A stretch of DNA of 32,235 nt, taken from positions 1-32,235 of the IMG/VR virus record IMGVR_UViG_3300030098_004666. The stretch is one strand, 5' to 3'. The position numbers and the translations under genes are program-made. A model generated the notes under the pieces. That model was not told the origin of the DNA. It saw only the letters and a program-made list of their open reading frames with translations, and searched no databases. The DNA comes from a virus. Shown in pieces: positions 1-32,235 of this stretch (position 1 is the stretch's first letter; each line of letters begins with the position of its first letter).

Positions 1-336
1 CTTGCCACCGGGAGCCTTCTTTAGGGCCTGCTCAGCGTCAAGGAATGAGTTAACATGGGCAATACGATCCTTAATGGAGCCTTGGCGTCTAATCGCTGAG
101 AACACCTTGTCGATCTCTTCGCGTGCCATTGAGTTGGGGTCACCCCAAGCTTCTGTTGGAACCAACTTTGGAATCGGAATATGAACACTGAAGCGGCCGC
201 CTGCTGGAGCTTCTTCGTTTAGTGGCTCTACCTTCCATTCACTAATGACTTCCTCTACCAAGGAGGTTAGTCTATCAAAATCTAATTTTTGTCGCGGCCT
301 TAAGAAACCTTCTACTAATTTGTCAAAGTCTGACAT
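1..336 (-). CDS. Hypothetical phage protein, truncated by the left edge
   Basis: The frame opens with ATG at 336 and stays open for 112 codons to base 1, so the C-terminus lies outside the window. A Shine-Dalgarno sequence GAGGA sits six bases before the ATG, and the stop of the upstream gene is at 339, so the two genes are almost touching. The visible part begins MSDFDKLVEGFL and continues with an alternation of acidic helical stretches and a short hydrophobic segment (FSVHIPIPKLVP), without signal peptide or membrane segment. I recognise no family. Its position downstream of the protease and the peptidoglycan-active protein suggests a late (assembly or structural) gene, which is inference only. 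Confidence 0.75.
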   Translation of the reverse strand, partial: MSDFDKLVEGFLRPRQKLDFDRLTSLVEEVISEWKVEPLNEEAPAGGRFSVHIPIPKLVPTEAWGDPNSMAREEIDKVFSAIRRQGSIKDRIAHVNSFLDAEQALKKAPGGK

Positions 337-338
337 CT

Positions 339-959
339 TTAATCCTCTACGTCTGTACTTTCGATGAGTGTGTAAGTAAATGAGTTGCCCAATCTTTTGG
401 CAGCCTCATTCATTGTTTGCATGAAACCCTTGAAATCACTGTCGTTTTTAAAAACTTGACAGCCGGCTGACCACTTATCAACACGAATAGATGCTCTACC
501 AGCCTTGTGAAGATTGATTCCAAACCAGCCTGTTTGCTTAGATGAATCATCCATATCGTGTCTTGCGTCCCTGTCTGCATCACGCCAGACAGTCACTTCG
601 GCGCCTCGTTGGCAGAGGGCTTCGTATTTGCCTTGGTGTTTGTCGATCTTGTGGGAACCTCTATACTGGCCGGGGCATAAAATAGCTGTTCCATCCACGT
701 TCATTGGCTTCTTGAGCCAGTAGAGACCGGGGTCTGTTGTTGCTTGATAAGAATCTACGATCCATCTTTTGTACGAATCTCGGTAAATAACAAGAATTAG
801 ATCATCAAACTTATTTACTTGGCCATGCATGTTTCTAACCCCGATAATGTTTACGTTATATGGTACATCACTGTCAAAAAATTTATAGCCTTTTTTCTCT
901 ATAATTTTTCGATATCTTTCCTTTATAACTTCTGCGTGGAATCCTCTAATTTTGGCCAT
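339..959 (-). CDS. Putative L,D-transpeptidase (YkuD)-like protein, possible endolysin
   Basis: The protein is 206 aa from the ATG at 959. An in-frame start at 1001 would overlap the ClpP-like gene by 32 bases; the 959 start is preferred because AGGA lies eight bases upstream, at the ClpP stop codon. The C-terminal half carries H151, then 13 residues later S-A-G-C (164-167) followed by QVF. This spacing of His and an SxGC cysteine recalls the catalytic motif of YkuD-type L,D-transpeptidases, whose fold acts on peptidoglycan. There is no signal peptide or transmembrane helix, so as a lysin it would need a separate holin, none of which is visible here. A virion-borne peptidase or a structural homologue without activity are alternatives. 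The family call rests on motif spacing only. Confidence 0.45.
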   Translation of the reverse strand: MAKIRGFHAEVIKERYRKIIEKKGYKFFDSDVPYNVNIIGVRNMHGQVNKFDDLILVIYRDSYKRWIVDSYQATTDPGLYWLKKPMNVDGTAILCPGQYRGSHKIDKHQGKYEALCQRGAEVTVWRDADRDARHDMDDSSKQTGWFGINLHKAGRASIRVDKWSAGCQVFKNDSDFKGFMQTMNEAAKRLGNSFTYTLIESTDVED

Positions 960-969
960 ATCTTTTTTC

Positions 970-1662
970 CTAAATAAGTTTATCTGCAATTCCGTATTCA
1001 ATCGCTTCTTCTGCAGATAAATAGATGTTCACTCTTCTATCTAACAATTTACGCAAAGTTCTTTTTGTAAATTTAGTCTCTGAAATCATTACATCAATGT
1101 AGCGATCTTCCATCGCCTTGATGGAGTCTAAGTCTGCTTCCATAGAAGGTAGGGAGCCCGCGATGCCGCCGGCGACATGGTGAATCATGACACGAGTGTT
1201 TTTGCCAATTCTTCGCTCTCCTTTAGTACCTGCAGCAAGAAGCAGAACGCCAGCGGACATTACTTTACCGACGCCGGCTGTGTGAATTGGGACAAAGTCC
1301 CTAAACTTTTTCATGAAATCGTAAATTGCGAACATGTCATCGGCATTGCCACCGTAAGTTGAGATCAAAAAGTCAATCTCGTGAATCACCCGCTCCATGT
1401 CTTTACATTCTGGGTCTTGTGGGTCTTTGGGGACCAACTCCTCAGCCGTGTCTGCAAGTGTCATGAGTTCATCAATTATTCTCTCGCTCTGTTCGTCATT
1501 AACTTCACCGAACAGTCTTACGATTCTTGGCGCTGGGCGGCCCGAGCCGCCGAGCAGGCCTCCGATAGGGGGCATGATAAAAATCTTACTCTTAGACGAA
1601 TCATCTTCTTCGGTTTCTGTAAGTGCAACTGCTTGTTCTATCATTTCTTTTTCTTTTGACAT
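970..1662 (-). CDS. ClpP-like serine protease (family S14)
   Basis: The protein is 230 aa with a ClpP-type core. The nucleophile is S136 in the MSAG motif, the base is H161 in MIHH, and the third member is D208, eight residues before the conserved LSAEEAIEYGIAD segment that matches the ClpP C-terminal region (LSAPEAVEYGLVD). The first 40 residues are a charged, low-complexity extension rich in Ser, Asp and Gly that normal ClpP lacks. In phages S14 proteases serve either in head maturation or as stand-alone ClpP relatives. Here the gene lies directly downstream of a highly acidic assembly-type protein, which favours a role in prohead maturation, but that is inference. No Clp ATPase is seen in the window. 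The ATG has only a weak Shine-Dalgarno (GGGA). Confidence 0.85.
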   Translation of the reverse strand: MSKEKEMIEQAVALTETEEDDSSKSKIFIMPPIGGLLGGSGRPAPRIVRLFGEVNDEQSERIIDELMTLADTAEELVPKDPQDPECKDMERVIHEIDFLISTYGGNADDMFAIYDFMKKFRDFVPIHTAGVGKVMSAGVLLLAAGTKGERRIGKNTRVMIHHVAGGIAGSLPSMEADLDSIKAMEDRYIDVMISETKFTKRTLRKLLDRRVNIYLSAEEAIEYGIADKLI

Positions 1663-1740
1663 TTTTTGTAATCCCGATTATATTGCTGTGAGGCGTTTTA
1701 GCGCACCTGTAGTAATTAGTCCTTGAGTTTTTAAAATTCA

Positions 1741-1771
1741 TAAAAAACAAAGGCCGCTGTTGCGGCCCTTG
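1741..1771 (-). terminator. Rho-independent terminator after the acidic protein gene
   Basis: On the minus strand AGGGCCGC, loop AACA, GCGGCCTTT forms a six base pair GC stem extended by G-T and A-T pairs, followed by TTTGTTTTTTAT. It lies 26 bases after the stop of the gene at 1797-2423. It separates that gene from the ClpP-like gene. It is the only convincing intrinsic terminator I see in the window. Confidence 0.85.
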
Positions 1772-1796
1772 AATCATGTGTATGTGTGTAAACTAA

Positions 1797-2423
1797 TTAC
1801 GTTAGTTCGCGGAGGCGGGCGGCAACTCGCTTTACGATTGCCTCAACCAATTCGGCATCACCGGAGGCTGACTCCTCCATGTAACGACCGCCCATGGCTT
1901 CGTCATCGAGATCGGCCGGCATGTCGTCCTCTTCATCACCCATGGCATCCATGTCGCCCATGGGCTCCTCTTCGTCACCCATGGCATCCATTGGCTCTTC
2001 AGCCGGGGGCATCGCATCCAAGTCGTCCATATCGCTACCGTCATCAATAGACAGATCAGCTTCGGGCACCTTTTCTTTAACAGCGTCAACTGCGGCACCA
2101 AGCATGTGGCCAAGGATATCTTCAACTTTGGCTACGACTTCGGGAGACATCTCGTCGCCAACAGCATCATCCATTGCAGGCTCATCCATGTCCATGGGTT
2201 CGTCGTCCATGGGGCCCTCTTCATCTTCAGGTGCGGCGGCGTCGAGAGCACCCATGCCCTCATCATCCTCGCCGGGAAGCTCTTCTTCCTCCTCGGCTAG
2301 CGGATTATCAAAATAGCCAGCCTCTGAAAGGTTGCTGACAAAACCATCGGTTAGTGTTCCAACGTTGGCCAGCTTCATGAATCTGCGGACCTGAGTCTCG
2401 TTAAGAAGTGTTTTCTTGCTCAT
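1797..2423 (-). CDS. Highly acidic repeat protein, probable prohead core/scaffold-type protein
   Basis: This 208-aa protein starts with a basic segment (NETQVRRFMKLANVG) and then becomes extremely rich in Asp, Glu, Met and Pro. Residues from about 125 to 165 contain a repeat of the form DAMGDEE...PM, visible in the DNA as a 39-base repeat. The last 20 residues form a mixed-charge helix (ELVEAIVKRVAARLREL). The gene sits alone between its own upstream region and a strong terminator, the layout expected for a highly expressed product. A basic N-terminal helix, long acidic middle and C-terminal amphipathic helix fit a scaffold or internal core protein, and the next gene is a ClpP-like protease that could process it. 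No homologous family of known function is recognised, so the role is inferred. GGGAG precedes the ATG by about 11 bases. Confidence 0.8.
   Translation of the reverse strand: MSKKTLLNETQVRRFMKLANVGTLTDGFVSNLSEAGYFDNPLAEEEEELPGEDDEGMGALDAAAPEDEEGPMDDEPMDMDEPAMDDAVGDEMSPEVVAKVEDILGHMLGAAVDAVKEKVPEADLSIDDGSDMDDLDAMPPAEEPMDAMGDEEEPMGDMDAMGDEEDDMPADLDDEAMGGRYMEESASGDAELVEAIVKRVAARLRELT
1929..1992 (-). repeat. 39-base direct repeat inside the acidic protein gene
   Basis: The plus strand reads CCTCTTCATCACCCATGGCATCCAT at 1929-1953 and again with one change at 1968-1992. The 39-base period equals 13 codons and encodes tandem DAMGDEE units, so the reading frame is preserved. Such repeats can vary in number between related phages. 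Confidence 0.8.
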
Positions 2424-2467
2424 TTTAAATGAATCTCCCGTGTATATAATAAATTATGAAAACAAGC

Positions 2468-2482
2468 GTATTAATATAATAC
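2468..2482. repeat. Short inverted repeat upstream of the acidic protein gene
   Basis: GTATTA TAT TAATAC is a perfect dyad with six-base arms and a three-base centre (minus strand reading). It lies in the 112-base gap between genes, about 45 bases before the ATG at 2423. It could be an operator, or simply AT-rich sequence. Confidence 0.4.
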
Positions 2483-2494
2483 CCAAATCAACAC

Positions 2495-2505
2495 TTATAA
2501 ATAGT
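2495..2505 (-). promoter_or_regulatory. Candidate late-promoter element ACTATTTATAA (copy 1)
   Basis: The minus strand reads ACTATTTATAAG, about 75 bases before the acidic protein gene. The same 11 bases recur at 8780-8790 before another acidic gene cluster. No TTGACA-like -35 with suitable spacing is seen here, unlike the replication genes. The element includes TATAAG, loosely like the TATAAATA late promoter of T4-type phages. Two copies in AT-rich sequence are weak evidence. Confidence 0.35.
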
Positions 2506-2535
2506 GCATACTTTTGTTAAATGCTTTTCGTGTAT

Positions 2536-2805
2536 CTAAAAATCAAAAATCTTTCTCTTTTTAAGCTTAGCCAAAGCCGCTTGCTCAATCTGCTTTACTC
2601 TAGATAGTGAGATGCCAAGTCTTTTTGCTGTTTCTGCTAAAGTTATATTGCCGTGCTCGTAAACTGTAACATTTGTACAGTTTCTGTCCTCTGGATAGTC
2701 AATCCATAATCGACAGTTTTTCTGATTGCATACCTTGTTCTCATCTACTAAATGTTTCCATGCTCCACAAGATGGTTCTGTCTGCTTATGTTTAATCTTA
2801 GCCAT
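2536..2805 (-). CDS. Small sigma-70 region 4-like DNA-binding protein with four cysteines
   Basis: The protein is 89 aa. Residues 54-83 (ITLAETAKRLGISLSRVKQI and following) match the sigma-70 region 4.2 helix-turn-helix that contacts the promoter -35 element, including the terminal pattern RVKQIE..AL.KLKK. The N-terminal half holds four cysteines at 13, 26, 31 and 43, a likely metal-binding arrangement. There is no region 2, so it cannot melt a -10 element by itself; it could act like the T4 late factor pair or as a regulator binding host polymerase. Its ATG shares one base with the stop of the upstream gene, so translation is probably coupled. It is the last gene of a run of small regulators. 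A conventional HTH repressor is the alternative. Confidence 0.75.
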   Translation of the reverse strand: MAKIKHKQTEPSCGAWKHLVDENKVCNQKNCRLWIDYPEDRNCTNVTVYEHGNITLAETAKRLGISLSRVKQIEQAALAKLKKRKIFDF

Positions 2806-3080
2806 TATAAATTACCTTCTTCAGTAAATTTTCTAGACTTACCAAATTGCATCGCAGTTTGTAGGTCATAGAGATGCCTGTCTTCATCAATAAGATGCAG
2901 CTTGTCATGCCTCCATTCAATCTGCTTCATCCATGGGGACTCGCCGCTGGTCTTACTAATCCAGTAGATCGTGTAATACAACCAGCCATCTTGTTTAATT
3001 TTTTCAGTTGTGACGACGCCGTATCTGACGACGCCGTTTTTGTTCTGTAACACAACTCTTCCGACTCTTTCGTTCGACAT
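2805..3080 (-). CDS. Hypothetical small protein, possibly SH3-like
   Basis: The 91-aa product begins MSNERVGRVV when started at 3080. An ATG one codon earlier (3083) exists, but GGAG is only two bases from it and five bases from the second ATG, so the second is preferred. The sequence alternates short hydrophobic strands with aromatic residues (GWLYYTIYW, then SPWMKQIEW), which looks like a small beta barrel of about 60 residues followed by a helical tail. No catalytic motif is visible and I do not recognise a function. The gene overlaps both neighbours, a ribbon-helix-helix-like protein upstream and a sigma region 4-like protein downstream, which suggests a shared regulatory operon. Confidence 0.75.
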   Translation of the reverse strand: MSNERVGRVVLQNKNGVVRYGVVTTEKIKQDGWLYYTIYWISKTSGESPWMKQIEWRHDKLHLIDEDRHLYDLQTAMQFGKSRKFTEEGNL

Positions 3081-3418
3081 CATAACTCCGGGTGCTCCTG
3101 TTGAATCAAGTCGAAAATGCTCTCGACTTCACTGTCTTTGAGACCATGAGAGGATTCCAACTCTCTGCCTTTGGTCATCATTTTATTAATCTTTTTTCGT
3201 TTTGCCTTGCTTTGAACTTCGTTCTCTTCTTTGTACCTGTCAATGTAGGACATAAGCTCAGAATCTTGCTCTAGGTATCCTGTGATGAGCATGCGGAAAA
3301 AACCCGATTGCGTTAATCCATCATGGTGCAGCCTGATTTTTAAATCGGCATGCCGCTTGTCGGTGTCATAGAACATTATCTTCTTATCGTTGACACCGTA
3401 ATCGTCATTCTCAGCCAT
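3080..3418 (-). CDS. Putative ribbon-helix-helix-like small protein
   Basis: The 112-aa protein has a predicted short strand at 13-17 (KIMFY), a helix at about 20-32, a turn at DGLT and a second helix at 36-52 (QSGFFRMLITGYLEQD). This order matches the ribbon-helix-helix DNA-binding fold, in which the strand pairs with a partner subunit and contacts DNA. The C-terminal half is a charged helix. AAGG lies six bases before the ATG, and the start overlaps the stop of the IMPDH/GMP reductase-like gene by eight bases. Its neighbours downstream include another DNA-binding candidate. The fold assignment is by eye, and a different helical protein is possible. Confidence 0.6.
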   Translation of the reverse strand: MAENDDYGVNDKKIMFYDTDKRHADLKIRLHHDGLTQSGFFRMLITGYLEQDSELMSYIDRYKEENEVQSKAKRKKINKMMTKGRELESSHGLKDSEVESIFDLIQQEHPEL

Positions 3419-4445
3419 ACCTTACCTTAATATGAGTTGAGCTTTCTAGCTGACCGGCGGGGGACTGCTGAATAATACTTGCGGCTCGCTGAAACTCGTT
3501 GAAGTTCCTAGCGCCTGAGTATGAGAACCCGCTTCTGATACCGTTCTCAAGCTGACTTAGGATAGGGGCGACAGGACCCTTGTAGGGAATCATACTCGAT
3601 ACGCCCTCCAAAGAGGCTGTGCGGCCGCGCCAGTCCATCTGTGCTGCAGCGGAAGCCATACCCCTGTATTCTTTGTACTTTCTATCTCCCATTGTAATGA
3701 TTCGGCCGGGGGCCTCGTGGGTACCGCCCAGAATAGATCCTAGCATAACAAAGTCTGCGCCGGCTGCGTAAGACTTTACAATGTCTCCCGAGTTTCTAAT
3801 CCCACCGTCAGCAATTAGTTTAACGTTGTATTCGTCTGCCACCGCTGCGCAGTCCATCACAGACTGTAAGGTAGGCACTCCGTGGCCGGTCTGGATTCGG
3901 GTTGAGCAAATGGAACCGCCGCCGATGCCGATGCGAATAGACTGGGCTCCCCAGGTTGCAAGTTCTGCTACGGCTTCCGGTGTTGCAACATTGCCGGCCA
4001 TGATGTGAATATGATCAAAGGCCGGGTCTGACCTTAGCCAATCAATGATCTCTTTAACAGCAATATGGTGGCCATGAGCAACGTCGATGCACAATACATC
4101 AACACCTACCGAGGCGAGACAGAGAGCGCGGGTTTGATGCTCCTTGCCTGTGCCAATGGCCGCGGCGACAATCGCACCAGTTTCCTTCTTGAGGTTTGAT
4201 ACTGCTTCTACCTGTTGGGTGATCTTCATATAGCGATGCAAGACGGCTAGTCCACCGACCTTCGAAAGATAGCTAGCCATCTCAAAGCCGCTAACTGTAT
4301 CCATTGGGCTGGCGATGACTGGTAGCCTTAGCGTAATGTTGCTATCTAGTTTGCTTGAGATATCAATCTCGCTTCGGCTTCTAATGTCGCTATACTTGGG
4401 CACCAACAATACATCATCATACGTTAGCGTGCTTTTGATGCTCAT
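3411..4445 (-). CDS. IMP dehydrogenase / GMP reductase family protein without CBS domains or mobile flap
   Basis: The 344-aa protein is a TIM-barrel nucleotide oxidoreductase. It carries LTYDDVLLVP at the N-terminus, the phosphate and cysteine loop GIGGGSICSTR with the catalytic cysteine at C180, the DGGIR phosphate motif at 213-217 and IPYKG near 286-290. CBS regulatory domains are absent. The stretch between YRGM (260-263) and EG (280-281) is only about 16 residues, too short for the Arg-Tyr flap of IMPDH, and E280 aligns with the catalytic glutamate region of GMP reductase. Length and flap loss therefore favour GMP reductase (GMP to IMP with NADPH) over IMP dehydrogenase, though a GuaB3-type enzyme is possible. 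It overlaps its upstream neighbour by 29 bases. The likely role is adjusting purine pools during infection. Confidence 0.85.
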   Translation of the reverse strand: MSIKSTLTYDDVLLVPKYSDIRSRSEIDISSKLDSNITLRLPVIASPMDTVSGFEMASYLSKVGGLAVLHRYMKITQQVEAVSNLKKETGAIVAAAIGTGKEHQTRALCLASVGVDVLCIDVAHGHHIAVKEIIDWLRSDPAFDHIHIMAGNVATPEAVAELATWGAQSIRIGIGGGSICSTRIQTGHGVPTLQSVMDCAAVADEYNVKLIADGGIRNSGDIVKSYAAGADFVMLGSILGGTHEAPGRIITMGDRKYKEYRGMASAAAQMDWRGRTASLEGVSSMIPYKGPVAPILSQLENGIRSGFSYSGARNFNEFQRAASIIQQSPAGQLESSTHIKVRYG

Positions 4446-4740
4446 GACTGAACTCTTCCTTTTCCATATCTTCTTGAAGCTGCTTTACAACCTCCATGGC
4501 TTTCGACCAACAAGGAGGGCAGTATAAGTTTACTTTCTCTTCTTTCTCACGAACAGTGACGTGCCATGACATAACCATAGACTGGTCCTTCTTATCAAAG
4601 GGCTTGTTGCATGCTGTGCACGCATCTGGCAGGTGCCCGAACAAGGCCATCTTGGCGCCGACATCATCTTGGGCGCCCTTAGAATTCTTGATGGCCTTCT
4701 TTTGCTGGCTAGCCATGGCACGTCGCTGCTTACGATTCAC
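4417..4740 (-). CDS. Small zinc-ribbon-like protein with an NRKQRRA N-terminus
   Basis: The product is 107 aa when started at GTG 4740. This start is chosen because GAGGAAGAG lies four bases upstream and it begins VNRKQRRAM. An ATG at 4779 would overlap the upstream gene by 50 bases, and an internal ATG at 4716 lacks a ribosome site. Residues C41-x-x-C44 and C74-x-x-C77 form a probable zinc ribbon. The N-terminus is strongly basic and the C-terminus is a charged helix. The role is unknown; basic tail plus zinc ribbon is compatible with nucleic-acid or ribosome binding. It overlaps the coiled-coil gene upstream by 11 bases and the GMP reductase-like gene downstream by 29. Confidence 0.7.
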   Translation of the reverse strand: MNRKQRRAMASQQKKAIKNSKGAQDDVGAKMALFGHLPDACTACNKPFDKKDQSMVMSWHVTVREKEEKVNLYCPPCWSKAMEVVKQLQEDMEKEEFSHEHQKHANV

Positions 4741-5095
4741 TCGACTCTTCCTCAGTACCGGCGTCGCGTGGCTTAACACGGCGGGAATCTAGAACCTCTT
4801 GTGTAATGACACTAGGTAACTCCTCATCGTCTTCTTCCTGTACTTCCACGGTTGTACTGGCTGGCTCTTCAGAGAGACGCAGAGCATCGCGGCCGGTTTC
4901 AACCAGATCCTGACGAAGCTGGGTGACCGCCTGGATTGCTCCCTGAATCTGAGCGGCCTGAAGGGCAAGGTTGCCTAGAACCTGCGGATCAGCGGGCTCA
5001 GTGCGCCGGCGGGCCATATCTTTCATCTGGCCAATAATGCCAGTTAGTTGTGCTTGCAGCTGTAGAATAGCTGACTGTACTGTTTCATCTAACAT
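4730..5095 (-). CDS. Hypothetical coiled-coil protein
   Basis: The 121-aa protein is predicted to be helical over residues 1-75, with heptad-like hydrophobics and many Gln, Leu and Ala (IQGAIQAVTQLRQDLVETG). The remainder is an acidic, probably disordered tail (EEDDEELPS). An ideal Shine-Dalgarno AAGGAG stands six bases before the ATG. There are no catalytic motifs, signal peptide or membrane segment. It follows the methyltransferase gene with a nine-base gap. A small oligomeric adaptor is possible, but I do not recognise the family. Confidence 0.75.
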   Translation of the reverse strand: MLDETVQSAILQLQAQLTGIIGQMKDMARRRTEPADPQVLGNLALQAAQIQGAIQAVTQLRQDLVETGRDALRLSEEPASTTVEVQEEDDEELPSVITQEVLDSRRVKPRDAGTEEESSES

Positions 5096-5104
5096 GTGTT
5101 CTCC

Positions 5105-5581
5105 TTATCGGTTCATTGCACCGAAAATTTGTGGTCCTGCATAGCTGCCGTCGAATACGATAACTGCAGATGGGAATGGAGCAGAGTTTTGCGAGTCTCC
5201 AAACTTGAGGCGACCCTTTACAAAGTGTACCTCTGCTGCCTTCATAACATAATCGTGCCAATATCGAGTATCCGTCCTTGCTGGGATAAGCATGACAACC
5301 TTAGAGTTCTCATCCTTAGCTGTATTATACCCCTTTGCAATCCACTTGTCAATACCTCGACCATACGGAGGGTTGACAAAGACGGTGTGACCGGTCCAGT
5401 CCTTTGAGAGACCATCTTCAGCCTCGGTAAAGAAATTGGCACACTTCGTATTGTGTGTGCTGGCGCAGGGATCCAAATCAAACGGTCCATAGCGCCAGTT
5501 AAGTTTGTCAAAGAAATCTTGTGGGGTAGCCCAGTCACCAGTCTTGGAACTGAACATTACTTTTTTTGTATTTTCATCCAT
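5105..5581 (-). CDS. dam: Phage-type DNA N6-adenine methyltransferase (Dam family)
   Basis: The 158-aa protein matches the phage N-6-adenine methyltransferase family: DWATPQDFFDKLN near the N-terminus, the FDLDPCAS segment at 34-41 and the catalytic motif N-P-P-Y-G-R at 70-75, which places the target adenine for methyl transfer from S-adenosylmethionine. The length is normal for this compact family. Its ATG overlaps the stop of the upstream nuclease-like gene by eight bases, so the two are probably co-translated. The enzyme may protect phage DNA from host restriction or from the neighbouring nuclease. The target sequence cannot be read from the gene. Confidence 0.92.
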   Translation of the reverse strand: MDENTKKVMFSSKTGDWATPQDFFDKLNWRYGPFDLDPCASTHNTKCANFFTEAEDGLSKDWTGHTVFVNPPYGRGIDKWIAKGYNTAKDENSKVVMLIPARTDTRYWHDYVMKAAEVHFVKGRLKFGDSQNSAPFPSAVIVFDGSYAGPQIFGAMNR

Positions 5582-6086
5582 TTTGTAGTCTCTCCTTTTG
5601 TCTTTGTTCTACGAATTCGATAAACTCACATTGTTTCATCACATGAAGTTTTTTAGCAGCTACACAAAATCTATCAGGTGCCGCATTAAAGTCGGATGCC
5701 ATTTCTTTATACATTTCAAAAAGCTTTTGGCCGCGTCCATGTTCCCAATGTGAGCCAGAAAAAACTAATACATAATCATCACAAACAATTTTCTTGCCTG
5801 CATTGTAAAGTTCAGTTCCGCCTTTCTGATCCGCGGTACCAGAGACATTTTGAACTTTGTATTCAGCACAGATTCCAAGTTTATCACACTTTTCTAAATC
5901 GCAATCTACCTCTGACCGTAAGCTCCATGACGATTCGTATCTTCTTTTCTCTGGTTGAAGTCCGATGTTGCGTAGTTGATCATTCACATGGGCCTCGTTC
6001 ATTGAGCCTGTGTGATTAGCCATCCCGCCTTGAGAGTATATGTCGGTTGAACTAACGGTACTAAATTTTTGTGCTTGATTATACAT
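5574..6086 (-). CDS. Putative PD-(D/E)XK-fold endonuclease beside the Dam gene
   Basis: The 170-aa protein starts at ATG 6086 (GGAAG upstream, eight-base overlap with dut); a GTG at 6113 would overlap dut further. It contains an N-terminal helix with a conserved-looking glutamate (MNEAHVNDQLRNIG), then an acidic segment EVDCDLE, the hydrophobic ICAEYKVQ with an E-x-K pair, and V-S-G-T-A-D-Q-K. E-x-K followed by a Q-x-V-S-G-T-A-x-x-K segment is typical of PD-(D/E)XK nucleases, including several restriction endonucleases. Next comes a hydrophobic strand (DYVLVFSGSHW) and a C-terminal helical region. With the methyltransferase immediately downstream, a restriction-modification-like pair is plausible. 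Other phage roles such as host DNA degradation or recombination cannot be excluded, and the assignment is by motif. Confidence 0.5.
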   Translation of the reverse strand: MYNQAQKFSTVSSTDIYSQGGMANHTGSMNEAHVNDQLRNIGLQPEKRRYESSWSLRSEVDCDLEKCDKLGICAEYKVQNVSGTADQKGGTELYNAGKKIVCDDYVLVFSGSHWEHGRGQKLFEMYKEMASDFNAAPDRFCVAAKKLHVMKQCEFIEFVEQRQKERLQNG

Positions 6087-6540
6087 CGGTGCTTCCAAGG
6101 GCACCGTCGCCACGATTACTGATTGTCATAGGCTGATTGTATAAGCTGTCATCTGAGCGTTCAAGTGGACGGAAGTGCACCACGGGCGTCATTACAAGTT
6201 GGGCGATCTTCATGTTCTTTTCAATAAGTTGCCGTTCATTACCTACATTGTGCAGGTTTACGAATACCTCGCCATCATAACCAGAATCAACTACACACGC
6301 GCCCACTAACAGATGTCGCTTCGCTGCATTCCCTGAACGGTTCTTTACTTCCAACATGTACCCGTGGGGCACTCCGAACTTGAGACCAGTCTGGAATAGG
6401 CCAGACTCTCCGGGCTCAAGCCACTTGCCAGATAGACTTGAGTCTTCTGGACAAAAATATACATCCAACCCTGCGTCAGAGGGGTTGGCCCGGGTGGGCG
6501 TCAATACGTCCTTTCGGGTCTTATAAAACTCTAGAATCAC
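6079..6540 (-). CDS. dut: dUTP diphosphatase (trimeric dUTPase)
   Basis: The 153-aa protein has all five dUTPase motifs: DAGLDV (22-27), NRSG (67-70), VVDSGYDGEV (83-92), KIAQLV (111-116) and the glycine-rich RGDGALGSTD (143-152). It hydrolyses dUTP to dUMP and pyrophosphate, which keeps uracil out of phage DNA and feeds dUMP to the ThyX encoded in this window. The usual C-terminal motif is RGxGGFGST; here Ala-Leu replaces Gly-Phe, with the phenylalanine that normally stacks on uracil replaced by leucine. The stop overlaps the nuclease-like gene by eight bases. Confidence 0.95.
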   Translation of the reverse strand: MILEFYKTRKDVLTPTRANPSDAGLDVYFCPEDSSLSGKWLEPGESGLFQTGLKFGVPHGYMLEVKNRSGNAAKRHLLVGACVVDSGYDGEVFVNLHNVGNERQLIEKNMKIAQLVMTPVVHFRPLERSDDSLYNQPMTISNRGDGALGSTDV

Positions 6541-6541
6541 C

Positions 6542-6820
6542 TTAATCTCCGGTGTTATCGTAGGTTGCAGTTGCTGTCGAAGGCTTTACTAGGGCCTCGT
6601 ACACATCATACAGCTCATCAAGATCAATCTCGCTTTTCATAAGCCGGTAAGCCTTGGTAGCCAGACGCTGCTCTGTCTGGTTTAGCCAACCCTGATCCTT
6701 AAAGTCCTTGCGAAGCTCGCGCTTCTGCTCCTTGTATGGCTCCATTGCATCCTCAATGGTCTTGAGGGAACGGATATATTCAACGATCTTAGCTCTCTTG
6801 TCGTCGTCTAGGTTTAGCAC
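6542..6820 (-). CDS. Hypothetical small helical protein
   Basis: The 92-aa protein starts at GTG 6820 with AAGGAG five bases upstream. It is almost entirely helical, highly charged and rich in Lys, Asp, Glu and Arg (IEDAMEPYKEQKRELRKDF, then LDELYDVYEALVK), ending in a polar tail. No motif assigns a function. It resembles small helical proteins that recur in phages close to replication or nucleotide genes, but I cannot name the family. It overlaps the upstream gene by 32 bases and ends one base before the dUTPase ATG, so it is part of the same operon. Confidence 0.75.
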   Translation of the reverse strand: MLNLDDDKRAKIVEYIRSLKTIEDAMEPYKEQKRELRKDFKDQGWLNQTEQRLATKAYRLMKSEIDLDELYDVYEALVKPSTATATYDNTGD

Positions 6821-7064
6821 TGCTGCTCCTTATTAGTTTGATTATTTCAAAGTCGAAAACCCACACATTCGGCTTTCCACTCTTTTTATATGGTACACCA
6901 TTTTGGCGTAGTTTGTCAATATCTTTTTTATAAATTATTGTGGCGTCCCAGCCTTCAGCACCCCATCCATCACCAAAGTTGGCGTGGCGCTCATCCAAGC
7001 GAACGCGGACGTTTGGGCCTGCGAAGCTCTTTACTAGGACGATGTCGCCTGTCTTATATTCCAT
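6789..7064 (-). CDS. Hypothetical small protein, possibly translated from a leaderless mRNA
   Basis: The 91-aa protein begins MEYKTGDIVLVKSFAGPNVRVRL, which looks like an SH3 or KOW-like small beta barrel (a strand, GD turn, strand), followed by WDATIIYKKDIDKLR, a strand-rich centre and a basic C-terminus (AKPRRRQES). Its function is unknown. No Shine-Dalgarno sequence precedes the ATG. A strong promoter ends with its -10 hexamer at 7071, which places the expected transcription start on the A of this ATG. It is the first gene of the nucleotide and DNA-modification operon reading through dut and dam. Confidence 0.75.
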   Translation of the reverse strand: MEYKTGDIVLVKSFAGPNVRVRLDERHANFGDGWGAEGWDATIIYKKDIDKLRQNGVPYKKSGKPNVWVFDFEIIKLIRSSSAKPRRRQES

Positions 7065-7081
7065 TCATATAATATAACAGG
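7048..7081 (-). repeat. Imperfect inverted repeat around the start of the 7064 gene
   Basis: CCTGTTATATT (7081-7071) can pair with AATATA-AG-ACAGG (7060-7048), leaving a two-base bulge and a ten-base loop that contains the ATG. The -10 hexamer is in the upstream arm. In RNA read from upstream the start would lie in a hairpin loop; RNA from the local promoter would lack the upstream arm. Confidence 0.5.
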
Positions 7082-7099
7082 TTGTTAGCTTTGTGTCAA
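7071..7099 (-). promoter_or_regulatory. Sigma70-type promoter of the dut/dam operon
   Basis: The minus strand has TTGACA (7099-7094), a 17-base spacer and TATATT (7076-7071), with TG as an extended -10. It is a near-consensus host-type promoter. It lies in the 51-base gap after the last acidic assembly gene, so the operon can be expressed without read-through. Confidence 0.85.
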
Positions 7100-7115
7100 G
7101 TGTTATTGTGGATTA

Positions 7116-7907
7116 TTATCGGCCGCTGGGATGCCTGTTGCGATCGCGAGAAGTGGAGCTGTCTTTTTGCCTTGAGCCTGTGTTGGCAGACTGCTCGCCG
7201 CGTTCCTTACCATCCGGGCCTTTGGTATAGCGCGACTTGTCATATGCTCCACCGTAGAACTTCTCTTCTAGTTCCACCTCATTCTCTTCTCCAAGCGCGT
7301 CTTCGGGCTCGATAGCATTAGCACGCTCCCTGCCTTTTTCGCTGCTAGCGGAGAGCATCTTGAGAGCTTCGTCGTATGCTAGTTGTGGTTTGCCACTCTT
7401 GATCATGTTGGCAATCTTCTCCAAAACCTTTTCGTAGTCGTTTCGTCTTGCCGCCATCCGAGCCTTGTCGGATGCATCACCATCTGTGTCGGTGAAGATC
7501 ATTTCGCCGTCTTTGTTGATGACTTGGCCGCCTTCCTTGATGGCCTTGACAGTTTCCTCGTGGATGATTCTTGCGAGATCCTTTTTGGTCAGACCCTCTT
7601 CGAAACTCGGAGTTGACATGCCATAGTGGTCCATGCTGAGAGATGCTAGCGGATTCGGCTCGACCGGTGATGGCTTATCATCGCGGCCGTATCGACCTTT
7701 AAAGAGTTCGTTTAGAATACGTTCAAGTTCATTTCTTACCTCGTCTGAGAGTTTAAGGGTCTCAAGCATGTGTTCAATGTCGCGCATGACCTGTGCATCG
7801 TCTCGGTCGTCGCGAGCCTCTTCGATTTCTTCTGCAGGAGCATTCTCCGAAAGGGCCTTGACCTCTTCCATGATAATCTCTTTGAGTCTTTTTGTGGTGA
7901 TTTTCAT
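7116..7907 (-). CDS. Acidic/charged helical protein with duplicated leader-type helix
   Basis: The 263-aa protein begins MKITTKRLKEIIMEEVKALS, an amphipathic leader of the pattern K-x-x-L-K-x-I-I-x-E-E that also begins the next gene upstream. A related segment recurs internally at about 106-126 (LTKKDLARIIHEETVKAIKEG). The rest is charged, rich in Glu, Lys and Asp, and the last 50 residues are Arg, Ser and Gly rich, probably disordered. No enzyme motif is visible. I take it as a virion assembly or internal head protein from its composition and from its neighbours; it may be cleaved after the I-x-E motif if the phage uses a T4-type protease specificity. The start has a distant AAGGA. Confidence 0.75.
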   Translation of the reverse strand: MKITTKRLKEIIMEEVKALSENAPAEEIEEARDDRDDAQVMRDIEHMLETLKLSDEVRNELERILNELFKGRYGRDDKPSPVEPNPLASLSMDHYGMSTPSFEEGLTKKDLARIIHEETVKAIKEGGQVINKDGEMIFTDTDGDASDKARMAARRNDYEKVLEKIANMIKSGKPQLAYDEALKMLSASSEKGRERANAIEPEDALGEENEVELEEKFYGGAYDKSRYTKGPDGKERGEQSANTGSRQKDSSTSRDRNRHPSGR

Positions 7908-7911
7908 TTTG

Positions 7912-8328
7912 TTATAAATCCTTGTATTTTAGTCTAGGGTTCGCACGTTGACGACCGATGTTCTTCATGCGATCAAACGTATCCCTATCAATCTGGGGAA
8001 GTTCTAGTCCGGGTTCGGTGGAGTCGAGGTCGTCGTCTGCTCCTGAGAGATAGTTCAGAACCGTATTGATATAATCATGAGCCTTTGTAATCTTTGACTC
8101 AACCCACTCTTCTAGGTCGTCCTGCTCGTCAATCATGCCGCGAACTTCGTCAACCATCTCGGCCATTCTATTTAGCTGACCAACAGCCATTGAGCCTTCG
8201 CCGCCATGACCTTCCTCAAGCTGACGCTGCACTTCGATACCGAATAAGTCGCCGGCCTCTTCGTTTGTTAGGATAACCTCAAGCTCTTCTTTGATCATCT
8301 GCTTGATGTCTTCAACTTTAAACTGCAT
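7912..8328 (-). CDS. Acidic helical protein with leader-type N-terminus
   Basis: The 138-aa protein begins MQFKVEDIKQMIKEELEVIL, the same leader pattern as its neighbour (hydrophobic, K-Q-M-I-K-E-E). It continues with an acidic helical stretch, and at about 84-105 has the segment LEEWVESKITKAHDYINTVL, which looks like a discrete two-helix domain. The tail is basic and Arg/Asn-rich. Its ATG shares one base with the stop of the upstream gene, so translation is coupled. The function is not recognised; composition and context suggest a virion assembly protein. Confidence 0.78.
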   Translation of the reverse strand: MQFKVEDIKQMIKEELEVILTNEEAGDLFGIEVQRQLEEGHGGEGSMAVGQLNRMAEMVDEVRGMIDEQDDLEEWVESKITKAHDYINTVLNYLSGADDDLDSTEPGLELPQIDRDTFDRMKNIGRQRANPRLKYKDL

Positions 8329-8753
8329 TAAAACTCTCCCATGTCGTCTTGATCATATTGCATCATGTGATCATCGTCGTCTTCAATATAAGGTTCCAGT
8401 TCTTCGGCCAGTGCATCGGCAATCATTTGCGGAACATCAGACAATGCATCACGGATGGCGCCTTTGATACCGTCGCGAAGCTGCTTCATTGGGGCGCCGC
8501 CGGAGTGTCGTTGCTCATGGCTAGCAACATAGTTGCCCACAATCGAAATAAGCTCCTCATATGACATGCTGTTGCCCATAAAGTTTACGCCCTCGCTGGA
8601 GTCTATTTCGATTTCATCCAACTCACATGAGAAGTTTTCCATGGCATTTTCTGTGCCGCAACGAGGATCTTCGTAGTTCCCGGGTAGTTGGGTCAAATAC
8701 TCATCCTTAATTTCGGCAATCATCTGCCGCAACATCTTATCAGTTAAAAACAC
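8328..8753 (-). CDS. Acidic protein, first gene of the small assembly cluster
   Basis: The 141-aa protein starts at GTG 8753, with an ideal AAGGAG eight bases upstream. The N-terminus (TDKMLRQMIAEIKDEYL) has the same kind of amphipathic helix as the two genes that follow. The middle contains a segment enriched in acidic residues and the last 30 residues are very acidic (EDDDDHMMQYDQDDMGEF). There is no signal peptide or catalytic motif. As the first gene after a probable late-promoter element it is likely expressed with the two downstream acidic genes. The function is inferred from composition only. Confidence 0.75.
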   Translation of the reverse strand: MFLTDKMLRQMIAEIKDEYLTQLPGNYEDPRCGTENAMENFSCELDEIEIDSSEGVNFMGNSMSYEELISIVGNYVASHEQRHSGGAPMKQLRDGIKGAIRDALSDVPQMIADALAEELEPYIEDDDDHMMQYDQDDMGEF

Positions 8754-8779
8754 GGTATTGGCTCCTTATAAACGAACAT

Positions 8780-8790
8780 TTATAAATAGT
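8780..8790 (-). promoter_or_regulatory. Candidate late-promoter element ACTATTTATAA (copy 2)
   Basis: The minus strand reads ACTATTTATAAATG, 27 bases before the GTG at 8753, in a 59-base AT-rich gap. It repeats exactly the 11 bases at 2495-2505 before another acidic protein gene. TATAAATG on the coding strand resembles the T4-type late hexamer. No good -35 hexamer accompanies it. Confidence 0.4.
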
Positions 8791-8812
8791 AACTCATATA
8801 GTAATCGTAACT

Positions 8813-9283
8813 TTATTTAGAATGCTTATCAGCGATGGACGCAGCTGCAAATGCTTCTGGTTTAATTTTAGCTTCAAAGCCGGCCCCTTTTGCGAATCCA
8901 ATAAGCATATCTGAAAACTGGCTGGTGCCTTCTTTCTTGTCTGATGCGCTTACATCTAGGTGAATTTCTATTTTCAAATTGGGACACATCTGCATGAGAC
9001 GCAAACCCAGCTGGACCGAGCGATTTGTCTCTTCTGTTATCCTAGCCACCAAAACATCATACTTGCCTTTCTCTACATTCATCCTTGTTACAAAATAGCG
9101 GCCGCCTCGTTGACTTTCGGCGCCATGTAAAACAAGCGCCGTTGAAAACGTGCATTTGTCTTTATTCAGGAAGGAGTCTGTTCCTAGATAAACTTTACCT
9201 TTTGAGGCTGCGTGGGCCTTGATGTACTCTACAATCTCGGCAAAATCTATCTCTCGTCCAGAACCGGTAAACCACTTGACCAT
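8813..9283 (-). CDS. YkuK/DUF458-type RNase H-fold protein
   Basis: The 156-aa protein starts at ATG 9283; a TTG codon just upstream is less likely. It matches the YkuK family in order: FTGSG, YLGTDS (32-37) with the first acidic residue, a long middle strand region, RITEE, then EIHLDVSA, and the C-terminal KIKPEAFAAASIADKHSK. The family has an RNase H-like fold with acidic metal ligands at GTDS, E, HLD and AD, but its biochemical role is poorly defined. It begins ten bases after the DnaE stop, so a role in replication, such as RNA primer removal or proofreading, is an attractive inference. No direct evidence distinguishes these. Confidence 0.75.
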   Translation of the reverse strand: MVKWFTGSGREIDFAEIVEYIKAHAASKGKVYLGTDSFLNKDKCTFSTALVLHGAESQRGGRYFVTRMNVEKGKYDVLVARITEETNRSVQLGLRLMQMCPNLKIEIHLDVSASDKKEGTSQFSDMLIGFAKGAGFEAKIKPEAFAAASIADKHSK

Positions 9284-9292
9284 CAATACTAA

Positions 9293-12200
9293 CTATCCGA
9301 GCAATCGGAAATTGTAGCGAATCGAGCGTGTGCTGAATCCCCACTGCGTGTTGAAGTCTAGCTTTGCTAGATATGGGCGGTTCAAAAGAATCCGATCCTT
9401 ATCAGGCTGCACACCCCAACAACGAATCTTAGTCAACGCATTGGTAGAGTCAATAACTTCCAGAATCCAATAAAGCTTACCATTCTTAGTCTTCTTCGGA
9501 ACAATCTTGCGTGGAATGAACCAAGTCACCTGCAGGTCTGGATCGAATTCGGCAATGGGCGGGATGAACTTCTCCTCAAGCCTCTGCATAATATCATCAT
9601 CAATAACGCGAGACATCGGGAACACACCAGTCAGGTCAACAATAGATTGGATCTTCTCTTCCTCTGTGAACTCCCCTTCGGGTCGGTATAGTTCGACGTT
9701 CTCTAGGAACTTCTTCTTGTTCTTTGGCCGGTCAACAGCAACTGCAGACCAGAAGTGCTTGGTGCCAGTAAACCTCTCGTCCATCAGGCTGTCAAGCGAT
9801 TCGCTGCGGATGAGCACATCCAGAGCCTTCTTATTCAGCTTAGAGTATGAAATGCCGTCATTGAACAGGAAGTCTTCAATGTCTTCAAACGGTCGATTGG
9901 CGAGAATCTGATCGATAGCAGCATCACCCAGCCCCTTGATAGAACTGAAGGGTTGGATCAGTGTCGAGCCATCTTCATTAATCTCCCACACACGGCCAGA
10001 GGTGTTTACATTTAGAGCCTTGATATCGAAACCAAAGTTCTTGGCCACACTGATGGCCTTCTCCTTGCGAGACTCAGGTTCCTTATCAAGGAATGCTGCG
10101 ATCCACTCAGCCGGGTAGTAGTTGAGAAGCCAAGCACACTGGAACGACAGGATACTGTACGAAACCGCGTGGGACTTGTTGAAGCCGTAGCCCGAGAAGT
10201 ATTCAAAGGTTTCCCAAAGGCGCTGGCCTGTGGACTTCTGCAATCCCTTTTCAACACAGCCTTCGATAAACTTCTTATGAATCTTGTTCTTCTCGCGGGC
10301 GCCCTTGCCAGTACCCTTCTTAGTAAGCAGCTTTCGCAGCTTGTTACCCTCGTCAAGGCTGACATCCTTGCCTAGCTTGTGAGCCAGAAGAGCAATCTGC
10401 TCTTGGAAGATAAGGAAACCGAACGTCTCCTCAGTTACTTCCTGCACAAGCGGATGTACATACTTGATATACTGAGGGCTTTCCTTGGCCTCAACATACT
10501 GGTCATCGACGCCAGCAGACAATGGGCCTGGACGGAAGATAGACGTAATGGCTGAGATGTCAACAATGCTCTGCGGCTTTGCACGAACACAGAAGTTCTG
10601 TGCGCCAGACTCAGTAAACTGGAAGACACCAGCCCACTTACCTTGATGGAATACGTTTTCGTATACATCCTGATCATCAAGGTTGATGACGTCTGGATGC
10701 AGGTTTTCATCGTAATACCTCTTGACGTCTGCAAATGTCGGGTTCTCAATACCGTGGTGGCGAGTGAGAATATGCCGAACTGCACCGTCAATCATACGAA
10801 GAGAAGCCAGACCAAGCAAGTCGAACTTAATAAAGCCCATGGGCTCTAGATGACGAACGTTCTGACCCTCTGACCACGGAGTCTGACGGACTCCACCCGA
10901 GTTGATCAGCGGCATGTGATGGTCTAGATTCTCTGCCACCACAACGCCACCAGCATGGCGGCTACAGCTACGAACCTGACCAACCAAAGTCTCAACGTGA
11001 GTCTTGATATCTGGATAGGTCTCAAGGAAGGTACGAAGCGTCGGACTAAACTCGACAACCTCCTGCCAAGTTGGGGCATAAATACCAGCCTTGATACCAT
11101 GCTTTTGCTTTGCCAGCGGAGTGGCTTCTGACATCATGACAGAGGTTACTTTGTTGACCTCGGTATACTCGACACCATAGAACTTTGAGATGTCCTTGAT
11201 GAGCGAGCGAAGCTGTAGCGTGTTCCAGTTGGAGATTGGAGCAACAGTATCCTCGCCCCACTCCTCGATCAACTGCTCCTTGAGTACCATTGGGTCAGCC
11301 ACATCGTAATCGATATCAGGATAGTCTGTGGCGTCAGAGCGCAGGAAGCGAGAGAACAGAAGACCATACTTGATTGGGTCAACCTGTGTGATGCGCAGCA
11401 CATAAGCAACCAGCGAGCCAGCGGCAGAGCCGCGGCCCGGGCCGGTGAGCATTGATTCTGTGGCGCGGTCGGAGATTGCCTTCATTGTCAGGAAGTACTT
11501 GGAGAATCCTCGGTCATCGATAACCTTAAGCTCATGGCGGAGGCGGTCAATGTACTCCTGATTGTCCGCGAAGCCCATTTCGTTCAGGCCGTCCATAGAC
11601 AGCTTGATCAGCGCATCGGTGGCTGACATACCTGCGGGTACAACAAAGTCTGGCAGACGAACCGTGTTGTCTGGGAAGAAGTTCTCGATTCTGTCGTGAG
11701 CAATAGAGTAAGTATTCGTGATGGACTCTAGAATAAGGTCATCGTCGTACTCTTCATTGCACATTGCAGAATACTTCTTGTATGACTCCCACATCTGGTC
11801 GCCATTCTTAGGATATAGCTCATAGCCAACCTCGTCAACATCGACAGGCAGATCTGAATCTTCCTCTGCCCATGAGGGCCGGCCCTTACCAAGCCAACCG
11901 AGGCGATTGTAAAGCTCCCGGTCCTTCCAGGCATCAGGATTAGGGTAGTGGCTGTCGGCGGTTGAGATCAACTTTACATTATGCTCGTCTGCTACCTGTA
12001 CAACAAGCTGGTTAAGGTGGTGCTGCTCTGGAATGTTGTTCCACTGCAACTCGGCATACCAGCGATCACCGAAAATGTCAACCATACGACTGGTTGTCTT
12101 TCGCATGGACTCAAGGGCAGCATCTCGGTCGAAGCCGGTGCGGTTGCCCTCATCGTCATAAGTGCTTGAACGCCAGAAGTCAGAAGCATACACACCACCA

Positions 12201-12754
12201 AGGCATGCACTAGCAGCAACGATACCTTCATTATGCTTCTCCAACATTTCAAAGTCGATACGCGGGTATCGATAGTAGTTTTCTGGCTTATAGCTCTCAG
12301 ACACCAGCTTGAAGATATTGTTCAGACCAGTCTGGTTCTGAGCCAGCAGGATCAGGTGAGAGCGGCGCTTGAGGATATTGTTTGTGGCACGCTTGGACTC
12401 TGCGGAATCTTCAACTGTGGCCCCGGACTGCTTGCCCTTAGCGTGCTCGCGTGCCTTCTTCTTGTCCTGCATGACCTGCTCATACTCGTCACGCCACTCA
12501 TCGAGCGAAGGAATGAAATAGGCCTCGACCCCATAGATAGGCTTGAAGTTCTTGCCCTCTTCGGCCATCTTGCGGCCGTGGAGAACCTGATATGCCAACC
12601 CATTCATGTTGCCATGGTCGGTGAGCGCAAGGGCGTCTAGACCATTAGCGTGTGCGAAGTCCATATGATCGGACGGATAGCCGATAGCATCAAAGATAGA
12701 ACCTGCCACGCTGTGGGCATGAAGGTTAACGAATTTAATTTTGGGGCCTGTCAT
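9293..12754 (-). CDS. dnaE: DNA polymerase III alpha subunit (C-family, DnaE type) with complete PHP site
   Basis: This 1153-aa protein is a full-length bacterial replicative polymerase. The PHP domain (1-270) keeps all nine candidate metal ligands: H12, H14, D22, H47, E77, H133, C184, D267 and H269. The palm follows, with GPGRGSAAGS at 438-447 and the catalytic aspartates in PDIDYD at 479-484, then FRPGPLSAG and the finger and beta-binding regions. The C-terminus is shorter than in E. coli, with an OB-like part containing VTWFIPRKIV. It synthesises phage DNA, probably with the helicase and clamp of phage or host. The complete PHP site suggests a proofreading 3'-5' exonuclease. GAGGA precedes the ATG, which overlaps the upstream stop as ATGA. 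Confidence 0.96.
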   Translation of the reverse strand: MTGPKIKFVNLHAHSVAGSIFDAIGYPSDHMDFAHANGLDALALTDHGNMNGLAYQVLHGRKMAEEGKNFKPIYGVEAYFIPSLDEWRDEYEQVMQDKKKAREHAKGKQSGATVEDSAESKRATNNILKRRSHLILLAQNQTGLNNIFKLVSESYKPENYYRYPRIDFEMLEKHNEGIVAASACLGGVYASDFWRSSTYDDEGNRTGFDRDAALESMRKTTSRMVDIFGDRWYAELQWNNIPEQHHLNQLVVQVADEHNVKLISTADSHYPNPDAWKDRELYNRLGWLGKGRPSWAEEDSDLPVDVDEVGYELYPKNGDQMWESYKKYSAMCNEEYDDDLILESITNTYSIAHDRIENFFPDNTVRLPDFVVPAGMSATDALIKLSMDGLNEMGFADNQEYIDRLRHELKVIDDRGFSKYFLTMKAISDRATESMLTGPGRGSAAGSLVAYVLRITQVDPIKYGLLFSRFLRSDATDYPDIDYDVADPMVLKEQLIEEWGEDTVAPISNWNTLQLRSLIKDISKFYGVEYTEVNKVTSVMMSEATPLAKQKHGIKAGIYAPTWQEVVEFSPTLRTFLETYPDIKTHVETLVGQVRSCSRHAGGVVVAENLDHHMPLINSGGVRQTPWSEGQNVRHLEPMGFIKFDLLGLASLRMIDGAVRHILTRHHGIENPTFADVKRYYDENLHPDVINLDDQDVYENVFHQGKWAGVFQFTESGAQNFCVRAKPQSIVDISAITSIFRPGPLSAGVDDQYVEAKESPQYIKYVHPLVQEVTEETFGFLIFQEQIALLAHKLGKDVSLDEGNKLRKLLTKKGTGKGAREKNKIHKKFIEGCVEKGLQKSTGQRLWETFEYFSGYGFNKSHAVSYSILSFQCAWLLNYYPAEWIAAFLDKEPESRKEKAISVAKNFGFDIKALNVNTSGRVWEINEDGSTLIQPFSSIKGLGDAAIDQILANRPFEDIEDFLFNDGISYSKLNKKALDVLIRSESLDSLMDERFTGTKHFWSAVAVDRPKNKKKFLENVELYRPEGEFTEEEKIQSIVDLTGVFPMSRVIDDDIMQRLEEKFIPPIAEFDPDLQVTWFIPRKIVPKKTKNGKLYWILEVIDSTNALTKIRCWGVQPDKDRILLNRPYLAKLDFNTQWGFSTRSIRYNFRLLG

Positions 12755-13632
12755 GTAATATCCTCACTGTCTATACACATTTTATTCAATTTCTTACCTC
12801 TTGTCAAGTAAGAAACATCGCAATCTAAAACTTTTCCTGATGACATATATTTTACATACGATTCCCAGTCTTGAATCGAATAATAGTCGTCAATCTCCTG
12901 TACATGTTCTATATTAACAGGTTCTGCTACTTTGTCAAGCGTAAAATAGCGTGCTGAGTATCTTTCTTCTAAGGGCAGCAACGTCCTTGGATATTGCCCA
13001 TCTTTTAGATCATCCGACGTGAACGCTCCTGTACCAGAGCGAATCACGCGGCGCATTGCAAGCCATTCATCTTTTCCAAAAGTAAATCCTAAATAGTGAT
13101 TGTTTTTGAAAGTCTCATCGTTGTGAGACAGCGCGAACACTTCCTGCTTCTTTATAAGATTCCTGTGCTCTCTGACAAGGGATGGGTCGTACACGCCTTG
13201 TGGGAAGGATACATAGTATCTGTATGGTGTGACCCAGCCGCTCAGCGTTTTGCCAATCTTGAAGGCCGTCACAGAGCCGTATAAGATGGACCAAGCCAAA
13301 CAATCTCTTTTATTCAAATCTTTTGCATGAATCGGAACATAGAAAATCGGGATCACCCTTCTCATCTCATGTGACCACCTCTCCTTGCGATAGTGGTACA
13401 CTGGGTCGAAAACGTATTCTCCGGTCCTTTCTTTTATCAACGGCGCCATGTCATCATTGCAAACAATCCAAATTGTTTTACACCCAGCATACGCACACTC
13501 CAGCACTGCTCGCTCAATTGCAAGCATGTTGTGTGCTACCGGCATCATACAATCTGACCATGGTACATCGATGGTGTCTTCATGGCCTGCAACTGGAATT
13601 ACGCCAGCAATGTGTCTCCTTCTTAGTCTCAA
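12751..13632 (-). CDS. Putative nucleotidyltransferase-like (GT-A fold) protein
   Basis: The 293-aa product opens with a Rossmann-like start AGVIPVAG, then a long loop with VPWSDCMMPVA, a helix, and GCKTIWIVCNDDM near 49-61, resembling sugar-nucleotide or CMP-type nucleotidyltransferases (a first strand, a P-x-A-x-G-like loop and a later D-D metal site). I cannot assign the substrate. The remaining 200 residues are not recognisable. The start is uncertain: TTG at 13632 overlaps the upstream stop (TTGA), while a strong AAGGAG stands four bases before an in-frame ATT at 13611. It overlaps dnaE by four bases and its partner gene upstream likewise, so these three genes are co-translated. Confidence 0.6.
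   Translation of the reverse strand: MRLRRRHIAGVIPVAGHEDTIDVPWSDCMMPVAHNMLAIERAVLECAYAGCKTIWIVCNDDMAPLIKERTGEYVFDPVYHYRKERWSHEMRRVIPIFYVPIHAKDLNKRDCLAWSILYGSVTAFKIGKTLSGWVTPYRYYVSFPQGVYDPSLVREHRNLIKKQEVFALSHNDETFKNNHYLGFTFGKDEWLAMRRVIRSGTGAFTSDDLKDGQYPRTLLPLEERYSARYFTLDKVAEPVNIEHVQEIDDYYSIQDWESYVKYMSSGKVLDCDVSYLTRGKKLNKMCIDSEDIT
12779..12807 (-). promoter_or_regulatory. Sigma70-type promoter for dnaE inside the upstream gene
   Basis: TTGACA (12807-12802), a 17-base spacer and TAAAAT (12784-12779) lie at the 3' end of the upstream coding sequence, about 25 bases before the dnaE ATG. A perfect -35 with ideal spacing makes it a probable internal promoter that boosts polymerase expression. Confidence 0.65.
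12790..12815 (-). repeat. Eight-base dyad around the -35 of the dnaE promoter
   Basis: TTTCTTAC (12815-12808) and GTAAGAAA (12797-12790) are perfect inverted repeats, and the ten-base centre contains TTGACA. A symmetrical site over a -35 hexamer is a natural place for a repressor or activator. Confidence 0.55.
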
Positions 13633-14462
13633 AAAACGTCCGTCAAAAGTTTTAAATTACGATGTGCTGTGGGCTGTGGCTTGTACTCAATCTTTGAATA
13701 TATCGGGTAAGCCTCTCTTCTGTTTGTTTCTAATTTTACAGCATAGTGCTTATATTTTCCAGGCCGATTCGGATCACGGCCGTTGCGGGCGCCGCGAATG
13801 CCCGCTCTTTTCATCGAGTCTAATACTTCAAACCTAGCGTAAGTGTCTGAATATTCATAGTTGTTCATCTGTTCTCTTGTAAGCTGTGATACACATACAA
13901 GGTCTTTTTTATCGTGTGCGCCGTCGAGTCGGTCAGATGGATAAAAATGTATACACTTAACAAAGTCTGTATACTTTTCTATCCGGTCAAAGGGGTGGAC
14001 CATGCCAGAACGGACATCCATCCAATCTAAAACCAAATATTTTGGAGGGATTTCTGGATCTAGTATATTGTTGCCTACGGTTACCGAACTGTCAAACGTG
14101 AAGAATGCCGATCTAGCATGGTCCAAAACCACACGCACTTTTTTATCTTCCACTTGCCTCATTGAGATGGCTTTGCCCGCAAAAGGTAATAAACCAGCAA
14201 GTGCCATAACCATGGCTACTTTTCGATATACCTCTTGCTTTTTGATTCCTACCTTGATCTCATCATCTGGCGTTTTTATAATTCGCTCTTTGTTTTCTAT
14301 ACCTAGGAAAGATAAGTCAACTGCGGAATTATAGGTCTCAAAAAAGAAAGGCTCTATAGGATTCAAAGTGATCACTGGTCGGCCCTCCTTATAGCCCATC
14401 AGCAGGGCCTCTAGTGAGTCACCAATGATTATTTTTTCATATCTGTGCGTATGCCCTTTCAC
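13629..14462 (-). CDS. Unknown protein, partner of the nucleotidyltransferase-like gene
   Basis: The 277-aa protein starts at GTG 14462 with GGA upstream. Near the N-terminus YEKIIIGDSLEALLMGYKEG has the hydrophobic strand, glycine turn and helix expected of a dinucleotide or nucleotide-binding Rossmann start, though the GxGxxG pattern is not complete. The C-terminus has a basic glycine-rich segment (GIRGARNGRDPNRPG), perhaps nucleic-acid binding. No family is recognised. Its stop overlaps the following nucleotidyltransferase-like gene by four bases (TTGA), so the two products are probably made together. Confidence 0.6.
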   Translation of the reverse strand: MKGHTHRYEKIIIGDSLEALLMGYKEGRPVITLNPIEPFFFETYNSAVDLSFLGIENKERIIKTPDDEIKVGIKKQEVYRKVAMVMALAGLLPFAGKAISMRQVEDKKVRVVLDHARSAFFTFDSSVTVGNNILDPEIPPKYLVLDWMDVRSGMVHPFDRIEKYTDFVKCIHFYPSDRLDGAHDKKDLVCVSQLTREQMNNYEYSDTYARFEVLDSMKRAGIRGARNGRDPNRPGKYKHYAVKLETNRREAYPIYSKIEYKPQPTAHRNLKLLTDVF

Positions 14463-14475
14463 TGCCTGTCCGGGC

Positions 14476-14757
14476 TCAAGAAGAAACGGCGCCTAGGACG
14501 TAGTTCTCAAGAATAACAGTGTGAGTCTCAGACCCCACCTTGATTTCCTCAAGGAAATTAGACAAAACAACAATCTGAGTGTCTGGTGGTACTCTGTCGA
14601 TAAACGCACAATTTGGTGATGCACCAAGGACAGTTACTACCTCGTGAGTCTTCTGACTACTAGTATATTCTTCTGGCAGTAGGATGTCAGTTTCCTGCTG
14701 CTTTCTTGGTTGGCGTTGAACCAAAATGTGTCGGTTAAAAGGCACGAATGTGCTCAT
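14476..14757 (-). CDS. GroES/gp31-like co-chaperonin
   Basis: The 93-aa protein follows the GroES pattern: an N-terminal strand (FNRHILVQR, 7-15), a mobile-loop region at about 18-38 containing a hydrophobic tripeptide (ILLPEEY), then VVTVLG (40-45), a central PDTQIVVLSNF (58-68), and a C-terminal VILENYVLGAV (81-91). The size is close to the 97 aa of E. coli GroES. T4 encodes gp31, a co-chaperonin that replaces GroES to fold the phage capsid protein with GroEL. The sequence is divergent, so a similar role is inferred. The gene is overlapped by the upstream one (ATGA). Confidence 0.7.
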   Translation of the reverse strand: MSTFVPFNRHILVQRQPRKQQETDILLPEEYTSSQKTHEVVTVLGASPNCAFIDRVPPDTQIVVLSNFLEEIKVGSETHTVILENYVLGAVSS

Positions 14758-14999
14758 AGCTTCTCCTGCTCGTTAAGTGAGTTATTAATAACTCGTTTTT
14801 GTAGTTCATATTGGCTAGCATTTAATAATGCTGTTTCTCTCATATTACATCGCTGACACCTCAAGCTAACAAACACATTTTGTCCCTGAGTTGCCCTGAC
14901 TTCACCACTAGCGACCCAGTGGTGAAGTCTGTTAGTGCCAGCACAAGTGCCTTTAGCTAATCGAGCTTCCAGCAAATGATTTAGTTTGGTATATCGCAC
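14754..14999 (-). CDS. Small CxxC protein
   Basis: The 81-aa protein starts at GTG 14999 with AGGAG nine bases upstream. The centre carries LRCQRCNMRE, a CxxC pair; two further cysteine or histidine ligands could be C19 and H26-H27. This suggests a small zinc-binding protein, perhaps nucleic-acid binding. Its stop overlaps the co-chaperonin ATG by four bases. No family is recognised. Confidence 0.65.
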   Translation of the reverse strand: MRYTKLNHLLEARLAKGTCAGTNRLHHWVASGEVRATQGQNVFVSLRCQRCNMRETALLNASQYELQKRVINNSLNEQEKL

Positions 15000-15011
15000 T
15001 TTACTAAACTC

Positions 15012-16979
15012 CTAGTTTATGACACAGGTGTCTCCATCACAAAATTTAGTGCCGGCTCCACCGGTGGTCACGTTGGCGCGCTGGAACGGGGTGATCCTGC
15101 TTACCATTTCTTCATACTTTTCCTCTGTAATGGGCTCATATGGGGCCTGCTCATATCCAGTCTCTTCGTACTTGAGGAAAGACACAGCTTTTAGTCTGGT
15201 TTCATACATCTCCAAAGCTTCGCGAAGCTGGTCGCCTTCTTCGGGCTTGAATGATACGGTTACAGAAACTGAATTGTCTGCCCAATAGTGCTGATACTGC
15301 GCTGCGATCTCAAGCTGCTCCCACATACTTGCATCCCTCTTACCCTTCTGGAAGTACGGCTCCCTAACCGGGAACTCAACAACCATCGTGTTGGGAGAAT
15401 AAGCATCCTTTTCAATAGTATACCCGTTTTCCTTTAGTTTTTCAAGCAATTCTGAAGTTGTTGAGAAACGAATGCGACGAATGTAGTACTCGTCCTCTGG
15501 GAAGTGGATGCCGGGTGTTGAGCCGTTCAACAATGACACGGTGCCAGAAGGCTTGATAGATGTCATTCTGATAGAGCGCGGAATACACAGCCAATTAGAA
15601 TACTGTTCGTCAAGATCCTGCACATGATCATAAGCACGATCACACCAGTTTAGCATTGTGCGTCGGCCGTGCTTGTTGAACGCCTGAACGACACCTGACT
15701 GTGAGAGGCCGATCCGGCGATTCTTAAGCATGATTGCATTAGTCTCGGGCCAGTGGGTGTTCACCAAGGTTACTGTTTTGCCATATAGATAAGCAATCTT
15801 GAGAGTCTTCAGGTAATCTTCGTAAGTCTCGTGCTTAGCCGGGAACGTCTCTACTAGGCAGCACAACTCAGCATCTTCAAGCTGTTGCTCAACACATGGA
15901 TTAAAGCCCATAATGTTGCGGTCATCATAGCGCTCGGGATCTTTGAAGCGGCCCCTTGAGCGAGCGTTATCAAGCCAGATATACCCAGGCTCACCATTGT
16001 TCTGCGACTGGTTGGCATGCCAAGTGTAGTCCATGCCCACCTTTGCGTGAAACGAGTTGTTGGAGCCCCAGCGATGGTGGTACAGTGCCTCCTGATCGTT
16101 CTTCATCTGCAAGTATTCCATATCATCATGGGAGCCAAGAGCCAGCGCTGCAGAGCGGCGGACGTTACCCGCAACAACACAACGGCCGATGAGATTTTCA
16201 GTGTCAACAATGTCAACAGAAGTAATCTGTTCTCCGATCTTTCCAGAGTAAAGATTCTTTAGATTGTCGTGTAACTCAATAAGAGGATCCGGGCCGGAGG
16301 ACGTGCCACCGAAGCCGCGGATGGGGGCGCCGTGAGGACGAATATTGGAATAATCAAACTGCGGTACCTGGGAGCCGAACATATACCCGTCAATCAGTAG
16401 ACGAACACTGTTAACCCAGCCCTCTCGTGAATCCTCGATTGCATAGACCTCATCAGTCCAACTAGGCTCCTTGATAGTGACTGTGCCTGCTCCGAGAGTA
16501 TCAAAACCCACGCCGATGCCAACCATGAGGGCATCCATAATCCATGCGAACAAATAGCCACCCTTTGCTGATAGATCGCGTGTAGAGCGGAAAGCACAGT
16601 TGAAAAGGCCGGCGCCGGTGCGTGTTTCTACAAACTCGGTACCCATCATCCAAAGGCCGCGGCCCGGGGGCGTCCACTTGAGATTGAATAGGCGATCATA
16701 AGCATCCTTAGCTGTGCGCTGGGCTTTGGCGTCGTTCCATTCAAGGCCTAGCATGAATACATGTCGTTTCTGAATTGTAAACATGCCTTCAATAACGCGT
16801 CGGCAGGTCTGATACCACTCTTCTGTGCCTTCAGCAGCTGCCTCAAACTCGCTCAGCCTACGAGCATATGTGCGTTTAAACGTAACATACCCTAGGGGGC
16901 CCCAGGGCACCTCGGCAGTTGTATAGGGCTCAATAAATGTGTCCGATAGTCGGAACTTTCTCACGGTTGTCTCTTTCAT
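15012..16979 (-). CDS. nrdJ: Adenosylcobalamin-dependent (class II) ribonucleoside-triphosphate reductase
   Basis: The 655-aa enzyme matches the monomeric class II reductase. It has WTPPGRGLW then N127-C128-AF, the first active-site cysteine; GRCVVAGNVRRSA around 266-277; N360-P-C362-V-E364 with the radical cysteine and glutamate; and ELCCLVE at 371-377. The IKPSGTVSLLNGS loop is conserved. The C-terminus ends FCDGDTCVIN, two cysteines for re-reduction of the active site. It makes deoxyribonucleotides without oxygen, and needs coenzyme B12, so the host must make or import B12. It follows dnaB in the same operon, after AAGGAG. This class is typical for marine phages that replicate under variable oxygen. 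Confidence 0.95.
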   Translation of the reverse strand: MKETTVRKFRLSDTFIEPYTTAEVPWGPLGYVTFKRTYARRLSEFEAAAEGTEEWYQTCRRVIEGMFTIQKRHVFMLGLEWNDAKAQRTAKDAYDRLFNLKWTPPGRGLWMMGTEFVETRTGAGLFNCAFRSTRDLSAKGGYLFAWIMDALMVGIGVGFDTLGAGTVTIKEPSWTDEVYAIEDSREGWVNSVRLLIDGYMFGSQVPQFDYSNIRPHGAPIRGFGGTSSGPDPLIELHDNLKNLYSGKIGEQITSVDIVDTENLIGRCVVAGNVRRSAALALGSHDDMEYLQMKNDQEALYHHRWGSNNSFHAKVGMDYTWHANQSQNNGEPGYIWLDNARSRGRFKDPERYDDRNIMGFNPCVEQQLEDAELCCLVETFPAKHETYEDYLKTLKIAYLYGKTVTLVNTHWPETNAIMLKNRRIGLSQSGVVQAFNKHGRRTMLNWCDRAYDHVQDLDEQYSNWLCIPRSIRMTSIKPSGTVSLLNGSTPGIHFPEDEYYIRRIRFSTTSELLEKLKENGYTIEKDAYSPNTMVVEFPVREPYFQKGKRDASMWEQLEIAAQYQHYWADNSVSVTVSFKPEEGDQLREALEMYETRLKAVSFLKYEETGYEQAPYEPITEEKYEEMVSRITPFQRANVTTGGAGTKFCDGDTCVIN

Positions 16980-16981
16980 TA

Positions 16982-18340
16982 CTAATTGTTCTCCTTAAAT
17001 TTCTTGTACTTTTCTTTTAGTGACTTTTGTTGCTCTTTGGCTGATACAGCGGCCACACTTTCAATTGTTTCATTTTGACTGGCGAAGACTTTGATCTTTA
17101 CCCGACTTGTGTCCATATAGATAGGATAGATAATCCCGTCTGGACCATTTCGATTCTTTGCAACGAAGATTCTGCCGCTGTTGGTCGTCTTGTCCTGAAC
17201 TGTTCTGGAGACTGAGAAGATGAAGTCCGCGACGAAGCACTTGTTAAACGCTTCGGAAATTGACTCCATCGTAATAACCTCAGCATTAAGGCCAGAACGA
17301 TTCGTTTGTGAAGCTGTCCAAATTCCGCAGTCGAACTCCTGTGCTAGACCTCGTAGTCCTTCATAAATAGATTCAAGTTCCATTCTTTTCTCTCGATGAT
17401 TGCTAATTGATCGCAACAGATCTGCATAATCAACGATGATCATATCGGGATGAATATCCCTCTTTTTTAGAGTCTCTAAGTGCGTTTTGATGGTTTTAAT
17501 ACTGGCTGATTTAGTAGGATACTCCTTGACGATCAGCTGACCTTCTACCTCTTGCACTGCCTCAAAAATGTCATCCTTAAAATTTGTCAACTCACCAAGG
17601 GGGATACCCGTGAGACAGCTGTCATATCGACAGGCAATAGTGGTATCTCGCAACTCTAATGTATAGTGTACAACGGTCTTGCCGGCCTGAACAGCCGTTG
17701 AGCCCAGATGGACCAAAACCATGGACTTGCCGGCGCCTGTGGGTGCGATGACAACCCCCAACTCACCTTTTCCAAGGCCTTGTTTGCAGATGTCGTCAAT
17801 TTCGTCCCAACCAGTAGTTACCGGGTCGCGGGCCTTGAACTTAAATCGCTCCTCAAAATCAACCACATAGTCGTATCCAAAATTGTTGTCTGAACCAAGC
17901 TTTAGGGCATCATTGATGGTTTGTGAGATTTCATCATACGAGGAAGTCTTGAGCAACTTTACTGATTGGAGCATTGCCTCTTTCAGTTTCTGCTTGCGGC
18001 AGAAATCCAAAGAAACTTCCTTAATATAGTCTGGGCCTTCGACGTCGCTCTTGTGAATGCGAGCGAAATACTTGCGTACCTGAGTCTGGACGATCTCTGG
18101 CTCTTCCTCTAGCTCCGTGCGAAAGATCGTGAGCATGGTGTTATACGTTGGATGTACACCATACTTTTCACGGTAATTGATGATCTTCTTGGCAAATGTC
18201 TGTAGATAAGACAGCTCAAGAAAGTTCAAGTCGAGCACTTCCGTTATACGATCAGCAAAGGGGCGATCTTCCAAGATAAGCTGACATAGGCCCTCTTGGA
18301 AGTTTTTCCCGTAGCGGCTAAAAGATGCCTTTTCTTCCAT
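16982..18340 (-). CDS. dnaB: Replicative DNA helicase (DnaB / gp41 family)
   Basis: The 452-aa protein has the DnaB plan: an N-terminal helical domain (1-150), a linker, and a RecA-like motor. Walker A is APTGAGKS at 199-206 and Walker B is MIIVDYADLL around 300-309, with the arginine-rich end (ASQTNRSG) for subunit contact. It should encircle the lagging-strand template and unwind DNA ahead of DnaE, loading primase. The domain size and lack of a primase region make it a helicase only; no separate primase is obvious in this window. It begins immediately after the exonuclease stop. Confidence 0.93.
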   Translation of the reverse strand: MEEKASFSRYGKNFQEGLCQLILEDRPFADRITEVLDLNFLELSYLQTFAKKIINYREKYGVHPTYNTMLTIFRTELEEEPEIVQTQVRKYFARIHKSDVEGPDYIKEVSLDFCRKQKLKEAMLQSVKLLKTSSYDEISQTINDALKLGSDNNFGYDYVVDFEERFKFKARDPVTTGWDEIDDICKQGLGKGELGVVIAPTGAGKSMVLVHLGSTAVQAGKTVVHYTLELRDTTIACRYDSCLTGIPLGELTNFKDDIFEAVQEVEGQLIVKEYPTKSASIKTIKTHLETLKKRDIHPDMIIVDYADLLRSISNHREKRMELESIYEGLRGLAQEFDCGIWTASQTNRSGLNAEVITMESISEAFNKCFVADFIFSVSRTVQDKTTNSGRIFVAKNRNGPDGIIYPIYMDTSRVKIKVFASQNETIESVAAVSAKEQQKSLKEKYKKFKENN

Positions 18341-19315
18341 TTACTCTTCTCGGTTCTTGTTGTCTGATACAATTCGCTTCATGGTTGTGAACAGGGTTGA
18401 CCAGTCCCACACTCCCATTCCATCCTCAAGCATCATAACATTGATTTCAGTTTGATTGAAGAATTTTTCTGCATTTTCTACAGTATACTTAATTTTTTGC
18501 TTTCCCTGCACCGAAAGCGAGGGGACGTACAACTGCATAAGTCCGTAGTTTTCTTCAATTAGTTCACGATTCTCTACAATTGACTGGTACACCTTGAGCT
18601 TGGAGTCCTCGTGTGATTGACAGTGCTCCACAAGGTTATCAATTGTGCAATATTCCTCATTCTCCATAAACGGAAAGCGCTTGGCAACAGTCTTTAGGCC
18701 GATGCCGGGGATGCCGTCAAGGTTGTCCGACTTGTCGCCCACAATTGCACGAGCAAGGGCCATGTTGACCGGGTGAATACCGTACTCTTCAATGACCTTA
18801 TTTCGGTTCATTACCACCTTCTGGATTGGTCGGTACAGTACGGTCTCGTGATCGCACAACTGTAAAAAGTCCTTATCGCTGGATACGATTACCTTTTGCC
18901 AACCCTTATAGTAATCCAGATTGGTCACTGCTGCAATGACATCATCGGCCTCCACCTCGGGAAGCATGATCTGTGCAATTGGCATCTCGTTAAGGTAGTC
19001 AAACACGCGGGTCTGCTGCCATACCTTGTTTTCCATCTCCTCATTCTCTGTCATGTTTCGGATAGAGCGATTTAGACGGATAGGCTTGCGACCTTCCTTG
19101 TAGTTCTTATTTACAGACTTGCGCTTGCGGGATCCGCCAAAGCCATCCCACGCAATAACCACCTGATCAGGCTTGGTCTCGCGGATCTGCTTCTGCAGAA
19201 TCTTGAGAAAACCCTTGAGGCCGCCAATAGGCTGCCCATTGGTTGAAAGACTGGGGTCTACAATGTAAGCCCTGAAGAACATGTTTAGTGCGTCAACAAT
19301 AAGCACTCGTTTCAT
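18341..19315 (-). CDS. rnh: 5'-3' exonuclease / flap endonuclease (T4 Rnh / T5 D15 type)
   Basis: The 324-aa protein starts at ATG 19315, which overlaps the ThyX stop as ATGA; a longer frame from 19411 would overlap ThyX by 100 bases. Motifs are VDALNMFFRAY (D8), WDGFGGSRK (D57), EVEADDVI (E120, E122, D124, D125), SSDKDF (D147, D149) and VGDKSDNLDGIPGIG (192-206), which includes the last metal aspartates and the helix-hairpin-helix that binds DNA. It removes RNA primers and 5' flaps during lagging-strand maturation, consistent with the adjoining helicase. Length is close to T4 Rnh (305 aa). Confidence 0.93.
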   Translation of the reverse strand: MKRVLIVDALNMFFRAYIVDPSLSTNGQPIGGLKGFLKILQKQIRETKPDQVVIAWDGFGGSRKRKSVNKNYKEGRKPIRLNRSIRNMTENEEMENKVWQQTRVFDYLNEMPIAQIMLPEVEADDVIAAVTNLDYYKGWQKVIVSSDKDFLQLCDHETVLYRPIQKVVMNRNKVIEEYGIHPVNMALARAIVGDKSDNLDGIPGIGLKTVAKRFPFMENEEYCTIDNLVEHCQSHEDSKLKVYQSIVENRELIEENYGLMQLYVPSLSVQGKQKIKYTVENAEKFFNQTEINVMMLEDGMGVWDWSTLFTTMKRIVSDNKNREE

Positions 19316-20037
19316 GCTGCACTCCTGATATTGCGATAGGCCCCTACTGTTTCTGGGAAAAGATCCGTGGCAATTTCCAAGCACGCTTCTGCGACTTTTT
19401 GGATTTCCCACTGTGCTCCCACATGAGTTCGTAGCTGAATGAACTTGAGCAAGTTAGATAGATTAACAGTTCCATAATATTCTGTATACATATTCTGAGA
19501 CAAGACGCCTCGGGCCTGCTCCCTACACACCCCAGATTCAACAAGCCTCTCAAAAAGAAGCAGGCTATTTTGGTTGTGAAGCCTCACGGCTGATGCTGCG
19601 GGCATGGCCGAATATTGCTCCTTATTAGGATAGGAAGTAAGCGGATTAATCAACTCTTCAGCATTGCTTGCCTGTCGATTGCTCTTGTGCTGTGTCCTAA
19701 ATGAATCCGGTTCATAAAACTGGATGTTTACATCGGTATAGCGTCGAGAAATCTCATTATAAGACCATGTTCGATGACGATGGTGCTGAGACCGAACGAA
19801 CAGAGGAACACAGAACCTGAAAGTAATGAGATTGTGCTCCAAAGTCGAAGTGTGCTGATGCCTAATAAGGTAGTTGATGAGCTTCTTGTCTCTCTCATCT
19901 AGTGTATCCTTCTGCACGCCGAATGAAACGCGCGCGCTGTTTACGACGGTAAGGTCGTCACCCATGTGGTTTACATAGTCTACTCTTCCAATTCCGTCAG
20001 AGTATAGTTCTACACTTTTTGCATAAGCGTCACTCAT
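19312..20037 (-). CDS. thyX: FAD-dependent thymidylate synthase ThyX
   Basis: The 241-aa enzyme shows the ThyX signature RHRxxSxNExSxRY at 87-100 (RHRTWSYNEISRRY), with additional conserved segments such as HTSTLEHNLITFRF before it and QWEIQKVAEA near the C-terminus. It makes dTMP from dUMP using FAD, NADPH and methylene-tetrahydrofolate. It thus uses the dUMP made by dut and by the dCMP deaminase of this window. Its ATG overlaps the upstream UvsE stop (ATGA), and a promoter lies in the end of that gene. Confidence 0.96.
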   Translation of the reverse strand: MSDAYAKSVELYSDGIGRVDYVNHMGDDLTVVNSARVSFGVQKDTLDERDKKLINYLIRHQHTSTLEHNLITFRFCVPLFVRSQHHRHRTWSYNEISRRYTDVNIQFYEPDSFRTQHKSNRQASNAEELINPLTSYPNKEQYSAMPAASAVRLHNQNSLLLFERLVESGVCREQARGVLSQNMYTEYYGTVNLSNLLKFIQLRTHVGAQWEIQKVAEACLEIATDLFPETVGAYRNIRSAA

Positions 20038-20972
20038 GATGCCTCCCTAATCTGTCCATTCATTATATCACGATACTCAAGAAGTGCAAGCTCTTTGTGC
20101 TTTGCTTCGATCATAACGTCGAGGTCGTGGCCGTAGTCGTCAAACGGGCGCACAACGCGATCAGAGTGCGCTTGCGGCTTGATCTTGGGGTTGTTGTGCT
20201 CTAGCGACCGGGACTCGGCATAGTGGACCACAGGCTTGATATCGCCCCATGTAGACAGGGCTAGCTCTAGTGCTTCCTGCTCAGTCTGACCTCCGGGGTG
20301 GAGCATGTGGTGGTGATAGTCGAATACAATAGGAATACCAATGCGTTTGTACACACCGTCATACAACTCCTTGGTAGAATACAGTGACGGCTTGTCATCA
20401 TTCTCGACAGTCAGGCGGGATCGCACGGACTCCGGTAGGCGTTCGAAGTTGCGACAGAAGTTGTCAAGTGCAAAGGGCTTATCGCCATAGGCTGCACCGA
20501 CATGAATATTGAGCTTGGCATAGGGTGTGCGAGGCAGACCAATGAGATCAAACAGGTCAGCATGCACGGTCAGGTCTTTGGCTGTAAGCTGATAGACGCG
20601 TTCCTTGGGGGATGCAAGCTTGTTGAACGGGCCAGGGTGTGAAGTGAGGCGCATCCCGTGCTCGCGAGCGAAGTTGCCGGCAGATAGTGCTGCAGCATGA
20701 ATAGCACCATAGTTTGGCATATCTGTAAGTTCGTACTCGCTGGCCCAAGGGATGATGTCTGAAGACAGGCGGTAGAAGTAAATATCGTTCTCTAGGTTCC
20801 ACTCTAGAATAGTGCGCAGATCGCGTAGGTTTTGCAGCGCAAGCTCGGAAGCATACTCAATACCCTTCTCAAGGAACGTGCGCTTGATCATTGTACGATT
20901 AGTAGTAATCCGCTTGGACTTAGGACGTGTAGAAAAGCCCATATTGATACAGGCATAACCAAAATTCTTCAT
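20034..20972 (-). CDS. uvsE: UV-damage endonuclease (UvsE/UvdE family)
   Basis: The 312-aa protein, from ATG 20972 with GGAG five bases upstream, has the UVDE TIM-barrel motifs in order: GYACIN at the start, RLSSDIIPWAS, LTSHPGPFNKLASP, LNIHVGAAYGDK, LTVENDD, IVFDYHHH and VHYAESR, then an HSD motif and DVMIEAKHKELALL. These supply the His, Asp and Glu ligands of the metal site. It nicks 5' to UV photoproducts, an ATP-independent repair route; in phages it can protect DNA in sunlit water. A start 30 bases upstream (21002) would overlap the deaminase by 16 bases. Confidence 0.92.
   Translation of the reverse strand: MKNFGYACINMGFSTRPKSKRITTNRTMIKRTFLEKGIEYASELALQNLRDLRTILEWNLENDIYFYRLSSDIIPWASEYELTDMPNYGAIHAAALSAGNFAREHGMRLTSHPGPFNKLASPKERVYQLTAKDLTVHADLFDLIGLPRTPYAKLNIHVGAAYGDKPFALDNFCRNFERLPESVRSRLTVENDDKPSLYSTKELYDGVYKRIGIPIVFDYHHHMLHPGGQTEQEALELALSTWGDIKPVVHYAESRSLEHNNPKIKPQAHSDRVVRPFDDYGHDLDVMIEAKHKELALLEYRDIMNGQIREAS
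20062..20089 (-). promoter_or_regulatory. Probable internal promoter for thyX
   Basis: TTGCAC (20089-20084), a 16-base spacer and consensus TATAAT (20067-20062) occur at the 3' end of the UvsE-like gene, 25 bases before the ThyX ATG. The overlap with coding sequence makes it less certain than the intergenic promoters. Confidence 0.5.
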
Positions 20973-20986
20973 CATTTCTCCGTTAG

Positions 20987-21409
20987 TTACAGTTTGATAC
21001 AACCAATGTGTTCGTCATCGATGCTATAGTATACCTTTTTTACACCCACATGTGCAAGCACTTGTTGGCACATTTCGCAAGGTTTTGACATTTTAAGCTC
21101 TCCTGTTTTACCGATCCTGGCAACATACATCGTTGCACCTGTCGTTTTTTCGCGGGCCATTCCGAGGACAGCTCCCACTTCTGCGTGGTGGGTTGCATGG
21201 CCACAATCTTTGTTGCGGAACTTATTCGCCCAGTTGATATGGTTACTCTTGTTGAAAGCGGAACTTATAATTGATCCACCGCGAACAAGAAGGGCACCGT
21301 GTCGGTAGTTGGGAAATTCCGAGTCTTCTGCTGTGCGTGCTGAGGCCTCGATAAACCTCTTGTGTCGGCCGCGCAGTTCATGTATGGTGCCGTCGTCAGT
21401 TGAATACAT
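20987..21409 (-). CDS. dCMP/cytidine deaminase-like protein
   Basis: The 140-aa protein carries the zinc deaminase signature H75-A-E77 and P110-C111-E-M-C114, with a proton-relay glutamate E77. The flanking FRNKDCGHATHHAEVGA and the small size resemble phage deoxycytidylate deaminases (dCMP to dUMP). With dut and thyX, it would raise dTMP supply. A more general nucleoside or tRNA deaminase cannot be ruled out. The gene has its own promoter, and its AAGGAGG ribosome site forms half of a perfect 13-base inverted repeat. Confidence 0.88.
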   Translation of the reverse strand: MYSTDDGTIHELRGRHKRFIEASARTAEDSEFPNYRHGALLVRGGSIISSAFNKSNHINWANKFRNKDCGHATHHAEVGAVLGMAREKTTGATMYVARIGKTGELKMSKPCEMCQQVLAHVGVKKVYYSIDDEHIGCIKL

Positions 21410-21455
21410 TTGAGCCTCCTTAACTATTAATAATATAACAGATAAGGAGGCTCAA
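21410..21455 (-). promoter_or_regulatory. 13-base perfect inverted repeat that can sequester the deaminase ribosome site
   Basis: TTGAGCCTCCTTA (21455-21443) and TAAGGAGGCTCAA (21422-21410) are exact complements separated by a 20-base loop. The downstream arm contains the whole Shine-Dalgarno and ends one base before the ATG. The loop holds the -10 hexamer. RNA read from the lipoprotein genes would fold this hairpin and hide the ribosome site; RNA starting at about 21425 would lack the upstream arm. Confidence 0.85.
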
Positions 21456-21460
21456 GTCAA
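21432..21460 (-). promoter_or_regulatory. Promoter of the deaminase-RNR operon
   Basis: TTGACT (21460-21455), a 17-base spacer and TATATT (21437-21432), with TG before the -10. It is almost identical to three other promoters in the window. The expected start is near 21425, giving a leader of about 16 bases. Confidence 0.85.
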
Positions 21461-21469
21461 GAGGAAATT

Positions 21470-21982
21470 TTAAAGATATTGAATGACAGTCTGATAGTTT
21501 CCGTCCCAATCGTACGCCGTGGTATGAATCTCGTAAGCGGTGCCAGAGTAACAATTAAGTGGTGGCGACTCTTTTGTAGAGTACATCCAAAGACCATCAT
21601 TTGGCACAGTAGAAAAACCATACATTTCTGCACCTGGGGCTTCGACTGGGTATTGAAGCGTGATTCCATCGTATAGTGCGTAGTGTGCGCTGCTGTAGGG
21701 GCCGTAGATGTCTACCCACACAGACTCAATCTCAGATGGGCCGTATGGGTGATCAACAACTGCGTCAAAGTACCAGCCCCAGCCACCCCAGTCGTGGTAG
21801 TACTCCCAACACTCCGCGTATGCGTCAACAATAATTGGACCGTAGCCGCTATGGTGTTGATCGTGCACGGTTGGACCGTAGCCGTCGTGTTGGTAACTGA
21901 CACCACCAGACAAGGTACCAGGGGTTGCAGGGACACAGCCTGTGGCTGCCAAAAGCAGGATAGAGATTAGCTTCTTAAACAT
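21470..21982 (-). CDS. Phage-encoded lipoprotein, acidic and aromatic
   Basis: The 170-aa protein has a lipoprotein signal: KK at 3-4, a hydrophobic run ISILLLAAT, and the lipobox cysteine C16 (LAATGC). The +2 residue is Val, not Asp, consistent with sorting to the outer membrane. The mature part is rich in Tyr, Trp, Gly and Asp (YHDWGGWGWYFDAVV), with few Lys. It should be anchored in the inner face of the outer membrane, or exposed, and could act in superinfection exclusion or host surface change. An excellent AGGAGG precedes its ATG, nine bases after the stop of the other lipoprotein. The specific function is not known. Confidence 0.8.
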   Translation of the reverse strand: MFKKLISILLLAATGCVPATPGTLSGGVSYQHDGYGPTVHDQHHSGYGPIIVDAYAECWEYYHDWGGWGWYFDAVVDHPYGPSEIESVWVDIYGPYSSAHYALYDGITLQYPVEAPGAEMYGFSTVPNDGLWMYSTKESPPLNCYSGTAYEIHTTAYDWDGNYQTVIQYL

Positions 21983-21991
21983 TGTAGCCTC

Positions 21992-22444
21992 CTAGCGACG
22001 ACGAGTTGAACGGCCGTTCTTGTTGTTGGTCTGGTTTGTGCCCCGGCTGTGTGAGTTCCTAGTTGAACTGCGACTTTGGCTAGTCCGAACCGAGGAGCGG
22101 CGCTGAGAGTTGCTAGGCCTAACCACATGCCTGTGATTGGTTGACCGGCTACTAGAGCGATATGCTGGTGCGCGATGGCCACTGGAGGAGCGGTGTACAA
22201 TCACCGAGTGGCGATGCGAAGGGTGTGCATGGTAAACCGAGCCGCGTGGAGGTGGACCGGCACGGCGGACCCAAGTCGTGTTAATATACACATAGTGCCA
22301 CTGGATAGCCACGGAACTGGGCGTAATCACCACTGCTGGTTGAGCGGGGGGTGCATATACGATTGGCGGCGTATAATGAGCATGGGCTGAAAAACAGCCC
22401 GTACTCATAAGGGCGACAAAGGCTAGCAAGATGCTTGATTTCAT
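21992..22444 (-). CDS. Phage-encoded lipoprotein with Arg/Ser/His-rich tail
   Basis: The 150-aa protein starts with a lipoprotein signal peptide (SSILLAFVALMSTGC, lipobox cysteine C17, +2 Phe). A proline-rich part follows (YTPPIVYAPPAQPA), then a short hydrophobic strand region and about 85 residues that are extremely rich in Arg, Ser, His and Asn, ending RSTRRR. This basic low-complexity tail is opposite in charge to the acidic neighbour, so the two products may interact or bind LPS or peptidoglycan. It is the first gene of a two-gene operon with a strong promoter and AAGGAG eight bases before the ATG. The function is inferred. Confidence 0.78.
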   Translation of the reverse strand: MKSSILLAFVALMSTGCFSAHAHYTPPIVYAPPAQPAVVITPSSVAIQWHYVYINTTWVRRAGPPPRGSVYHAHPSHRHSVIVHRSSSGHRAPAYRSSSRSTNHRHVVRPSNSQRRSSVRTSQSRSSTRNSHSRGTNQTNNKNGRSTRRR

Positions 22445-22458
22445 AATGTTTTCTCCTT

Positions 22459-22476
22459 ATGTTATTAATATAACAT
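22459..22476 (-). repeat. Dyad over the -10 of the lipoprotein promoter
   Basis: ATGTTAT and ATAACAT are seven-base inverted repeats with a four-base centre that span the -10 hexamer and the expected transcription start. It could be an operator or a small hairpin in the 5' end. Confidence 0.5.
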
Positions 22477-22495
22477 CCATTAGATATATAGTCAA
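22467..22495 (-). promoter_or_regulatory. Promoter of the lipoprotein operon
   Basis: TTGACT (22495-22490), a 17-base spacer and extended TGTTATATT with -10 at 22472-22467. The expected start, about 22460, gives a 16-base leader containing AAGGAG. This makes the lipoproteins an independently expressed, probably early, unit. Confidence 0.88.
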
Positions 22496-22521
22496 GCACT
22501 TTTTTAAAAAGAAGTGATCTT

Positions 22522-23742
22522 TTATTTTACTTGATCAAAACGCCTGTGCTGGGTGTTCCACTCGTATGCGTAACTGTCATCATCTTCAGTGATCAAGCCC
22601 TGCAAAAAGATTACCTTCTTGTACTCTGGTAGGCCCCACTTTGTACGGCGTGCATTGTTATTGTACTCGGTCAATACCTTAAGGTGAGACTCAATATTTG
22701 CAGCGCGAGTGTCTGGGTTTGTTACCTTTGGGTTGCCATAAATCATAGTCTCTACAGTGTATGTGCCATCATAGTTCCAGCCCAAATCCGATACAGTGCG
22801 TCGATAGTTGCGACTGTGTGTTGCGAACCCGGTAATAAACTGGTGTACTGAAGTTTCTGGCTTTTCCTTGATGGACCACTCCGTGGGGTTCCACTCGTTG
22901 TTGGGCCAGAACCTAGTATATACGTCTGCCAAGCCCTCGGCGGTCCACTCCTCTTCCTTTAGTGGTGAGAAACGAGCCTCCGTAAATGCAACCTTGTAAA
23001 TCTTGGTTCGCTCGCCTTGGTTGCGGAACTGATACTGGTATCTCGCATCCATCCAACTAGCGTGCCAGTTGAGTCGAAACTCCTCCTTTTCCTCGTCTGT
23101 TGAGAGCTTGTCATATTCAGTTCGTAGCTTAAGCTGTTCTTTTAGGGCCAACTCAGAGGCGTCGGCATCGGGATCCATCTCCATGACGATATTCCAGTAA
23201 GCTACCGACTGCTTTGCGGCATCGCTCATTGAGTCAAGGTCACGGTCGTCCTTGGACTCCTTGTTGCCATAACTTGCGATCTCCAAAATGATGGCACGTT
23301 GAGCCAACTTTGACTTAGCTGATAGGTCAACGAAAAAGGCCGGACCAACAGAGTTTGTAGAGCGACGCTTGGCATCGGTACGAGTGTGGCCGATCCCTGG
23401 GATGGTCTCCTCTCCTGTCCAGAACTCAATGGGTGGGCGCTTAAGAGTCTCACCGTCATCAAAGCGGTCCTTGTATCGATTAGCCTTAATTGCGTTAAGA
23501 CCTCCAGCCCGGGTCTGTGCTTCCTTAAGTAGTGGACTATCCTTTGGAGCCCACGAGGTGTGAGCAGCATAGTCAAAATTAGGAACATGGACAACTTCTA
23601 GGCCCTGGCGGTTTAGGTAATCAGCGGCCTTAATATACTCGTCCGCTGATGCTGACGCGCTTTCCATGCAACGTTGAATAATGTTGTCGCTCACTGTTGC
23701 GAGACCCCATTGGGTCATTTTTGCTTCAATGTTATTGTTCAT
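22522..23742 (-). CDS. Unknown protein, weakly ParB-like segment
   Basis: The 406-aa product begins MNNNIEAKMTQWGL at ATG 23742, with GGAG six bases upstream and an 11-base overlap with recA; a longer frame to 23805 is unlikely. Around 108-122 the sequence IPGIGHTRTDAKRR recalls the GxHR motif of ParB/sulfiredoxin-like domains, preceded by a strand (PPIEFWTGEE) and followed by AFFVDLS. The C-terminal 200 residues are rich in Trp, Tyr, Asn and Glu. The ParB resemblance is weak and other folds are possible. It follows recA directly, so a DNA-related role is likely. Confidence 0.7.
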   Translation of the reverse strand: MNNNIEAKMTQWGLATVSDNIIQRCMESASASADEYIKAADYLNRQGLEVVHVPNFDYAAHTSWAPKDSPLLKEAQTRAGGLNAIKANRYKDRFDDGETLKRPPIEFWTGEETIPGIGHTRTDAKRRSTNSVGPAFFVDLSAKSKLAQRAIILEIASYGNKESKDDRDLDSMSDAAKQSVAYWNIVMEMDPDADASELALKEQLKLRTEYDKLSTDEEKEEFRLNWHASWMDARYQYQFRNQGERTKIYKVAFTEARFSPLKEEEWTAEGLADVYTRFWPNNEWNPTEWSIKEKPETSVHQFITGFATHSRNYRRTVSDLGWNYDGTYTVETMIYGNPKVTNPDTRAANIESHLKVLTEYNNNARRTKWGLPEYKKVIFLQGLITEDDDSYAYEWNTQHRRFDQVK

Positions 23743-24853
23743 CCTTTTCTCCATAAAAATCTTCGGCTGAACCTTCTCGGTTGTTGAATTTTTGGACAAC
23801 TTCAATGTCCATGATTTCTTCGACTCGGGCGAGGAACTTCTCGTTCTCTAGCTTAGAAATCCACTTTGATGCTTGGAATCGCTCTTCTGTGCCATCGGCA
23901 TATACGAGAGTAAACCATGCGCCAGCTTGCTTGATGTGGTCCGAGCCCTTAATAGCCTCAAACCATGATTCTCGGTCCTGCACTCCAACTGCATGTGTGC
24001 CCCATAGAATCTTAAAGTTGCACTGTCGGCCCTGGGTTCCAAAGCGCGACTTCTCCAACTTTACCTTTACCTCAGAGCCGATGCGGAAGCCCTTCTCATC
24101 GGTAATGTAGCTAGCCTTCGCCTTGCGGCCTGTAAGCCAGATTCGCAGCGAATAGGCATAGATCATTGCCTTGCCGCCCGGAGTCATATAGGGCGTTACA
24201 AGTGCCTCTGACGGGGAGCGGGTGATATTTGACTTAAGCTGATTCAGTACCAGAAAGGTGCTCTGCGAATTGGCGATTGGGACCGTAAGTTTACTCATTC
24301 CCTTTGCAAGGATACGAGCCTTCACGGCCATAGATGACTGTGGGTTGAAGTCACCTTCTACATCTGATATAGAGGGCGTAAGAGCCAGCGAGTCCCAGAT
24401 AAACAGCATCCGATTCTCATTGTTTGAGAGAAGATCTTCGATGGTCTCCAACACAAACTCAACTGACGTCGCCTGTACATATAGTAGTGTGTCCACATCA
24501 CAGCCAGCGCGTTCAAGAAATGCCGGGTCAATAGCAGACTCAGAATCGAAGTAAATGACGTCGATACCCATCTGCTGTGCATTTGCTGCAACTTGGGCCG
24601 CAAGAAACGACTTACCAGACGCTTCCAGGCCCGCAATCTCTGTGACCTTGCCCACTGGAATGCCTGCTCGGGAACCCTTGCAGATAATCGAATCTAACCA
24701 CCGAGAGCCGGTAGGAATCCAATCCTTTACCGCTGTGGGGTTCTCGCCAGACAGGTCGTGGGCAACTTCCATACCAGCTTTCTTGTTAATGATGGCGCGC
24801 ATGTCAGCAATAGACATCTTACCCGCACCAGCAGACTTTTTCCTTCTTGCCAT
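23732..24853 (-). CDS. recA: RecA/UvsX-type recombinase
   Basis: The 373-aa protein starts at ATG 24853 with AGGAG six bases upstream. Walker A is GLEASGKS at 76-83, followed by the catalytic glutamate strand YFDSESAID and Walker B MLFIWDSLAL. The L2 region and the TPGGKAMIYAYSLRIWL segment are typical of RecA/UvsX. It forms filaments on single-stranded DNA for strand exchange and recombination-dependent replication, with the SSB encoded just upstream. The C-terminal tail is acidic. Whether it is closer to RecA or T4 UvsX cannot be settled by eye. Confidence 0.93.
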   Translation of the reverse strand: MARRKKSAGAGKMSIADMRAIINKKAGMEVAHDLSGENPTAVKDWIPTGSRWLDSIICKGSRAGIPVGKVTEIAGLEASGKSFLAAQVAANAQQMGIDVIYFDSESAIDPAFLERAGCDVDTLLYVQATSVEFVLETIEDLLSNNENRMLFIWDSLALTPSISDVEGDFNPQSSMAVKARILAKGMSKLTVPIANSQSTFLVLNQLKSNITRSPSEALVTPYMTPGGKAMIYAYSLRIWLTGRKAKASYITDEKGFRIGSEVKVKLEKSRFGTQGRQCNFKILWGTHAVGVQDRESWFEAIKGSDHIKQAGAWFTLVYADGTEERFQASKWISKLENEKFLARVEEIMDIEVVQKFNNREGSAEDFYGEKDEQ

Positions 24854-24896
24854 CAATATCTCCTAAAACTGGCAAAGTTCATACTATGTAAAGAGT

Positions 24897-24921
24897 GAGG
24901 CACCTGATAACCCTATGCCTC
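24897..24921 (-). promoter_or_regulatory. Hairpin in the 83-base SSB-recA gap
   Basis: GAGGCA and TGCCTC (minus-strand order) form a six-base stem with a 13-base loop, followed by ACTCTTT. The stem is too weak and the U-run too short for a clear terminator, so an attenuator or RNA-processing site is as likely. No promoter is visible in this gap. Confidence 0.35.
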
Positions 24922-24936
24922 CCTGTGGGCGCGCCG

Positions 24937-25683
24937 TTATGCTAGAAGCTGGTCAAAAGCTTCATCTACAGTGCTAGTTTCCTTCTCGGAGGTTCCGTAG
25001 CGATGGGACTCACTAGAGCGCGACTCGGCATCTTCGTCATCCGAAAGAAATGCGTCTAGGAGCGTCTCGACTTCTGCCGGAGTCTTCTTGTCAAAGAGCG
25101 ACTGAAACTCTGGGATATTATCGATCAGCTCAGCTACTTGCTCAGGAGAGTCAACTAGCGCACTGGTACGACGGCGAGGTTGGATCTTGGTCTGCGGGTA
25201 TGCGGCACCTGCAGGCTTTCCGTAATTAAGTGTGAGGTCTGTACCTTCCTCAAGATCGGTGATATCACCGTAGTCGGGGTTCAGTACAAGGTTGAGTAGG
25301 GTCTCATAAGCAGTCTTACCGTAGCCCCAAATTCGAACGCCCTCACGCTCTTCGCCGCGGACAACGACCGGGGAAAAGAAGCGCTGGCGTGCGGTGAGCG
25401 ACTTGGCCATCTTGATTGACTCCTCGGTTCCCTCATCATAAAGGGATCGAACGAAGCTGCATACAGCACAGTCGTCTCCAAAGTTCTTCTTGGGACATAA
25501 GAAACCACTGTTGTTTCCTACGTTATAGTGGAAATAGAAATCCTTGAAAGGATCTCCATCTTCCGGTGAAACAATTCGAATGTCCTGATCGCCGTCCTGC
25601 GGACGCCAAAAGACGTTTCGGTTGCCTCCACCATTCTTGAGTGCGCTTAGCTTGGCGCGCATTGCCTTCATGTCAATTGCCAT
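24937..25683 (-). CDS. Single-stranded DNA-binding protein, T4 gp32 type
   Basis: The 248-aa protein has the gp32 layout: a basic N-terminal lobe, a core with the metal-binding set H52, C63, C72, C75 (CPKKNFGDDCAVC), and an acidic C-terminal tail (DAFLSDDEDAE and after). The spacing matches the gp32 zinc site (H-11-C-9-C-3-C, against 13, 10 and 3 in T4). It coats single-stranded DNA and recruits RecA and the polymerase via the tail. AAGGAG is eight bases before the ATG and the promoter leaves a leader of about 58 bases, long enough for autoregulation as in T4, but that is inference. Confidence 0.88.
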   Translation of the reverse strand: MAIDMKAMRAKLSALKNGGGNRNVFWRPQDGDQDIRIVSPEDGDPFKDFYFHYNVGNNSGFLCPKKNFGDDCAVCSFVRSLYDEGTEESIKMAKSLTARQRFFSPVVVRGEEREGVRIWGYGKTAYETLLNLVLNPDYGDITDLEEGTDLTLNYGKPAGAAYPQTKIQPRRRTSALVDSPEQVAELIDNIPEFQSLFDKKTPAEVETLLDAFLSDDEDAESRSSESHRYGTSEKETSTVDEAFDQLLA

Positions 25684-25747
25684 TACATTTTCTCCTTTTG
25701 CACTTGGCTATAGTAGGCCCGGCAAATGTCCCGAACCTCTGTTTATC

Positions 25748-25776
25748 AATATAACACCCTTCTTCACAGAAGTCAA
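25748..25776 (-). promoter_or_regulatory. Promoter of the SSB-recA operon
   Basis: TTGACT (25776-25771), a 17-base spacer and extended TGTTATATT with -10 at 25753-25748. The -35 overlaps the stop codon of the preceding small gene. Confidence 0.85.
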
Positions 25777-26057
25777 GCATTATTTTGAAAAAAGTTTAAT
25801 TCTTCTACTTCCTCTTCACATACATCATCCACGGTTGTGTTCCAATTAAATACCCGGAAGTTGTTGGCCTCCAGATCCCATACTGTTTCCTTGCCCTCAG
25901 CGAGCATCTTGGCCTTTGCTTCGGCGCGGGCCTCCGTAACCTCTCCGCCCTTCACACGAGCCGCCAGAAACGAATCTGGCAGGTCTGTGAGCCTTGCAAA
26001 ATGCATGGTTCGGGCTGAGCCATCTGCCTTGGTAAAAGTTCCAGTATATACAATCAT
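25773..26057 (-). CDS. Hypothetical small protein
   Basis: The 94-aa protein starts at ATG 26057, overlapping the upstream stop (ATGA), with AGGAG five bases before it. It begins MIVYTGTFTKADGSARTMHF, a beta hairpin typical of a small barrel, has a helical middle rich in Ala and Glu, and a Trp-rich segment (WDLEANNFRVFNWNTT) before an acidic tail. No family is known to me. It sits between the tubulin-like gene and SSB; the -35 of the SSB promoter overlaps its end. Confidence 0.75.
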   Translation of the reverse strand: MIVYTGTFTKADGSARTMHFARLTDLPDSFLAARVKGGEVTEARAEAKAKMLAEGKETVWDLEANNFRVFNWNTTVDDVCEEEVEELNFFQNNA

Positions 26058-26899
26058 TTGATCTCCTGAATTATGTTAGTGTACGCTTTACAGTATACAA
26101 AGTTTTTATCGTATTTTGTAGAGTAAACGCCATATGAAATGTCGATTTCTCTTTCTTTTGTTTTTTCTAAAAAGTCGTTGATTTTTTTATTTAGTGTTCC
26201 ATCGGTCTCAAGCTGTTGCTGATTGATAGCTATATAATATCTCATCATGCGGGGAGTGTCAAGAGGAAAAAACAACTTTTCTTCATTTTTCTCATCGAAC
26301 TCCCAAAAGCCCAACGTTGAGATCTTGTAAATATCTGGAATTGGTGCGATATCGGAAATCACAGGCTTTTGATGGTCGAAAACGTTCATCATATGAATGG
26401 TGTTTGATACCATGCTGTTGATGGCATCATGATATCCAATCATGGGCACCTCACCAAGCACCTCTTCAACCTGCTTGTTGTTGATAATACAGATTTCATT
26501 GAATAGGCCTGATCTTGCATATTCTTGCAGAACACCGGTAGTGGCGCGATCAATGGCAGACGTATGAGCACCGATCTGACGCTCATTCCCTCTCACCAAA
26601 ATAACGTTGATCATACGATCCTTGATCTGTTCCAGCAGAGCCAAACTGACGCCTGAAATACGGCCAGAAGATGGCAAGATTACCGAAACCTCTGGTCCTG
26701 CTGAGCGGAGGAAGCTCTTAAACGAAGGGCAGTTAGCCTCGTAGTCTTCCGGGGAGTTTTGCTCGTCAAGCCTGTAAAAACCGTTCTTTTTGAGACCTGT
26801 AACATCAGTATCAATGAAGTATCCCGTATACTGTGGATAATTCATAAGCTGAGCTAAAATGTTTACGCCAGCTGAGCCCAAACCAATTACTTTATCCAT
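26054..26899 (-). CDS. Divergent tubulin/FtsZ-like protein
   Basis: The 281-aa protein has the order of tubulin-superfamily loops. T1 is GLGSAGVN (6-13), like the FtsZ G-x-G-G-x-G-x-N loop. T2 is FIDTDVTGL (28-36), like NTDxxxL. The tubulin signature GGGTGTG is replaced by SSGRISGV (77-84) within a strand-loop-helix (VSVILP...LALLEQI). A region resembling FtsZ helices H6-H7 follows, at about 120-172 (VLQEYARSGLFNE..IINNKQVEEVLG, then INSMVSNTIHMM), and SDIAPIPD resembles a T7 region. The change in T4 makes GTP binding uncertain. Phages are known to make tubulins (PhuZ, TubZ) that centre or move DNA. It overlaps the polymerase stop by eight bases. This is a fold call by eye. Confidence 0.6.
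   Translation of the reverse strand: MDKVIGLGSAGVNILAQLMNYPQYTGYFIDTDVTGLKKNGFYRLDEQNSPEDYEANCPSFKSFLRSAGPEVSVILPSSGRISGVSLALLEQIKDRMINVILVRGNERQIGAHTSAIDRATTGVLQEYARSGLFNEICIINNKQVEEVLGEVPMIGYHDAINSMVSNTIHMMNVFDHQKPVISDIAPIPDIYKISTLGFWEFDEKNEEKLFFPLDTPRMMRYYIAINQQQLETDGTLNKKINDFLEKTKEREIDISYGVYSTKYDKNFVYCKAYTNIIQEIK
26234..26262 (-). promoter_or_regulatory. Possible promoter inside the tubulin-like gene
   Basis: TTGACA (26262-26257), exactly 17 bases, then TATTAT (26239-26234), inside coding sequence about 180 bases before the next gene. Perfect spacing and hexamers argue for function, but its position in a reading frame means chance is possible. Confidence 0.45.
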
Positions 26900-28091
26900 T
26901 TACTCTCAACTCCCTAAGCTTACCAAAATTCTTGCCTGCACTAATGTTTACCATAAATTTGCCGAGCCTTGTAGAAGAAAATTCATTCACAAGCGACATT
27001 AGCTCCTGACGGTCCTCATCTGCGAAATCAAGCACCACGCTATCATGAATCACGAACGCAATTGTAGAGCGCTTATTAGCCAATAGCGAGCGGATCTTGC
27101 ATGCCTGTTCTAATACCATGTCTGCGCATGTGCTCTGAATAATATAATTGAGTGCGTGAAAGCGGTCTGCGGGAATCTGACGATTATACACGGTTTTGAC
27201 GTTGTTGCCATCCCAATATTGACCCAAAACGCTGTCGCGGTCATAGAACCGATTCATCAAGTGATCTTCAGACTCTGGGTTATACAACCACGCAAATGCG
27301 CGCTTTTTGGCCTCCTCTCTGGTTCCATTGCCGCGAAAAACATTATCAATGTTCCAATTATGGATATCTTGTTCTGGCTGTTCTTTTCCAATCAGTGATA
27401 ACAAGACTCTCAATTCTGCGGCATTAAAATCTAGCTCCACAAACCAGTCATTGTTTGGCTCTAGAATGGTACGGTGCTCTTTTTTCAAAGTGAGTATCGG
27501 AAAGCTGGTTGGACTAGTGGTTAAACGACCAGTTTTTGTACCATCTACAATGTACTTGCAATATGGGGCCGTTTTATTAATCTTTTTTAGTAGGTTTCGG
27601 CACTGCTTGTTAGCACGAAACTGCTTGATGTTGTTAGGATTTATATTTAGCTTCTGAGCGGAGATTTGGCTGACTAGTCTTGTCGTTGCTAGGGTCTGCT
27701 CATAGTTTTCAGGACGAGGGTACTCAGCGAAAACATGTTCCGTAATTTTGTTCTTGATCTCGCAAAACTCCATAAGATACCTTTCGGGCACCAAATCGAA
27801 GTAGCAGTTTTCATCCAGCGAAACACCGGAAGACACAAAGGCCTTTAAATAAGCTCGCATGCGTGAAGAGACCCTATCCCATTCTTCCTTATGCTCTTCT
27901 GGGCATACGTCCCCTAACTCGCTTCCGACACAATACAGGCTAGCGTACTCAACCTGCTCGTCGTCAATTGACGGAGAATACGACCAAGTTCGTGTTAAAT
28001 TTTGTGGAAAGTCTTCATACACAAGTTTGCTATCGACATAAATGCCGACACACTCTTGCTTATTATCGAGGGCTTGAAAAAGCACGCACAC
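26892..28091 (-). CDS. Family A DNA polymerase core without exonuclease domains
   Basis: The 399-aa protein contains only the palm-finger region of Pol I. TGRLTTSPTSFP is at 187-198, motif A is ELDFNAAELRVL (219-230) with D221, motif B is EEAKKRAFAWLYNP (259-272) and QSTCADMV is at 319-326. Motif C is H349-D350-S351, where Pol I has H-D-E. Neither the 5' nor the 3' exonuclease domain is present. Two GTG starts (28091 and 28085) are possible; 28085 has AGG five bases upstream. It may fill gaps or perform translesion synthesis while DnaE is the replicase. It overlaps the tubulin-like gene. Confidence 0.85.
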   Translation of the reverse strand: MCVLFQALDNKQECVGIYVDSKLVYEDFPQNLTRTWSYSPSIDDEQVEYASLYCVGSELGDVCPEEHKEEWDRVSSRMRAYLKAFVSSGVSLDENCYFDLVPERYLMEFCEIKNKITEHVFAEYPRPENYEQTLATTRLVSQISAQKLNINPNNIKQFRANKQCRNLLKKINKTAPYCKYIVDGTKTGRLTTSPTSFPILTLKKEHRTILEPNNDWFVELDFNAAELRVLLSLIGKEQPEQDIHNWNIDNVFRGNGTREEAKKRAFAWLYNPESEDHLMNRFYDRDSVLGQYWDGNNVKTVYNRQIPADRFHALNYIIQSTCADMVLEQACKIRSLLANKRSTIAFVIHDSVVLDFADEDRQELMSLVNEFSSTRLGKFMVNISAGKNFGKLRELRVNG

Positions 28092-28106
28092 CTACCTTTG
28101 ATTTAG

Positions 28107-28135
28107 AGAATAACCGGAAGCAACAAAGTTGTCAA
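28107..28135 (-). promoter_or_regulatory. Promoter of the family A polymerase operon
   Basis: TTGACA (28135-28130), 17 bases, then TATTCT (28112-28107), in the 51-base gap after the virion gene. The expected start is about 10-15 bases before the first GTG. The -10 is less good than the others. Confidence 0.65.
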
Positions 28136-28142
28136 GCTTTTT

Positions 28143-29426
28143 TTAATATTTTGTCTCGTGAGAGGCTGTCATGGATGGCTGGCCATTTCTTTGTTTTCTT
28201 TTTTCAAAGTTTTTCTGTATGTGGTTTACCGACCCTGGCATATGTGACACATCTCTAAACTGTTGATCTACCAAAACCAAAGCATGCTCTTTCGTACGCA
28301 CCTTACTGATACGATTGGCACGATCTGCTAATTGCTTCATTCTTTCTGGTGTGTACTTTCCGCCCTCTTCCGCATTTCGAATTTTCATGTATTTTTCCAA
28401 AAACCACTTTTCTCCATATTCTACATTAATCGAAACAAGATCTTTAGGTTCTCTAAAAATATTTTTTGGAGTGTACTTTCCATCTTTCCTCATCCTCGGG
28501 ACAGACACAGAACGGTTGAAAGACACATAAGAATTGTAATATGTTGTATATAAAGACTTAAAAACATTATAATCTTTGATACATGTCAACTGATAGCAAG
28601 TTCTAAACACATCTATATGATCGTTGAATCCAAACTGTTTCATATATCTGATCATGGCAGGCGAGTTCAAATCTGCGACCAATCTATATGGCACGTTCTT
28701 GTCAATGCTGAATCCGAACTGCATTGCCATGTTTTCATAAAATGGATAATTCTGATTGTTGTAAACTCGGGCGACCTTCTTTTCATCCTTGGAGGCATTA
28801 AATTCAGCTAAATCAATGACCAGCCCTGTTGTATGCGGTGAAGCATATTTGCTTCGCATATAGGCGCTGAATGTGAATGGTGCCACTGATGCGATATCTT
28901 CGATAAAACTGTCAAGATACGGAACAAATGAGTCAAAGTCTCTGATATAAATCTCTTTTTGCTTGTCTTTCTTTAACTTCTCTACAAATAATTCGTACAG
29001 CGCCCGGCGATACTCGCCATAGCTGGCGACCGCGGATTCGAAGCCCTTCAGCGGGGCTGGGCGGGACATAAAACCTTCGTCTAAACTAATTTGCTTTTTT
29101 TCAGTAGCGACGAAGAACGCGTTTTGGAAGTCTTCAAAGGCTTTGGCTACGAAATTCATAACTTTAACAACCTTGTCTGCGCGCAAAGATGTGGCCATTA
29201 CCAAAAACTCTTCTTTTGGCATAATTGGGGCCATTTCATGGTTTACACGACCATAAAAAATTCTCTCTCCATAATCAAAATTACGAACACTTTTTTTGAT
29301 GTCGCGGAGTCCGCCAGTTGTAAAAGTGGCAGAATAAAGTGTGCGATAATAAAATAAGGCCAGAGTGGACAGCTTGTTTTTGCCCTTATACTCTCTAGTT
29401 GTTGGGTCTATTCCACGAACTTCCAT
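28143..29426 (-). CDS. Hypothetical large protein, probably virion-associated
   Basis: The 427-aa protein starts with ATG 29426, which shares a base with the stop of the gene before. It is rich in Tyr, Phe, Lys and Asn, has no signal peptide, and contains repeated charged helical stretches (RADKVVKVMNFVAKAFEDF) followed by an aromatic-rich middle (LTCIKDYNVFKSLYTTYYN). The C-terminus is basic. No enzymatic motif was seen. As the partner of the giant structural-type gene upstream it is likely to be in the virion or its assembly, by context only. Confidence 0.7.
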   Translation of the reverse strand: MEVRGIDPTTREYKGKNKLSTLALFYYRTLYSATFTTGGLRDIKKSVRNFDYGERIFYGRVNHEMAPIMPKEEFLVMATSLRADKVVKVMNFVAKAFEDFQNAFFVATEKKQISLDEGFMSRPAPLKGFESAVASYGEYRRALYELFVEKLKKDKQKEIYIRDFDSFVPYLDSFIEDIASVAPFTFSAYMRSKYASPHTTGLVIDLAEFNASKDEKKVARVYNNQNYPFYENMAMQFGFSIDKNVPYRLVADLNSPAMIRYMKQFGFNDHIDVFRTCYQLTCIKDYNVFKSLYTTYYNSYVSFNRSVSVPRMRKDGKYTPKNIFREPKDLVSINVEYGEKWFLEKYMKIRNAEEGGKYTPERMKQLADRANRISKVRTKEHALVLVDQQFRDVSHMPGSVNHIQKNFEKRKQRNGQPSMTASHETKY

Positions 29427-32235
29427 TATGTATCATCCCCCGATGTATCTGTTGCTGTTGGTACGGGCGCTTCGCCTGCAGGCGGGGGCGTATAGCCGCT
29501 GTGAACCTGAAGTTCATCTCCGACCTGACTCCAGACCTGACACTCGGTCGAGGCTCTAACCGGAGTGGTCGGATCGGGACCGGTAGTGATCTCTCCGGCT
29601 GGGGAGCCTCGGTAGACCCATACACACTCTGCTGTTGTGTCGTACTTGCCCTTTTCGATGACGTTCTTTACGTTGATTACCATGTGATAGCCGCCTAAAC
29701 CCAATAAATGAGCATATGAGCCTTCTTCATTTGGTCTACCCAGTGCGTATCCCAATCCAGCAGGATCCACAAAAATAGTTTGTCCTGGGAATACCTTAGA
29801 GTTGCCATACATCTCAATACTTACCTTATACGGCTCTCTTAGCTGCGAGATACCAGAATACCCTTGGCCAAAATATCTAGCCTCTCGTAAATAAGGCTGA
29901 TCTGTTTTTGAAAATCGAATTCGTTTTACAATACCCTTGTTGGTACCAATGTGAAAGTGAAAAACTCCCTTTTTAACGTCTTTTGTGAAATCACCATTTA
30001 ACTGGCGAGGCACTGGATCTGAGGCGTAGCATAACACATAGTGGTACATTCCTTCTGTGGGCTTTTCCTCATCTTCTGCGTCTTGAGCCAAAATTGGCAT
30101 GTTAGAGCCAACTCCCGAAAACTCATCAATAAAAAAGCGCTTAGATTGACCCGTTGGTGAATTGCTATTTCCGGCCTTCGATGCGATTAAGGCGCCAATC
30201 GGATCTTGGCCACTATTTTCAGAGCCCACAAGATACAAGTTGGTGAATTTAGCTCTTTGACGATGGGCGCCGCCGAAGCAGTCCTCTGAAGTCAGTGTTC
30301 TTAGCACAAGATCTTTTGTTAAATCTTTAATAAATTCTAATAAGAACCATGACACCTTCTGTTTAGAAATAATCTTGCCCATAAACCACTCCATAAAGTA
30401 ATTTACAGAAATAGGAATATCTGCCATGTTGATTTGCATTGGGGTGCTTTGTTGCCCTTCTGGATCTCTAATTTCCACGGGGCCTAACAAAACTCTCATT
30501 TTATTAAATCTACGAAGAGCATCTACGCCACCACTAGATTGTAGGTCTACTTTGTTAATGTTTTCTAGAGCAACATTAACAATATCTCCAAGGAAGAAAT
30601 ATGGTATGTTTAGATCGCCGCCGGCGGCTCTTGTGTAAACATTTTCCATAATCTTCTCAACTGTTGGGTTGTTCTCTGAATTGTTAAAGTCCACGCTAGT
30701 TGGGAAATTAATTTGTGATTTCAAGTCCGCGGCCACTCCGGTAGTAGACGTCAAATCTGCATCGGGCACATTTGACTGGTATGGCGTGGGGGACATTGCG
30801 AAATTTGGACTTCTAATATAGCTAACCACCTCTGCAACAGGCACCCTATATCTAAATACGCGGGAGTGTGGCTTGTTACTCTCCAGGCCCTCAATCAAAG
30901 AAACGTGTGCGTCTGCTTTGTCAAGCTGAATCGAATTTGTTATTCTTCTTCGAAGCTCAGCCATGTCTTCATCTGTACATGTAGCATCAGAGCCAGCAGA
31001 AAGGTCTTCTCTCATTAACCGCATAGCCTCTTCTCGCTCGGCATTTCTTCTCATCAAGTTTTCATTAATTAAAATGTTTGATTCTGGTGACGTAAAGGCC
31101 CCTTCAACCCATGCTCGATATTCAATCGTAAAATCAACAGTTCCATTGTCGGCAATATCAAATGAATGATCGATAATTGTCAGATACATGGTCACACGCG
31201 AGTTTCTAATTGCGGCGACTTCATCAGGAGTAAACTGTAAGCTTTCTGTCGTAGCTTCAGGTAAAGACCAACCTACAACAACTTTCAATTGCTGATATAG
31301 AACGTCTGGTGCCTGTAAGTGGTCGCGATTTCTTCTAATGGCCAAATCTGTATAGTTAAAAGCATGCTGAAATGCTTCACCCTCAGAGTCTGTCAGAGAG
31401 GTTCTATGTTCCTCTAGGAGATCTGTGAAAGACTGAGCATGTAAAACTAGTTTTGCCTTAATATCTCTTCTTGACGAAGCGGGATTCGAGCCCTGATAGG
31501 TCCACTCAAATGATTTTAAGCCAACTCCGCCGCCTTTACCACCGTACATTCCCGACATAATCTGTTCAACTGAATGATTTGTAATGTGTTGAAAGAAGGG
31601 AACTTCAAAATCTACTGGCTTAGCTAAGTCAACCGTTTCCCTTTCACCGGCAGCGTTTGGCCGGCCGTAATATTGGTGCAAAACCTGATAAAACTTTACG
31701 GCTGGTACCAGATAAGATAGCCTGGACGGTGGAATCATGTAAAATGCCGAATAACTCGGATCATAAGTTAGCTGACTCACAATCTGACCGGGGGTGCCTT
31801 GCACAGCATAAGCTTTGGGGCCTTCGGACTCCGTATCATACACTGCCCTTCTCGACATGTTGGCTTGTGCTAGAGAAATGATCTTTGTCAATAAAAAGCA
31901 CTGCTCTTTTGAGCGAAATTCGCTTGCATAGTCTTCGCCGCCGCGTGCCTGATCTGCAATAAAGTTATTTTGCGCAGCCACATCGGACAGGTCTCCAAGG
32001 CCGGCCTCCAGGGCTCTTAGGCGCGCCTGTTCTTCGGCAGATAAAGCATCTTCAGGATCGGTTGAGTTTTGTCGTTGTCGTAAGGCCTCTAGTTCAGCGC
32101 GCTGGTTGCTGATCTCTTGGGCACCCTCGGCATCCTCTTGGTAGGCCGCCCTAACTGCCCTAATTGCAGTAAAGATCTTAGTAGCTCGCAGTTGAAGAAA
32201 GGCGCTGTCAACCTGTGTTTGGTGGTAATACTCAG
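29426..32235 (-). CDS. Large virion/baseplate-type protein, truncated by the right edge
   Basis: The frame stays open from the stop at 29426 to base 32235 without a stop, so at least 936 codons are present and the true start lies outside the window; a GTG at 31981 is only an internal codon. The visible N-terminal part (YYHQTQVDSAFLQLRATKIF) leads into a coiled coil (RAELEALRQRQN). The C-terminal 200 residues contain PVPRQLNGDFTKDVKK, VSIEMYGNSKVFPGQTIFV and LLGLGGYHMVINVKNV, which resemble phage tail or baseplate hub-type domains in which an NSxxxPGQ strand precedes an LGxGGYxxV strand. This is a distant impression, so the role is provisional. The C-terminal tail is Pro and Asp rich. Confidence 0.7.
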   Translation of the reverse strand, partial: EYYHQTQVDSAFLQLRATKIFTAIRAVRAAYQEDAEGAQEISNQRAELEALRQRQNSTDPEDALSAEEQARLRALEAGLGDLSDVAAQNNFIADQARGGEDYASEFRSKEQCFLLTKIISLAQANMSRRAVYDTESEGPKAYAVQGTPGQIVSQLTYDPSYSAFYMIPPSRLSYLVPAVKFYQVLHQYYGRPNAAGERETVDLAKPVDFEVPFFQHITNHSVEQIMSGMYGGKGGGVGLKSFEWTYQGSNPASSRRDIKAKLVLHAQSFTDLLEEHRTSLTDSEGEAFQHAFNYTDLAIRRNRDHLQAPDVLYQQLKVVVGWSLPEATTESLQFTPDEVAAIRNSRVTMYLTIIDHSFDIADNGTVDFTIEYRAWVEGAFTSPESNILINENLMRRNAEREEAMRLMREDLSAGSDATCTDEDMAELRRRITNSIQLDKADAHVSLIEGLESNKPHSRVFRYRVPVAEVVSYIRSPNFAMSPTPYQSNVPDADLTSTTGVAADLKSQINFPTSVDFNNSENNPTVEKIMENVYTRAAGGDLNIPYFFLGDIVNVALENINKVDLQSSGGVDALRRFNKMRVLLGPVEIRDPEGQQSTPMQINMADIPISVNYFMEWFMGKIISKQKVSWFLLEFIKDLTKDLVLRTLTSEDCFGGAHRQRAKFTNLYLVGSENSGQDPIGALIASKAGNSNSPTGQSKRFFIDEFSGVGSNMPILAQDAEDEEKPTEGMYHYVLCYASDPVPRQLNGDFTKDVKKGVFHFHIGTNKGIVKRIRFSKTDQPYLREARYFGQGYSGISQLREPYKVSIEMYGNSKVFPGQTIFVDPAGLGYALGRPNEEGSYAHLLGLGGYHMVINVKNVIEKGKYDTTAECVWVYRGSPAGEITTGPDPTTPVRASTECQVWSQVGDELQVHSGYTPPPAGEAPVPTATDTSGDDT

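Follow-up and report, generated by a model that had tools for sequence, protein, structure and literature searches.

A candidate insulator hairpin enclosing the deaminase promoter at a recA-deaminase junction in uncultured phages

The junction upstream of the deaminase gene

The stretch of viral DNA analysed here (IMG/VR record IMGVR_UViG_3300030098_004666, 32,235 nucleotides; hereafter the window) carries on its minus strand a gp32-like ssb gene and recA, small lipoprotein-like genes, and then a dCMP/cytidine deaminase gene followed by uvsE, thyX and replication genes. The lipoprotein genes (21470-22444, minus strand) have no Pfam match, and the one nearest to the deaminase has no PHROG match either. 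Small secreted-protein or lipoprotein genes between recA and the deaminase are fast-changing in many relatives.

Read along the minus strand, the junction consists of TTGACT, TGAGCCTCCTTATCTGT, TATATT, ATTAATAGT, TAAGGAGGCTCAA and the deaminase ATG (21409), in that order, with TTGACT ten bases past the end (21470) of the last lipoprotein-like gene (Table 1). The arrangement TTGACT-N17-TATATT, at 21460-21432, corresponds to a sigma70-type promoter of the extended -10 kind. The promoter motif TTGACT-N14-TGNTATATT has exactly three matches in the window (starting at 21460, 22495 and 25776) and one more with a single mismatch (7099), and all four lie on the coding strand immediately 5' of a gene. 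Across nine genomes, extended -10 sites of the TTGACT/TATATT type number 2-17 per genome, compared with 0 in four shuffles of each. Because the motif matches sit just 5' of genes and such sites are absent from the shuffles, the deaminase promoter is a credible one on its sequence. The Shine-Dalgarno (SD) sequence that follows it would form a duplex of -10.0 kcal/mol with the anti-SD.

Table 1. Features of the deaminase junction and of the upstream promoters in the window
Feature	Position	Strand	Basis
-35 element TTGACT of the deaminase promoter	21455..21460	-	sequence
Extended -10, TG-T-TATATT (hexamer 21437-21432), in hairpin loop and inner stem	21432..21440	-	
5' arm TTGAGCCTCCTTA, the anti-SD arm, within the promoter spacer	21443..21455	-	
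Inner stem (6 pairs, 21441-21436 with 21429-21424) and loop of 6 nt (21435-21430)	21424..21441	-	RNA fold
Predicted local transcription start, 6-8 nt past the -10; leader of ~16 nt	21424..21426	-	inferred from -10 position
3' arm TAAGGAGGCTCAA	21410..21422	-	
Shine-Dalgarno AAGGAGG, entirely in the 3' arm	21415..21421	-	sequence
dCMP/cytidine deaminase, first gene past the element	20987..21409	-	PF00383, phrog_174
Small lipoprotein-like gene upstream, co-directional; stop codon 21472-21470	21470..21982	-	
Same-class promoter ahead of the lipoprotein genes; source of read-through RNA	22467..22495	-	
Same-class promoter ahead of gp32-like ssb and recA; second read-through source	25748..25776	-	

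The 29-base promoter site has a single occurrence in the window, and no other copy was found in the window's own record besides the self-complement. A repeated mobile or promoter unit is ruled out by this single occurrence. Two of the other promoters have features of their own. The site at 7099-7071 (minus strand) reads TTGACA-N14-TG-T-TATATT, and its -10 ends 6 nt before an ATG at 7064; mRNA from this promoter is predicted to be leaderless or near-leaderless. At the lipoprotein promoter (22495-22445, minus strand), a short repeat, TGTTAT/ATAACA, spans the -10, with the SD outside the repeat; it is the layout of the deaminase element in miniature.

A predicted hairpin and its conservation in relatives

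A sequence-only reading of this DNA had described a perfect 13-base inverted repeat flanking the -10 element, so that the promoter is nested in a potential hairpin. This repeat is present as described, with a gap of 20 nt between its arms, TTGAGCCTCCTTA and TAAGGAGGCTCAA. The arms and the inner stem together provide 19 pairs (13 and 6), and with the inner pairs included the repeat amounts to 20 nt at 90%. The 3' arm abuts the deaminase ATG, with 0 nt between them. Among inverted repeats with a gap of at most 40 nt, it is the longest perfect one in the window, compared with a longest repeat of 9-12 bases in 15 dinucleotide shuffles of the window, one of which lacked any repeat of at least 9. 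These shuffles, together with the conservation described below, rule out a chance repeat. Another perfect inverted repeat, of 12 bp (GACTTCACCACT/AGTGGTGAAGTC, gap of 8 nt), occurs at 14898-14929 inside a small ORF (14754-14999, minus strand).

The same reading held that RNA arriving from upstream would hide the SD and that RNA started locally would release it, and the predicted folding of the two transcripts bears this out. The read-through RNA is predicted to fold at -32.1 kcal/mol (z -6.7; equalled by 0 of 200 shuffles), with the SD, which lies wholly in the downstream arm, fully paired, whereas RNA from ~21425 has no special structure (z +0.8). The predicted accessibility of the SD, expressed as unpaired probability, is 0.00 in the read-through RNA and 0.78 in the local RNA. 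The predicted start at ~21425 falls in the loop, and RNA beginning there would lack the 5' strand of the structure. The stop codon of the upstream lipoprotein-like gene lies 14 nt ahead of the 5' arm, so a ribosome terminating at that codon should not melt the stem. No terminator-like site was found on the minus strand between the ssb promoter (25776) and the element, and read-through is therefore expected.

Deaminase relatives are encoded at 80 viral loci with 44-100% identity, the relatives being uncultured viral contigs from metagenomes. No DNA match was found among 50,697 phage records, and in a search of cultured phages the deaminase was less than 60% identical to every phage match. A nested hairpin, called at p <= 0.01 against shuffles of the spacer and leader, is present in 32 of 45 distinct homologous promoters, and the best SD lies within the 3' arm in 31 of these 32. 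Among the remaining nested relatives that carry the SD in this arm, its predicted accessibility is 0.00-0.14 in read-through RNA compared with 0.16-0.82 in local RNA (one local value missing).

The sequences of the stems differ widely, from CCTCC/GGAGG in the window to GCCCCA/TGGGGC, CCCCTATTG/CAATAGGGG and CAATCACCTATTG/CAATAGGTGATTG in relatives. The sequence-only reading would have been refuted by arms that differ without compensation; in dozens of relatives the arms do differ, and the changes are compensatory. In an alignment of 27 distinct elements over a 12-pair helix, 86.4% of cells are paired, compared with 38-57% when the arms are slid by 1-3 columns. The same alignment contains 80 double-change cells (shuffled mean 24) and has a covariation score of 0.689 (shuffled 0.253), a value reached by 0 of 500 shuffles. 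Non-Watson-Crick exchanges were counted with both transition mismatches weighted equally in stem finding. On the mRNA-sense strand of 18 clade representatives there are 32 G.U and 3 A.C exchanges (p 2e-7), and a larger set of 28 spacer clusters contains 38 and 4, respectively. These compensatory substitutions, and exchanges that are G.U rather than A.C, indicate that selection acts on the sense RNA. Loop length ranges from 3 to 20 nt across relatives. The junction thus contains a covariation-supported RNA element unmatched in Rfam, where no curated family scores above its gathering cut-off (best tp2, 29.8 bits against a cut-off of 50, E 0.048). In three relatives (L059, L061 and L062), the 5' arm reaches into the -35 itself (TTGCAATCACCTATTG) and the SD is AGGTGA; promoter and stem consequently constrain each other in these sequences.

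In the other 13 promoters, no strong nested hairpin is present. In one branch (L068, L072, L074, L076 and L080-L082) there is no hairpin and no SD, and the ATG lies ~6 nt past the -10, so that local RNA would have little or no leader. It is a conjecture that read-through RNA of this branch is also poorly translated, by another route. The hairpin is weak or lost in L010, L056, L060, L064, L065 and L073. Outside these 13, a further clade (L016, L026-L028 and L030), and likewise L017-L019, has in the same position a strong hairpin that resembles a terminator but contains no recognisable promoter.

The element is also rare within each genome. All TTGAC promoter-like sites were scored in the window and eight related records (30-185 kb), and the top nested-hairpin score belongs to the deaminase promoter in seven of the nine genomes (G000, G001, G002, G003, G004, G006 and G008). 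As G008 is a near-identical copy of the window region, the independent cases number six. Runner-up sites are mostly far behind, the closest being at 171529 in G003 (28 against 37.5) and at 24338 in G004 (21.5 against 25.5). The former, in a relative of 184 kb, is a second promoter-like site on the minus strand, flanked by a strong repeat, CCACCGG/CCGGTGG. Of the other two genomes, G005 belongs to the branch with an ATG ~6 nt past the -10, and G007 to a branch with a hairpin and no recognisable promoter. The neighbourhood is kept: recA lies upstream, often followed by one or two small secreted-protein genes, and then the deaminase. Downstream of the deaminase is a set of genes that varies by genome and includes uvsE, a 5'-3' exonuclease, a DnaB-like helicase and ribonucleotide reductase.

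The U-tract of relatives and its loss in the clade of the window

Two further scans enlarged the set to 120 distinct upstream regions, of which 63 were scored as nested automatically; two of these 63 (L196 and L206) were set aside as spurious. In the 8 nt past the last G-C pair, the elements contain a mean of 5.4 T, and 25 of 28 clusters have four or more. The corresponding mean past the SD core of 442 other genes, taken from four of these genomes, is 2.4 T (p 6e-16). This U-tract lies between the stem and the start codon, where it doubles as the SD-to-start spacer, and the promoter of the following gene sits in the loop. The element therefore resembles a textbook intrinsic terminator in most relatives, and the hairpin may act there as one, a point that the sequence-only reading missed.

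The window element does not classify as an intrinsic terminator: the stem is followed by AAATGTAT, with no U-tract. The clade of the window (three members, 99% support) has no U-tract and a longer stem, and it is nested among relatives with a U-tract in a tree built on 130 columns only, in which many forks are unresolved. From this placement, the clade appears to have lost the U-tract and kept the longer stem, which would leave SD occlusion alone. Because the longer stem is kept without the U-tract, the clade suggests selection for SD occlusion itself, at least in this lineage. A terminator would insulate the whole operon in relatives that have one, but probably not in the window.

Insulation and alternative readings

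The hairpin is likely to be a cis-acting insulator that separates the ssb-recA(-lipoprotein) transcript from the deaminase-uvsE-thyX-replication genes. A polymerase arriving from upstream would make RNA in which the promoter spacer, as the 5' arm, pairs with the leader, as the 3' arm, and buries the deaminase SD. Starting at the nested promoter, in the loop, would produce RNA without the 5' arm, in which the SD is open. In relatives with a U-tract, the same hairpin would terminate the incoming polymerase, and a polymerase started locally would be blind to the terminator because its RNA cannot form the hairpin. With the U-tract gone in the clade of the window, translational occlusion would be the main remaining action. 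We infer that the purpose of the arrangement is to make deaminase output independent of ssb and recA transcription. The sequence-only reading extended the lock to the deaminase, uvsE, thyX and replication operon as a whole. For the deaminase this appears justified; for the rest it does not, as uvsE is preceded by a GGAG of its own, 14 nt past the deaminase stop. SD occlusion alone would thus silence only the deaminase, unless the downstream genes are coupled, and only this gene seems clearly locked.

The hairpin could instead be nothing other than the intrinsic terminator of the upstream gene, whose overlap with the following promoter and SD would reflect an economical genome, with SD occlusion as a by-product of a GGAGG-rich 3' arm. 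The frequency of the U-tract past the stem, far above that of other genes, speaks for such a terminator, as does the frequent presence of recA or a small secreted-protein gene directly ahead of the element. This reading is nevertheless unlikely. The clade of the window retains, without a U-tract, a perfect 13-bp stem whose total length is among the longest of the family, and the SD is found in the 3' arm almost throughout the nested promoters, though terminators need no SD. A role mainly in RNA stability or processing, with the hairpin shielding a 3' end or being cut by RNase III to release the 3' arm, would suit a stable stem right past the upstream stop codon, but it would not account for an SD located in the 3' arm, for a promoter placed in the loop or for the U-tract, and we consider it very unlikely. 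Least probable is a DNA operator, in which the palindrome would bind a regulator of the deaminase promoter. The arms are symmetric about the -10 and there is one strong site per genome, as an operator might require; however, pairing is kept and arm sequence is not, the length of the loop is variable, and the exchanges are G.U and not A.C, where a palindrome would predict equal numbers. The operator is rejected on the exchange bias and the variable arms.

A timing switch of the T4 type would make upstream RNA early and silent at the deaminase, with the local promoter active at another stage. Its anatomy is that of T4 genes e, soc, 49 and I-TevI (PMC3014915), and the sequence-only reading had invoked e and soc as a parallel. 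The parallel holds for the paired SD and the placement of the promoter. An early/late switch is not supported, since the local promoter and those at 22495 and 25776 carry the same sequence, TTGACT-N14-TGNTATATT. Moreover, in five genomes the T4 late box TATAAATA is not consistently more frequent than in shuffles. A timing switch is thus rather improbable, and constant insulation would be the simpler reading and the better fit, because the upstream promoters are of the same sequence class as the local one.

Silencing of read-through RNA by a nested promoter is known from a few T4 genes and from insertion sequences. In T4 genes e, soc, 49 and I-TevI, a late promoter lies inside an SD-occluding structure, at its 5' strand; transcripts begun there do not contain this strand and are translated, with an effect of ~100-fold for gene e (PMC3014915). 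The element described here is like these genes in that the read-through RNA is predicted to fold and hide the SD, and the local RNA to lack the 5' strand. Unlike in T4, the local promoter is not of a later class; it is an extended -10 promoter of the host sigma70 type, as are the upstream ones. In further contrast to T4, the gene is a dCMP deaminase, a U-tract is present in most relatives, and the stems vary widely with compensation.

The element is also like those of IS10, IS50 and IS200 tnpA, in which the leader hides the SD in RNA entering from outside. In IS10 and IS50 the native transposase transcript starts between the arms, and in IS200 a terminator-like upstream hairpin is also present. 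The SD-occluding stem-loop is described for IS200 tnpA (PMC12594629). In insertion sequences this arrangement limits transposase production when the element has inserted next to a foreign promoter, whereas here it stands at a fixed phage operon junction. Unlike in these elements, a single hairpin holds the promoter, the SD and, in relatives, the terminator together. In filamentous phages, a short stretch between genes VIII and III is common to a terminator and to the promoter that drives the following gene; we know of no SD in the 3' arm combined with a -10 in the loop at that site. No described case of a promoter inside a terminator loop was found in the literature searched, which covered few subscription papers.

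With confidence no more than middling, the analysis can be extended to an element dedicated to this junction and mostly present once per genome across a large group of uncultured phages, with one hairpin that would be terminator for arriving polymerase, SD lock and promoter cradle. Lineages would slide between termination plus occlusion, occlusion alone (as in the window), and an ATG ~6 nt past the -10 without an SD, all separating expression of the deaminase and replication genes from the recA transcript. What is new here is that silencing of read-through RNA appears to be conserved by structure, not sequence, across a large uncultured virus group, with an ordinary sigma70-type promoter and a hairpin that is usually merged with a terminator. 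Because read-through RNA may be untranslated, RNA coverage alone would be insufficient to establish gene expression in such phages. The element offers a natural design of ~50 bases for insulating adjacent transcription units, and relatives with and without the U-tract form a series for separating termination from translational occlusion experimentally.
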